A stretch of DNA of 44,932 bases, from IMG/VR virus record IMGVR_UViG_3300028840_001064, positions 1 through 44,932 of that record, one strand, 5' to 3'. Made by a program: the position numbers and the translations under genes. Of this stretch, positions 1 through 44,932 are shown piece after piece. The notes beneath the pieces are model-generated. The model searched no databases. It was not told the DNA's origin and saw nothing but the letters and a program-made list of their open reading frames with translations. Each line of letters opens with the position of its first letter. Positions within the stretch are counted from its first letter, which is position 1. The DNA comes from a virus.

Positions 1-144
1 AAGCTCCGGGCGAAGGAGGAGAAGGCTCGGGCGAAGGCGAAGGAGAAGGCCGAGCGAGAAGCGGCCGAGGCCGAAGAGCAAGCCGAGACGGAGACGGCGG
101 ACGAGGCAGCGGCGGAAACGCCGACGGTCCCGACGCCGTTCTGA
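1..144 (+). CDS. C-terminal fragment of an Ala/Glu/Lys-rich protein (5' truncated)
   Basis: The window opens inside a reading frame that runs for 47 codons to a TGA at 142-144. The visible residues are almost only Ala, Glu, Lys and Arg in an alternating charged pattern typical of a long helix or coiled coil, ending in a short Pro/Thr tail (TPTVPTPF). No catalytic motif is visible and the family cannot be named. The frame is in the same direction as everything downstream. The 24-nt gap to the next gene contains its ribosome binding site (AGGAGGGGC). Confidence 0.6.
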   Translation, partial: KLRAKEEKARAKAKEKAEREAAEAEEQAETETADEAAAETPTVPTPF

Positions 145-168
145 GTTCAACTCAACGCAGGAGGGGCG

Positions 169-879
169 ATGCGTGAGCCTGAGATCGCTTATGACGACGG
201 TCGGGTCTCCCTGATCGTCGGGGACTGCCGGGACTTTCTGGACGAAGGCGATGGTCTTCTCCGGAAGTCCCGGTTCGACTATCTCGTGACCGATCCTCCC
301 TATGGAGTCGGGAAGGGTCGATGGGACAAATACCTCGGCGGACTGAAGGAGGCCTGGAGCCTCTGCGATAGAGCGGCGCTCGTCTTCTGGAACGCGCTCG
401 ATCTCTATAACTACCCGCTGAGAGACGACGCGCACTTCCGGCAGGTTCTCGTCTGGGAGAAGCCGAACCTCCCCGTCCTTCATACCTGGGATCCGGCGCG
501 GTTCTCGATGTCCTGGGAGCCGATCTTCTATCACGCCCGGACGGGCTTCAAGCTCGCGCAGCGGAGCGACGACGTCTTTTCGGTGAACTATGTCGCGAAC
601 GCCTTAAAGACGAAGGTCCACGTCGCGCAGAAGCCCGAGCTTCTTATGATGCAGCTTCTCCTCTGCCTGGGTCACGCCGAGAGGCAGAGCGTCCTCGACC
701 CGTTCGCCGGGAGCGGGACGACCCTCGTCGCAGCGAAGCGGCTCGGGCTGCGAGCGCTCGGGATCGAGCGCGACCCGAAGACGGCGAAGCTCGCAGCGGA
801 GCGCCTGAGTCAGGGCGTCCTCTGGCTGAGCGACGTCGAAGAGGAAGAGCCGGTCGGCTGGAAGTTGAGGTTCGCGTGA
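169..879 (+). CDS. DNA adenine-N6 or cytosine-N4 methyltransferase
   Basis: This 236-residue protein is a site-specific amino-methyltransferase that moves a methyl group from S-adenosylmethionine to DNA. The catalytic DPPY motif is at residues 42-45 and the SAM-binding FAGSGT motif at about 179-184. Catalytic motif before SAM motif is the beta-class order. DPPY is more usual for adenine-N6 enzymes, but cytosine-N4 cannot be excluded. The length is normal for a single-domain phage enzyme. No restriction endonuclease lies beside it, so it is probably an orphan enzyme protecting the phage genome or marking it for packaging or replication. The start is an ATG just after AGGAGGGGC. Its end overlaps the GTG of the next gene. 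Confidence 0.9.
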   Translation: MREPEIAYDDGRVSLIVGDCRDFLDEGDGLLRKSRFDYLVTDPPYGVGKGRWDKYLGGLKEAWSLCDRAALVFWNALDLYNYPLRDDAHFRQVLVWEKPNLPVLHTWDPARFSMSWEPIFYHARTGFKLAQRSDDVFSVNYVANALKTKVHVAQKPELLMMQLLLCLGHAERQSVLDPFAGSGTTLVAAKRLGLRALGIERDPKTAKLAAERLSQGVLWLSDVEEEEPVGWKLRFA

Positions 880-1103
880 AGGAGGCGGCGCGGAAGGCGC
901 GGAACCGGCGACGGAATGAGAGGCAGAAGCTCGCCAGTCGGAAGACGCCCCAGCCCCGGAAAATGATCCGGGGTCGAGCGTTCCGGAAGGCGATGTTCGG
1001 GACCCCGAGGCTCCAGGAGGCGCGGCAGAATCTCCGGGTCCGTCAACTCAGAGGGGAGATCTTCTCGGGGCTGCGGGTCACTCCAGGCCCGCGCCCAGCA
1101 TAA
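876..1103 (+). CDS. small highly basic protein
   Basis: A 75-residue protein starts at a GTG overlapping the stop of the methyltransferase gene (GTGA), so translation is probably coupled. About a third of its residues are Arg or Lys, especially in the first 30, and there are no hydrophobic segments. It could bind nucleic acid, but no known fold is recognisable. It is kept as a gene because it exactly fills the space and is joined by a stop/start overlap. Confidence 0.5.
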   Translation: MKEAARKARNRRRNERQKLASRKTPQPRKMIRGRAFRKAMFGTPRLQEARQNLRVRQLRGEIFSGLRVTPGPRPA

Positions 1104-1113
1104 GGAGGGACGG

Positions 1114-1305
1114 ATGTTCTACGTATGGATCAGCGGGGCCTTTCTCCTGGGGCTCGTCCTCGGCGGCTTCATCGTCCAGAAGGCGAAGGACGCGAAGATC
1201 GCTCGCATGAGGACCGAGTTCCGGACGGCGCTCGCGAATGCGCGACCGGAGGAAGCCGGGAGCGTCGTCGAGCGGATCTTCTCGAAGTTCGGCTTCGGCC
1301 GGTGA
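1114..1305 (+). CDS. small single-span membrane protein
   Basis: A 63-residue protein begins with a hydrophobic segment (residues about 4-21, WISGAFLLGLVLGGFIV) followed by a basic, helical cytoplasmic-type tail. The pattern is a single membrane anchor with N-out/C-in topology. The ATG at 1114 follows AAGGAGG at 1102-1108. The function is unknown. Its stop overlaps the GTG start of the next gene. Confidence 0.6.
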   Translation: MFYVWISGAFLLGLVLGGFIVQKAKDAKIARMRTEFRTALANARPEEAGSVVERIFSKFGFGR

Positions 1306-1610
1306 TTCAGAAGGAACGAGTTCGGAGGGTGAGGGTCTCGGCTGAGTCCCTCGCCCTCCTCTTCCGCGAAGAGACGCTCGTCAAGTATTTCGTCGCCGAG
1401 GGCGTTCCGGCTGACGCAAGGCTCCTCCCGGAGCGGACGGAGATCGACGCCGAGGGCTTTACCTTCGTCTTCGCTTCGGAGGGCTGGGAGCGGCCTCGGG
1501 GGAACGAGAAGATCCCATCGGTCGACGTGATTCTCCGCCACTTCGAGACGCACGTCGCGAGGATCGAGAACTTCCAGGCCTGCGCGGGCGGGGCGAATGG
1601 TGGCGACTGA
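1302..1610 (+). CDS. hypothetical protein
   Basis: A 102-residue protein is read from a GTG at 1302 overlapping the preceding TGA (GTGA). A longer frame exists upstream to 1125, but that part lies wholly over the membrane-protein gene and has shadow-like composition, so the coupled GTG is preferred. The sequence is soluble and mixed alpha/beta, with no motif I recognise. It overlaps the start of the next gene by 14 nt. Confidence 0.55.
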   Translation: MIQKERVRRVRVSAESLALLFREETLVKYFVAEGVPADARLLPERTEIDAEGFTFVFASEGWERPRGNEKIPSVDVILRHFETHVARIENFQACAGGANGGD

Positions 1611-1890
1611 AGTCAGGATCGACCTCGGGAAGCTCGCGGTCTCCCTGATCGCGGCGGTTATTCTGGCGGCGGCGGGCTGGGTCTGGAGGTCGCAGAGCCG
1701 ACTCCAGGCGATAGACGCCTGCCAGGAGGAGACGAAGGCGACCCTCGAAGAGTACGAAGAGCAACTCGACTTCTACGGGGATGTTCTGACGGAGCATGAG
1801 CGAAAGGCGGAGGGCTGCCGGGATCAACTCAACGCGACCCGGCACGAACTAGGGCTCCCGCCAGTTGCGCGGAGCGACTGGCCGGACTGA
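1597..1890 (+). CDS. membrane-anchored coiled-coil protein
   Basis: A 97-residue protein has an N-terminal hydrophobic segment at about residues 13-29 (LAVSLIAAVILAAAGWVW) followed by about 50 residues of charged heptad-like helix. This N-in, C-out anchor plus coiled coil resembles an inner-membrane spanin (Rz) or a superinfection-exclusion protein. However, a better spanin candidate sits in the lysis cassette at 35659-35988, so no role is assigned. The start is an ATG inside the end of the preceding gene. Confidence 0.55.
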   Translation: MVATEVRIDLGKLAVSLIAAVILAAAGWVWRSQSRLQAIDACQEETKATLEEYEEQLDFYGDVLTEHERKAEGCRDQLNATRHELGLPPVARSDWPD

Positions 1891-1909
1891 GCCGAAGAAA
1901 GGGGCGACT

Positions 1910-2377
1910 ATGCCAGTTCAATATAGGCAGAGCTTCACGTCGAGCGATCCCTTCCCGGTGAACTTCTACTCGGAAGGGGACGTCGCTCGAATGAAGGAGA
2001 CGGCGGCGAAGGCCTTCGGTCTGGGGCAGACGCTCGCCGACGCAGGGAGCGACCTGCGCGACGCCGTCGAGATGATCCACGAGATCAACCTCCAGGCGCT
2101 CGAACTCCAGAAGGAGAAGGCCGACGCCGAGCGGGAGCGGAACGAGATGGAGACCGCTCGCGATAAGGCGCAGGAAGACGTCGAGGCCTGGAAGGTCGCA
2201 GTCGAGACGGAGCGCCGGTTAAAGGCCGGGGCTTTCCGGGAGCGGGACTCCTGGAGGCGGAAGGCGGAGAGTCGGCTCAAGCTGGCTCGGCGGCATCGGT
2301 CTGAGCGAGACTGTGCGGAGAGCCGGGCGCGGGGTCACTATGCAGAGATCCAGCGGCTCAAGCGGGGGAAGGGATAA
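1910..2377 (+). CDS. coiled-coil protein
   Basis: A 155-residue protein. The ATG at 1910 is chosen over an in-frame start at 1865 because it has the recurrent AAGGGGC ribosome-binding element (1899-1905) 4 nt upstream and the earlier start lies inside the preceding gene. Residues about 25-150 form one long Lys/Glu/Arg-rich helix with regular Leu/Ala positions, a predicted parallel coiled coil. There is no signal peptide and no enzymatic motif. Its stop overlaps the next ATG (TAATG). Confidence 0.6.
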   Translation: MPVQYRQSFTSSDPFPVNFYSEGDVARMKETAAKAFGLGQTLADAGSDLRDAVEMIHEINLQALELQKEKADAERERNEMETARDKAQEDVEAWKVAVETERRLKAGAFRERDSWRRKAESRLKLARRHRSERDCAESRARGHYAEIQRLKRGKG

Positions 2378-2646
2378 TGAAGCGGGGCGAGGGCGTCCTG
2401 ACATACGAGGGACTCATCGCGGCCCGGGGCAACCTGGAGCGGGTTCTGACGACGACTCTTCTCGTCCCGCCTGACGCCGTCGCGCTGTGGGAGGAAGCTA
2501 TCGAGCGCCGCCGCCACGAGGACCCCCAGACCCGGATCAAGGTCGAGCCTCACGCCTACCTCCCGGCCGACCTCGTCGTCGTCGTGAACGAGCGCTTCAA
2601 CCCGTGGGAGCTTCCCGAGGTCCAGGTCGTGAGGATCGAGACGTGA
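2377..2646 (+). CDS. hypothetical protein
   Basis: An 89-residue soluble protein starts at an ATG overlapping the preceding TAA by one base. It is acidic with mixed alpha/beta character and no Cys or membrane segments. No family was recognised. Its stop TGA overlaps the GTG of the following HTH gene, so the run 1910-2837 looks translationally coupled. Confidence 0.5.
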   Translation: MKRGEGVLTYEGLIAARGNLERVLTTTLLVPPDAVALWEEAIERRRHEDPQTRIKVEPHAYLPADLVVVVNERFNPWELPEVQVVRIET

Positions 2647-2837
2647 GCGACGTCAACCTGGGGCGGAACCGGACGATGGCGAACTTCCGGCGTAAGGGAA
2701 TGAAGCTCCGGGAGATAGCCGACCTCTTCGGTCTCAGTCGGGAGCGGGTCCGGCAGATTATCAGCCGAGAGGAGACGCGGCGGCTCCTGAAGCTCCCGAA
2801 GCGCTGGAGGCCTGGAGCGCGAGGCCCGGCATGGTAA
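2643..2837 (+). CDS. small helix-turn-helix protein (sigma region 4-like)
   Basis: A 64-residue protein from a GTG at 2643 that overlaps the previous stop (GTGA). An in-frame region upstream to 2487 is a shadow of the preceding gene. Residues about 20-42 (LREIADLFGLSRERVRQIIS) are a textbook HTH of the sigma-70 region 4/LuxR type, and RERVRQI is the usual recognition-helix pattern of sigma region 4. It lies immediately before the small terminase gene, so it may regulate late genes or assist packaging. Both roles are inference. Confidence 0.6.
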   Translation: MSDVNLGRNRTMANFRRKGMKLREIADLFGLSRERVRQIISREETRRLLKLPKRWRPGARGPAW

Positions 2838-2841
2838 GGGG

Positions 2842-3504
2842 ATGATCGGCGACCTCCAGCTTCACGGGCAGCGGCATAAGGACGACGAGCCCGAGCCCTG
2901 GCTCCGGATGGTCGACGAGCCCCCGCAGGAGTTCGCCGTCTTCGAGAAGTTCCTCGACCTCGGGCCGGAGCGCTCAATCCCCCTCCTGCGGAAGATAACG
3001 AGGCTCCCGAAGAAGCGGCTCTACGACTGGCGCAAACGATGGGACTGGGAGAGCCGAGTCCTCGCCTGGGATCGGGAGTGTGGGCGCAGACGACGGAAGG
3101 CGAACCTCGCCGCCGTCAGTAGGATGGCGGAGCGTCACGCGAAGCTCGGGGCGAAAATGCTGGAGAAAGCGGAGAAGTCCCTCCGGAAGGTGACTCAGAA
3201 GGCGCTCGCGGAGTCGCCGTCGACGCTGACGGCGCTCACCCGGGCAGCGGCAGAGATGGAGCGCCGGGCTCGGCTCGGGGCGGTGGAAGCGGATCAGCGC
3301 GAGGCGGAGGTCGAGGCCGACGAGAAGCCCGGCCTTCGCGTGGAGATTGGCCTGCGGAAGTCGGGGAAGGCCCGGCTCGCCGTCGAGGTCGAGGAAGGGG
3401 CGGGAGATGGCGAAGGCGACGCAGACGGTAACGGTCAAGTTGGGTCCGGAAGCCCGGAGGCTGAAGAAGAGGCTGGAGGAACTGGGGGAGAAAGTGAGGG
3501 CTGA
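2842..3504 (+). CDS. terS: terminase small subunit
   Basis: This 220-residue protein probably recognises phage DNA and starts packaging with the large subunit at 5732-7198. Residues about 28-75 carry the pattern seen in one family of small terminases: E.P..F..F..FLDLGPERS, then an HTH-like segment (LLRKITRLPKKRLYDW), then RW.WE.R...WDRE. A helical oligomerisation-type region follows (about 90-150), then an acidic Glu/Gly-rich tail from about 185. The start ATG is preceded by GGTAAGGGG. The last 98 nt overlap the next gene in another frame if that gene starts at 3407. Confidence 0.7.
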   Translation: MIGDLQLHGQRHKDDEPEPWLRMVDEPPQEFAVFEKFLDLGPERSIPLLRKITRLPKKRLYDWRKRWDWESRVLAWDRECGRRRRKANLAAVSRMAERHAKLGAKMLEKAEKSLRKVTQKALAESPSTLTALTRAAAEMERRARLGAVEADQREAEVEADEKPGLRVEIGLRKSGKARLAVEVEEGAGDGEGDADGNGQVGSGSPEAEEEAGGTGGESEG

Positions 3505-4087
3505 GGACGCGAAGCGCTGGCGGCCGGGGCTGAGGCTGGCGCTCTGCGTCGTCTGCGACGACTGCGAGACCGACCTCCTCCAGCTTTCCGGGGGATACGA
3601 GACCTTCCCGGTCGACTCGCTTCTGAGCCGACTCGTGACCCTCGCTCGGGAGGCGCACGCGCCGGTATGCCCGAAGCGGATCCCGGTCACGCTGGAGACG
3701 AGGCCGGACGTATTCGAGACCGCCTGCTATCGGTGCCGGAAGGAACTGCGGATCCGGGCCGTGACCTGCGACTCCTGCGCCCCGCTCGACGCAGACGACT
3801 CGGCGATGCTCAACCGGGCGCGAGGACTTCCCCCTCCTATCGAGAAGGAGACGAGGGTCTGCGACCGTTCGGTCGCCTGCGACCTCCCGCTCGGGCATAA
3901 GGTCCCCTGCCTCCCGTGGTGCGGGAATAACGGATGCACCTTGAAGCCGAAGCATGAGGGGATCTGCCTCGACGCGAAGAGTCGGGCGGTGAGCCATATT
4001 CACGGCTGCGGGCTGCCGCCTCTCCACGAGGGACCTTGCGAGACGACCGGGGATCCGGATGACGGCTGCCGGGCGTGCGGGCTATAA
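3407..4087 (+). CDS. cysteine-rich, probable zinc-binding protein
   Basis: A 226-residue protein. After a basic amphipathic N-terminus come repeated Cys pairs: CVVCDDC (about 46-52), CYRC and CDSC in the middle, and C-x-H clusters in the last third (for example CDLPLGHKVPC). This suggests several zinc sites. The last third, with repeated C.L...H.G.C patterns, looks like tandem small Cys/His modules. The ATG at 3407 has AAGGGGC (3395-3401) 5 nt upstream, which supports a 98-nt overlap with the terminase gene. A GTG at 3494 is the alternative start. The function is unknown. Confidence 0.6.
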   Translation: MAKATQTVTVKLGPEARRLKKRLEELGEKVRAEDAKRWRPGLRLALCVVCDDCETDLLQLSGGYETFPVDSLLSRLVTLAREAHAPVCPKRIPVTLETRPDVFETACYRCRKELRIRAVTCDSCAPLDADDSAMLNRARGLPPPIEKETRVCDRSVACDLPLGHKVPCLPWCGNNGCTLKPKHEGICLDAKSRAVSHIHGCGLPPLHEGPCETTGDPDDGCRACGL

Positions 4088-4088
4088 T
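4059..4088 (+). promoter_or_regulatory. putative sigma-70 promoter
   Basis: A perfect TATAAT (4083-4088) lies over the stop codon of the Cys-rich gene, with ATGACG (4059-4064) as -35 after an 18-bp spacer. Transcription would begin near 4095 and read into the gene at 4124 and the packaging genes. The -10 match is exact, the -35 has 4 of 6 consensus bases, and activity is inferred. Confidence 0.5.
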
Positions 4089-4093
4089 GCGGG

Positions 4094-4108
4094 AGGCTGA
4101 GTCAGCCT
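4094..4108. promoter_or_regulatory. palindrome at the transcript 5' end (operator or 5' hairpin)
   Basis: A 7-bp inverted repeat around one central base (AGGCTGA-G-TCAGCCT) sits 5 nt after the -10 box, where the transcript would begin. It could be an operator for a dimeric repressor or a stabilising 5' element. Similar inverted repeats follow the promoters at 36431 and 38866. Confidence 0.45.
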
Positions 4109-4123
4109 AGAAAGGGGCAAACG

Positions 4124-4420
4124 ATGGCAGAAGAAGCGAAGAACGAGACGGCGGCGAAGGCGGAGGAGGAGCGGCGCTATTCCCTGACTCGGGTCATGGG
4201 GGAGACGGTGAGGAGGAAGCATCGGCTCCTCGTGAAGGAGGTCGCCGAGGCCGAGGCGCGAATTATCGAGCGCCTGGAGCGGGATCACTTCGAGGCGGTC
4301 GCCTGGACGGTCCTCGTCAGCGTCGAGGCAGTCAAGGGGTCGAAGGACGTCCCGGCTGAAGCCCGGGAGGAGATCGCGGTCGACCCCCTCCCTCACGACC
4401 CCGATCACGGGCAGGGATGA
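4124..4420 (+). CDS. hypothetical protein, first gene after a promoter
   Basis: A 98-residue, mostly helical and strongly charged protein with no Cys and no membrane segment. The ATG is 5 nt after AAGGGGC (4112-4118). Its stop overlaps the next start (ATGA), giving a coupled chain 4124-5729. It could be a small packaging or regulatory accessory, but no family was recognised. Confidence 0.55.
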   Translation: MAEEAKNETAAKAEEERRYSLTRVMGETVRRKHRLLVKEVAEAEARIIERLERDHFEAVAWTVLVSVEAVKGSKDVPAEAREEIAVDPLPHDPDHGQG

Positions 4421-5103
4421 AGCTCTCGAACTTCTTCTGGCACGCCTCGGCCGAGTGGGTCGAGGCCTGGAGGCAGCGCGGAGCGTCCATCGTCCTGGGG
4501 CGCTCCGACTGCGACCTCTGCCGGGAGTGGACGGAGGCCCGGCTCAAGCATAACGCTCCGCTCCGGGCTCGGGGCTACGGGAGCCGACTCAACCGGGACC
4601 GACCCGAGGGCGAGCATTATCGCTACTTCGTCGGCTTCTGCGGGGAGTTCGCGGCCTCGCGCCTTCTCCAGGCTCCGATCCGTTGCATTAACGAGCGGGC
4701 CTTCGACCTGGAGACGGCGACCTTCCTCGGGAAGAAGTGGGGGGAGCCCGACGTCCTCGACTATGACGTCAAGGTCTCGGGCTCGAAGAAGGTTATCGAG
4801 GCGGGGCTCTTCGCCGTCAGGCCTGAGAACCTGACGAAGAAGGACCGGGCGACGGGGAGGGTCATCGCCCAGAAGCCTCTCGACCGGAAGATCCTCGGGG
4901 GCTTCGTGAAAATGAACGGGCTCACGACGAAGGCGACGGAGGTCGAGGTTATCCTCGTGGGCGTCGTCACGGTCGGGCAACTCAAGCGAGATGAGAACCT
5001 CACGCGGCGACTTGGATCGGGGGAGACCTACGCGATATCCTGGAAGGAGTCGAAGGCGTTCCGCCCGATGCTGGCGGAGCGCCTGAAGGAGATCGCGAAG
5101 TGA
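4417..5103 (+). CDS. putative PD-(D/E)XK-type nuclease
   Basis: A 228-residue protein. Two segments resemble the restriction-endonuclease fold: a helix with a conserved-looking Glu (GFCGEFAASRLL, about 73-84) and a strand with GEPDVLDYDVKVSG (about 109-122), where Asp and Lys in D-V-K would bind metal. A CxxC-like pair (CDLC, near residue 32) is also present. It sits between the small and large terminase genes, a place where phages often keep endonucleases. The fold assignment rests on motif spacing alone and is moderate. Confidence 0.45.
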   Translation: MKLSNFFWHASAEWVEAWRQRGASIVLGRSDCDLCREWTEARLKHNAPLRARGYGSRLNRDRPEGEHYRYFVGFCGEFAASRLLQAPIRCINERAFDLETATFLGKKWGEPDVLDYDVKVSGSKKVIEAGLFAVRPENLTKKDRATGRVIAQKPLDRKILGGFVKMNGLTTKATEVEVILVGVVTVGQLKRDENLTRRLGSGETYAISWKESKAFRPMLAERLKEIAK

Positions 5104-5729
5104 AGACCCCGAGGAAGTTCGCGAAGACGCTCGGAGACCTGGACCGCTCCCTGGAGCGTCGGGCGAAGCGCCGGGCGAAGAAGGGCGTCGAGGTCACGCT
5201 CCCCGACGGGACGAAGGCGAAGCTCCGCCCCATGACGCGGGAGACCGCCGCTCGTATCCAGAAGGAGATCGTCCCGACGGTCGACGTCCGCATCGATCCC
5301 CAGTTCCAGGACTGGATCGATAGCAAGGTCGGCGAGTTGAGGAAGCGGATCGAGGCCGTCGTCAAAGGCGAGGCCCCGGACTGGGGCGAGGTCCCGCTCG
5401 TTCCTGAGCCCGGGAAGGCCTGCGACTGCCCCGCCTGCGACGCTCGTTCGGTGCGACCCCCGAGGCTCTACGTCCGGCCGGATCAGGTCGAGGATCAGAG
5501 CATCCTCTCGGCGCTCGCCTTCGGGGAGCCCGGGACGTCTGACTTCGAGCGGGCCTGGAGCAAGGCGCAGGAGGAAGACGACGGCGGGACCCGGTATCTC
5601 CTGGCGGCGGCGGGCTGCCTGATCCGGCAGACTCGGCGTATGGGGCAGATCATCGAGGTCCTGGCGAACGCCTGGGGCTGCGACCCGGAGGAAGTCGCCG
5701 AGGGGCTCGAAGAAGAACTGCCGGACTAG
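5100..5729 (+). CDS. hypothetical protein with a Cys pair
   Basis: A 209-residue protein starts at a GTG overlapping the preceding stop. The N-terminal 45 residues are very basic. A Cys-x-Cys-x2-Cys cluster (CDCPAC, near residue 103) may bind a metal. The C-terminal half is helical and acidic (ends GLEEELPD). It lies directly upstream of the large terminase gene with a 2-nt gap, so it is probably expressed with it. No family was recognised. Confidence 0.5.
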   Translation: MKTPRKFAKTLGDLDRSLERRAKRRAKKGVEVTLPDGTKAKLRPMTRETAARIQKEIVPTVDVRIDPQFQDWIDSKVGELRKRIEAVVKGEAPDWGEVPLVPEPGKACDCPACDARSVRPPRLYVRPDQVEDQSILSALAFGEPGTSDFERAWSKAQEEDDGGTRYLLAAAGCLIRQTRRMGQIIEVLANAWGCDPEEVAEGLEEELPD

Positions 5730-5731
5730 CG

Positions 5732-7198
5732 ATGGGCTCCGGAGCCTGGAGGACGGAGCGCGTCGAGCTTCACCCGCATCAATACGAGTTCTTCGAGGCC
5801 GAGGAGTCGAAGGTCGCGCTCGTTACCGGGCTCGGCGGCGGGAAGACCTGGATCGGTTCCCTCTGGGCGCTCCTGAAGGGGCTTCGCAATCCCGGCGTCA
5901 AAGGCCTGATCTTCGCGAACTCCTATAAGCAACTGAAGGGCGCGACGCTGGAGAAGCTCTTCGAGCATCTCGAACTCCTGGATCTGGAGTGGCGCTTCAA
6001 CCGGCAGGATATGATCCTCGTGATCGAGCGCCGCGTCCCCGTCTACCTCCGGAGCATGGAGAACTTTAACGACGTCCGGGGGATCGAGTTCGGATGGGCG
6101 TATGGAGACGAGGTCCGGGACCTCAACGTCGACGCTCATAACGTCGTCGTCGGCCGCCTGCGAGATAAGCGATGCGACGCCCTCCAGCTTCGCTATACGA
6201 CGACCCCCGCCGGGCTGAATTGGATCTATGACGAGTTCATCGAGAAGCCCGAGGAGGCCCGCGCCTATATTCACCGGGGGCTCGACGTCCCCGTCAAGCT
6301 CCGGCCTTACCTCCGCTATAAAGTGATCCAGGCCCGCTCGACCGATAACCCCGACCTCCCCGAAGAGTACCTGGAGGCGCTCTCGACGTATGACCCGGAA
6401 CTGGCGAAGCAAGAGGTCGGCGGGGAGTTCGTCGACGTCGGGCGCGGCCGGGCCTACTACAACTTCGACCGGCGGCGGAACGTCTCCGAGGCTGCGAAGT
6501 ATGTCCCCGAGCTACCCATCGCCCTGAGCTTCGACTTCAACGCCTCGGCCCCGGCTCCTATGGCGGCGGTCATGGGTCACGAGCGCGGGCGCGAGGGCTG
6601 GGTCTTCGACGAGATCGCGATCCCTGGAGGGACGACGCCGGAGGTCTGCGACGTCTTCCTCGCGAAGTACGGGAAGCATAAGGGGGGCGTGAAGATCTAC
6701 GGGGACGCGATGGGGAATCACCCGTCGACGCAGACGGGCGACTCCGACTATAAGATCGTAAAGGAGAAGCTCGGCTCCATGCCCGGCTTCGCGATCCGGA
6801 TCACGAAGAAGAGCAACCCGGCGGTTGTCGACCGGCTCAACGCCCAGAATGCCGTCTTCTTCAACGTGAAGAAGGAGGTCCGTTACCTCGTCCATCCGCG
6901 TTGCTCCTGGCTCATCGCCGACTTCGTCAGGGTGAAGACGAAGCCCGGGACCCGGAAGATCGACAAGTCCGCCGACCCGAAGAGGACTCACCATAGCGAC
7001 GCCTCGGGCTACTGGGTCGCTCAGCGCTGGCCGCTCCTCCTCTCGAACCTCGTCGGCTCGACCTCGAACGCTACGACGGCCGAGGCGATGGCGGTCGTCT
7101 CCCAGGCGGAGAGGGGCGGGATCCGGGCGAGTCGGGAGCGGCAGGGCTTCGGGACGGGCCGGGGGCGGATAGTTGTCGGGGCGAGCCGACGGCGCTAG
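5732..7198 (+). CDS. terL: terminase large subunit (ATPase-nuclease)
   Basis: This 488-residue packaging motor pumps DNA into the prohead through the portal and cuts it. The Walker A motif GLGGGKT is at residues 33-39 (Lys38), and the Walker B-type acidic pair is Asp126-Glu127 in GWAYGDEV. The C-terminal RNase H-like nuclease has the expected three acidic positions: Asp268 in SFDFN, Asp325 in IYGDAMG and Asp423 in HHSDASGYW. Length and order match full-length TerL. The start ATG is 2 nt after the preceding gene. A putative promoter for the head genes lies within its last codons. Confidence 0.93.
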   Translation: MGSGAWRTERVELHPHQYEFFEAEESKVALVTGLGGGKTWIGSLWALLKGLRNPGVKGLIFANSYKQLKGATLEKLFEHLELLDLEWRFNRQDMILVIERRVPVYLRSMENFNDVRGIEFGWAYGDEVRDLNVDAHNVVVGRLRDKRCDALQLRYTTTPAGLNWIYDEFIEKPEEARAYIHRGLDVPVKLRPYLRYKVIQARSTDNPDLPEEYLEALSTYDPELAKQEVGGEFVDVGRGRAYYNFDRRRNVSEAAKYVPELPIALSFDFNASAPAPMAAVMGHERGREGWVFDEIAIPGGTTPEVCDVFLAKYGKHKGGVKIYGDAMGNHPSTQTGDSDYKIVKEKLGSMPGFAIRITKKSNPAVVDRLNAQNAVFFNVKKEVRYLVHPRCSWLIADFVRVKTKPGTRKIDKSADPKRTHHSDASGYWVAQRWPLLLSNLVGSTSNATTAEAMAVVSQAERGGIRASRERQGFGTGRGRIVVGASRRR

Positions 7199-7201
7199 AC
7201 T
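7173..7201 (+). promoter_or_regulatory. putative sigma-70 promoter for head genes
   Basis: TTGTCG (7173-7178) and TAGACT (7196-7201) are separated by 17 bp, each with 4 of 6 consensus bases. The -10 is identical to that at 11786-11791. The site overlaps the end of terL and precedes a 144-nt leader (7199-7342) in which I see no convincing gene. The leader contains only weak dyads such as CCGG...CCGG around an A-run near 7241-7255 and the ribosome binding site GAGGAGG near 7331. Confidence 0.4.
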
Positions 7202-7342
7202 GCCGGAGCGGGGGCCGAGGCTGAGACGGCGCTCTGACTCGCCGGAAAAAAGCCGGAGGGGGCGTCGAGAAGCGCGGAGTCCTGGACCCGTTCCCCCAGG
7301 AGGGACGAGGTCCCCGCATTCTGAAGGGGCGAGGAGGAAGCG

Positions 7343-8977
7343 ATGCTCGACCGTCTTCGGAGGCTCTTCGAGCCTCGCGTCCGGCTCTCCGATCATGAGA
7401 AGGAACTCGAACTCGTAGCGACCGAGGCCCGGAAGCGCGGGTATACCGAGGCCCTGGACGATCCCTACTACGTCGACCCCGACGCCCTCCTTCCAGGCGC
7501 GAGCAATCATGCTCTCTATCGAGAGGCCTTCAACCGGGAGAGCCATAAAGACTTCACGCCCCCGCACCGGGAGCGACTGCGTCATAACGCCGTCGCCGCT
7601 CACGGGACGAAGGGGCATCCGAAGAATAAGGTCGAGATCAATCTCGACTATGTCCTCGGCGAAGGCCTGAAGCCCGTCCCCCAGGAGACCGAGACCGAGA
7701 ACGACGGCTTCGGCGAATGGCTTGACGAGTTCTGGACTGACTCGGAGAACGCGCTCGAAGCCCGGCATCACGGTATGATGGCGTCCGCTCTCGTCGAGGG
7801 GGAGTTCTTCCTCCGGGTCGGGCAGATCGATAAGAACGACGGGAAGGTCCTCTGGGGGACCGTCGAGCCGAAGGATGTCGTCGACGTCCAGCAAGATCGA
7901 TTCCGGAGGGACGTCGTCGCGCTCATTCGCAACCCCGAGGACCCGAACAACCATCTCCGCTTCGCGATCCTGAATCACCTTCCGCAGGAGGTCGAGGCTT
8001 TCACCGACGCAGACGGCGCGGTCCTCCTCAAGCGGCCGAACTCGGAGACCGATGAGAAGGGCGACCCCGTTATGGAGCGTTACGACGGGGCGGTCTTCTC
8101 CCTCTCCCTCAACCGGATCTCCGGAGCCCGACGAGGGAAGCCCGACCTCGTCCCCGTCCTCGACTATGACGACCTTCACGACGAGACCGTCTTCCGGGTC
8201 GCGGAGCGGGCGCGGGCGCTGACGGCTCTCCTCCTGGACGTCACGGTCACGAATCCGGATACCGACGACGAGATCGACAAAGTCATAAAGAACCTCAAGC
8301 TCGACGCTCCGCTGAAGACGCTCCAGACGATGGGGCATTCCGACCGGGTCAACTTGAACTATCTCGCGCCGGACCTGGGGGTCGAGCAAATGTCGATCCT
8401 CGAACGGCTCCTCCGCCTCGTGAGCTATGGAGCCCTCGGCCTGCCGGAGGCGTTCTCGGGCGCGGGCGATGATACGAACCGGGCGACGCTCGACGCGCAG
8501 AACTCGGTCCCGGCCCGGAGGCTCGGGCGCAGGCAGCGAGAGGTCATCGGCTTCTGGCGGCTCGTCGTCCGCTTCGCCTGCCGGGAGGCGATCCGCGCTG
8601 GAGTCCTGAAGGGCGACGAAGAGGGCGAGCCCCTCCCGTTCATTATCGACGCCCCCGAGATCGGCAGCCGGGATCAGGTCCAGGTCACGACCGCCCTCGC
8701 CCAGCTTGCGACGGCGCTCGTCGGGATCTCCTCGGAGAACATCATCAAGCTCCCGCTCGCCTCGAAGGTCTTCACTCAAGCCCTCCAGAACGCCGGATTC
8801 GACTTCGATCAGGCGGAGGTCGGCGTCGACGAAGAGCGGATCGCCGAGGGGAAGGCGATGGCCTCGAATCAGTTCGGGACCGGCGCAGGGGACGAGGATC
8901 ACGCGGCGAAGGCGAAGACCGCCTTCCAGGAGGCCGAGGGCTTCCTTCGTGATCTCTCCCGGGCGGCCGTCGGATAG
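7343..8977 (+). CDS. portal protein
   Basis: This 544-residue protein would form the dodecameric ring at the head vertex, the docking site for TerL and the head-tail connectors. Portal-type signatures include an N-terminal segment with N..YVLGEGLKP, a W...D.......G.......GE.FLRVG region (about 130-155), and a C-terminal stretch LGLPEAFSG (about residue 365) followed by R..R.REVIGFWRLVVR. The position between terL and the MuF-type protein is the standard one. The ATG has AAGGGGC further upstream and GAGGAGG closer. The C-terminal 40 residues are charged and probably extend from the ring. Confidence 0.85.
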   Translation: MLDRLRRLFEPRVRLSDHEKELELVATEARKRGYTEALDDPYYVDPDALLPGASNHALYREAFNRESHKDFTPPHRERLRHNAVAAHGTKGHPKNKVEINLDYVLGEGLKPVPQETETENDGFGEWLDEFWTDSENALEARHHGMMASALVEGEFFLRVGQIDKNDGKVLWGTVEPKDVVDVQQDRFRRDVVALIRNPEDPNNHLRFAILNHLPQEVEAFTDADGAVLLKRPNSETDEKGDPVMERYDGAVFSLSLNRISGARRGKPDLVPVLDYDDLHDETVFRVAERARALTALLLDVTVTNPDTDDEIDKVIKNLKLDAPLKTLQTMGHSDRVNLNYLAPDLGVEQMSILERLLRLVSYGALGLPEAFSGAGDDTNRATLDAQNSVPARRLGRRQREVIGFWRLVVRFACREAIRAGVLKGDEEGEPLPFIIDAPEIGSRDQVQVTTALAQLATALVGISSENIIKLPLASKVFTQALQNAGFDFDQAEVGVDEERIAEGKAMASNQFGTGAGDEDHAAKAKTAFQEAEGFLRDLSRAAVG

Positions 8978-8980
8978 AGC

Positions 8981-11491
8981 ATGGTCACGAAGGCGACGGC
9001 GGATATGGTCGGGCGGGCTATCCGCCGCGCCGACCGTGCGGTCAAGAGCGCCGTCTCAGCGCTAGGACTCAAGTCTCCCGGGGACCTCTTCGCCCTCTTC
9101 GAGGACTTCGGGCATCGTCTCCAGTCAGAGGTCGCTCTGACGGACTTCCAGATCTCCCACCTTAACGCCCTAAAGCAATCTATCGCCGATCAAGTCTCCC
9201 GCCTCAACGCCGCGCTTCAGGGGGACCTCGCCGGGCGTCTGGGGAAGGCGGCGGCTCTGGGTCGTCGCGCAACTCTCGATGCCGTGAAGGGAGAGGTCTC
9301 CCGGGAGTTCGGCCTGGAGCAAATTGCCGGGCTGAGCCCGAGCGTCCTCTCGACGGCGGCCGAGTTCTCCGCCGACCTCGTCCAGGACGTGAGCCAGAAG
9401 CTCCGGAGCGACATCTCGAAGCTGATCGTCCGGGGCGTAACGACGGGGAAGTCAGGCTCGGAGATCCAGGCGGAACTCCGGAAGCTCCTCGGGCGCAACG
9501 GGGCGAATACCTACTCGAACCGCGACGCGGCGATCTTCCAGACCGAGACGATGCGCGTCTACTCTATGGCGGAGCAAGCCTCCGCCGAGCAACTCGTCGA
9601 GGACGGCGAGGACGTCGTCAAGATGTGGCATTGGAGCGGGAAGTCGCGAGAGAATCACGCGGCGATAGACGGGCAGCTTCGAGAAGTGAAGGAGTTCTTC
9701 ACCGTCCCCGACCCGGGCGACTTCAAGCTCGGGACGAACCCGACCGACTCCTGGAGGGGCGAGCAAGCGCTCTATCCCCGAGACCCTCGCCTGACGGCGG
9801 CGAACTCGGTCTATTGCGGATGCTCGTCCTATACGATCTCCCGCGAGGTCGCCGAGGGGATCGCAGCGAAGCAAGGCTCGAAGACGTTCGAGTATAGGAC
9901 GAAGGGGCGGGGACCGCTGGAGACGAAGCCCGAGAAGGTCAAGCTCCCCGAGGAAGAGAAGAAGGTCGAGGAGAAGAAGGTCGAGCCCGCGAAGGTCGCC
10001 GAGAAGAAGCTGAAGGAGATCGAGGGCGCGGGCCGGGAGCATTGGCTCACTCATAAGCGGCGAGAGATGCAAGGGGCGCGGAATAAGCTCTACGACGCGA
10101 AGAAGGCGGCGAAAGACGCTCCCTACGGGGCTCAGAAGCAAGCGGCCGAAGAGTCGGTCCGGGCAGCCGAGAAGGTTATCAAGCGGCTGGAGCAAACGCT
10201 CGATCTCCACGAGGCGCACGCGAGAAGCCTCGGCTACGGGAAGATGAGCGCCGACCCGAAGAAGGCGCTCGCCGCTCTCTCGAACGAGGACCTCGCGAAG
10301 ATCTTCCAGGGACGGGCGTCCGGGCTCATGATCAGCCCGAAGGGTCGGTATCCGAAGCGGGCCTACGGGAAGCGGACGGTCATCGGCGATGACGGGAAGC
10401 CCCGGCATACCTGGGGGTCTCGGAGCCTGAAGAACGCGAAGGAGGTAGCCGAGTTCAACCTGGAGACGGCGCGGGAACTCTGGATCGAGTTGCTGCGACT
10501 CAACCCCGACGCCCGGCTCGTCGGGCGCGGCCTGAAGATGCCGCCGCTCCGTATGACGGAGAAGGGCGTCCCCACTCTGGAGGCGAACTTCAAGGGGGCG
10601 AAGTTCAAGTTCAATATCCGGAAGGGCTCGTCGGGCGGCTGGTACGAACACGATGGAACTATCGTCGTCCACGGGACGCCCCGGACCCGAGGCCTTCGTC
10701 ACTCCGGCGGCTGGACGTTCGAGCATGAACTCGGGCACGGCTGGCATAACTCGGCGCTGGAGGGAGAGATCGGTTATCACTCCTCGCGGGGCATCCCGTT
10801 CGCGTTTCAAAAGGAGTGGGAGCGGATCGTCGAGAAGGGCGTCGCCTTCGGGAAGAAGCACTCGAAGCTACTCCAGTATGGAGACGAGTTCGCGAAGATC
10901 GTCGACGACGAGGTCGTTAAGGAACTCGTCGAGGGTTACTACAAGTTCGGCGCGGACCGGGCGGCGGCGAAGTGGGGGAGGCGGCGGGCTCGGCTCGCGA
11001 GGAAGCTCGGGGTCCGGCCGGATACGCTCGCGCCGCTCGGGAAGAAGTATATGCATCATAACGCCTACAACGCCCCGCACGCTCGGGCGATCCAGGCGAT
11101 GGTCGACGTCCGGCTGACTGACGAGATGGGCAAGTTGCAGCAAGCCTTCGTCCGGAACGAGATCACGCGGGCGCAGCGCGACCGGGCTATGGCGGTCCTG
11201 GAGCGGGCGAAGACCTACGCGAAGAGCGAGAGCTTTCATTATCGGCTGACGGATCGGAAGGAGTTCTTCGCCGACGGCTTCGCTCACTATATGAACGACG
11301 GCCCGTGCATGAAGAAGCTCTTCCCTGACTTCTACGAGTGGCTCAAGGTCAACGTCTTCGGCGGACGCGAGTTCGAGTCCTTCTACGATCAGATCGCGAA
11401 GGGGCTCTGGGCGGAGGGGACGCCGCTCTGGAAGAGGGCGGACGAGATCGCCCGGCTCATGCTTCCGCCGAGTCAGAGGGCGATGCTATGA
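8981..11491 (+). CDS. MuF-type head protein fused to a predicted zinc metallopeptidase (lethal-factor-like) domain
   Basis: This 836-residue protein is far longer than a plain MuF-family head protein. The N-terminal 300 residues carry the MuF/head-morphogenesis signature: RENHAAIDGQ with His226, then F..P.P, YPRDP and a closing Cys pair at 279 and 281 (YCGCSSY). A Lys/Glu-rich coiled linker covers about 315-420. The C-terminal part has a zinc-peptidase motif FEHELGH (His582, Glu583, His586) and, far downstream, KEFFADGFAHYM (Glu761), the pattern of the third zinc ligand in anthrax lethal factor-type enzymes (HExxH...EFFAEAF). The gap of about 180 residues between the motifs is longer than in lethal factor. 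It is probably a virion-borne effector delivered with DNA; the substrate is unknown. Confidence 0.75.
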   Translation: MVTKATADMVGRAIRRADRAVKSAVSALGLKSPGDLFALFEDFGHRLQSEVALTDFQISHLNALKQSIADQVSRLNAALQGDLAGRLGKAAALGRRATLDAVKGEVSREFGLEQIAGLSPSVLSTAAEFSADLVQDVSQKLRSDISKLIVRGVTTGKSGSEIQAELRKLLGRNGANTYSNRDAAIFQTETMRVYSMAEQASAEQLVEDGEDVVKMWHWSGKSRENHAAIDGQLREVKEFFTVPDPGDFKLGTNPTDSWRGEQALYPRDPRLTAANSVYCGCSSYTISREVAEGIAAKQGSKTFEYRTKGRGPLETKPEKVKLPEEEKKVEEKKVEPAKVAEKKLKEIEGAGREHWLTHKRREMQGARNKLYDAKKAAKDAPYGAQKQAAEESVRAAEKVIKRLEQTLDLHEAHARSLGYGKMSADPKKALAALSNEDLAKIFQGRASGLMISPKGRYPKRAYGKRTVIGDDGKPRHTWGSRSLKNAKEVAEFNLETARELWIELLRLNPDARLVGRGLKMPPLRMTEKGVPTLEANFKGAKFKFNIRKGSSGGWYEHDGTIVVHGTPRTRGLRHSGGWTFEHELGHGWHNSALEGEIGYHSSRGIPFAFQKEWERIVEKGVAFGKKHSKLLQYGDEFAKIVDDEVVKELVEGYYKFGADRAAAKWGRRRARLARKLGVRPDTLAPLGKKYMHHNAYNAPHARAIQAMVDVRLTDEMGKLQQAFVRNEITRAQRDRAMAVLERAKTYAKSESFHYRLTDRKEFFADGFAHYMNDGPCMKKLFPDFYEWLKVNVFGGREFESFYDQIAKGLWAEGTPLWKRADEIARLMLPPSQRAML

Positions 11492-11766
11492 GATACGACA
11501 TCCTCCGGGGACGGGAGAAGGTCGGGACCCTGACCCTCGGGAAGGAACGAGAGGACCTCCAGGCGGCGACCGGCGACGACCTCGTCGCGGCCGTGATCGA
11601 CGCGATCCTTCACGGGGCGCTCACTCCCCGGGACGAGACGCAGACGGAGAAGGGCTTCGGGGAGACCCGGGTCCCCCAGATCTGGGCGACTGAGAAGAAC
11701 GCTATCCGGGTCCAGGCCTACTTCGAGGAGCATGGTCTGAGGCTCCAGCCGGACGAGGGGAGTTGA
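11488..11766 (+). CDS. small protein coupled to the MuF-peptidase gene
   Basis: A 92-residue acidic protein. The ATG at 11488 overlaps the stop of the MuF-peptidase gene (ATGA), so the two are translationally coupled. A frame extending upstream to 11338 is a shadow. It has no signal peptide, Cys or membrane segment. Candidates are an immunity protein for the fused effector domain or a small structural protein, and nothing in the sequence decides. Promoter elements for the next gene overlap its last codons. Confidence 0.55.
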   Translation: MRYDILRGREKVGTLTLGKEREDLQAATGDDLVAAVIDAILHGALTPRDETQTEKGFGETRVPQIWATEKNAIRVQAYFEEHGLRLQPDEGS

Positions 11767-11797
11767 CGGGGCGGGGGCGACCCCCTAGACTCGCCCC
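11763..11797 (+). promoter_or_regulatory. putative sigma-70 promoter with an inverted repeat flanking the -10 box
   Basis: TTGACG (11763-11768) and TAGACT (11786-11791) are 17 bp apart. The inverted repeat GGGGCGA (11774-11780) / TCGCCCC (11791-11797) flanks the -10 element, so a bound dimer or a DNA cruciform would cover it. It would drive the gene at 11829 and the protease-capsid gene. Both boxes are good matches; regulation is inferred. Confidence 0.55.
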
Positions 11798-11828
11798 GGA
11801 GAACGCAGACGATCAGAGGAGGGGCGCT

Positions 11829-12458
11829 ATGGAACCGGACGAGACTCCCGAGAACGAGGCGCAGGCTTTCGCGCCCATCGCAGAGGCCGAGGCGCAAACG
11901 TCTGCGTCGGTCCCCGAGACGTCCTTCGGGCTCCCGGCGTGGACGAAGTGGACCTCCAGGACCGCGATTCTCCCCGACGGGCTGAGCCGGAGGGTCTTCG
12001 CCCAGGCTCCCTTGACGGTCGAGGAAGCGAAGACCTGCGAGCAAGCGGTCCGCTTCTTCCTGAAGGCCCGGAAGGTCCAGTTCCAGGAGACGGAGCGCTA
12101 CGTCGACGAAGAGAGGAAGGGCGGGCCGGTTCGCCGGTTCCGCTCGGTCTTCAGGCCCGCACGAATGGATGACATCGCGAGCCTCGCTTACTGCCTCTCG
12201 AAGCGGACGGGGATGCCGCTCAAGCCCGAGGAGATCCATATCCGGATCACTATGGGCGACGGTCGACGCTACCGGATCACGCCCGACGGCGAGAGCCTGG
12301 GCGTCTGCCTCTTCTGCAAGGCGACGAATATCCCCCTCGAATACCGGAAGGATGGGGTCTACCATACGGATTGCATGACGCGGGCTCTCATGCGTCATCG
12401 ACGTCAGCAAGTCGCGGAGCGCGACGTCGTTCTCGCAAAGGCGAAGGCTGGGGCGTAG
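11829..12458 (+). CDS. hypothetical head-region protein with a Cys/His cluster
   Basis: A 209-residue protein. The ATG at 11829 follows GAGGAGGGGC. An in-frame TTG at 11763 is rejected because it overlaps the promoter and has poor composition. The first 40 residues are acidic and Ala/Thr-rich. A C-terminal CLFC ... H-x3-C cluster (about 167-186) looks like a single zinc site, followed by a basic helix. It lies between the MuF-type gene and the protease-capsid gene and ends in TAG followed at once by a second in-frame TAG. No family was recognised. Confidence 0.6.
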   Translation: MEPDETPENEAQAFAPIAEAEAQTSASVPETSFGLPAWTKWTSRTAILPDGLSRRVFAQAPLTVEEAKTCEQAVRFFLKARKVQFQETERYVDEERKGGPVRRFRSVFRPARMDDIASLAYCLSKRTGMPLKPEEIHIRITMGDGRRYRITPDGESLGVCLFCKATNIPLEYRKDGVYHTDCMTRALMRHRRQQVAERDVVLAKAKAGA

Positions 12459-12476
12459 TAGAGAGGAGCCCACAAC

Positions 12477-14813
12477 CTGAAGATCGCGTTCCTGGAGGCG
12501 AAGCCCGGGGGAAAGCTCCGCGTCCGCATCCTCGAAGAGGGACGTTCGAAGAACGGCTGGAACTGGACGGCCGAGGCGTGCGAGAAGCTCGCCGAGAAGT
12601 CGGTCGGCGCTCCTCTGCGAGCCTTCCAGTTCGGCGGCGGCAAGGTCCGCTCGTTCTTCGATCACGTTCGGGCATGGTGGAACAAGTTCCCGGACGCCGT
12701 CCGCTCGTCTATCCCTGACACATTCCCGCAGAACATCCTCGGCTACGTCGAAGCGGCCGAGTATGACCCGGAGGAGAAGGCGGTCGTCGGGACCGTCGTT
12801 CTCACCGAGGCGGCGCGATGGTTCCATGATCTTGTCGCGACCGGCCTCCGGGTCGGGAAGGTCCCCTTCGGCGTCTCGGTCGACGCTGACGGGGACGAAT
12901 CAACCGAAGTCCCCGACGTCGAGCAAGTCAACGCCATCGACGTCGTCTCGTTCCCTTCCGCTGGGGGAGGGTTCGCCGGAGTCCTGGAGTCCTGGACGTC
13001 TTTTTATAGGGGCATGGAGGATCGGATGAAGCTCTACGAGCGACTGATCAAGATCCTCCCGAGTCGGAAGGAGCAACTCGACAAGTTGCTCCCCGAGGGC
13101 AAGGCGGAAGGCCTGACTCTCGGCTTGCTCGAATCGGAAGCGCCGGAGATCCTGGAGGAGTTCCTCGAAGCCGTCCAGGATCCGGTCGCCGAAGGTGAAG
13201 GGCAGGGAGACGGCGAGGGAGACGGAACCGCCGGGGCCGGTGAAGGCGCGGGGACGGAAGGCGGCGGGACCCTGGAAGGCTGCGGGGGACCGAAGAAGAA
13301 GAAGGAGGCCGGGAAGAAGAAGGGGATCCAGGAGGGCGTCCTCGACGATGGTCTGGGCGATCAGGTCCGGGCCGCGCTGAAGGCGCTCGACACCCAGTTC
13401 CTCGAATCGGCGCTGAAGGAGTCGGGCCTGCCCGAGGACTTCCAGGTCGACATCCGCGAGCGCTTCGCCGACTGCGAGACGCTCGACCGCGAGGCGCTCG
13501 GGAAGGCGATCTCCGGGACGAAGTCGCGGCTCGCGAAGCTCACGCGGGCGCAGGCTGCCCCGACGCCCGTCTACCTGGAGGGCGTCGAGGAAGGCGCGGC
13601 CGGGGAGAAGCTCCGGCAGGCGATGGCGGATGCGCTGAACGACGCGCCGAACGCTCCGGGGATCCGCGAGATCTACGTCATGGCGACGGGCGACTCCATG
13701 CTCCGAGGTCGGCACCACATCGCCGACGTCGTCGCGGGTCGCGCTCGGGGCGGCGTCCTGGAGAGCGTCAACTGGGACGACGTCCCCGAGATGCAGAAGT
13801 ATCTCGCGAAGAAGCCGGGGATCATGGAGGCCGTCACTTGGGCGGGCTTCTCGGTCCTCATGGCGGACGTTCTTCATCAGGAGATGGTCAGGGAGTACCG
13901 TCATTCCGACCTGACTCAGCATCTCCTGATCTCGAAGCAAACCGAGGTCCCGGACTTCCAGATCCACCGCCGGGCGCGTTACGGCGAATACGCCGACCTC
14001 TCCGAGTTGGGCTCGGCCGGAGGCACGGAGGCGCAGACCTACGCGGCCTTCACCGCCTCGCCGTCCGACGAGGAGGTCACGTTCCAGCTTCGCAAGTTCG
14101 GCGACCTGGAGACGCTGACCTGGGAGGCGACGGTCAACGACAACCTTGGAGCCCTGCGGGGGAGCCCGGCGCGGATCGGCCGGGCGGCGCGAAGGACGGA
14201 ATACAAGGCCGGGATGTTGTATATGCTCAACGGGACGAACATCTACACTACCGGCCTTCTCGGGACCGCTGGGCAGGGCAACCTCCAGTCCACGCTCTCC
14301 GAGGCCGAGTTCTGGGCGGCGCGGCAGGGAATGGCGGTCATGACGGATATCGACGATGTCCATCCGATCAGCCTCCGGCCGCGCTACCTCTACCACGGCC
14401 CCGCCCTGACGGAACTCGCCGAGATCCTGACGATGTCGGCGACGCGCCCCGGACCCTATCAGCCCGCGACGGGCTTCGACGGGACGGGCTCGCAGGCGTC
14501 CTCGACTTCGCAGAACGTCCCGGGCGTCGGGCCGACCGAGGTCAACCCGATCCAGCGGCGGAGCATTGTCCCCATCGAGGTTCCCTACTGGGGCGACGGG
14601 ACGAACGACGATCACGCCTGCCTCGTCTGCGACCCCGCCGACTGCCAGCCGCAGGAGATCATCTACCTGCGCGGGCACCGCGAGCCGGAGTTGTGGGTCC
14701 AGGATCTCCCGAACGTCGGGAGCTTCTTTACCGACGACATCATCACCATGAAGATCCGGCATCTCTTCGACGTGGACGTCCTCGACTACCGGGCTTATCA
14801 GGTCCTCACCTGA
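12477..14813 (+). CDS. prohead protease / scaffold / major capsid polyprotein (CTG start)
   Basis: The frame is open for 778 codons. Residues 1-175 match a capsid maturation serine protease: FFDH with His63, GVSVDA with Ser134, and IDVVSFPSAGGG with Asp155 and the Pro-Ala-Gly-Gly-like end. Residues about 225-300 are a Gly/Glu/Lys-rich linker, and about 300-360 a helical scaffold-like segment. Residues about 364-778 are an HK97-fold-type major capsid protein. No in-frame ATG, GTG or TTG occurs before 13014. The first candidate is CTG at 12477, exactly 8 nt after AGGAG (12464-12468). A nested start at 13026 could make scaffold-capsid alone. Shell formation, scaffold removal and maturation would all come from this gene. 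A terminator follows. Confidence 0.8.
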   Translation: MKIAFLEAKPGGKLRVRILEEGRSKNGWNWTAEACEKLAEKSVGAPLRAFQFGGGKVRSFFDHVRAWWNKFPDAVRSSIPDTFPQNILGYVEAAEYDPEEKAVVGTVVLTEAARWFHDLVATGLRVGKVPFGVSVDADGDESTEVPDVEQVNAIDVVSFPSAGGGFAGVLESWTSFYRGMEDRMKLYERLIKILPSRKEQLDKLLPEGKAEGLTLGLLESEAPEILEEFLEAVQDPVAEGEGQGDGEGDGTAGAGEGAGTEGGGTLEGCGGPKKKKEAGKKKGIQEGVLDDGLGDQVRAALKALDTQFLESALKESGLPEDFQVDIRERFADCETLDREALGKAISGTKSRLAKLTRAQAAPTPVYLEGVEEGAAGEKLRQAMADALNDAPNAPGIREIYVMATGDSMLRGRHHIADVVAGRARGGVLESVNWDDVPEMQKYLAKKPGIMEAVTWAGFSVLMADVLHQEMVREYRHSDLTQHLLISKQTEVPDFQIHRRARYGEYADLSELGSAGGTEAQTYAAFTASPSDEEVTFQLRKFGDLETLTWEATVNDNLGALRGSPARIGRAARRTEYKAGMLYMLNGTNIYTTGLLGTAGQGNLQSTLSEAEFWAARQGMAVMTDIDDVHPISLRPRYLYHGPALTELAEILTMSATRPGPYQPATGFDGTGSQASSTSQNVPGVGPTEVNPIQRRSIVPIEVPYWGDGTNDDHACLVCDPADCQPQEIIYLRGHREPELWVQDLPNVGSFFTDDIITMKIRHLFDVDVLDYRAYQVLT
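13016..13028 (+). promoter_or_regulatory. internal ribosome binding site and ATG for a scaffold-capsid product
   Basis: GGAGG (13016-13020) lies 5 nt before an in-frame ATG at 13026, just after the protease domain. Initiation here would give a 595-residue protein with linker, scaffold-like helix and capsid domain but no protease. This resembles the nested start of lambda Nu3 inside C. The ATG at 13014 has its purine run too close. It would fit the need for many more capsid than protease copies. Confidence 0.55.
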
Positions 14814-14841
14814 TCGGCTGAGAAGGGGGAAGAACTCAACC

Positions 14842-14880
14842 GAGGCGGAGACCGGGCCGACCGGCCTCCGCCTCTTTTTT
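14842..14880 (+). terminator. intrinsic terminator after the capsid gene
   Basis: A perfect 9-bp stem, GAGGCGGAG (14842-14850) with CTCCGCCTC (14866-14874), encloses a second CCGG/CCGG pairing and is followed by six T residues (14875-14880). It lies 28 nt after the capsid stop codon and just before the ribosome binding site of the next gene. Partial readthrough would set a high ratio of capsid to connector and tail proteins. Confidence 0.88.
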
Positions 14881-14892
14881 CAGGAGGTCGAG

Positions 14893-15168
14893 ATGGGCAG
14901 TCCAGGAAAGCCCGAACGCTTCACGGCGAACGGAGCGCTTTCGCAAACGCGACGGGTCGCCATCGACTCGATCACGCTCTGCGCGGGAAGCGACGCGGCG
15001 ACGGTCACGGTGAAGGAGGGCGGCTCGGGCGGGACGGTTATCTGGGAGGGGCGCGTCGCGACGGCGAACGACTCGATCCCGTTTCCATTCCCGCAGGGGA
15101 TGGCGGTCACGGCCGCTTATATCACCCTGACGGGGACGAGCCCGAACGCTACCGTCGTCTATAGGTAA
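14893..15168 (+). CDS. small beta-rich structural protein (decoration-type candidate)
   Basis: A 91-residue protein with short alternating beta segments, many Thr/Gly/Ala/Val, no Lys/Glu helices and one Cys. Phage genomes often carry such small beta-rich proteins directly after the capsid gene, where they act as head decoration or stabilising proteins. That role here comes from position and composition only. The ATG is 6 nt after CAGGAGG, immediately beyond the terminator. Confidence 0.5.
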   Translation: MGSPGKPERFTANGALSQTRRVAIDSITLCAGSDAATVTVKEGGSGGTVIWEGRVATANDSIPFPFPQGMAVTAAYITLTGTSPNATVVYR

Positions 15169-15173
15169 GGGCG

Positions 15174-15920
15174 ATGGCGCTTCCAGGAACCGACGCGGAA
15201 GTTCGCGAGCGCGTGAAGACGGCGCTCAACATCTCGGGGCTGCCGGATAAGCTCACGCTCGCCGACGGCCTTATCGACGAGATCGTCGAGGACGCCGTCC
15301 AGCGTTACTCCGCCGACGAGCCGCAGAGGAAGGTCCATCCGATCACGGGCGACGCCTCGACGCAGCGCTGGGTCCTCCCTACGGAGATCTCAGACTGGAG
15401 CGAGGGCTTCTCGTCTATCGAGGACATTCGCGTTCATCACGAGACGGAGACCGACGTCAAGGGACGGCATCTCCGGCCGGAGGAGTTCGCGACCTACCGG
15501 GAAGACGTCTCGGGAACGACGAAGGACATCCTTCTCCTCGCCTGGGCTCCGGATACGGTCACGCGGATCTCGATCCATTATTCGACCCTTCACGTTCTCG
15601 ATAACGCCTCGACGACGATCCAGGAGTCGCACCGGCTCGCGCTCGTCAACCTTGCCTCGTCCATCGCCTCTCGCTGGATCGCGCAGCGGGCGAGCGATCA
15701 GAGGGACACGGCGATCAGCGCTGACGCCGTTGACTATGGAGCCCTCTCGGAGAAGTTCAACGCTCGGGCCGACGAATGGGAGGGGGCATATAAGGCCGTC
15801 GTCCTGGGGGAGGACCGGAACATTATCGCGGCGACCGCCGTCCGCCTGGAGCCGACGCCGGAGGACCGCGCTCGTTACTCGACCCATCTCGGCTTCAGGA
15901 TCCCGGAGCGTCCACGTTGA
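15174..15920 (+). CDS. head-tail connector (adaptor) protein
   Basis: A 248-residue protein. The N-terminal helical part (V...L...GLPDKLTLADGLIDEIVEDAVQRYS) is like the start of many gp6/gp15-type adaptors. A beta-rich middle with repeated TRISIHYSTLH-type strands follows, then an Ala-rich helix with S.IASRWIAQRAS and AVDYGALSEKFNARADEWE, typical of connector proteins that bind below the portal. Position between the capsid and tail-completion genes supports this. Its stop overlaps the next start (TTGA). Confidence 0.6.
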   Translation: MALPGTDAEVRERVKTALNISGLPDKLTLADGLIDEIVEDAVQRYSADEPQRKVHPITGDASTQRWVLPTEISDWSEGFSSIEDIRVHHETETDVKGRHLRPEEFATYREDVSGTTKDILLLAWAPDTVTRISIHYSTLHVLDNASTTIQESHRLALVNLASSIASRWIAQRASDQRDTAISADAVDYGALSEKFNARADEWEGAYKAVVLGEDRNIIAATAVRLEPTPEDRARYSTHLGFRIPERPR

Positions 15921-16600
15921 CCGTTGCGATTGAGATCGACCTGGGTCAAGCGCTCGGGCAAATGTCGCAGGCTGCCTCCCGGCATACCTACGACAAGATC
16001 AACGCCCGCGTCCGGCGCTTCGGGGATAGTGCGCTCCAGGAGATCAACGTCCGGGTCCAGCAATTCACGCCGATCTCCTCGGGGAAGACCCACAACTCGA
16101 TCAAGCGGACGCCCTTCATCCCGAGCTTCGAGGGGAAGGGGCCGGTCAAGTGGACGGGGAAGGTCGTCTCCCAGGAGCCGCAGGCGGCAGTCCTGGAGCG
16201 CGGCCGACGTCCAGGGCAGCCGATCTCCCAGGAGGGGCGGAGGCAGATTTACGAATGGGTCCTCCGGCAGGTCCGCCACGGGAAGATGTCTATCTCGGGA
16301 GTGCGGACGCCGAAGGTCAAGGCGGGAGCGCGGAAGGTCCGGGGGCGGCAGGCTCGGGAGAGGATCCGCTTCCGGAAGAGCGAGCGGGAGATCATGGAGG
16401 ATATCGCCTTCCGGATCGCCCAGAAGATCACGAAGCATGGATGGCCGACGGGCTCCGGCCGGGGGCGGCGGGAGCCATATCGGATGTTCTTCAAGGGAGC
16501 CCGGGCCGCGAAGCAAGAGGTCTCGAAGAAGGCGGCGCTCATGACGAAGGCGGTCGCGGAGATCGTCGCAGAGGCGATGAAGGAGGGGCGGAAGAAATGA
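15917..16600 (+). CDS. HK97 gp10-like neck/head-tail joining protein
   Basis: A 227-residue basic protein from a TTG overlapping the previous stop. The family signature is visible at residues about 47-62: FTPISSGKTHNSIK corresponds to the TPVdTG.L..S motif of HK97 gp10-like proteins. A VLERGRRPG segment follows, where these proteins usually have YA..vE.G. The C-terminal 90 residues are strongly Lys/Arg-rich and longer than usual, possibly contacting DNA in the neck. It would close the head-tail joint. Confidence 0.65.
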   Translation: MTVAIEIDLGQALGQMSQAASRHTYDKINARVRRFGDSALQEINVRVQQFTPISSGKTHNSIKRTPFIPSFEGKGPVKWTGKVVSQEPQAAVLERGRRPGQPISQEGRRQIYEWVLRQVRHGKMSISGVRTPKVKAGARKVRGRQARERIRFRKSEREIMEDIAFRIAQKITKHGWPTGSGRGRREPYRMFFKGARAAKQEVSKKAALMTKAVAEIVAEAMKEGRKK

Positions 16601-16785
16601 GCGACGAAGCGAAGAAGGCGGAGGCCGAGGCGATCCGGGCGCTCGTGATAAACCGAGCGGAGCGCTGCGGCGGAGATACGAAGGCGGCGACGGAGACGCT
16701 CGTCCAGGCTGGAGCGCTGAAGAGGGACGGCGAGGGACGGCTGAGCCTGCCGGAGCCCTGGAAGCCGATCCCGAGGAAGGGCTGA
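16597..16785 (+). CDS. small hypothetical protein
   Basis: A 62-residue protein from an ATG overlapping the stop of the gp10-like gene (ATGA). A longer in-frame extension to 16150 lies over that gene and is a shadow. The middle resembles a small helical DNA-binding-type bundle (AAT.TLVQAGALKRDGEGRL), with a proline-rich end. The role is unknown. Tight coupling with neck genes suggests an accessory of head-tail joining. Confidence 0.55.
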   Translation: MSDEAKKAEAEAIRALVINRAERCGGDTKAATETLVQAGALKRDGEGRLSLPEPWKPIPRKG

Positions 16786-16786
16786 G

Positions 16787-17803
16787 ATGCCGCGCACCGT
16801 TGCGAGGATCAACTTCTCGACCGTGGGCGGCGAGGAATACTCGGGCTACGATAAGATCCATCCCGGGCATACGACGAATCAGCCGGTCGGCGTCCTGGAG
16901 GACCTCCTCGCCCGCTGGGTCTTCCCGCCTGACGACGGTCACGACCGGGACTCGGTCAACTCGGAGGACGAACGCTACGACTCGAACGCCGAGCATGACA
17001 ACGGCGTCGGCTCGACGGCGGCCCGCTTCACGATCTCAGGGCTCGCCGAGCAACGCTATCAGGCCCGCCTCGTCATGGGAGACCCGACCGCCTCCAGCGT
17101 GAACAAGGCGAAGATCGGCAGCGCGACCGGCTCGCTCGTCGTCTTCGACAACGTCGTCAAGGGAATCAATCAGTTCTGCGACGCCTGGACGGACTGGGAA
17201 GTCACGTCGAACGGCTATCTCACCGTCGAGATCGGCGGCGGGCAATATGTGGGGTCGAACTCGTTCCTCGCCTTTATGGAGGTTCGCGACCCACTCCAGG
17301 CCTCGACCGAGGCGCTCGTCGAGGCGATCCAGGATCAACTCGAAGAGGTTCCCTACATCGGGCCGGTCTATACCTCGGTGAAGGGCTTCTCGGATCAGGG
17401 AGCCATCCGGGGCGCGGGGAAGATCACGCTCGCCGACGGGACGGAGCGCCTTCGCGTTGTCTGGATCGAGCATACGCTGGAGCGGCGCGGCCTGACGAAT
17501 GCGACCTATGAGGTCGTCCACGCGATCCGGATCGGAGTGCATCAAGCGCTCTCGACCGAGGTCAACGCGGGCGACCCCTCCTCGGAGCGCGAGATGCGCG
17601 TCCTCGCGGACGCGGCGGTCGTCAAGCTCCAGGATATGAGGGCGAACGGACCCCTCGGAACGGCGGTCGGGGCGGGCTGGCTTGGGCTGACGGATGCGAC
17701 GCCGATCCGGTTCGAGAACTTCGGCGTCGTGAAGTTCGGCGGCGACTCCTGGAGCCGGGCAGAGATCGCCTTCCAGGTCAGCGAAGAGATTGATTTCGAG
17801 TAG
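16787..17803 (+). CDS. tail-terminator-like protein with an N-terminal carbohydrate-binding-like domain
   Basis: A 338-residue protein in two parts. Residues 1-165 form a beta-rich domain with LGGEE/VGGEE-type start, EDERYDSN (about 60-67), MGDPT, a W-T-D-W segment and LTVEIGGGQY. The same order of motifs occurs in the tail hub protein at 24900-28361 (PDERYDSF, VGDP, LDFEIGGGDY). Residues 170-338 (EALVEAIQDQLEEV...SREIAFQVSEE-like end) look like a tail terminator/completion protein, which fits the position directly before the tail tube gene. The extra domain is unusual for that job and may project from the neck. Confidence 0.55.
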   Translation: MPRTVARINFSTVGGEEYSGYDKIHPGHTTNQPVGVLEDLLARWVFPPDDGHDRDSVNSEDERYDSNAEHDNGVGSTAARFTISGLAEQRYQARLVMGDPTASSVNKAKIGSATGSLVVFDNVVKGINQFCDAWTDWEVTSNGYLTVEIGGGQYVGSNSFLAFMEVRDPLQASTEALVEAIQDQLEEVPYIGPVYTSVKGFSDQGAIRGAGKITLADGTERLRVVWIEHTLERRGLTNATYEVVHAIRIGVHQALSTEVNAGDPSSEREMRVLADAAVVKLQDMRANGPLGTAVGAGWLGLTDATPIRFENFGVVKFGGDSWSRAEIAFQVSEEIDFE

Positions 17804-17840
17804 ACGCGGAGAAAGGAACTCAGGGGCGGAGGAGAGTTAG

Positions 17841-18926
17841 ATGCCGAATACCTCGGAATGGGTCGTCGCCTGGAAGCTGAAGGACGGCACCGGAGCGGCC
17901 GATCCTTGGGTCGACGCGGCCGTCGCGCTCGGCGTCGGCGACGGCTTCCTCGCCCGGACGCTGACGATGCCGGAAGGTCTCCCCGAGGGGATCGAGGACT
18001 TCAACATCGGGCAGATCGCGCCGGGCGCGGAATACTGGAACAACTTCAACATCGAGGGGCAGATCGGGGAGCTGGCCTGCCGCTATGAGGGGATCGAGAA
18101 GTGGCTCGCGCAGGTCGCCGGGGACGATACCGCAGCCCTGATCGAGGACACGGCGTATTCCCATACGTCGGTCTGCCAGGATACGAACGTCGATCACGGC
18201 GGGACCCTCGGGATCCGGAAGGGCGTCGGGAACGACTACCTCTTCCCGGGCGTGCGCGTGACGGGCTTCGAGTTGAAGACCGTCAACGGGCTGATCGTCG
18301 TGACCCCGAACATCATCGCGAACTCGATCACTCGGGCCTCGGCGACGACGCTCGACTCCGTCACGACCCCGCAGACGAAGCTCGCGGCGCTCTTCAACTC
18401 GCTGACCATCGCGATCAATGACTTCGCCGACGCGGACTTCGCCGGGAGTGATGAGGTCTACGTCTCCGACTTCACTCTGAGCTATGACCGGCGGCAGGTC
18501 GCCGATGCGGTCAACCGGCTGAGCGGGATCCGCGACGAGCCCGAGTCGAGCGGCTCGGCGGCGGAGGGGACCCTGCGGCTCGTCTTCCCGAACGAGGCGG
18601 CCGTGAACGACGTCTTCCATACCGACAACATCGTCGTCGGCCCGACCGAGAAGCACGTCTACAAGGCGCGGTTGACGCTCCTCGGGATCGAGATCGCGGG
18701 GACGACGACGCCGACCTACTACCAGATCGAGTTCGACCTTCCGAGCCTCGTCGTCCGGAACTATGAGCGGCCGGGCTCCGGGCCTCTGGCGAAGACGCCG
18801 GTCACGGTGGAACTCGGGATGACGAAGCCGGAGTCGGCCCCGACCGGGATGTCGTGGGTCACGGACGGGCAACTCTGGCAGTCGGTCGTCCAGAACGAGA
18901 ACGCAACGGCGCAGGACTCGCAGTAA
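17841..18926 (+). CDS. major tail tube protein
   Basis: A 361-residue acidic, beta-rich protein without Lys-rich or membrane segments. Its place between the terminator-like gene and the frameshifted chaperone gene is where the tail tube gene nearly always lies. Strands with TGFELKT, VYVSDFTLSYDRR and YYQIEFDLPSLVV fit a tube beta-sandwich. It is longer than minimal tube proteins and may carry an added domain. The ATG at 17841 follows GGCGGAGGAG. The 37-nt leader has no clear promoter. Confidence 0.7.
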   Translation: MPNTSEWVVAWKLKDGTGAADPWVDAAVALGVGDGFLARTLTMPEGLPEGIEDFNIGQIAPGAEYWNNFNIEGQIGELACRYEGIEKWLAQVAGDDTAALIEDTAYSHTSVCQDTNVDHGGTLGIRKGVGNDYLFPGVRVTGFELKTVNGLIVVTPNIIANSITRASATTLDSVTTPQTKLAALFNSLTIAINDFADADFAGSDEVYVSDFTLSYDRRQVADAVNRLSGIRDEPESSGSAAEGTLRLVFPNEAAVNDVFHTDNIVVGPTEKHVYKARLTLLGIEIAGTTTPTYYQIEFDLPSLVVRNYERPGSGPLAKTPVTVELGMTKPESAPTGMSWVTDGQLWQSVVQNENATAQDSQ

Positions 18927-18959
18927 CGCGGAGAGCCTACCTAGAGAAAGGGGCAGAGC

Positions 18960-19391
18960 ATGGAGAAGCGGTCAATCTCGCTCGTCAGTCCCGACGAGCG
19001 TCTGAGGTTCGAGGTCGAAGGAACGGATACGGTGATCTTCTACCGGCGGCTCGACGCGAAGACGTCGAACTCGATTCGGAAGCGCTTCACGACGACGAAG
19101 TACGTCAAGCGGCAGCCGCAGGAGAAGGTCGACGAGCTAGGGCTCCAGCGGGCGACGGTGAATCATATCGTCCTCGACTGGGAGAACGTGCGGCTCGCAG
19201 GCGAGGCGGCTCCCTGCACCGATGAGCCGATCACGGTCGGCGGGGTCGAGTTCCCTCACGGGACGAAGATCGCGCTCCCGGGCGACATCCTTCTGGAGCT
19301 TCTCGAACGCAGCGGGGAAGCGGGGCAGGAGGCGGCGGAGAAGTCGGATTTTTTCGACGAGAAGCCCGCCGCTGGGTCGAGCGAGAGCTAG
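18960..19391 (+). CDS. tail assembly chaperone, short form (G-like)
   Basis: A 143-residue zero-frame product. The ATG is 5 nt after AAGGGGC (18948-18954). The segment with IVLDWENVRLAGEAAPC followed by ALPGDILLELLERSG is typical of siphovirus chaperones that bind the tape measure during tail assembly. Near the end the message contains a T_TTT_TTC slippery site (19349-19355), so part of the ribosomes should move to the -1 frame and make a longer GT-like protein. The short form ends in a Ser/Glu tail. Confidence 0.82.
   Translation: MEKRSISLVSPDERLRFEVEGTDTVIFYRRLDAKTSNSIRKRFTTTKYVKRQPQEKVDELGLQRATVNHIVLDWENVRLAGEAAPCTDEPITVGGVEFPHGTKIALPGDILLELLERSGEAGQEAAEKSDFFDEKPAAGSSES
19349..19355 (+). 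other. -1 programmed frameshift site (T_TTT_TTC)
   Basis: In the zero frame the codons are ga-T TTT TTC, a canonical X_XXY_YYZ heptamer. Shifting back one base opens a frame free of stops to 19738, just before the tape measure gene. Site type, location and genome position match the G/GT frameshift of lambda-like tails. Confidence 0.85.
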
Positions 19392-19738
19392 AACTCCGAG
19401 AGGATAAGTCGCGGAAATGCGATGAATGCATCGACGAGCAAGAGCGCGAAGAGTTTGATCTTGACTGCGGAGGTTGCAACCTCTGGAAGCGCTTTTTCGC
19501 GCCGGAGGTCTTCGAGCCTCCCCCGGTGGAAGTCCTCCGGGCCTGGAGGCTCTTCTGCCGCCTTCGCGCTCCGCTCGTCCAGTCCGTCCCGAGGCTTCAG
19601 GATCTCGTCTTTTCGGATGAAGGGGTCGAGCCGGGGTCGGCGGATGCGGCGAGCTTTCTATCGCTCGCGGAGGTCTTCGAGCGCGTGATCCAGTCCTGGG
19701 AGGAAGAGCGAGACCGGCCGACGGGGAAGGAGGAATAG
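19355..19738 (+). CDS. tail assembly chaperone extension (T-like part, made by -1 frameshift)
   Basis: This 127-residue extension is read in the -1 frame from the slippery site and gives a fusion of about 259 residues with the first 132 of the G-like part. It contains four cysteines as CDEC ... CGGC (Cys codons at 19418, 19427, 19466, 19475; CxxC-x12-CxxC), a likely zinc knuckle. A helical domain rich in Leu, Phe and Arg and an acidic end follow. No independent strong start is visible at its beginning. It should be made at low level and join the short form on the tape measure protein. Confidence 0.8.
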   Translation, partial: RREARRWVERELELREDKSRKCDECIDEQEREEFDLDCGGCNLWKRFFAPEVFEPPPVEVLRAWRLFCRLRAPLVQSVPRLQDLVFSDEGVEPGSADAASFLSLAEVFERVIQSWEEERDRPTGKEE

Positions 19739-22700
19739 ATGGCGGAAGAGCAAGTCGGGATCGTCCTGACGGTCAAAGATCAGGCGACCTCGAAGATCCA
19801 GGCCTTCGCTCGTAACGCGCATCGGGCCTTCTCCTCCCTCCAGCGGCGCTCCGTCAGAATGTGGGATGCCGCGAACCGAGGCTGGAACCGCTTCGAGTCC
19901 GGGGCGAAGCGCTTCGTCCGCTTCACGACTCGGATGACGCAGGGGATCGGCGGGGCCGTGAAGTCGGTCATCAACCTGCGGAACGCCTTCCTCCTTCTGG
20001 GAGCGGCGGCTGCGATCCTCGGAGCTATCAAGGCGCTCGACCTCCTGATCCAGCGCGGCTCCGAAGTGAAGAGGACGACCGAGGCCTTCGTCTCCCTGAC
20101 GGGAGGCGTCGCGGGCTTCGGGAAGGAACTCGTCACGCGGACGGGGAAGGCGGTCCGGGGGCTGATCGGCGACCTGGATATCATGAGGTCCGCGAACCGC
20201 GCCGTCCTCCTGGGGATCCCGGTCACGGCGGAGAAGTTCGCCGAGCTTTCCGAGGCGGCCGTGATCCTCGGGCGTGCTATCGGGCGCGGGCCGGTCGAGG
20301 CCTTGAACGACCTCACCATCGGAATCGGGCGTCAGTCTCGAATGATCCTCGATAACCTCGGCCTGATCGTCTCGCTCGAAGAGGCGAACGAGAAATATGC
20401 TCGCTCCGTCGGGAAGACAACCGAAGACCTGACGGCGATGGAGCAAAAGCTCGCCTTCACGACCGAGACGATAGCGAAGGCGACGGAGAAGGCGGCGCAA
20501 CTCGGCCCGATCCAGGAGGACGTCGCAGATCACGCGACCCGGCTCAAGGGGAAGCTCTCCACGCTGGCGGATACCTGGAGCCACGGCGTTGTCGCCTCGG
20601 GCGTCTTCGGGCGCGTCCTGGAACTCCTGACCGGGCGGATGGATGAATATGAAGTCTCCGTCGACGAGGCGGCGCTCGCGACGAACCGCTTCATTCTCGC
20701 CTCGCTCCCCGCCGTCGGCAAGTTCATCAAGCTCGTTCTCTGGCTCAAGATCTCCTGGGAGGCCGTCGTCGCGGTGATCTATACGCTCGGGAGCGGGCTT
20801 AACACGGTCCTCGGCTTCGCGATTGAGAAGGTGACTCAGTCCTTCGCTCAGTTGTTCGACTATATCGCGCAGATCTACGACCTGATCCCCGGCATGGGCG
20901 GGATCGCGGATCGGATCTACGAGATGACCGGGAACCTCCGGAAGTTCGGCGTCGAGTGGGGGATCATCTTCACGAACTCGGCGACGGATAACGCAGAGAA
21001 GGCGGCCCAGGCTATCGCGAACCTCGCCGAGGCTTACGACGAACTGGCGGGCGTCGACCCGATGATCGCGGAATGGATCCGAGACCTGGAGCGCTTCCGC
21101 GAGGAGATCCTGAAGGGGAGCGGCGCAGCGAACGACCTCTCGAACGAGGTCCAGGAGATCAACGCGGCGGCCCAGAAGGTGAGCATCCGTCGCGACTTCC
21201 TCTCCGGGCTCGCCGTCGCTCGGGAGCAAACGAAGCAGATCGTCTTCCTCTTCGCAGAGTTCCAGGAGGAGATCGACAACCTGCGCGGCGAACTCGGGAC
21301 GGCGATGGACGCCCCGGCTATCGCAGCGCTGACGAAGGACCTCGACGTCGCCGAGGAGAAGATGGCGCTCTTCGCCCGGACGGTCGGGGGCGCTATGGAG
21401 GGGCTCGCGAAGAAGCTCCCGGCTGACGAGTTCCAGAACCTCGTCAACGTCGCTCGTCAGGGCGGCGGCTTGAACGAGGTCGAGGATACGGTCCGGGCGG
21501 TCGGCTACGAGTCGCAGAAGACGGCGTTCTTCGTCGAGGACCTGACGGCGGCCGTCGAGAAGGGGAATCTCTCGCTCCCGGCGCAGATCGCTCTCTACGG
21601 GCAGGCGGAAGCGGTCCTCTCGGAGTACGGGGAGGAACTTCGCGAGAAGCCCGAACTCCTGGAGCGACTGAAGGCGGCGATGGAGGCGCTCGAAGCGGAC
21701 CCGATAACGGCGGCCTTCTCCGTCCTGGAGACGGAGATGGAAGCCGTCGGGAAGACGGTCTCGTCGCTGACGGACCGGCTCAACGCGGGGAACCTCTCCG
21801 TCGCCGAGCGGAACAAGCTCTTCGAGATCGCGTCAACGCTCATGGAGCAATATGGAAACGACCTCCCAGTCGCGCAAGTCGAGGCGCTTCAGTATGCCAT
21901 CGACCGGCTCCGGCCGGACGCGGCGGTCGAGACCCTGCGAGCTATCCGGGCGGAGAATAAGCTCCTCGTCTCCGAGGCTCGCGAGTTCGCGGCTCAGCTT
22001 CAGTATGGGAACCTCTCCCTCGCCGAGCAATCGGATCTTTACGACGCCGTCGTCGGGAACCTGGACCGGCTGAAGCTCATCCTCGGCGAGACCTCGGCGG
22101 AGTATCAGAGCCTCCTCGAAGTTCTGGAGCGGACGCAGGGCGCACTCGAAGAGGCGAGCGAGACGAGCTTCCTCGAAGTCATGGGGGAGCGGCTCGGGCT
22201 CTTCCGGGACGAACTCGGGAACCTCCGGCAAGACCTGAAGGGCGGCTTCGCCGATCTCTTCGCGGGGGTCGTCGTCGGCTTCTCAGCTATGGCCGCAGAC
22301 GTGATCGTCGGGGCGCAGACCCTCTCCGAGGGCGTGAAGAATCTCCTCAAGTCGACGGCGCGGGCCGCGATCCAAATGCTGATTCAGATGGGGGTCCAGC
22401 GCTTGATCCTCATGATAAAGAACAAGGCGGCGACCGTGACCGAGGCAAGTTCGCAGATGGCGGCGGGCCTCTCCCAGGTCTTCGTCAACTCGTTCGCGAG
22501 CGCGGCGGCGATCCCTATCGTCGGCTGGGCGATGGCTCCGGCAGTCGCGGCGGCGAACCTCGCAGCGGCAACGGCTGGCGCGACGGCGGCAGCGGCGACG
22601 GGCGCAGGGCTGGGCGCAGCCGCAGGCGGCGCGGCCGAGGGAGCCTTCATCTCGGGGGCGACGACGGTCAACGTCGGCGAGGGGAATCAGCCCGAGCTTA

Positions 22701-22945
22701 TCCTCCCGCTCGCGTCCTCCCGGGCGCGGCGGGCCGTGAAGGACTCCGGCCTCGCGGAGGCGCTCGGGAGCGAGAGGGGCGACTCTGTTACCATCAACCT
22801 GGGCGGCCTAACTCTCTCCGCTCCGGTCGTCCTGGACGCAAACGCTAACGAGGTCCCGACTCCGTTCCTTCGGAGCTTGGGGCAGGCGATGGAGACTCTC
22901 GCGGAGGACGGTCTCCTTCGCAGTCGTAAGAAGGGAAGGGGCTAA
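19739..22945 (+). CDS. tail tape measure protein
   Basis: A 1068-residue, mostly helical protein. It sets tail length, and at about 1.5 angstrom per residue the tail would be near 160 nm. It begins with a basic amphipathic region and hydrophobic segments at about 82-104 (AFLLLGAAAAILGAIKALDLL) and 325-370, probably used for membrane passage of DNA. A long coiled part contains three degenerate repeats that each start with GNLS (residues about 609, 684, 757). An Ala/Gly-rich segment (about 920-975) and a beta-rich end near SVTINLGGLTLSAPVV follow. The ATG follows AAGGAGGAATAG and directly follows the frameshifted chaperone. Confidence 0.9.
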   Translation: MAEEQVGIVLTVKDQATSKIQAFARNAHRAFSSLQRRSVRMWDAANRGWNRFESGAKRFVRFTTRMTQGIGGAVKSVINLRNAFLLLGAAAAILGAIKALDLLIQRGSEVKRTTEAFVSLTGGVAGFGKELVTRTGKAVRGLIGDLDIMRSANRAVLLGIPVTAEKFAELSEAAVILGRAIGRGPVEALNDLTIGIGRQSRMILDNLGLIVSLEEANEKYARSVGKTTEDLTAMEQKLAFTTETIAKATEKAAQLGPIQEDVADHATRLKGKLSTLADTWSHGVVASGVFGRVLELLTGRMDEYEVSVDEAALATNRFILASLPAVGKFIKLVLWLKISWEAVVAVIYTLGSGLNTVLGFAIEKVTQSFAQLFDYIAQIYDLIPGMGGIADRIYEMTGNLRKFGVEWGIIFTNSATDNAEKAAQAIANLAEAYDELAGVDPMIAEWIRDLERFREEILKGSGAANDLSNEVQEINAAAQKVSIRRDFLSGLAVAREQTKQIVFLFAEFQEEIDNLRGELGTAMDAPAIAALTKDLDVAEEKMALFARTVGGAMEGLAKKLPADEFQNLVNVARQGGGLNEVEDTVRAVGYESQKTAFFVEDLTAAVEKGNLSLPAQIALYGQAEAVLSEYGEELREKPELLERLKAAMEALEADPITAAFSVLETEMEAVGKTVSSLTDRLNAGNLSVAERNKLFEIASTLMEQYGNDLPVAQVEALQYAIDRLRPDAAVETLRAIRAENKLLVSEAREFAAQLQYGNLSLAEQSDLYDAVVGNLDRLKLILGETSAEYQSLLEVLERTQGALEEASETSFLEVMGERLGLFRDELGNLRQDLKGGFADLFAGVVVGFSAMAADVIVGAQTLSEGVKNLLKSTARAAIQMLIQMGVQRLILMIKNKAATVTEASSQMAAGLSQVFVNSFASAAAIPIVGWAMAPAVAAANLAAATAGATAAAATGAGLGAAAGGAAEGAFISGATTVNVGEGNQPELILPLASSRARRAVKDSGLAEALGSERGDSVTINLGGLTLSAPVVLDANANEVPTPFLRSLGQAMETLAEDGLLRSRKKGRG

Positions 22946-22946
22946 T

Positions 22947-23981
22947 ATGCTCATGGCGCGGATACTCTTCAATCTCGCACTTCTGGCGGACCCGAGCTTC
23001 GAGGCCGACGCTCCGGGATCTTTCCCGCAGGACTGGGTCTCGCGGACTCCCGGGGGCGCAGCGGCCGAGGTCGTCGACTCGGTCCATTATGACCCAGGAA
23101 ACGAACCGACGGGGCAGTCCCTCAAGGTCGGGCAGTATTCCGACGGGATCGTTCATCGCAGTCCGTTTCAGGGGAAGCTCTACTCCTGGATCGCTTTCGC
23201 GGGCATGGTGCGAGGGAATGCCGGGGCTCACTTCGTAGCGACGATGGTCGACTATAACGTCGACGGGCCTTACGGTGCGGCTCCGCTCTATATCCATTCG
23301 CACTATGCAACGATCACGATTGCGGAAACGGACGTCTGGCAGCCGTTCTTCATCCCCGTCTACCTCGGAAGCTATGAGAAGGCGGCGGATCCCGACGCCG
23401 AGGTCCTCATGACGACCGAGGAGATCTACGTCGAGCTTGCTGCGATCTCCGGGAACGGAGCGCCTCTCTATTTCGACCATCTCTTCCTCGGCGAACTCGT
23501 CGAGTTCGAGGCGATCCAGTTCCTTCGTAACTCCTATATGCTCTCGACCCCGACCGAGATCAACCGGATCGGAACGGACATCGGCCTCTCGAAGTTCAAG
23601 GTCGAACCGATCAGTCCGCAGGCGGCCTTCTCGAAGGCGGCCCAGTCGTTCGAGTCGGTCGATGGCGGAGACCTGGGCTCACGGGTCAACCTCCGGACGG
23701 GCGTCGTCCACGCGGGCGATCACGTCGAGGAGTACGTCTACGAGGGGCTCGGGAGTCAGCCCTGGTATATCGGGACGCGGAGCTTCGATCACTCCTGGCG
23801 GCAGTTCTCCGAGGCGTTCCACTCCGGCGAGCGCTTCGCCTTCTGGCGGGACGCGGACGACTGGACGAATCAGGGCTTCCACTTCGCAACCTGCGTCGGG
23901 AAGGACTCCAGGCAGATCCCGCAGGGCGGCGAGGCCTATAAGCTCGATCTTGAGTTCGAATGCCTGGAGACGAGCAACTGA
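22947..23981 (+). CDS. distal-tail-like protein with a carbohydrate-binding-like domain (copy 1)
   Basis: A 344-residue protein. The N-terminal 190 residues begin LADPSFEADAPGSFP and end YFDHLFLGELVEFE, the layout of a CBM4/9-type galactose-binding-like sandwich (the DPSFE start and the closing DH/ID strand). The C-terminal 150 residues, with FAFWRDADDW and YKLDLEFECLE, look like a distal tail (Dit) structural part. The next gene has the same two-part layout and is a paralogue. The ATG is 4 nt after AAGGGGC (22936-22942). Position after the tape measure gene fits a tail-tip hexamer. Confidence 0.6.
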   Translation: MLMARILFNLALLADPSFEADAPGSFPQDWVSRTPGGAAAEVVDSVHYDPGNEPTGQSLKVGQYSDGIVHRSPFQGKLYSWIAFAGMVRGNAGAHFVATMVDYNVDGPYGAAPLYIHSHYATITIAETDVWQPFFIPVYLGSYEKAADPDAEVLMTTEEIYVELAAISGNGAPLYFDHLFLGELVEFEAIQFLRNSYMLSTPTEINRIGTDIGLSKFKVEPISPQAAFSKAAQSFESVDGGDLGSRVNLRTGVVHAGDHVEEYVYEGLGSQPWYIGTRSFDHSWRQFSEAFHSGERFAFWRDADDWTNQGFHFATCVGKDSRQIPQGGEAYKLDLEFECLETSN

Positions 23982-23982
23982 G

Positions 23983-24903
23983 ATGGCCTTCGACGCCGAC
24001 CCCCGGATCGTCTACGACTCGCCCGACCTGACGGATCCCTCCTTCGAGGCGAACGCCGACGGCTCGATCATCTTCCCCGACTTCCCGAACCGCTTCCTCG
24101 GAGGGAGCGACTTGATCGAGTATGACGACGCTCAATTCTTCCAGCGGGGCGCGAACGACGCGGGGGGCCAGTCGGCGTATTTTAAGAAGGTCACGGCCTC
24201 GGGAGCCTCGGGCGTCGGGCTCGGAAATCATCACCTGGAGAAGGACGGGAAGATCTGGCTTCCTCCTGCGGATCAGAAGATCGGCTTCCTCGCCGTCGGC
24301 CGGGCGTCGCAGGCTGGCGCGATGTTCGGGCTCCGGCTCGTCGTTCGGAACTCTGCCTGGGGGACGCTCTCACTTCAACCGGGATGGCATACCTTCGCGC
24401 AGGCGAATACCTGGGAGGTCATGACGAACGTCTTCGACCGGACGGACAACGCCGACTCGTATCAGATCGAGGCGGTCATGGTCCCCTATACCGGCGGAGG
24501 CGTTGAATACTGGATCGATCAGATCCAGATCGGGCGCGTCCTCGACTTCGACAACCGAGGGATCCAGCGCTACCGGCCGGAAGACATCGGGCGCTTCGCG
24601 AGCGATCACGGCTACGGGTCTTTTCAGAGCGTCGAGATCGCGAAGCCTTACTCGCGAGTCCAGGCTCGCTTCGGGCGCATCGGCGAGGCCGTCGACCTCG
24701 ACGCGGAGATCCGCGACTTCCACAAATACGCCTTGACCGGCGAGCCGTTCTCCTTCTGGGCGGACCGCTCCGCTTCTTCGAACGCCGAGCATCACTATCG
24801 GGATTGCGTTCTGCGCGGACGGGTCCGGTATCAATATCAACCGGGATATCCCGCCTACGTCTACGAGATCGACTTCGACGCCCCGCTGGAGTTCCGGGCG
24901 TGA
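23983..24903 (+). CDS. distal-tail-like protein with a carbohydrate-binding-like domain (copy 2)
   Basis: A 306-residue paralogue of the preceding protein. It has LTDPSFEANADGS near residue 15, a closing strand EYWIDQIQIGRVLDFD around 180, and a C-terminal half with EPFSFWADRSAS and YEIDFDAPLEF that parallels FAFWRDADDW and LDLEFECLE of copy 1. Similarity is visible by eye but low, so duplication is old or diverging fast. In-frame sequence back to 23437 is a shadow of the first copy. Its stop overlaps the GTG of the hub gene. Probable role: tail tip and receptor or glycan contact. Confidence 0.6.
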   Translation: MAFDADPRIVYDSPDLTDPSFEANADGSIIFPDFPNRFLGGSDLIEYDDAQFFQRGANDAGGQSAYFKKVTASGASGVGLGNHHLEKDGKIWLPPADQKIGFLAVGRASQAGAMFGLRLVVRNSAWGTLSLQPGWHTFAQANTWEVMTNVFDRTDNADSYQIEAVMVPYTGGGVEYWIDQIQIGRVLDFDNRGIQRYRPEDIGRFASDHGYGSFQSVEIAKPYSRVQARFGRIGEAVDLDAEIRDFHKYALTGEPFSFWADRSASSNAEHHYRDCVLRGRVRYQYQPGYPAYVYEIDFDAPLEFRA

Positions 24904-27900
24904 GTCTCTACGAAGAGAAGCGGGATGCCCGCTCGAAGCGGACGGTCTGGCTCCTGGACCTCCTCGGGGAGACCTTCGTCTCGCGGGGAGGCTACGACTC
25001 GACCTCGACTCCAGGCCTGCGGATCCGGAATACGCTCCAGGCAGAGATCGATCTCGCGAGCGGGAAGCTCGACCTCGACGAGATCGAGGCGGAGCTTCTC
25101 GACCGTGACGGGTCGGTCGGCTCCTGGCTCGCCGAGAACGATGCGACGCTCCGGGGCGCAGCGGCGACCCTCCGTTACGGCTTCGTCGGCGTTCCTGAGA
25201 CGCAGTTCCGGAGTCTGACGCTCTACGTCGAGGACTGGGGGCAGGGCGCGAAGGGAGCATTCTCGATCCTACTGAGGACGGCGCTCTCCTTCCTGGACCG
25301 GCCGCTCTTCGAAGACTTCGGAACGGGGAACGAATACGGGCTCGTCGCGAACCTCGCCCCGGAGGGGATGGAGATCCGGCTGAAGGGCAAGGTCGACGAG
25401 GAGCCGCAACTCTGGAGGGATACCGGCTACCTCCTCCTTCAGGACTCGGAGACGCACGAGATCGAGCTTGCGTCATATACCGCGCTCGCACCTTACGGGA
25501 CCGAGGAGACGAGAGTCACGCTCTCGGGAAGGCGACTCTTCGGAACGGGCGCGACGACGAAGACGTTCGTCGTGAATACGACGCAGGTCTCCCAGGCCTG
25601 GGCGTTCCGGGATGATCCGATCTCAGTCTTCCTCAGACTCGCGACGACGACGGACGACGGCTCGAACGGAGTCGACGACGCCGGAGACGGCGACGGCCTC
25701 GGGGATAAGGTCCCCGCGTCTTCAATCGACCGCGACGCGCTCGTCGACATCCGAGACTCTCGGCTTCTGGACGAGACGGGTCAACCCCGGGACGCCCTCT
25801 ATATCGAGACGGGGGAGATCGAGTCTCTCCTGGGATACTTCGAAGAGGAGTTCCTCTGCCTCGGCTTCCGACTCTCCTCGACGGCCGAGGGGAAGCTCAC
25901 CCTTCGGCGCTTCGGAGGTCTCGGGAAGCAACCCGATGACTCGACGGCCTCGCGGCAGAATCTCGCCCGACTGACGGAGACGCCGCAGGCCTCCGAAGAC
26001 GTCTCGAACAAGTTCGCACTCGACGATAAGAAGATCGTCCCGTTCAAGCGGCGCTATCCGGACGCCGAGAATAACGCCCGCTGGGAGTACGACTACCATC
26101 CCGCGACGGGCGAATACCTCTCGGCGGTCAATTACTCCGACCCGCGCTCGGAGGAGCGCTACGGGAAGGCGAAGCTCCGGTCGATCACGTCCCGAGGACT
26201 GCGCGGTCGGGGGGGACGCCCCTTCCAGCTTCCCGATCTCGGCTGGGATCGCTACCTGACGCGACGCGGCCCCGAGTACGTGATCGAACTCGGAAACCCC
26301 TCGCAGGCTTTCAATATGCCGGGCTTCGTCGCGCTCCAGGATAAGGAGCCCGGCGACCTCCTGACGTTCGAGCATCCGGCTCGCTTCGATCTGACCTCGG
26401 GCTTGATCGGGCTCTCGGAGCGCGTTCATCTCGTCGAGGCCGTCGATCACCGGCCGAGCAAGGGGCAGGTCGGGCTCCGGATGCGTGAACGTCTGCGCGT
26501 CGGGCGTCCCGTCCACGTCGGGCGGGACCCGTACTATACGCAGACCCCGCTCCTCAAGGCGAACTTTACTCTCCTCGGGGGCGAGGAGTACGAAGACGCA
26601 GAGGGCGAGACCTGGGAGACGGTCCTCAAGAATACTCTCTACGGGGCGACGAACTCGCAGGGGACCGTCTACGGATGGGTCTCGCCGTCAGGCCTGGACT
26701 CCCGCAACCGGAACGAGCCGCTCAGCCCGGACGAACGCTACGACTCCTTCATCTTCTACGATAACGACGGCGCGGCGCAGACCTTCCGGGTCAAGGTCGA
26801 AGAGGAGAAGCTCTACTGGGTCGAGGTCGGCGTCGGCGATCCCTGGAATCCGCAACTCAATACGATTCGGGTCAACGGCTTCGATCTCCTTCTGGACGAA
26901 GAGACGACGGCGCTCTCCTTCCGGACGGAGCGAGCGCTCGTCGGGCCGAAGAAGGTCGGCTCCGACTGGGTCCTCGACTTCGAGATTGGCGGCGGAGACT
27001 ATAACGTCGGCGTCTCGTATGGGGGCATCTTTACCTGCGTGAACTATATCCAGGTCGACGAGGTCGTCCCCGACGCAGGCTTCGAGCCTCTCTACCGGCT
27101 CAACCTCGGGCCGACGGTCGACCCTTACGGCTGGAACGCCGTCGCGGAGAAGGAGGACGACTGGAAGAACGTCGATCACCTGGGGGAATATCCGCTCCCC
27201 CGGCTTTCTCTGCGAGACACTCATAAGGCCGGATGGCTCTCGCTCCCGCAGCCCGTCCTCTATATCAACCGGGACTCGGGCTCGTCTCCTTCGGAGCGCT
27301 TCGACTCCTTCGTCTACGCCCCGAACCGCTCCGGCGGAGTGAATAAAGACGGGCCGATCTTCCGGCTGACGACTGGGCGGCGCGATTGGTATCTCGTCGA
27401 GGTCTGCGTCGGCGACGCAACGGCGGCGAAGATCGCCTCGGTCTCGATCAAGGATCCGGCGCGTCGGGGCTCCGCCTACGATACGCGGATCTTCATCGAC
27501 AACCGGACGGAGGGGGGAGCGTGGACGACGCGAGCCGTTCCTTACTTCGCCGAGAACGGCTTCATCGATCTCATGGTCGGAGGCCGGAACGCGCAGACCG
27601 TCCCCTTCTCGAATGACGGCTATACGCCGGTCGCCTGGGTCCGGGTCTGGGGACATACTCCGAAGCAAGTCTGGGCGCTCAACCTGCGGCAGCATGACGC
27701 TACGAAGCATGACGAGACCGACCCCGTTCACCCGGGATATGGGCGATGGTTGCATTACTACGCTTACGACGCGGGGCGCGGCTTCGGGGCGTTGACCTTC
27801 CCCTCGACGAACGCCTCGCGCTGCCGGAAGGACGACCGCCTGCGGACGATGGGCTATCGCTGGGATTCGTTTATCGGGCTCGTTCACGACTCAGGGGCCG

Positions 27901-28361
27901 GAGGCGTCCCGACCGAGACGCTCGACCTTCGCGTTGACGTCCCGAACGGGACCTATCGCGTCGTCTGCGGGATGGCGGATATCTACTTTATCGAGTGGAA
28001 CGCGCTCTTCGTCGACGGAGGCGAAGGCCTGATCCCGATGTGGAAGCTCCAGAACTATCAAGCGGCGGGTCACTCCGGCTATTCCGATCCGACGGTGATC
28101 GAGGACGTCCCGGCGTCGCTCCATACGCCGACGGTCTCGCCGTTCGTTCGCGCCGAGGTCGGCGTGAAGGTGACTCAGGGCTACCTCCGCTTTCAACTCG
28201 GCGACGGGTCGACGGATGCCGGAAGCTCGCGGCTCGGCTGGATCGTGATCGAGCAACGCGACTATAACCTCGCCGACGAAGCGCGGCGGCAGTATGGGCA
28301 CATTAGCCCCGACGCTGGCGTCTTCGCAGACGGCGGCGCAGCCTATGATATGGGGGTCTGA
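24900..28361 (+). CDS. large tail hub/fibre protein with three related beta-sandwich domains
   Basis: A 1153-residue protein from a GTG overlapping the preceding stop; the in-frame stretch back to 24804 is a shadow. Residues 1-550 resemble a siphovirus tail-tip/hub protein, with many short strands and a late VHLVEAVDHRPSKGQVGLRMRE segment. Three successive domains follow at about 555-727, 731-920 and 921-1124. They share YDSF/FDSF/WDSF (about 613, 800, 987), VGD in the first two, a W-containing strand and a GGGxY-, VGGR- or LGDG-type turn. These look like malectin/galactose-binding-like domains and probably bind glycans on the host surface. The same domain occurs once in the protein at 16787. 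Confidence 0.65.
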   Translation: MSLYEEKRDARSKRTVWLLDLLGETFVSRGGYDSTSTPGLRIRNTLQAEIDLASGKLDLDEIEAELLDRDGSVGSWLAENDATLRGAAATLRYGFVGVPETQFRSLTLYVEDWGQGAKGAFSILLRTALSFLDRPLFEDFGTGNEYGLVANLAPEGMEIRLKGKVDEEPQLWRDTGYLLLQDSETHEIELASYTALAPYGTEETRVTLSGRRLFGTGATTKTFVVNTTQVSQAWAFRDDPISVFLRLATTTDDGSNGVDDAGDGDGLGDKVPASSIDRDALVDIRDSRLLDETGQPRDALYIETGEIESLLGYFEEEFLCLGFRLSSTAEGKLTLRRFGGLGKQPDDSTASRQNLARLTETPQASEDVSNKFALDDKKIVPFKRRYPDAENNARWEYDYHPATGEYLSAVNYSDPRSEERYGKAKLRSITSRGLRGRGGRPFQLPDLGWDRYLTRRGPEYVIELGNPSQAFNMPGFVALQDKEPGDLLTFEHPARFDLTSGLIGLSERVHLVEAVDHRPSKGQVGLRMRERLRVGRPVHVGRDPYYTQTPLLKANFTLLGGEEYEDAEGETWETVLKNTLYGATNSQGTVYGWVSPSGLDSRNRNEPLSPDERYDSFIFYDNDGAAQTFRVKVEEEKLYWVEVGVGDPWNPQLNTIRVNGFDLLLDEETTALSFRTERALVGPKKVGSDWVLDFEIGGGDYNVGVSYGGIFTCVNYIQVDEVVPDAGFEPLYRLNLGPTVDPYGWNAVAEKEDDWKNVDHLGEYPLPRLSLRDTHKAGWLSLPQPVLYINRDSGSSPSERFDSFVYAPNRSGGVNKDGPIFRLTTGRRDWYLVEVCVGDATAAKIASVSIKDPARRGSAYDTRIFIDNRTEGGAWTTRAVPYFAENGFIDLMVGGRNAQTVPFSNDGYTPVAWVRVWGHTPKQVWALNLRQHDATKHDETDPVHPGYGRWLHYYAYDAGRGFGALTFPSTNASRCRKDDRLRTMGYRWDSFIGLVHDSGAGGVPTETLDLRVDVPNGTYRVVCGMADIYFIEWNALFVDGGEGLIPMWKLQNYQAAGHSGYSDPTVIEDVPASLHTPTVSPFVRAEVGVKVTQGYLRFQLGDGSTDAGSSRLGWIVIEQRDYNLADEARRQYGHISPDAGVFADGGAAYDMGV

Positions 28362-29168
28362 ATGAGCATCCCGACAACTCCGGCGGACTTCGTCGACTTC
28401 GACGACGACGACTTCGCCGTCGGCGATCTGACGTCGAAGGCGCTCTTCGAGCAAGTCGCGACGGATCTCCGCTGGCTTCGCGATCAATCTCAGGTCCAGT
28501 CCTCGCCTTGGAGGTTCGGCTCCGACTTCTTCTCCCACTTCGACCGCTGGCCGGGAGGCCTGGACCGGCTCTCGGGGATAACGACCCTTGAAGGCGACAA
28601 CGCGGGCGACGTCTCGGCCGCAGACATCGCGGTCGTGAGGAGCGAGCATTATTTGAAATGCCGCGAGAATAACGGCGTCCTCACGCATCGCGTTTGCCAG
28701 CTTGATCAGGGGGGCGTCATTTTCGAGGCGCGGGTCTGGATCAAGCCGGACGCTGCCGGTCAGGAGCCCTATGTCGGGCTTCGCAGCCGGGCGCTCGGCT
28801 GGGATGACTACATCTATTTCACCCGGGGATCGTCGGCGGATACCTGGAGGGCGCGGGTTGCGAAGTCGACCTCGATCACCGAGGACGAGCCCGCCCTCTC
28901 GAAGGGGAACTATACCGGCGGCTGGGATTGGCTCAAGATCGACGCGAACGCGGATCGCGTGATCTTCTCTATCGACGAGGACGGCGGCGAGCCGTTGAAC
29001 TATGTCGAGGTCGCGACCTTCGACACTCCGGCGAACCTTCCCTCTTCGGTCGTCCTCCAGGGGATCGTCGCGAAGTGGGGCGGCTCGGCCGACCCGAACA
29101 ATCTTCACGTCGACGCGCTCTCCCTGCGGGCGCAGAATACCGACCTCGTCTCGCTCGGGAGCTTCTGA
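28362..29168 (+). CDS. tail protein with a lectin/LamG-like domain
   Basis: A 268-residue protein whose ATG abuts the hub stop. A short acidic N-terminal part (DFVDFDDDDFAVGDL) with one helix probably attaches to the tail. From about residue 60 onward alternating strands with FEARVWIKPDAAGQEPYVGLRSR and WDWLKIDANADRVIFSIDEDG follow the pattern of concanavalin-like/LamG jelly rolls, ending in a helix-free VDALSLRAQN strand. It is likely a fibre or tip protein that binds sugar; the ligand is unknown. Confidence 0.55.
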   Translation: MSIPTTPADFVDFDDDDFAVGDLTSKALFEQVATDLRWLRDQSQVQSSPWRFGSDFFSHFDRWPGGLDRLSGITTLEGDNAGDVSAADIAVVRSEHYLKCRENNGVLTHRVCQLDQGGVIFEARVWIKPDAAGQEPYVGLRSRALGWDDYIYFTRGSSADTWRARVAKSTSITEDEPALSKGNYTGGWDWLKIDANADRVIFSIDEDGGEPLNYVEVATFDTPANLPSSVVLQGIVAKWGGSADPNNLHVDALSLRAQNTDLVSLGSF

Positions 29169-29169
29169 G

Positions 29170-29466
29170 ATGCCGGGTCGCCGGATCAAGATCCTCTCGA
29201 CCGGCGGGGCGGAACTGGGCTCCGTCCAGGTTGACGCGGATGACGTGATCACCGTGACGGTTGAAGACGCGGCCCCCGAGCGTCTCTCTCGGCTCATTCA
29301 TCGGATCGGACGTCGAGGCGTTCTCGTTCCAGTCGACGACGAGGCTCCGCCTCCGGGCTACGAATACGCCCCGCTCACGCCGAAGACGCTCGACCGAGTT
29401 CTCGACGAAGTCGACAACTTGCTCCCCGGTCTGGAGTATCAAACGCTCTCGGAGACCGTCGGATGA
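29170..29466 (+). CDS. small tail-region protein
   Basis: A 98-residue protein beginning MPGRRIKILSTGG from an ATG one base after the preceding stop. An upstream extension to 29002 is a shadow. The first half is beta-rich; the second half is helical (PKTLDRVLDEVDNLL). It could be a fibre chaperone or connector. No family was recognised. Its stop overlaps the next start (ATGA). Confidence 0.55.
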   Translation: MPGRRIKILSTGGAELGSVQVDADDVITVTVEDAAPERLSRLIHRIGRRGVLVPVDDEAPPPGYEYAPLTPKTLDRVLDEVDNLLPGLEYQTLSETVG

Positions 29467-30191
29467 CGACGAAGAACGCAGAGCTTGAGATCGGGCTGGG
29501 CGTCGAGCTTGACGTCGAGCCGCTCGTCCTGGAGCGCCTCGGTCGCCTGGAGTTCGACGCGCAGACGTTTGCGCTCAAGCTCGGCGTCTCCGAGGACTCG
29601 ATGATCTTCGGGCGGCTCTTCCTCGACTCCCTCGGAGAATACCGGACCCGCTGGGCGATCAAGGCTCCGCCTCCCGCCGCTGAAGGCGCGACGGCGGTCG
29701 ACCTGACGACCGGGACTCTCCGCGTTGCAATCCGCGAGCCTCTGGGCTCCGGCGTTCGAAGGGCTCTCCTCGACCTGGGCCTCGGCTCGGGCCTCTCTCT
29801 CTTCACCGATGGCTCCGACGGGATCTTCGCCGTGACCTTCCACCGGAACGATCTTCTCGTCGTCGACGCTGGACGGGCTTATACCTGGGAGTCGACCTTC
29901 ACGGTCGGCGACCGGGTCCTGCGGCTGGCTCTCGGGGAGTTCCTCGCGATGCCGTCGGAGGCTGACGTCGAGGGCTACGACCGCGAGATCGGCGGAGCCC
30001 GAGAGTTCGATCAAATAGGAGGGGTCTCTTATCTCGGAGAGGCTCCGGCAGGCAGCGCGACGAGCGATCCGGTCTGGAGGATCCGGCGCTATCTCGCAGC
30101 CTCAAGCGGGGAGACCGTCGTCCAGTTCGCCGACGGGAACCGCGATTTCGACAACGTCTGGGATGACCGGCTGCGGCTGGGCTTCTCGTAG
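29463..30191 (+). CDS. tail structural protein sharing an N-terminus with the repeat protein
   Basis: A 242-residue beta-rich protein. It begins MTTKNAELEIGL, very like the MATKNAELTILL start of the protein at 31000, so both may plug into the same tail part. The middle has long strands and a Gly-rich turn (LDLGLGSGLSLF). It ends with VVQFADGNRDFDNVWDDRL. No enzymatic motif is visible. It sits between tail-tip genes and the small paired fibre genes, consistent with a baseplate or fibre-base role. Confidence 0.5.
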   Translation: MTTKNAELEIGLGVELDVEPLVLERLGRLEFDAQTFALKLGVSEDSMIFGRLFLDSLGEYRTRWAIKAPPPAAEGATAVDLTTGTLRVAIREPLGSGVRRALLDLGLGSGLSLFTDGSDGIFAVTFHRNDLLVVDAGRAYTWESTFTVGDRVLRLALGEFLAMPSEADVEGYDREIGGAREFDQIGGVSYLGEAPAGSATSDPVWRIRRYLAASSGETVVQFADGNRDFDNVWDDRLRLGFS

Positions 30192-30199
30192 GAGGAACG

Positions 30200-30583
30200 A
30201 TGACGGGCGCTTCTGACTTCACCGAAGCCGAGATGCTCGACAACTATCTCGCCGCAACCGCGCCGACAACTCCGTCGACGGTCTACGTCGGGCTCCATAC
30301 GACATCCGTCGGCGACGACGACTCGGGGACGGAATGCTCGGGGAACGGTTACGCCCGGGTCGCGGCGGCATTTACGCGGACTCTCAACGTCGCCTCGAAC
30401 TCGGGACTCATCTCCTTCCCGCAGGCGACGGGGACCTGGGGGACCGTGACGCATTTCGGAATCTATGATCAGCTTACGGGCGGGAACCTCCTCTTCTGGG
30501 GGACGCTCGATAACTCGAAGCTGATCTCCGTCGACGACGTCCCGAAGTATCAGGCGGGCGAGTTGACGGTCACGATTGACTGA
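30200..30583 (+). CDS. small tail-fibre-region protein (paralogue 1)
   Basis: A 127-residue beta-rich protein. GASDFTEAEMLDNYLA, STVYVGLHTTSVG and NGYARVA form the pattern of a widespread phage family of about 130 residues found in tail and fibre loci (S.YLE..LLD..L......Y.GL.T.....GGYAR). The following gene is a clear paralogue with the same three blocks. The ATG follows GTAGGAGG. Probable role: structural element of the fibre or tip; function is not established. Confidence 0.6.
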   Translation: MTGASDFTEAEMLDNYLAATAPTTPSTVYVGLHTTSVGDDDSGTECSGNGYARVAAAFTRTLNVASNSGLISFPQATGTWGTVTHFGIYDQLTGGNLLFWGTLDNSKLISVDDVPKYQAGELTVTID

Positions 30584-30594
30584 GGAGGGATCGG

Positions 30595-30996
30595 ATGGGA
30601 GCTTCAGACTACCTGGAGAACAAAGTCCTCGACGACGTTCTCCCGCCCCAGGTCGCCTATACGCCGACGGGGTCGCTCTGGGTCGAGCTTTACACCGTCG
30701 CGCCGACGGACGCGGGAGGGGGGACGCCGGTCTCCGGGGGCGGCTACGTTCGCTTCCAGGTCGACGGCTCGACCTACTCCTTCACGGCGGCGGCTTCAGG
30801 CTCGCGGGAGAATAACGAGGACTGGACCTGGAGCGCGGCGACGGCCGACTGGGGGATCGTTGTCGCGGCGGCTCTCTTCGACGCCTCGGTCGCCGGGAAT
30901 ATGATCGCCTGGGGCAGCCTCCCGACGGCGGTCCAGATCGACAACGGGGATACGTTCGAACTGAAGGCGGGGAAGTTCAAAGTCAACCTCGACTAG
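30595..30996 (+). CDS. small tail-fibre-region protein (paralogue 2)
   Basis: A 133-residue protein with GASDYLENKVLDDVL, GSLWVELYTVAP and SGGGYVRFQV, matching in order the blocks of the preceding gene. Both end with GNLLFWGTL or GNMIAWGSL followed by a short K-F-x-V strand. The two genes thus arose by tandem duplication. The start ATG is downstream of TGAGGAGGGATCGG. It probably forms mixed or alternative parts of the tail tip. Confidence 0.6.
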   Translation: MGASDYLENKVLDDVLPPQVAYTPTGSLWVELYTVAPTDAGGGTPVSGGGYVRFQVDGSTYSFTAAASGSRENNEDWTWSAATADWGIVVAAALFDASVAGNMIAWGSLPTAVQIDNGDTFELKAGKFKVNLD

Positions 30997-30999
30997 GCG

Positions 31000-31779
31000 A
31001 TGGCGACGAAGAACGCCGAGCTAACGATCCTCCTGGATCTGACGACGGAGCCGCAGGGCTCCGCGCAGGCCCGGGTCGACTCGTCTATCCGCTCCTGGGT
31101 CTACGCGAAGGGCTCGCGGATCCGGCAGGCGCAGGTCGATATCGACCTGGAGATGGGGGTCGAGGCTCTGCCCTTCGACGTCGATCTCCAGGGGCAATCC
31201 CGAGTCACGGTCGAGGCGGCCGGGAGCCTGGGAGTCGACGTCGCGCTCGCCGGGGCCGCAACCGTCCACGTCGACGCGAGAGGGGCTCTGGAGATCCCCC
31301 AGGACCTCACGGGCTCGATTACCGTCAGCGTCTCAGGAGCGGGCGCTCTGGAGGTCGAGCGGCCCCTTTCGGGGGCATCCGAGGTCTCGATCACGGGATC
31401 CGGGACCCTGGAGGTCGAGAAGCGCCTCTCGGGGACCTCCCGGGTCTCGACCCGAGCCCGGGGGAACCTGGAGGGCGGCTACGGTCCCGAGCCTCTGGCG
31501 GGGATGGGGGAGGAGGTCGGGGACGGGCTCGTCGTCGTCTCGAAGCTGAAGGGGAACCTCCTTCCGCTGGAGGCCTCGCCGGTCGATCCCTCCGGGGCTC
31601 CGCCGGATGGTCGGGGGGTCGTCTTCACCGAGGACGGCTCGGTCTGGATCTGGAATGCCTCGGGTCCGGCCTGGGTCGAGGTCTCCGGCGGGGGCGGCGG
31701 CGGAGACTACAACATCGACGGAGGGAACGCTTCCTCGGTCTATACCCCGGAGCAAAATCTCGACGGAGGGGGCGCGTAG
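31000..31779 (+). CDS. fibre protein with five 20-residue repeats
   Basis: A 259-residue protein. After the MATKNAEL start and a short helix come five head-to-tail repeats of 20 residues (63-162), each beginning L-x-G-x and holding V-x-V-x...G-x-L-x-V strands, consistent with a beta-solenoid or triple beta-helix shaft. The C-terminal 90 residues contain VVFTEDGSVWIWNASG and end DGGNASSVYTPEQNLDGGGA, an ending typical of tail-fibre proteins. It lies just before the main fibre gene with a 3-nt gap. Probable role: shaft or joint of a side fibre. Confidence 0.6.
   Translation: MATKNAELTILLDLTTEPQGSAQARVDSSIRSWVYAKGSRIRQAQVDIDLEMGVEALPFDVDLQGQSRVTVEAAGSLGVDVALAGAATVHVDARGALEIPQDLTGSITVSVSGAGALEVERPLSGASEVSITGSGTLEVEKRLSGTSRVSTRARGNLEGGYGPEPLAGMGEEVGDGLVVVSKLKGNLLPLEASPVDPSGAPPDGRGVVFTEDGSVWIWNASGPAWVEVSGGGGGGDYNIDGGNASSVYTPEQNLDGGGA
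31186..31485 (+). repeat. five tandem 60-bp coding repeats
   Basis: Five successive 60-nt units encode the pattern LxGxxxVxVxxxGxLxVxxx. The third and fourth units are closest at DNA level (both with CTGGAGGTCGAG), the outer ones more diverged. Such in-frame repeats allow shaft length to change by slippage or recombination. Confidence 0.7.
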
Positions 31780-31782
31780 ACG

Positions 31783-33486
31783 ATGGCTGACATAATTCAG
31801 ATCCGACGGGATACGGCCGCGAACTGGACGAGCGCCGACCCGACCCTCGCGAACGGCGAGATGGGGCGCGAGACGGATACGGGGAAGCTGAAGTTCGGCG
31901 ACGGGGTCACGGCCTGGACTTCGCTCTCCTACTTCTCCAGCGCGGAGACGAACGACCTGGAAACGGACGGCGCGGCAGGGATCGCCGTCGACGAGATCGT
32001 CGTCGGGACCGGAGCGGGGACGGCGGCCTATAAGAAGATCTCGACGCTGACGGAAGAGGCGAGCCCGGCGACCGGCGATTGGGTCCTCGTGGAAGAGAGC
32101 GGGGGAGCGCTCCGGAAGGTCGACTTCGGAGGCTTCTCCGACTTTCCGCTGGCGGCAAACGCGAGCATGGGCGGCTACTTCTTCACGGCCGCCGGAGGGC
32201 TCATCGCAAACGGAACGACGCCGATCCAGCTTCGCGGCGACGTTAACCGATCCGAGGGAATGCTCCAGATCGGCCGCTCGACCGGCGGCTTCACGGTCGC
32301 CGATAATATCGTCGTCCTCTACGACGCTCTGCCGCCTGGAACGGGCTCAGATAATACCGGATGCTTCCGGGCTAATGAGGTCGGCATCCTCGTCGGGAAG
32401 GGCGGCGACGGTGCGACGAGCCCGGCGGCCCATGCCTGGGTCCGGGCAACCGGATGGAGCGAGGCGGCCGAGGCCCCGCTCGCGTCTAGCACGAGCGACG
32501 ATCAGGGCGGAACGATCCTTCGACTCGCGGCGGGGCCGGGGACCGGCGAAGGCACGCTCGCCGCTATTGAGTTCTGGACGGCGGATCCGAATCTTCTACT
32601 CGGCAATGCCGAACAACTCCTTCAGAAGGTCGCCGAGATCAGCCCGACAACCGGGGCGCTTCGCTGCGGGGACTTCTCCGTCTCGAATCCGAGCGCGTAT
32701 TACGACGTCCTGACGGAGGGCTTCGTCAACGCGAAGGGAGACCTCATCGTCGCCGACGGATCGAACTCGGTCGTTCGCCTGCCGGTCGGGACGAACGGTT
32801 ACGTTCTCTCGGCGGACTCGACGGAGGCGTCCGGCTTGAAGTGGGTCTCCAGCGGCGGCGGCGGCGATAACGTCTCGGTCAACGGGACGGCGGCGACCGA
32901 CGTCGACCTCGATGACGCAACTCCGGCGGCCCCGGCTGGGGATCTCAACGTCAAGTGGCAGAAGGATACGAGCGCCCCCGATAACGTGAGCGCCTATGTC
33001 GACGTCTCGGTCCTGGAGCCGCTCGTCGATCATGACAACTTGAACGGCGGGACGGCGACCATCGCTCACGGGGCGACCGGCGCGGTTGTCGGGACGACGA
33101 ATACTCAGATCCTCACGAATAAAGACCTCACCGCGACGACGAACAAGGCGCGGCATCCGAAGCCCTGGGGTCTGGAGACGCCGGGCTCTTCGGAGAATGC
33201 TCCCTGGTTCCGGACCGACCGGGCGATCACCGTCGCGAGCGTGAAGGGCGTTCTCGTCGGGGGCTCCTCGCCGAGCGTTACTTATCAGGTCATGCACTCG
33301 ACCGACCGGAGCGGGGCAGGGACCGGGGTCACGAATAGCACGGTCCTAACGAATACGACGACGGGCGCGACGGCGACCTTGAACGACGCGACGATCCCGG
33401 CGAACTCCTATGTCTGGGTGAAGACGACGGCGGCCTCGGGGAGTCCGGACTGGATCGAACTCGATATGGTCTTCACCGATGATTGA
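31783..33486 (+). CDS. tail fibre / receptor-binding protein
   Basis: A 567-residue protein. Residues 1-45 (IIQIRRDTAANWTSADP, GEMGRETDT, KLKFGDGVTAW) are the well-known N-terminal attachment module of many phage fibres and of the Bordetella phage Mtd protein. Long beta-rich and Gly/Thr/Asn-rich segments follow, with a central helix around GLIANGTTPIQLRG and a late HDNLNGGTATIAHG...TNTQILTNKDLTATTN block, which is common in fibre shafts. The final 90 residues form a separate beta domain. No pectate-lyase or peptidase motif is visible, so it is probably a binding rather than a cutting fibre. Confidence 0.75.
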   Translation: MADIIQIRRDTAANWTSADPTLANGEMGRETDTGKLKFGDGVTAWTSLSYFSSAETNDLETDGAAGIAVDEIVVGTGAGTAAYKKISTLTEEASPATGDWVLVEESGGALRKVDFGGFSDFPLAANASMGGYFFTAAGGLIANGTTPIQLRGDVNRSEGMLQIGRSTGGFTVADNIVVLYDALPPGTGSDNTGCFRANEVGILVGKGGDGATSPAAHAWVRATGWSEAAEAPLASSTSDDQGGTILRLAAGPGTGEGTLAAIEFWTADPNLLLGNAEQLLQKVAEISPTTGALRCGDFSVSNPSAYYDVLTEGFVNAKGDLIVADGSNSVVRLPVGTNGYVLSADSTEASGLKWVSSGGGGDNVSVNGTAATDVDLDDATPAAPAGDLNVKWQKDTSAPDNVSAYVDVSVLEPLVDHDNLNGGTATIAHGATGAVVGTTNTQILTNKDLTATTNKARHPKPWGLETPGSSENAPWFRTDRAITVASVKGVLVGGSSPSVTYQVMHSTDRSGAGTGVTNSTVLTNTTTGATATLNDATIPANSYVWVKTTAASGSPDWIELDMVFTDD

Positions 33487-33886
33487 TCGAGCCTGGAAGC
33501 CCGTCGGCTTCGCGTCCTTCGAGGACGTGCCGCTTCACTATCGGCCTCTCGCCGAGGCCGACCGAGAGGTCCGCGCCGTCTGGAATGATCGCGAGGGCTT
33601 GATCTACTTCTGGAAGCCCTCGACGGATCAGTTCTGGATCCAGATCGGCAAGGTCGACGGGCGATGCCCGACGGAGATCTGCGAGGCGGAATGCTGCCGG
33701 ACGGGGACGCCTTGGCCGTCGAGCGCGTTCTCCGCTCCGAGCCCCTGCCCGTTCCTCGCTGAGAACGCCTGCGCGATCCAGCAATCTAAGTTCCTTTGCT
33801 GCCTGACGGCTCCGGAGCCCTGGAACGGGATGGAGCGCCTCGATAAGTGCGTCCTGCGTTGCGTCGAGGTCATGCCCGATGGCTAA
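33479..33886 (+). CDS. cysteine-cluster protein (CxxxxC-x3-CC type) in the fibre locus
   Basis: A 135-residue protein overlapping the fibre stop by 8 nt. The first 60 residues contain VWNDREGLIYFWKPSTDQFWIQIG, a short beta module common in fibre-associated proteins. The second half has ten cysteines: 63, 68, 72, 73, 90, 98, 107, 108, 124, 128. The arrangement C-x4-C-x3-CCR ... CPFL ... C-x-I ... CC resembles the YkgJ-type zinc/iron-chelating Cys cluster family. Binding of a metal or Fe-S centre is thus plausible, and disulfides are the alternative. Its role on a tail is unknown. Confidence 0.55.
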   Translation: MIDRAWKPVGFASFEDVPLHYRPLAEADREVRAVWNDREGLIYFWKPSTDQFWIQIGKVDGRCPTEICEAECCRTGTPWPSSAFSAPSPCPFLAENACAIQQSKFLCCLTAPEPWNGMERLDKCVLRCVEVMPDG

Positions 33887-34274
33887 GACGGTCGTCAGCG
33901 TCGCGCTCGATAACCCGGCGAGCGATCCGAATATCGACGTCGGGCAGTCTTTTAGCATGGACGGAACCGCGACCCTGACCGGAAATCATAGCGCGAACTA
34001 TGACGCTCATCATCAATGGGATCAGGGGACCGGAACCTGGGTCGATATTGATACGACCTCGACGAAGGGGCTCTACCATGCCGGGACGAATCCCGAGACG
34101 GGGATCACCGGGACGGCGATCTCGACGCTAACGATCTATGGCGGCGCGGGGGGGAGCTATAACGTCAGGATCCGAACGGTCGATCACGAGGATGGCGATA
34201 ACGAAGATCTAAGCGGAACGCAGGCCGTTACCGTTAACGCTGCCGCCGGAAGGCGCGGCTTTTACTGCGACTGA
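33879..34274 (+). CDS. Ig-like beta-sandwich protein
   Basis: A 131-residue protein overlapping the preceding gene by 8 nt. Spaced strands with SFSMDGTATLTGNHSANYDAHHQW, TAISTLTIYGGAG and YNVRIRTVDHEDGDN fit a PKD/Ig-like domain: W in the C strand and a Y-x-V-x-I strand near the end, though without the usual Cys pair. Such domains decorate phage surfaces and give weak adhesion to glycans. It is probably attached to the fibre or tail. Confidence 0.5.
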   Translation: MAKTVVSVALDNPASDPNIDVGQSFSMDGTATLTGNHSANYDAHHQWDQGTGTWVDIDTTSTKGLYHAGTNPETGITGTAISTLTIYGGAGGSYNVRIRTVDHEDGDNEDLSGTQAVTVNAAAGRRGFYCD

Positions 34275-34283
34275 GGAGGAACG

Positions 34284-34544
34284 ATGCCGACGGCTTTCCA
34301 GTCTCCAGTTACTCAGCCGGACCTGACTCACGTCGACCTCTCTCGGGTCAAGTTCGACCTCGATAACGAAGAGGTCTCGGCCTCGGTCGGGGTCGGAACG
34401 ATGGAGCCGGGCTTCTCCCTGCGGCGCGTTATCGAGTTCCGCTGGACGCAGGCCCAGGTCATCGCGAACCTGACGACGGAAGAGCGGCAAGCTCTCGCGT
34501 CGATCCGCTCGAAGATCATCGCTCACGTCGAGGGGCTCCTATGA
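34284..34544 (+). CDS. small hypothetical protein before the lysis genes
   Basis: An 86-residue protein with a beta-type N-terminal half and a helical end (LTTEERQALASIRSKIIAHVEGLL). The ATG follows TGAGGAGGAACG. Its stop overlaps the start of the endolysin (ATGA), so the two are coupled. Nothing in it indicates a lytic role, and it may be a small tail or fibre-assembly protein. Confidence 0.55.
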   Translation: MPTAFQSPVTQPDLTHVDLSRVKFDLDNEEVSASVGVGTMEPGFSLRRVIEFRWTQAQVIANLTTEERQALASIRSKIIAHVEGLL

Positions 34545-35080
34545 GCAAGCTCGCCGAACTCTGCCGCGACTTCGCGCCGCTCGTCCAGGCTCCGAAGTCG
34601 ATCAACTCCGAGGCGCTCCTTCTCGCCATCGCGGATGTCGAGTCGAGCGCCGGGACGCAGAACCTCCCGCGCTTCGAGCCCGCCTACTCTATCGGCGGCT
34701 TCTACTGGAAGCGGTCTCGGGACGTGCGGAAGGAGTGGCGGCGCTGGGGCGATTTCGCCGCTTGCTCGTTCTCTTCCTGGCAGATCCTCTTCGTCGTCGC
34801 CTGGGAGCTAGGCTTCCGGGGCGACCCCATCGCGCTGCGCGAGGACGTCCTGGCGATCCGCTGGGTCGTCGAGCTTCTCAACCGGCGGATCTTCGGAAGG
34901 GGCGCGTCGACCGTTCGCGACGTCGCGGACGGCTGGAACTCGGGATCGTTCAAGGACGCGAACGTCCCGCAGCGTTACGTCGAGAAGCTGGAGGCCGCCT
35001 ACGCCCAGCGTCTCGCGCAAGTCCGGGGGGGCTGGGAGGGAGGCCGCGAGAGTGGGGGAGGAACTTCGGATGACGGTTGA
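34541..35080 (+). CDS. endolysin, lytic transglycosylase-like
   Basis: A 179-residue soluble protein that probably cleaves peptidoglycan glycan strands. Lytic transglycosylase-type marks: catalytic Glu34 in LLLAIADVESSAG, then YSIGGFYW, a middle motif ACSFSSWQIL in place of S.A.G.MQ., and VADGWNSGS in place of AYNAG, then Y.EK. The order matches SLT/goose-lysozyme folds. There is no signal peptide, so it would need the holin encoded downstream. The ATG overlaps the previous stop. The C-terminal 25 residues are a Gly-rich tail. Confidence 0.65.
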   Translation: MSKLAELCRDFAPLVQAPKSINSEALLLAIADVESSAGTQNLPRFEPAYSIGGFYWKRSRDVRKEWRRWGDFAACSFSSWQILFVVAWELGFRGDPIALREDVLAIRWVVELLNRRIFGRGASTVRDVADGWNSGSFKDANVPQRYVEKLEAAYAQRLAQVRGGWEGGRESGGGTSDDG

Positions 35081-35345
35081 CGCTCTGAAGGCTCAGGTCG
35101 CAGACTGCCGGGTCCGGATCGAGTCACTCGACCGGAAGAACGGCGAAGACCATCGCGAGATCTTCTCGGCGATCCGGGCGCAGGCGAAGACCCAGGCGAA
35201 GGTAAGCGGAGACGTCTCATATATCAGGGGGCATATCCAGGGCGCGGCGCTCGTCGCGAAGCTCCTCCTCGGCGGCGGGTTCCTCGCTCTAGTTGTCTCC
35301 TTCGGCTTCTGGCTCTACCGAAGCCTGACGGGGGCGGGAGGTTGA
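35070..35345 (+). CDS. coiled-coil membrane protein (XhlA/holin-associated type)
   Basis: A 91-residue protein. The ATG at 35070 has GGGGAGGAAC upstream and is preferred over an in-frame GTG at 35052. It overlaps the endolysin gene by 11 nt. A charged helix (residues 1-55) is followed by one membrane span (about 58-84, GAALVAKLLLGGGFLALVVSFGFWLY). Helix plus C-terminal span is the layout of XhlA-type holin partners. Located between endolysin and holin. Confidence 0.6.
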   Translation: MTVDALKAQVADCRVRIESLDRKNGEDHREIFSAIRAQAKTQAKVSGDVSYIRGHIQGAALVAKLLLGGGFLALVVSFGFWLYRSLTGAGG

Positions 35346-35347
35346 TC

Positions 35348-35662
35348 ATGGAGGATCAGATTCTCGGCTCAGTTGCCGCCTTCGCTTCGATCACGAGTGC
35401 GGCGATGATCTTCAGCGAATGGGCTCCGCTCCGGATCCCCGGACTGAAGTCGAAGATCGTCGGCGTGAAGGACTCCCCCTGGAGGAAGCGGGTCTCTTGC
35501 TTCGTCTACTCCTACATCGCAGGGCTCGGAGCCTGGGGCTCGGGCTACTTCGAGACGCCCCTCCAGGGCTGGCGCGGCTTCCTCGGCGTTCTCGTCGTCG
35601 CCGCCGTCGCGACCGTGACGGCCTTCGCCGTCGTCAAGGCGAAGAAGGTACTCGCAGGATGA
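35348..35662 (+). CDS. holin-like membrane protein
   Basis: A 104-residue protein with two or three hydrophobic spans: about 8-26 (SVAAFASITSAAMIFSEW), about 52-68 (CFVYSYIAGLGAWGSGY) and about 76-97 (FLGVLVVAAVATVTAFAVV). It has a short charged C-terminus with three Lys. Position after the endolysin suggests the pore-forming holin that times lysis. The ATG at 35348 has GGGAGG 6 nt upstream; a TTG at 35342 is possible. It overlaps the next gene (ATGA). Confidence 0.6.
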   Translation: MEDQILGSVAAFASITSAAMIFSEWAPLRIPGLKSKIVGVKDSPWRKRVSCFVYSYIAGLGAWGSGYFETPLQGWRGFLGVLVVAAVATVTAFAVVKAKKVLAG

Positions 35663-35988
35663 TCCTCGCGGCGGAGGGAATGGACCTCGGCTTCTGGGGC
35701 GTGATCCTCGGGGGGCTCGCTATCCTCGGCGGGATCCTCCTGAAGGGCTTCACGTCTCGCTCTGCCGCGAAGCGGAAGGCGAAGGCCGAGGAGATCAAGC
35801 GGCAGACGGACGAAGACGTCATCGCGATCCATGATCAGATCGAGGACGATATCGCCCGGCGTGAGGTCGAGCGCCGGACCCGTCACGAATACGACGAGGC
35901 CCGCGACGAGCTTCGAGGGAAGCTCGAACGGGCTCCCAGCCGGGAAGAGATCATCGCAGAGATCCGGCGACGGAAGGGGAAGGAATGA
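35659..35988 (+). CDS. inner-membrane spanin candidate (Rz-like)
   Basis: A 109-residue protein from an ATG overlapping the holin stop; an extension back to 35419 is a shadow. One N-terminal span (about 10-30, LGFWGVILGGLAILGGILL) is followed by about 75 residues of charged coiled coil. This is the architecture of inner-membrane spanins, which disrupt the outer membrane in Gram-negative hosts. The next gene has a secretion signal and coiled coil and could be its partner. No lipobox is visible there, so the spanin call is tentative. Confidence 0.5.
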   Translation: MILAAEGMDLGFWGVILGGLAILGGILLKGFTSRSAAKRKAKAEEIKRQTDEDVIAIHDQIEDDIARREVERRTRHEYDEARDELRGKLERAPSREEIIAEIRRRKGKE

Positions 35989-36434
35989 AGATTGCGGGCG
36001 GACTCCTGGGTCTCGTTCTGCTAGGGCTGACGCCCCTCAGTCCTGGCGGAGGACTCCGCGCCCAGGAGCCCGCCCCTCTATCTTCGGAGGCGCTGGACGC
36101 GACGCTCGCCGACGTCGACGTTCTTCAGGATCTTATCCTCGAAGGGGAGGAAGAAATCAAGCTCCTGAAGGAGGCCCTCGCTCTCGCCGACGCAGAGGTC
36201 GAGCGGCTGCGCGGAGAGAACGACGCCTGCGAGGAGCGGCTCGCCGACTCCCGGGCGCACGCGCTCGAACTCGCAGACCGGAACCTGGAGCTTTACCGGG
36301 TCTGGAAGGGGGAGCGCCGAGCCCGGCTCTTCGCGAAGTTCAACTGCCAGATCGGGGTCCAGGCGACCGTCGGGCTCGACGGGGACGCGGCCTTCGGGCC
36401 GGGCATCGGTTGCGGCTTCGCCATCCTCCCTTGA
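35985..36434 (+). CDS. exported coiled-coil protein (last gene of the lysis cassette)
   Basis: A 149-residue protein with a signal peptide: Met-Lys, hydrophobic core IAGGLLGLVLLGLTPL, then a likely AQE cleavage at about residue 26-28. The mature part is a long acidic coiled coil (about 33-100), then a short Gly-rich beta segment with two Cys (NCQIGV, GIGCGF) that could form a disulfide. It may act in the periplasm with the preceding spanin-like protein. It overlaps that gene (ATGA). A promoter starts within its last codons. Confidence 0.55.
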   Translation: MKIAGGLLGLVLLGLTPLSPGGGLRAQEPAPLSSEALDATLADVDVLQDLILEGEEEIKLLKEALALADAEVERLRGENDACEERLADSRAHALELADRNLELYRVWKGERRARLFAKFNCQIGVQATVGLDGDAAFGPGIGCGFAILP

Positions 36435-36458
36435 CTTCTTAGCCGAAAGGCGTAACAT
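36431..36458 (+). promoter_or_regulatory. putative sigma-70 promoter for the recombination genes
   Basis: TTGACT (36431-36436), a 16-bp spacer and TAACAT (36453-36458) lie at the end of the lysis cassette. They are followed by a leader with an inverted repeat CCTCCG (36470-36475) / CGGAGG (36483-36488) and the AAGGGGC element (36510-36516) 4 nt before the next ATG. No terminator is visible between the lysis genes and this promoter. Confidence 0.6.
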
Positions 36459-36469
36459 ACGGGCTAGGA

Positions 36470-36488
36470 CCTCCGTCCGTCGCGGAGG
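36470..36488. promoter_or_regulatory. leader inverted repeat downstream of the promoter
   Basis: CCTCCG and CGGAGG are separated by 7 nt, starting 12 nt after the -10 box. The RNA would form a short GC-rich hairpin near its 5' end; it could also be an operator. Comparable elements sit at 4094-4108 and 38900-38918. Confidence 0.4.
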
Positions 36489-36520
36489 CGGGCCGAGCGT
36501 CCAGAAGGGAAGGGGCAACG

Positions 36521-36754
36521 ATGCCGCATGATCTGAAGAGGCCTCCAGACCTGGAGGTCTTCTATACGCTGAAGCAAACGCTCAATTCTCTACGGATGAG
36601 CGAGCGCGGCCTTCAGCTTCTCGTCGAGCGCGGGATCTTGAAGCGCTATCGCTGGGGGACGCGGAGCTACTTCCGGGCGTCGGTTGTGAGGCGGCTCGCC
36701 TTCCGGGGGATCCCGGATAAGCGCTTCAAGTCCGGGCTGAGGCCGGTCTCATGA
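36521..36754 (+). CDS. small winged-helix/excisionase-type DNA-binding protein
   Basis: A 77-residue protein. Residues about 14-58 have the MerR/AlpA/excisionase layout: YTLKQTLNSLRMSERGLQLLVERGILKRYR followed by a wing-like WGTRSYFR. It is very basic at the end. The ATG is 4 nt after AAGGGGC. As the first gene after a promoter it is a likely regulator of this operon. A role in excision is possible, but no integrase is in the window. It overlaps the next start (ATGA). Confidence 0.65.
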   Translation: MPHDLKRPPDLEVFYTLKQTLNSLRMSERGLQLLVERGILKRYRWGTRSYFRASVVRRLAFRGIPDKRFKSGLRPVS

Positions 36755-37806
36755 GGAAGCTCTCCGAGATCGATGCCGTCCTGACGGAGCTTCAGGATAC
36801 GCTCGCCTTTCCGGTCGAGCAAGTCTCCCGGGCGCACGCTCACGACCTCGCGAAGAGCGGGCGCAATCTGATCTCCTACGCGACCGCGAAGGGCGACCCG
36901 CTCACTCTCCACGAGGCGGAGAAGGAGGGCTGGGATAACGTCGTCTTCTACTGGCATAAAGCCATCGAGAAGAGCCCCGCGAGCGTGACTCATAAGGGCT
37001 ACGATACGACCGGCGTCAAGGCTCAGTTCATCGTCAACGCCTTGAACCGGGTCCTCGGGCTCGACGGCTGGGAGGAGGAGAACACTTTCGAGAAGACCGA
37101 GATCGTCTTCGGTCGCTCGAAGAAGGAGGGATGGCACGTTACCTGCCGGACGGTCCTTCGCGTCATGTTCGAGAACGACGTCGAGGGTCGAGAGATCGAC
37201 GGGAAGCGGCCGTCGGTCTGGAGCGTCTATCGTCAGGCCTGGGGCGAGCATACCTCTATCGAGAAGGGCTCGGCGCTGAAGGGGGCGCAAACGAATGCGT
37301 TTAAGAAGGTCGCCTCCCTCGTCGGCTGCGGAGCCATCGCCTATGAGAAGACGCTCGACGAAGACGCGGCTCCTCTCCCGGCGAAGCCGGAGGAGACCGC
37401 CCCGGCGCGGACGCCTCAAGGCCGCGTCGCCGGGACGGGTCGGGCCGAGCCCGAGCCTCCGCTGAAGACCGAAGAGAAGGGCGAGGGTCCGATCCCCGAG
37501 GGCTTCGAGGATGCGGACGAGACGCTGAAGAAGTTCTGGAGCGAGGTCGCGAAGTTCATCGGGAAGATCCCCGACTGGGAGCGCGGCGTCGTTTGCTATC
37601 TCAGGACGACGAACAAGATCGATCTGATCGCGGACTCGAAGCAAACGCCCGCGAGGGACGCGGCGCTTCAAGCCTTCTGGAAGGTCCTCCGGGATCTGGA
37701 CGACGCGACGCGGAAGGCGACGGTCGAGAACGCGATCAAGCTCGACGAGATGGCGGCCGAGGGTCCGCCCGCAGAAGGAGAGGGGGTCCCGTTCGGCGAT
37801 GCCTAG
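36751..37806 (+). CDS. Rad52-like single-strand annealing protein
   Basis: A 351-residue protein that should anneal complementary single strands during phage recombination. The family core covers about 85-205: FIVNALNRVLGLDGW, then an alternating strand region (WHVTCRTVLRVMF) and the typical SALKGAQTNAFKKVASLVGCG helix, equivalent to A.TDA.KRA...G in Rad52/DdrA proteins. A Pro/Glu-rich linker (about 208-250) and a helical C-terminal domain follow, ending EGEGVPFGDA. The nuclease encoded next would supply the single strands. The start overlaps the previous stop and the end overlaps the nuclease start. Confidence 0.75.
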   Translation: MRKLSEIDAVLTELQDTLAFPVEQVSRAHAHDLAKSGRNLISYATAKGDPLTLHEAEKEGWDNVVFYWHKAIEKSPASVTHKGYDTTGVKAQFIVNALNRVLGLDGWEEENTFEKTEIVFGRSKKEGWHVTCRTVLRVMFENDVEGREIDGKRPSVWSVYRQAWGEHTSIEKGSALKGAQTNAFKKVASLVGCGAIAYEKTLDEDAAPLPAKPEETAPARTPQGRVAGTGRAEPEPPLKTEEKGEGPIPEGFEDADETLKKFWSEVAKFIGKIPDWERGVVCYLRTTNKIDLIADSKQTPARDAALQAFWKVLRDLDDATRKATVENAIKLDEMAAEGPPAEGEGVPFGDA

Positions 37807-38767
37807 CTATTATTCTCACTCGCAACTGACGAAGCTCGCGTCCTGCCCCCGGGCCTACAAGTTCCAGTATGAAGACCGGGTCAAGACAAGGCTCGAACCT
37901 CAATTTTTCGTCGTCGGGACCTGCGTCGAGAACGCGATCAACGCCTACCTTCTGGCGCGTGACGACGGGAAGGACATCGGAGTCGAAGGGCTCCTCGGCG
38001 TATTTGATCGGACCTGGGAGCTTGAGGTCCTGAAGCGGGCCTCCTCGAAGAAGAAGATCGACTGGAAGGACGCCGACCCTGACGAGATCCGGAAGACGAT
38101 CCGGGGTCTCGTCGAGACCTTCCCGGCGCGAGGGGCTCCGTACATCAAGCGGGTCTATCTGACGCAGGCGCGGCTCGCGCTCGACGCACCTCTCGGCCTG
38201 AGCCGGGACTTCCTCGGCTTCGCCGACTTCATCGCCGACGTCTACCTCCCTCGCGACTGCGAGCGTTGTAAGGGGGACGGTTCGGTCCAGGTTCCGCAGA
38301 AGAAGGATCCGAAGAAGACGAAGTCGGCTCCCTGCGATTCCTGCGCGGCCTCGGGGATGAAGCCGACGCAGGTTGCCGTCCTCGCCGTGATCGATCTGAA
38401 GACCGCCTCGCAGAAGTGGAGCAAGCTCCAGGCGACGGCCGACTCGCAGGCGACGGAATACGTCTGGACGGTCCAGCGAATGCCGCCGCTCGTCGCCGGG
38501 ACGAAGACGCTCCCCGCTCCGACTCACGCGGGCTATCTCGTCGGCGTGAAGTCGAAGGCGGCGATCTGGCAGTTCCATCTCCGCGAGCCCTCGCCCTTTG
38601 ATTTTATGGAGGTCGAGTCGGCGCTCAAGGCTCACGAGACGCTGATCCGATCCGGAGAGCGCCCGAGGAATCCCGGTTACGCGGGGCGGAACTGCGATTG
38701 GTGCGACTTCCGATCCCTATGCTGGGAGCCCGGCAAGGCGGGCGAGACGCTCATTCTGAAGAGCTAG
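37799..38767 (+). CDS. RecB/Cas4-like PD-(D/E)XK nuclease with probable Fe-S cluster and inserted zinc motif
   Basis: A 322-residue protein, likely the exonuclease partner of the annealing protein. Visible motifs are SHSQLTKLASCPRAY (Cys16), GFADFIADV (Asp143), VIDLKTAS (Asp199, Lys201), the QxxxY motif (Gln217, Tyr221), and C-terminal cysteines 299, 302 and 308 (CDWCDFRSLC). Cys16 plus these three match the four ligands of the 4Fe-4S staple in AddB/Cas4 nucleases. Between Asp143 and Asp199 lies an insertion with CERC ... CDSC (DnaJ-type CxxC pairs), absent from most relatives. Lys-rich loops flank it. The stop precedes a terminator. Confidence 0.75.
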   Translation: MPSYYSHSQLTKLASCPRAYKFQYEDRVKTRLEPQFFVVGTCVENAINAYLLARDDGKDIGVEGLLGVFDRTWELEVLKRASSKKKIDWKDADPDEIRKTIRGLVETFPARGAPYIKRVYLTQARLALDAPLGLSRDFLGFADFIADVYLPRDCERCKGDGSVQVPQKKDPKKTKSAPCDSCAASGMKPTQVAVLAVIDLKTASQKWSKLQATADSQATEYVWTVQRMPPLVAGTKTLPAPTHAGYLVGVKSKAAIWQFHLREPSPFDFMEVESALKAHETLIRSGERPRNPGYAGRNCDWCDFRSLCWEPGKAGETLILKS

Positions 38768-38772
38768 GATCC

Positions 38773-38847
38773 GGGGACTTCAGGGCTCCCCGCCGTGACT
38801 CCCCCTCCGGCGGGTCCGCTGAGATCGCCCTGAAGTCCCCTCTTTTT
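38773..38847 (+). terminator. strong intrinsic terminator
   Basis: A perfect 13-bp inverted repeat, GGGGACTTCAGGG (38773-38785) with CCCTGAAGTCCCC (38828-38840), is followed by TCTTTTT (38841-38847). The 42-nt loop holds an inner GC-rich CCCGCCG/CGGCGGG hairpin. It ends the recombination operon 6 nt after the nuclease stop codon. The reverse strand lacks a T-run, so it works in the + direction. Confidence 0.88.
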
Positions 38848-38865
38848 CCCGATCTGGAGGGCATA

Positions 38866-38894
38866 TTGACCTAAGTCTAGGCGGAGGTTATACT
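38866..38894 (+). promoter_or_regulatory. strong putative sigma-70 promoter for the replication genes
   Basis: TTGACC (38866-38871), a 17-bp spacer and TATACT (38889-38894): 5 of 6 matches in each box with ideal spacing. It lies in the only clearly intergenic region of the right half, just after the terminator. It would start RNA near 38901 and drive 38931 onward through helicase, HNH, initiator and RusA. Confidence 0.75.
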
Positions 38895-38899
38895 TATAA

Positions 38900-38918
38900 C
38901 TGAGGGATGGTCCCTCAG
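38900..38918. promoter_or_regulatory. perfect hairpin at the transcript 5' end, next to the ribosome binding site
   Basis: CTGAGGGA-TGG-TCCCTCAG is an 8-bp perfect inverted repeat with a 3-nt loop. It spans the expected +1 and touches AAGGAGG (38919-38925). In RNA it would form a 5'-terminal stem-loop that could protect the message or control access to the ribosome binding site; in DNA it could be an operator. Confidence 0.6.
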
Positions 38919-38930
38919 AAGGAGGAACCG

Positions 38931-40115
38931 ATGGCGTTCAAGAACCTCGTAAGTAGAAGCCCCATTAAGAAGGAAGCCCAGGACGCGCTCCGCGAGAGCG
39001 CCGGACTGCCGCAGGGTCGCGGCCGAGTGACCCGCGTCAAGATCGACCTTGAGACCGACCGGGTCCAGGGTCACGTCATCGTCCCTCGCGGTTTCAGCGC
39101 GGAGGGCGGAGTCCTCGTCGCGGCGATCTCGCCCGACGCCGCCGAGCAACATCAGAAGTTCCTCTCGGAGGAGGCGCTCCAGGATCGTTGCTTCGCCGAG
39201 GGGAAGAAGGTCGGCTTCGAGTTCCCGAACGAGGAGCCGAAGAATCCCTACGGTCGCGACTGGAAAAACGAGGAGCGCTCCAGGCTGGAGCGGGTCTCCC
39301 ATCACTACTGGCGGAACGGCTGGGAGGCGGGGCGCGAGCGCTACTTCTCGCGCTTCTGCCAGATCTGCCGCCGCCGGGACGAGTCTATCGTCCACGGCTT
39401 CCACGTCTTCGACATCGATCTCGTCTACGGGGATCACGACCTCGCGACGCAGCGTTACCGTTACTTCAAGGCCTGCGCGTCCTGCCGCGCCTTCGTCCAG
39501 GAGACCGAGGCCGAGCGGATGAACGTCGACCGGCCTTCCGACGATCCGCCTCCGGGCGCGTCGGTCGGCCCGAAGGATCACCGGAAGGAACGCTTCGCCG
39601 TCATGTTCGAGAACTCCGACGGTCCCGAGTCTCTTCACGGCTGCCGCTATTATGGCGGCGGCTCGCTCTACGGGACGACGGACGCGCAGAAGGCGCTCCT
39701 CATGAGGAAGAGCGTCGCTCAGAGGCAGGCGAAGAAGCTCGACGGCCGGATCGTCTCCGAGTTCGAGATGGACCGGATCATCGCCGACGAGAAGAAGGCG
39801 GCCGAGGCGCAGTTCGAGGCCGAGAACGAGGCCGAGCGGATCATGAGCGAGCGGAGCGGCGGCGGGAATCCCGTCGCCGTGATCTCCTCTCCTCCTGAGC
39901 CGACGAGCCCGCCTCCGGCGGTCGAGCCGGTCGAGCCGGGGACGGAGGAAGGCTGCCGCGCCTGCGAGCGCTATCCCGTCCTCTGCGGCTGCGGCTGGGG
40001 GAACCTGAGCCTCCCGGCCTGCGAGGTCCCGCAGTTCTGCCCGGTCTGCGGCTTCGACTTCTGGGCGAACCTGGAAGAGCCCGACATCTCCGAGAACTGC
40101 GCGAGGTTGATATGA
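38931..40115 (+). CDS. early zinc-ribbon protein of unknown function
   Basis: A 394-residue protein. The ATG at 38931 has AAGGAGG 5 nt upstream; a start at 38907 lies inside the hairpin and is rejected. The middle contains CQICRRR ... CASC (about 143-183), and the end contains CRACERYPVLCGCGWG ... CPVCGFDFW, a zinc-ribbon pair. Between them is a Lys/Glu-rich helix (about 260-310) and a Pro-rich linker. Many Arg and His suggest nucleic-acid binding. As first gene after the strongest promoter and next to the helicase it may be a replication or host-takeover protein. No family was recognised. Confidence 0.55.
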   Translation: MAFKNLVSRSPIKKEAQDALRESAGLPQGRGRVTRVKIDLETDRVQGHVIVPRGFSAEGGVLVAAISPDAAEQHQKFLSEEALQDRCFAEGKKVGFEFPNEEPKNPYGRDWKNEERSRLERVSHHYWRNGWEAGRERYFSRFCQICRRRDESIVHGFHVFDIDLVYGDHDLATQRYRYFKACASCRAFVQETEAERMNVDRPSDDPPPGASVGPKDHRKERFAVMFENSDGPESLHGCRYYGGGSLYGTTDAQKALLMRKSVAQRQAKKLDGRIVSEFEMDRIIADEKKAAEAQFEAENEAERIMSERSGGGNPVAVISSPPEPTSPPPAVEPVEPGTEEGCRACERYPVLCGCGWGNLSLPACEVPQFCPVCGFDFWANLEEPDISENCARLI

Positions 40116-42040
40116 GCGTCCTCGACAACGCGCTCCTGACTCCCGATCAGCGGGCCTTCGTCGAGCATGACGAGGGTCCGCTCGTCGCGCTCTCGGTCGC
40201 CGGGAGCGGGAAGACTCACGCGCTCACTTACCGGATCGCTCGGCTCCTGGAGAAGGGGGTCCCTCCGGAGGAGATCGTCGCCGTGACGTTTACGAAGAAG
40301 GCGGCGGGCGAGATGGCGGAGCGCGTCGCGAAGCTCGTCGACGATGAGGCGATCTCCTCGAAGCTCAACGTCCGGACCTTTCACTCCTTCTGCTATTCGA
40401 TCCTGCGGGAGTGCGGGAAGGGACGGAAGGGCGTCGCGGCCGACTGGCAGCAAAAGAAGATCGTTCAAGACGTCCTGAAGGAGCGGGGCATCGACGAGCA
40501 ACCCGTCCCGATCCTCAACGCGATCTCCTGGCTGAAGAATAACCTCGAAGAGCCGGACCCGAACGGCGAGAGCGTGAAGGGCGTCCCCGCCTGGATCGTC
40601 GACGCCGTCTTCCACGAATACGAGAAGGCGAAGGTCCGGCAGAACATCCTCGACTTCGACGATATGCTCGTCCTCGGCCTCCAGGCCGTGAAGAAGAGGG
40701 CCGAGCATTATCGGAAGCGCTTCCCGTGGGTCCTCGTCGACGAGTTCCAGGATACGAACGTCGCGCAGTTCGCCCTTCTGAAGGCGCTCTGCCCGACCCG
40801 TTGCAGCGCGGGCTCGAAGAACCTCACGAAGGGGCCGAATCTGACGGTTGTCGGCGACGATGATCAGTCGATCTATGGCTGGAGAGCGGCGAAGCCTGAG
40901 TTCCTGATCCAGTTCGAGGAGACGTATTCTGACGCGACGGTTGTTCGGATGCAGGAGAACTTCCGCTGCGTCGAGCCGATCCTGAATCACGCGAACGACC
41001 TCATTCATCATAACGAGGTCCGCGTCCCGAAGAGACTCGTCGCCGGACTCGACGCCCAGAAGAAGGGGAACGAGCCCTCGATTCTCTTCGGCGCTGACGA
41101 AGACGACGAAGCCTCCCGGATCCTGGAGGAGGCAGTCTCTCTTCACGAGGCGGAGAAGGTCGACTGGAAGGACATCGCCGTTCTCTACCGGACGAACGCG
41201 CAGAGCCGGGCGCTCGAAGACGAGCTTATCCGGCAGCGCATCCCTTACCAGATCCTCGGCGGGCTCGGCTTCTACGGTCGCGCCGAAGTGAAGGACCTCG
41301 TCGCCTATGCTCGGCTCGCCGTCAACGTCGACGATGACGAGGCCTTCTCCCGGGTCTACAACCGGCCGAACCGCTTCCTCGGGAAGGCCGCGCTCAAGGC
41401 GATCCAGACTCACGCGACGAAGCGGAAGTCCTCCCTCTTCGCGGCGGCCGACGACCTGAAGGTCTGGCCGAGGCGCTATATGGAGGGCAAGGTCGACGAG
41501 TTCCTGGGGATCCTGCGGAGCTTCCAGGGACGCGGCGGCGACCCCGGCGAGACGCTGAAGGCTCTCGCCGAGATGATCGGTTATCGAGCGTATCTCGCCG
41601 AGCAAGGCGACGACGACGCCGATGATTCGCGCTGGGAGAACTGCGAGAGTCTCTTCACGGCGGCCTCGGGCTTCGAGGCGCTCGGAGACTTCGTCTTCTT
41701 CGCGAAGCAAGCGGGCGAGAAGAAGGCGGCCGAGAACGGTCGCGACGCGCTGACGCTCCTCACTCTTCACCGTTCGAAGGGGCTGGAGTGGCCGGTCGTC
41801 TTCGTCGCCGGGGTCTGCGGAGGCCTCCTGCCTCACGCCCGGAACGAAGACGTTGAAGAAGAGCGCCGATTGCTTTATGTTGGTATGACGCGGGCTCGGC
41901 GTGACCTCTTCCTCGGCGTCCCCGCGATGGTCAACGGAAAGCCCCGGGACGTTTCCTTCTTCCTCGCGGAGACCGGGATCGCGTCCACGGTGAAGGAGCC
42001 GACGAAAGTCGAGACCGAAGGAGGGACCGATGGCAAGTAA
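40112..42040 (+). CDS. UvrD/Rep/PcrA-type DNA helicase
   Basis: A 642-residue superfamily 1A helicase that unwinds DNA 3' to 5' using ATP. All main motifs are visible: LTPDQRAFV near residue 9, Walker A AGSGKT (30-35), VAVTFTKKAAGEM, RTFHSFCYSIL, Walker B VDEFQDTN (Asp210-Glu211), GDDDQSIYGWR (about 250), ENFRC, VLYRTNAQSRALE, LHRSKGLEWPVVFV and the arginine-finger motif GMTRAR (591-596). Length is near the family norm, with no large insertion. The start overlaps the previous stop (ATGA). It likely drives phage replication or recombination from the nearby origin. Confidence 0.95.
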   Translation: MSVLDNALLTPDQRAFVEHDEGPLVALSVAGSGKTHALTYRIARLLEKGVPPEEIVAVTFTKKAAGEMAERVAKLVDDEAISSKLNVRTFHSFCYSILRECGKGRKGVAADWQQKKIVQDVLKERGIDEQPVPILNAISWLKNNLEEPDPNGESVKGVPAWIVDAVFHEYEKAKVRQNILDFDDMLVLGLQAVKKRAEHYRKRFPWVLVDEFQDTNVAQFALLKALCPTRCSAGSKNLTKGPNLTVVGDDDQSIYGWRAAKPEFLIQFEETYSDATVVRMQENFRCVEPILNHANDLIHHNEVRVPKRLVAGLDAQKKGNEPSILFGADEDDEASRILEEAVSLHEAEKVDWKDIAVLYRTNAQSRALEDELIRQRIPYQILGGLGFYGRAEVKDLVAYARLAVNVDDDEAFSRVYNRPNRFLGKAALKAIQTHATKRKSSLFAAADDLKVWPRRYMEGKVDEFLGILRSFQGRGGDPGETLKALAEMIGYRAYLAEQGDDDADDSRWENCESLFTAASGFEALGDFVFFAKQAGEKKAAENGRDALTLLTLHRSKGLEWPVVFVAGVCGGLLPHARNEDVEEERRLLYVGMTRARRDLFLGVPAMVNGKPRDVSFFLAETGIASTVKEPTKVETEGGTDGK

Positions 42041-42833
42041 AGAGGCAAAGGGCAAGTTGTCGAGGGTCGGGGCAGCCTCCGGGCTGCCCCTTCCTGATTC
42101 TGCGGAAGGCCTGGACTCTGAGGTCCGGGATCTCGTCGCGTCGCTGGACCGGAACGCGCTCCGCCTGGGAGACCTCCTGCGTGAGGTCCAGCGGACGGAG
42201 GGCTGGGTCCCTCTGGGCTTCCAGACCTTCGACGAATACCTGAAGCATCGCTTCGACCGGCGGCGGCGCTGGGCTCAACTCGTGATCCGGGCGGCGGAGA
42301 AGATGGCCGAGCTTCCCCTCCTGCGGGAGAAGGCGAGCGTCCTCGGCCCCTCGAAGACCCGGCTCCTCGCGGACGCGGCGACGCCGGAGACGGAGAAGGC
42401 CTGGATCGAGCGCGGGCTCTCTTCGACCTTCCGGGACCTGAAGGCCGCCGTTACCTCCTGCCGGGACAACGGCGGGGCGGCGAAGGGGAAGGTCGACCCC
42501 GGCGCGGAGAAGACGACGACGACCTACTTCTCCCTCTTCAGGGGGCAGTCGGAGACGGTCGAGCGAGCCCTGGAGATCGCGGCTCGGTCGACGAACTCGG
42601 AGAAGCGGGGTCATAACTTGGAGATGATCGCGGCCGAGTTCCTGACCGTCTACGGGGCAGAGGAGGAAGACGAGAAGGTCGTCTTCCGGGCTCGGCTTCG
42701 GGAAGTCATAAATCACCTTGCGACCCAGGACGAAAAGGCGGTTCTCCGCCTCCTGGAGGCCGCTGGCTGGGATGTAGGAGGAATCGAGGGGGCGAAGGTC
42801 CCGGACGGCGCTCTCGTCGCCTGGAGGGGCTGA
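42030..42833 (+). CDS. helical DNA-binding-type protein, partner-like to the HNH gene
   Basis: A 267-residue protein overlapping the helicase gene by 11 nt. Residues about 45-140 (GFQTFDEYLKHRFDRRRRWAQ, LRLLADAATPETEKAWIERG, RDLKAAV) resemble the helical N-terminal part of a large bacterial family that usually ends in an HNH nuclease domain (pattern F.SF..Y...R.....R.A...L..A....LP.L...). Here that HNH domain is a separate gene directly downstream. The rest is helical with no catalytic residues. It may bind DNA. Confidence 0.5.
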   Translation: MASKEAKGKLSRVGAASGLPLPDSAEGLDSEVRDLVASLDRNALRLGDLLREVQRTEGWVPLGFQTFDEYLKHRFDRRRRWAQLVIRAAEKMAELPLLREKASVLGPSKTRLLADAATPETEKAWIERGLSSTFRDLKAAVTSCRDNGGAAKGKVDPGAEKTTTTYFSLFRGQSETVERALEIAARSTNSEKRGHNLEMIAAEFLTVYGAEEEDEKVVFRARLREVINHLATQDEKAVLRLLEAAGWDVGGIEGAKVPDGALVAWRG

Positions 42834-42835
42834 GA

Positions 42836-43213
42836 ATGGGTCGAGGCTTTCCCCGGCGACGGGTCAAGCGGCGACCGGCGGACCCCCGGAAGAGCAAGGC
42901 GGAGTCCTGGAGGAAGCGGGCCTCGGAGGTCTTCGAGCGCGACGGCTATCGATGCCGGGCGCTGACCGACCCCCTCCCTCGGCCGACGGGTGATCCGACC
43001 TCTGAGGAGCGCTGCCGGCGGCGGGCGACCCTTCAGGCTCATCACCTTCTCAACCGATCTCAGGGCGGCAAGGATCACCCGGACAACCTCTTGACCCTCT
43101 GCGCCGATCACCATACGGCCGCGACCCTCCGGAAGGAGGTCTTCTACCGGGATCGCTATGGGCTCCTAGCGCGAGCCTGGAGGCTCTCCTGGGAGGCGGA
43201 GCCGACCCCGTGA
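42836..43213 (+). CDS. HNH endonuclease
   Basis: A 125-residue nuclease. The core is LQAHHLLNRSQGGKDHPDNLLTLCADHH: the His-His pair, the central Asn (DNLLTLC) and the final His form the beta-beta-alpha metal site, with Cys residues (CRAL, CRRR, LCADHH) able to hold a structural zinc. The first 35 residues are basic. It is two bases after the helical partner-like gene. It may act in packaging-end processing, recombination or homing, although no intron is visible. The stop overlaps the next GTG. Confidence 0.8.
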   Translation: MGRGFPRRRVKRRPADPRKSKAESWRKRASEVFERDGYRCRALTDPLPRPTGDPTSEERCRRRATLQAHHLLNRSQGGKDHPDNLLTLCADHHTAATLRKEVFYRDRYGLLARAWRLSWEAEPTP

Positions 43214-44079
43214 AGGGTGGGGCGATCCTCCTCTGGCGGTCGGTCCAGACAACCGAGGCGCTCTCCGACCGGGAGCCCTCCTGCGAGCGCTGGGCCTGGA
43301 CGGACATCCTCCTCTCGGCGTCGGCGAACGGCTTCGAGGGGCTCGGCCCGGGGGAGGTCCGGATGACGGCTCGCTTCCTCGCGAACCGGCACCGCTGGAG
43401 CCGAGGGAAGGCGGAGCGCTTCCTCGCGAAGCTCGTTCGAGAGGAGATGCTGATCCCCGTCCGGCGGGCCGTCTCCAGGCACGAGGGGAGCGTCTACCGG
43501 ATCGCGAACTGGAGCGAGGGGCAGAAGTTCCCGTCGTCTGCGCGGAAGGGCGCAGACGTTTACGCGGGGCCGTGGGAGCGGGACGGTAAACGAGACGGTA
43601 AGCGGGACGGTAAGAAGCCCTCCCAGACTGGCGCTCCAGTCGATGCCGGGACGGTAAGCGGGACGGTAAGCGGGACGAAGTCAACTAAGATCAGCAACGC
43701 AGATCAACAAACTGATCGCGGCTCGCGGGCTCCCCGCGACTACTCTCGCTCGAAGAGCCCTCACGTCCGGCTCCTCGGCTACTTCCTGGATCTCCACGAG
43801 AGCCATAGGTTCGGCGAATACGATCCGGTCTTCGGGCGCGACTACAAGATCCTCCGAGACCTCGTCGGGCTCAACGGCGAGGCCCTGGCTCGCGAATACG
43901 TCGAGGCGTTCTTCAACGCCTGCCGCTGGAAGGAAGACCTCCGGCAGCCGATGAAGGAGGACCGGGACGACCCCCGCTTCTGGGCGGGGAGTTGCTCGCT
44001 CTCGGTCCCGGGTCTCCTGAAGGCGCTCCCTCACCTGAAGCGGGGCTATACGTTCGAGAATAAGCGGAAGAGAGGCTGA
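43210..44079 (+). CDS. replication initiator-like protein carrying the origin
   Basis: A 289-residue protein from a GTG overlapping the HNH stop. The first 110 residues have the winged-helix layout of phage initiators: W.D.L..A..., RMTARFLANRHRWSRGKAERFLAKLVREEMLIP, then a YRIANW wing end. A low-complexity linker (DGKRDGKRDGKK and GTVSGTVSGTK, about 124-158) is the coded form of 12-bp DNA repeats, and a helical C-terminal domain follows (about 180-285, LGYFLDLHESHRFGEYDP ... YVEAFFNACRWKED). Iterons inside the initiator gene with an adjacent AT-rich tract are known from lambda O. No ATPase motif is visible. Confidence 0.65.
   Translation: MKGGAILLWRSVQTTEALSDREPSCERWAWTDILLSASANGFEGLGPGEVRMTARFLANRHRWSRGKAERFLAKLVREEMLIPVRRAVSRHEGSVYRIANWSEGQKFPSSARKGADVYAGPWERDGKRDGKRDGKKPSQTGAPVDAGTVSGTVSGTKSTKISNADQQTDRGSRAPRDYSRSKSPHVRLLGYFLDLHESHRFGEYDPVFGRDYKILRDLVGLNGEALAREYVEAFFNACRWKEDLRQPMKEDRDDPRFWAGSCSLSVPGLLKALPHLKRGYTFENKRKRG
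43535..43558. repeat. 9-bp inverted repeat left of the iterons
   Basis: CGTCTGCGC (43535-43543) and GCGCAGACG (43550-43558) are perfect complements with a 6-nt loop. It begins 45 nt before the iteron array and may be a binding site of a dimeric replication protein. Confidence 0.55.
43580..43683. repeat. iteron array, putative origin of replication
   Basis: Five 12-bp direct repeats with consensus GGGACGGTAAGC occur at 43580, 43592, 43604, 43648 and 43660, in two groups of three and two with no spacer inside a group. A decayed sixth copy starts at 43672 (GGGACGAAG). Directly right (about 43679-43717) the DNA becomes AT-rich and contains GATCAG/CTGATC. The set inverted repeat, iterons and AT-rich tract matches the lambdoid origin plan. 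Confidence 0.7.
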
Positions 44080-44080
44080 G

Positions 44081-44722
44081 ATGGCGAAGTCGAATAGAGG
44101 CGACGACGAAGAGGTCGGCGGATGGTGGCTCCCGAAGGACTGGGAGAACCTCTCGAAGTGCGACGGGCTCGTCCACTTGGAAGACGACCTCGGGGACGTC
44201 CACGTCGCGATCTGCGAGCAACGTCACTCCTACGACTCGGCGGACTTCTTCGGGCATCAAATCGAGAAGCGGAAGGTCGGGATCGAGATCCAGACTCGGC
44301 GGGCCTCTGACCGTTACGCGGACCGCTTCAAGCCGGAGGACTATGTCCGGAGCCTGATCGCGAGGATCAACTCGAAGGCGGCCCGGGTCGTCTCCGAGCG
44401 GCTGACGGGGAAGCGGGGGATCCCGCCCGAGGCGAAGGAGGCCTTCCAGATCCGCGACCGGGTCCGGGCTGAGCTTGAGAAGCTGATCCCTGAGTCGAGC
44501 CGACCGAGCCGACCGGCCGGGGCTCTCTACGATCTCGTGACCGGCGGCGGCGACTCCTGGGAGGAGTGGCGGCGGGCGGATCAGGACTGGAGCGCCCGGC
44601 GGCGTCAGGCCATCCTAGCGCTCTGGGAGAAGCATACCGGGGGCTCGCGAGTCGAGCGCGTGAGCGGCCCGAGGGAGCTTCCGCTGCCCGAGGTCCCGGA
44701 AGGCGATGAGGTCCCCTTCTAG
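44081..44722 (+). CDS. hypothetical replication-region protein with an SSB-like acidic tip
   Basis: A 213-residue protein one base after the initiator stop. The N-terminus is acidic with WWLPKDW; the centre is mixed with IGIEIQTRR-type strands and basic helices (YVRSLIARINSKAARVVSERL). The last residues, PEVPEGDEVPF, resemble the acidic Pro-Phe tip of single-stranded DNA-binding proteins (DDDIPF), which recruits repair and replication proteins. No OB-fold is recognisable, so it is not called SSB. It overlaps the RusA start by 17 nt. Confidence 0.5.
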   Translation: MAKSNRGDDEEVGGWWLPKDWENLSKCDGLVHLEDDLGDVHVAICEQRHSYDSADFFGHQIEKRKVGIEIQTRRASDRYADRFKPEDYVRSLIARINSKAARVVSERLTGKRGIPPEAKEAFQIRDRVRAELEKLIPESSRPSRPAGALYDLVTGGGDSWEEWRRADQDWSARRRQAILALWEKHTGGSRVERVSGPRELPLPEVPEGDEVPF

Positions 44723-44932
44723 CGAGCCTGAGCGCGTCGAGCCGGTCTCCTTCTTCGTCGAGGGGAAGCCCCAGGCATGGGAGCGGGCGATCCCTCGGCG
44801 AGGGGGGAAGGGGCGCTTCACGGCTCCGAAGGACCGGGCCTGGAGGACCCGGGTCGGCTGGGCTGGGAGGCAGGCGATGGGGCCGCGCTCGCCGCTGGAG
44901 ATCCCCGTCGCGCTGCATCTCGTCTTCGTCCT
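44706..44932 (+). CDS. rusA: RusA-type Holliday junction resolvase (3' truncated by window end)
   Basis: The 75 visible codons show the RusA N-terminus: VSFFVEGKPQAWERAIPRRGGKGRFTAPKDRAWRTRV in outline (strand F..EG.P...ERA, Lys/Arg loop, T.PK...W...), then an Ala/Gly helix and the strand VALHLVF. The catalytic acidic residues lie later and are beyond the window. The ATG at 44706 is inside the end of the preceding gene. It would resolve four-way junctions made by the annealing and nuclease pair or by replication forks before packaging. Confidence 0.75.
   Translation, partial: MRSPSSEPERVEPVSFFVEGKPQAWERAIPRRGGKGRFTAPKDRAWRTRVGWAGRQAMGPRSPLEIPVALHLVFV

Follow-up and report, generated by a model that had tools for sequence, protein, structure and literature searches.

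A probable CTG start codon and a conserved putative internal start in the protease-scaffold-capsid gene of a tailed-phage family

In a 44,932-base IMG/VR virus record with 65% GC, analysed here over its whole length and referred to as the window, a capsid-maturation protease and a major capsid protein appear to share one open reading frame that lacks a canonical start codon where one would be expected, and the question is where translation of this frame begins. The question has a second side. Capsid subunits are required by the hundred in each capsid, proteases in far smaller number, so that a gene which fuses the two one to one is a puzzle. Two tandem TAG codons (12456-12458 and 12459-12461) close the capsid frame on its upstream side, and the first ATG, GTG or TTG that follows them in frame is the ATG at 13014, exactly as the initial annotation had it at every coordinate. 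That annotation proposed that the gene starts instead at a CTG at 12477, and the AGGAG motif of a Shine-Dalgarno sequence (SD) is indeed found 8 nt before this codon. The features of the region are collected in Table 1.

Table 1. Features of the protease-scaffold-capsid region of the window; starts and products are predicted.
Feature	Position	Strand	Remarks
Upstream gene, 209 aa, without assigned function	11829..12458	+	Ends in TAG, followed by a second in-frame TAG; SD GGAGGGG before ATG 11829 (-12.5 kcal/mol); no Pfam or PHROG match
AGGAG SD	12464..12468	+	8 nt (12469-12476) to the CTG; duplex energy -8.3 kcal/mol
CTG at which the precursor is proposed to start	12477..12479	+	Aligns with the L098 ATG
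Precursor of protease, scaffold and capsid protein, 778 aa, ending in TGA	12477..14813	+	Matches the PHROG families for head maturation protease and for major head/protease, and Phage_capsid_4 in Pfam
Capsid-maturation protease domain	12477..13025	+	H63 (12663-12665), S134 (12876-12878), D155 (12939-12941)
First in-frame ATG, an improbable start	13014..13016	+	Lacks a normally spaced SD and is not conserved
GGAGG SD of the internal start	13016..13020	+	5 nt before ATG 13026; -9.3 kcal/mol, stronger than at any other in-frame start codon of the ORF
Nested ORF, scaffold (delta-like) and major capsid protein, 595 aa	13026..14813	+	Start codon conserved in the family
HK97-fold major capsid domain, Phage_capsid_4, residues 458-773	13848..14795	+	Pfam PF25209, E 5e-25

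The sequence upstream of 13014, in which the initial annotation saw a protease domain, is coding by composition. Its codon-position GC (0.66/0.46/0.82 over 12477-13013) agrees with that of clear genes of the window, and its codon score is +0.22 in the capsid frame vs -0.1 to -0.7 in the five other frames. The match of residues 6-173 to the head maturation protease of PHROG is weak (E 3e-4 to 8e-6). H63 is invariant in five close sequences (alignment A3); across the 42 sequences of alignment A4, G132 and S134 never vary, and D155 hardly does. Residues 1-183 were modelled with AlphaFold (pLDDT 82), and Foldseek places the model next to phage capsid maturation proteases in BFVD (E 9e-12). In the PDB the top match is pUL26N of pseudorabies virus (probability 0.99), a match that has to be called moderate because of its E value of 4e-3 and TM of 0.47. 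Homology, predicted fold and conserved residues all bear out that the region encodes a real capsid-maturation protease, apparently of the herpes-assemblin-like type, with the corresponding fold in the model and with a His, a Ser and a third residue that are predicted to be catalytic. The domain appears to be absent from Pfam, since none of the 42 family protease domains in A4 gives a convincing match there. Protease (fold at residues 1-170) and HK97-fold capsid protein (Phage_capsid_4 at 458-773) lie in one ORF.

Alignment queries recovered relatives of this gene. None came from scanning IMG/VR with the capsid protein, the terminase or the portal protein as single queries, nor from a DNA-level search against phages. 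The homology of these relatives to the window protein begins at residue 4-11 and runs along the whole protein, and the model of the protease has its first core strand at residue 12; translation therefore has to start before about 12510, within a few codons of 12477. In the closest relative, contig IMGVR_UViG_3300009788_000125 (L098), the protease-capsid protein is 40% identical over residues 5-775 and the surrounding genes are syntenic with those of the window (head morphogenesis protein 43%, upstream gene 29%, four downstream genes 32-37%). The L098 gene opens with ATG-AAG-TTC (M-K-F), preceded by an SD-like sequence, at the very column where the window reads CTG-AAG-ATC (L-K-I). A related phage with an ATG at another place in this frame would have spoken against the CTG, and was looked for; the ATG of L098 is at the same place. 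In four further relatives with the same compact arrangement (L006, L007, L009 and L010), an ATG or GTG start is found within about 3 codons of the CTG. The homologue of the upstream gene in L098 (1817-2434, 29% over 209 aa) terminates at a TAA of its own, 27 nt upstream of the ATG. Because the ATG of L098 occupies the same position, and its upstream TAA argues against stop readthrough, I regard CTG 12477 as the best candidate start, on which the initial annotation was probably right, and as a likely descendant of an ATG at this position. The syntenic head morphogenesis (Mu F-like) protein of the window (8981-11491) is, at 836 aa, much longer than its homologue in L098, which has 468 aa only; its long C-terminal extension carries a HELGHGWH metallopeptidase-like motif and gives no significant match in Pfam.

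As sole proof of the start, the SD in front of the CTG was rejected. On the + strand, 6.8% of CTG triplets follow an SD as strong as this one, which makes it weak evidence by itself, and the exact pattern AGGAG-N8-CTG has 7 occurrences vs 2.1 expected. The case for CTG 12477, as a predicted start, is carried by its position relative to the homologues and not by the SD; what the locus offers is the two together, a normally spaced SD and a homologous start codon at the same position. CTG starts are rare in phages and not new, one CTG-started ORF having been reported by annotation in phiB124-14 (PMC3338817). Among the window genes surveyed, no other lacks a canonical start, after a doubtful case at 24507-28361 was resolved. 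The gene is also alone in its family, among the members seen, in starting with CTG: no gene without a canonical start is present among about 200 other family ORFs with a complete 5' end, and two that were flagged look like errors of the anchor motif.

This isolation could also mean that the CTG arose in sequencing or assembly or represents a minority variant, and that the true codon at 12477 is ATG (or GTG or TTG) with all else unchanged. L098 has its ATG there, one base different, and the CTG is known from a single IMG/VR virus record; a search for a second copy of the start region found none. However, a random error that hits exactly the start codon is improbable when set against the known low natural rate of CTG starts, and the remaining frame is intact with its SD in place, so I consider an error unlikely. 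Neither do I find a convincing substitute for CTG 12477 among the neighbouring codons. ATC 12483 and CTG 12492 are the only further near-cognate codons before the conserved core, and both precede its first strand in the model; yet both are without a well-placed SD, and the alignment with the ATG of L098 and the AGGAG at normal spacing coincide at CTG 12477 only, which leaves them a very small chance.

Two other explanations would dispense with a start codon in this place altogether. In the window and in L098 alike, the upstream ORF is in frame with the protease-capsid ORF, and readthrough of TAG-TAG could thus make the protease. I rejected this possibility, which seems scarcely credible to me: there are two stops in tandem, L098 has the TAA and then its own ATG with an SD-like sequence, no tRNA, and hence no suppressor tRNA, was found in the window, and TAG, TGA and TAA all serve as normal stops in the genes of the window. 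With the canonical start codon lost, it could further be supposed that the window phage has ceased to translate the protease region and makes the scaffold-capsid form alone. Against this, the frame is unbroken over 179 codons, its codon usage is phage-like, the H, S and D residues are intact and the SD is retained, and no second protease gene came to notice in a casual look at the window; this explanation is very improbable as well. Initiation at CTG 12477 remains the reading I prefer.

With respect to the alternative start at ATG 13014, the initial annotation has to be amended. It missed that another ATG, at 13026 and only four codons further on, has both a strong SD and conservation on its side. 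A start at ATG 13026 would omit the protease and retain scaffold and capsid; it is a predicted in-frame internal start with its own SD past the protease domain. Among the in-frame ATGs listed, this SD is the strongest, in the window as well as in eight relatives. In a family sample of 47 divergent members, drawn from viruses as well as from several bacterial phyla, the column at the protease/scaffold junction, after a P[SG]AGG motif, has ATG in 44; the others are a GTG with GGAGG in L049 and an ATG that is 1-2 residues off in L019 and L050. The mean SD energy at the internal start of these 47 sequences is -7.5 to -7.8 kcal/mol vs -2.4 at other in-frame ATGs (p=1.6e-8), or -7.8 vs -2.1 when the Mets of the capsid domain are taken for comparison, and the best SD of the ORF is found at the internal start in 29 of them, vs 3.6 expected. 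An out-of-sample set of 79 further independent ORFs, fetched later and freed of three loci that duplicated earlier contigs, gives the same picture, with an SD energy of -7.2 vs -2.3 (p=8e-14) and the best SD of the ORF at the internal start in 43 cases vs 9.5 expected. A predicted internal start with a strong SD is conserved at the protease/scaffold junction across the family, which is a more general result than the CTG start.

Alternatively, the conserved Met may be a structural residue, or part of a site at which the protease cleaves itself, and not a start. Conservation of a residue where two domains meet would be compatible with a processing site, and the residues upstream of the Met partly dictate an SD-like sequence, as encoded Glu-Glu or Gln-Glu yield SD-like codons by themselves. 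The SD of the window itself is not above synonymous expectation (p=0.77), because its encoded residues already force it. Family-wide, however, the SD is stronger than synonymous codon choice predicts (-7.8 vs -6.2, p=2e-5), and the Mets of the capsid domain are without such an excess. Rare AGG codons create the SD in L075 and L077, which have AAGGAGG at the internal start although their residues give no SD (p=0.003 each); in L077, the ORF uses AGG for arginine just twice, and these two codons build the SD. Moreover, the internal start of L098 (L098:3041) is a GTG with GGAGGAG 5 nt upstream, and since this codon, like the GTG of L049, encodes Val in the fusion protein, it is the start codon that is conserved rather than Met. 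These patterns suggest that the internal start is under selection at the nucleotide level, beyond what the residues alone would cause, and a purely structural or cleavage-related role of the Met seems improbable.

The reading that I favour, with a probability of about 0.78, is that one gene gives rise to two nested products, from CTG 12477 and from ATG 13026. Initiation at the CTG would produce a 778-residue precursor composed of protease, scaffold (delta-like) and HK97-fold capsid, while initiation at the ATG, to which conservation and SD point, would produce a 595-residue scaffold-capsid protein without protease. A CTG codon initiates poorly, and combined with a strong internal SD this start would be expected to give few protease-bearing chains amid many capsid precursors. 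As the scaffold-capsid part is common to both, long and short chains could co-assemble, and the protease would then remove itself and the scaffold. The SD of the protease start is weaker than that of the internal start in 9 of the 9 genes compared. In the window the two are nearly equal (-8.3 at the CTG vs -9.3 at ATG 13026), and the predicted imbalance therefore rests on the CTG codon itself. In L098 the order of codon strength is reversed, with ATG at the protease start and the weaker GTG at the internal start, for which reason the ratio of protease to capsid is something that I infer. Around CTG 12477 and ATG 13026 there is no signal of RNA structure (z 0.8 and -1.0), and a consensus scan of 12300-15000 gave no match to a sigma70-like promoter, so that neither offers another route to the short form. 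Just past the capsid gene, at 14835-14880, a T run comes after a GC-rich inverted repeat, an arrangement that by eye resembles a terminator; it was not reported by the consensus scan.

For the protease-scaffold-capsid fusion family, which is widespread among tailed phages, I think it fairly probable that the ratio is set by two nested starts, a weak one upstream and a strong one inside, the upstream one being further weakened here by the change from ATG to CTG. A conserved internal start would answer the stoichiometry puzzle of the fused gene, and as prophages of many cultured hosts, among them Aromatoleum and Acidovorax (L052 and L039), carry members of the family, the idea is testable there. 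There are also consequences for annotation. The warning that start-restricted ORF calling would lose the protease holds, yet what such a caller yields for the window, the capsid form alone, is itself predicted to be a genuine product, namely the scaffold-capsid protein. In the relatives, conversely, annotation of the longest ORF hides the short product, which is probably the more abundant one. The window further suggests that a non-canonical start can occur on a presumably essential structural gene, where it is recoverable by comparison only.

Several elements of this arrangement are known already, namely protease-scaffold-capsid fusions, nested protease and scaffold starts, and in-frame internal starts in phage genes. 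In the literature that could be searched, with incomplete coverage that is thin for subscription journals, I found nothing on an internal start in protease-capsid fusions and no description of its combination with a fused capsid protein across a family. The capsid part of the window protein, and no other part, matches both NCBIfam models of the prohead protease/major capsid protein fusion protein, NF045541 and NF045540, with scores far under their curated cut-offs. With a score of 102 bits against a curated cut-off of 525 for NF045541, reached over residues 445-773 only, the window protein is by its architecture a distant relative of NF045541 and not a member. Pseudomonas phage MD8 combines a protease, a scaffold and an HK97-fold capsid protein in gp5 (PMC8508860); the text of that paper is without the terms 'start codon', 'internal', 'ribosome' and 'stoichiometr'. 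MD8 and F10 have a ClpP-like protease, in contrast to the herpes-assemblin-like protease of the window. I considered gp5 of Pseudomonas phage F10 (L080:4387-6468) as a parallel from the ClpP-type fusions, and set it aside as not clearly comparable: its strongest in-frame SD, AAGGAGGAG (-11.4), precedes ATG 185 inside the protease domain, near its end, and may be a parallel or chance.

The lambda genes C and Nu3, annotated at 119-1438 and 833-1438 of L081, resemble the window in having an N-terminal protease, a nested in-frame start and a common C-terminal part. They differ in that the lambda capsid protein is encoded by a separate gene, whereas in the window the capsid would be part of both products, and in that lambda C has a strong SD and an ATG start (-12.0) where the window has CTG. 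Lambda also served as a control of the method, in which the annotated Nu3 start ranks second by SD among 17 in-frame ATGs. The strongest internal SD of lambda C is at L081:1043 (genome 5342), 70 codons past the annotated Nu3 start. The principle proposed here is established for another phage gene with another purpose, that of two-polypeptide endolysins, which gives two in-frame nested products by means of an internal SD and start (PMC9430671).

With the two proposed products of the window, the protease gene I of phage Mu and the scaffold gene Z nested in frame within it may be compared, as may UL26 and UL26.5 of the herpesviruses, which are 3'-coterminal and encode protease-scaffold and scaffold only. 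The herpesvirus pair is similar to the window both in its nested logic and in the fold of the protease, for which pUL26N is the top match in the PDB. UL26.5, however, has its own promoter, whereas in the window an internal ribosome-binding site is predicted to give rise to the short form, and the scaffold is fused to the capsid protein.

Follow-up and report, generated by a model that had tools for sequence, protein, structure and literature searches.

A candidate theta-replication origin of the iteron type within the initiator gene of a GC-rich phage

The virus record IMGVR_UViG_3300028840_001064 of IMG/VR, analysed here over its whole length of 44,932 bases (hereafter, the window), very probably holds the theta-replication origin of this phage at positions 43577-43716, within the gene that encodes its own initiator. 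An iteron-type origin inside this gene had been proposed in an earlier note on the same DNA, and it is the best-supported reading at the sequence level, as suggested by direct repeats that occur in two reading frames, an AT-rich tract, the homology of the initiator, the predicted disorder of the encoded protein segment, and the layout observed in relatives. For a GC-rich phage to which the collections searched offer no close relative, this amounts to a concrete prediction of the origin, in which one stretch of DNA would serve both as a protein linker and as an array of binding sites.

The initiator gene and its surroundings

The record has a GC content of ~65% and contains terminase, portal, capsid and tape-measure genes. 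Its first and last 500 bases have no 16-mers in common. Its last part (36751-44932) is a recombination-replication module, with a Rad52-like protein, a PD-(D/E)XK nuclease, a UvrD helicase, an HNH protein, the initiator, and a RusA-like resolvase whose gene is cut by the end of the record at 44932. No helicase/loader gene was recognised among the scanned proteins of the record and, since the record stops inside the RusA-like gene, such partner genes may lie outside it. The gene that follows the initiator (44081-44722) gave neither Pfam nor PHROG matches. The protein at 42030-42833 belongs to phrog_17202, of unknown function; its distant matches in Vibrio, Rhizobium, Rhodobacter and Stenotrophomonas phages weakly hint at a proteobacterial host. 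In the intergenic region at 38773-38840, the arms of a perfect 14-bp inverted repeat enclose a long loop, with TCTTTTT after the repeat (noted by eye), and a promoter-like site comes next at 38866-38894; these two elements are probably a terminator plus an early promoter. This site and another one at 38601-38628 are the two promoter-like sites within 36500-44932, and none occurs near the start of the initiator gene. Outside the module, a 60-bp tandem repeat of ~2.1 copies lies within a coding region (31348-31474). Searches against viral contigs, genome contigs and phages at E 1e-3 did not detect any close relative at the protein or DNA level, so that conservation can only be tested at ~20-30% protein identity.

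The features of the initiator gene are as follows:

43210-44079, + strand: initiator/replisome organizer gene of the DnaD-like helicase loader family, 289 aa
43282-43524, + strand: winged-helix DNA-binding domain, aa 25-105 (AlphaFold2, pLDDT mostly 79-96)
43525-43740, + strand: predicted disordered linker, aa 106-177, which holds the iterons and the AT tract (AlphaFold2)
43580-43591, + strand: iteron 1, GGGACGGTAAAC
43592-43603, + strand: iteron 2, GAGACGGTAAGC
43604-43615, + strand: iteron 3, GGGACGGTAAGA
43648-43659, + strand: iteron 4, GGGACGGTAAGC, frame shifted with respect to iterons 1-3
43660-43671, + strand: iteron 5, GGGACGGTAAGC, in the frame of iteron 4
43672-43683, + strand: iteron half copy (motif rank 27,179)
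43677-43716, + strand: AT-rich tract of 40% GC (record, 65%), candidate DNA-unwinding element
43701-43712, + strand: AGATCAACAAAC, candidate further binding site, rank 1 of 89,842 positions with the iteron motif of the relatives
43759-44025, + strand: C-terminal helical region, aa 184-272 (helices in a low-confidence AlphaFold2 model)

The initiator matched phrog_2514 (DnaD-like helicase loader) over aa 1-192 with E=2e-6, and the same family was matched by all 79 members of alignment A3, described below. A tblastn search of the protein against phages gave weak matches to gene 38 of SPP1 and to other replisome organizers (best E ~0.01), and the identity of its N-terminal domain to five phage relatives, including SPP1 gp38, is 27-32%. 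A winged-helix N-terminal domain homologous to that of the phrog_2514/SPP1 gp38-type organizers is thus present according to PHROG, alignment and model. The AlphaFold2 model, obtained from an input of 79 sequences, shows no secondary structure for aa 106-177, with low pLDDT over most of this stretch, which includes the residues encoded by the repeats and the AT tract (aa 124-169). The C-terminal helical part, modelled with low confidence (mean pLDDT 65), is presumed to contact a partner protein. Foldseek searches of predicted viral structures returned replisome organizers among the matches, and those of the PDB only weak ones (none at E <= 0.001), with the RepA initiator N-domains 5kbj, 4pql and 4pt7 among other winged helices; a sequence search of the PDB gave nothing meaningful. 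The protein matched no Pfam family at E<=0.1, and we rejected on this basis its membership in the lambda O family (Phage_rep_O, PF04492), as well as in the RepA_N plasmid initiators, with which the fold similarity of the N-domain is weak.

Repeats and AT-rich tract

The five 12-bp repeats in 3+2 layout that had been reported inside this ORF are indeed found there, with copies at 43580-43671 that each differ by at most one mismatch from GGGACGGTAAGC. Iterons 1-3 read RDGK and iterons 4-5 read GTVS, which gives the peptides DGKRDGKRDGK and GTVSGTVSG as previously described. A supposed decayed copy after them is only half a match (the first 6 of the 12 bases of 43672-43683 on the + strand), and there is no second cluster, as the rest of the 44,932 bases does not contain any copy of GGGACGGTAAGC at fewer than two mismatches. 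A 9-bp inverted repeat at 43535-43558 does exist, although it is not conserved and is probably incidental to the origin: four such repeats (arms >=9, loop 3-12) occur in the window and none (arms >=8) was found around 53 other arrays checked, for which reason it is not counted as an origin part.

Two features of origins of the oriL/ori-lambda type, a direct-repeat array inside the initiator gene and an AT-rich region adjoining the repeats, are present. The AT-rich stretch had also been correctly noticed: the 40 bp from 43677 rank fifth in order of increasing stability among the non-overlapping 40-bp windows of the record, and the 45 bp 3′ of the array have a GC content at the 0.6th percentile for the gene, which makes this region a candidate for DNA unwinding. 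Imperfect repeats can also be observed inside the tract (43678-43712), namely AAGTCAAC, AGATCAGCAACG and AGATCAACAAAC, the last two being 13 bp apart. GC skew, which had been put forward as a marker of the origin, did not help, as the cumulative skew climbs almost steadily without any turning point.

Such an array is not expected from base composition. At the array, 150 bp contain five exact copies of one 8-mer, compared with a maximum of three in 100 dinucleotide shuffles of the whole window and a maximum of three in the rest of the window (1-43500). Moreover, both repeat clusters have in common an identical string of 21 nt, GACGGTAAGCGGGACGGTAAG, which is read in different frames; none of 20,000 simulations, in which both peptides were encoded with the codon usage of the record, reproduced it, and the longest shared string obtained was of 18 nt. 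The repeats also make use of rare codons (GGT, 39 of 575 Gly; GTA, 9 of 482 Val, in the genes counted). A string kept in two frames, together with rare codons, points to sequence repeats that would be maintained for their DNA rather than for their peptide, although a duplication with a change of frame would equally yield the 21-nt string in two frames.

Distant relatives and rival readings

A profile search for relatives of the initiator gave 137 viral loci, of which the best 80 were fetched, together with 30 genomic loci. A set of 118 genes (the window, 110 loci and 7 phage records) was reduced to 98 after removing 20 near-duplicates, and 79 of these 98 formed alignment A3, used for families and structure, which left out the records of the phage collection and whose remainder was picked by eye; near-duplicates were skipped there too, as were some genes that were short or incomplete. 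A gene was scored as carrying an array if a 9-mer with at least four G/C was present four or more times within 150 bp, one mismatch being allowed. Among the 97 relatives (viral ones, the best 80 of 137), arrays of this kind were present in 53 and missing, in this strict form, in 44, compared with 4 of 186 neighbouring ORFs. The copies occupied more than one reading frame in 44 of the 97 (that is, 44 of the 53 with arrays), versus 1 of the 186. The same layout and array position thus recur in many distant relatives. Taking only the 54 arrays with at least four copies, window included, 42 of 53 have, in the 45 bp after the array, a GC content within the lowest quartile for the gene (one of the 54 lacks the full stretch), and the GC minimum of the gene lies at the array end in 30 of the 54, versus 8.4 expected.

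The spacing of motif sites in the relatives (viral ones, again the best 80 of 137) peaks at 12 bp (n=133), 11 bp (n=72) and 67 bp (n=25). The latter peak is due to an extra iteron-like copy that many of them carry ~67 bp upstream of the main array (for example, at L016:3268-3390), near codons 86-92, a position that corresponds to the wing loop in the AlphaFold2 model of the window protein. The motif itself, ~GG[TG]ACA[AG]CA[AG]AC, was reached from 2 of 15 random expectation-maximisation starts; four others gave shifted versions and nine gave low-complexity A/T motifs, as judged by reading the consensus strings. Because site densities on the linkers used for training are circular, enrichment was taken from a split between clusters of N-domains, where the held-out linkers had 14.05 sites/kb and the remainder of the gene 1.19; in the reverse split the values were 7.26 and 1.49.

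With a motif trained without the window, its five repeats rank 40, 408, 409, 528 and 648 of 89,842. The claim of a DNA-binding specificity that appears new therefore stands in part: the repeats have diverged and score modestly, but the 12-bp unit departs from the consensus of the relatives at three positions, all of them transitions, and the AT tract keeps the best match of the record. The motif alone would not identify the origin, since the best cluster of five sites scores 21.45 here and 21.39 at 20352, and we rejected this score as a proof for the window because it does not discriminate. We also set aside a correlation between iteron and N-domain distances (Mantel rho 0.209, with 0 of 500 permutations as high, and 0.207 after GC; 81 of the 97 relatives, those with at least three sites) as support for the origin, since shared ancestry alone could give it.

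Three other explanations were considered for the repeats. That they are a tandemly duplicated flexible linker with no function as DNA is improbable in our judgement, even if they encode a predicted disordered segment, a unit of 12 bp is a multiple of 3, so that slippage keeps the frame, and a weaker null, the permutation of the synonymous codons of the gene itself, reached five copies (9-mer, one mismatch) in 1 of 50 trials. What argues against it is that the two clusters share their DNA in two frames and not their protein, that relatives mix spacings of 11 and 12 bp as well as frames, and that such arrays are so infrequent in the neighbouring ORFs. The repeats could instead be an operator for the repression or timing of their own gene, with no origin involved, as iteron-binding initiators often autoregulate. 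We regard this option as highly unlikely: the repeats are found ~370 bp inside the gene, the promoter-like sites of 36500-44932 are all away from its start, and the array is followed by an AT tract, as are most of those examined and as happens in the SPP1 and lambda origins.

Equally slim are the chances that the true origin lies elsewhere, for example in the AT-rich intergenic stretch at ~38862, and that the array is accessory or secondary. The least stable 40-bp window of the record is precisely that at 38862, and SPP1 has two origins, one of them outside gene 38 (PMC6316719). Nonetheless, the neighbouring 38866-38894 resembles a promoter, and the best cluster of motif sites on the + strand is not found at 38862.

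Beyond the origin of this phage, our data suggest a broader hypothesis, which we consider about evenly balanced between true and false: embedded origins would be general to this initiator family across many bacterial phyla, built on one core of 11-12 bp (~ACA[AG]CA[AG]AC) that is read in several frames and placed in two permissive loops, the linker and the copy ~67 bp upstream near the wing loop. The window would then be a GC-rich outlier, whose repeats have drifted by transitions and where one near-canonical box is left in the unwinding tract. This family-wide pattern, computational as it is, is a more interesting result than a single origin, and no description of it was found in the literature searched, which covers a minority of subscription papers. 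If true, origins could be predicted from initiator genes alone, and the window would capture a DNA-binding specificity changing inside its own coding sequence. If the pattern of the relatives holds experimentally, the co-evolution of a DNA-binding domain with the sites in its own gene would become testable.

Proposed mechanism and known systems

Returning to the origin at 43577-43716, the order of initiation steps can be proposed for this phage by analogy with SPP1. The winged-helix N-domain would bind the 12-bp iterons, with the box at 43701 as a possible further site, and the distortion of the DNA by several bound protomers would open the AT-rich tract. A helicase or loader, probably that of the host, given that none was recognised among the scanned proteins, would then be recruited by the C-terminal domain, and the nearby recombination genes would be used later for the formation of concatemers. 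The functions as DNA and as protein would be compatible, since the iterons are placed where the protein needs just a flexible linker.

Among the known systems, the parallel with lambda O drawn in the earlier note holds for the layout, with iterons and an AT tract located centrally in the initiator gene (PMC7466680), but not beyond it: lambda has four 18-bp iterons, and its O protein is called unrelated to gp38 in PMC5499656. Layout is also what the window has in common with the Francisella phage KIRK, where iterons and an origin inside the replication gene fhv_0043 are described in PMC7924643; in that case the origin is itself a prediction, and the C-terminus is of the Phg_2220_C family, to which the window protein gave no match. 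In the Staphylococcus phage 80alpha, the origin would lie inside ORF20, a putative replisome organizer gene, with a RusA gene nearby; supplying ORF20 in trans did not complement its loss, from which the authors infer an embedded origin (PMC5499656), and the deposited record annotates a rep_origin inside ORF20. The repeats in the 80alpha linker, in contrast, do not match the motif of the relatives.

The closer model is SPP1, whose oriL lies within gene 38 and has direct repeats, bound by gp38 (G38P), next to an AT-rich unwinding element (PMC6316719). The winged-helix N-domain of gp38 is ~28% identical to that of the window, and in gene 38 the direct repeats also come directly after this domain, in more than one frame, and are followed by an A-rich stretch. 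Differences are found in the repeats, which in SPP1 are of 11 bp and AAACGACAC-type versus the 12-bp GGGACGGTAAGC, and in the C-terminal part of gp38, not visibly similar to that of the window. The A-rich part of SPP1 differs as well by its 9-bp AACAATGAT repeats; A-rich repeats of this type, which encode NND/NNE, are located right after the iterons of both SPP1 and Page (L002:1906-1937 and L007:1945-2003), and the window does not have them. Finally, gene 38 is followed by genes 39 and 40, the roles of which are given in PMC6316719, and no such genes were recognised in the window. The kind of origin is therefore a known one, and the best reading of the window is that of a divergent, GC-rich member of the SPP1 type.
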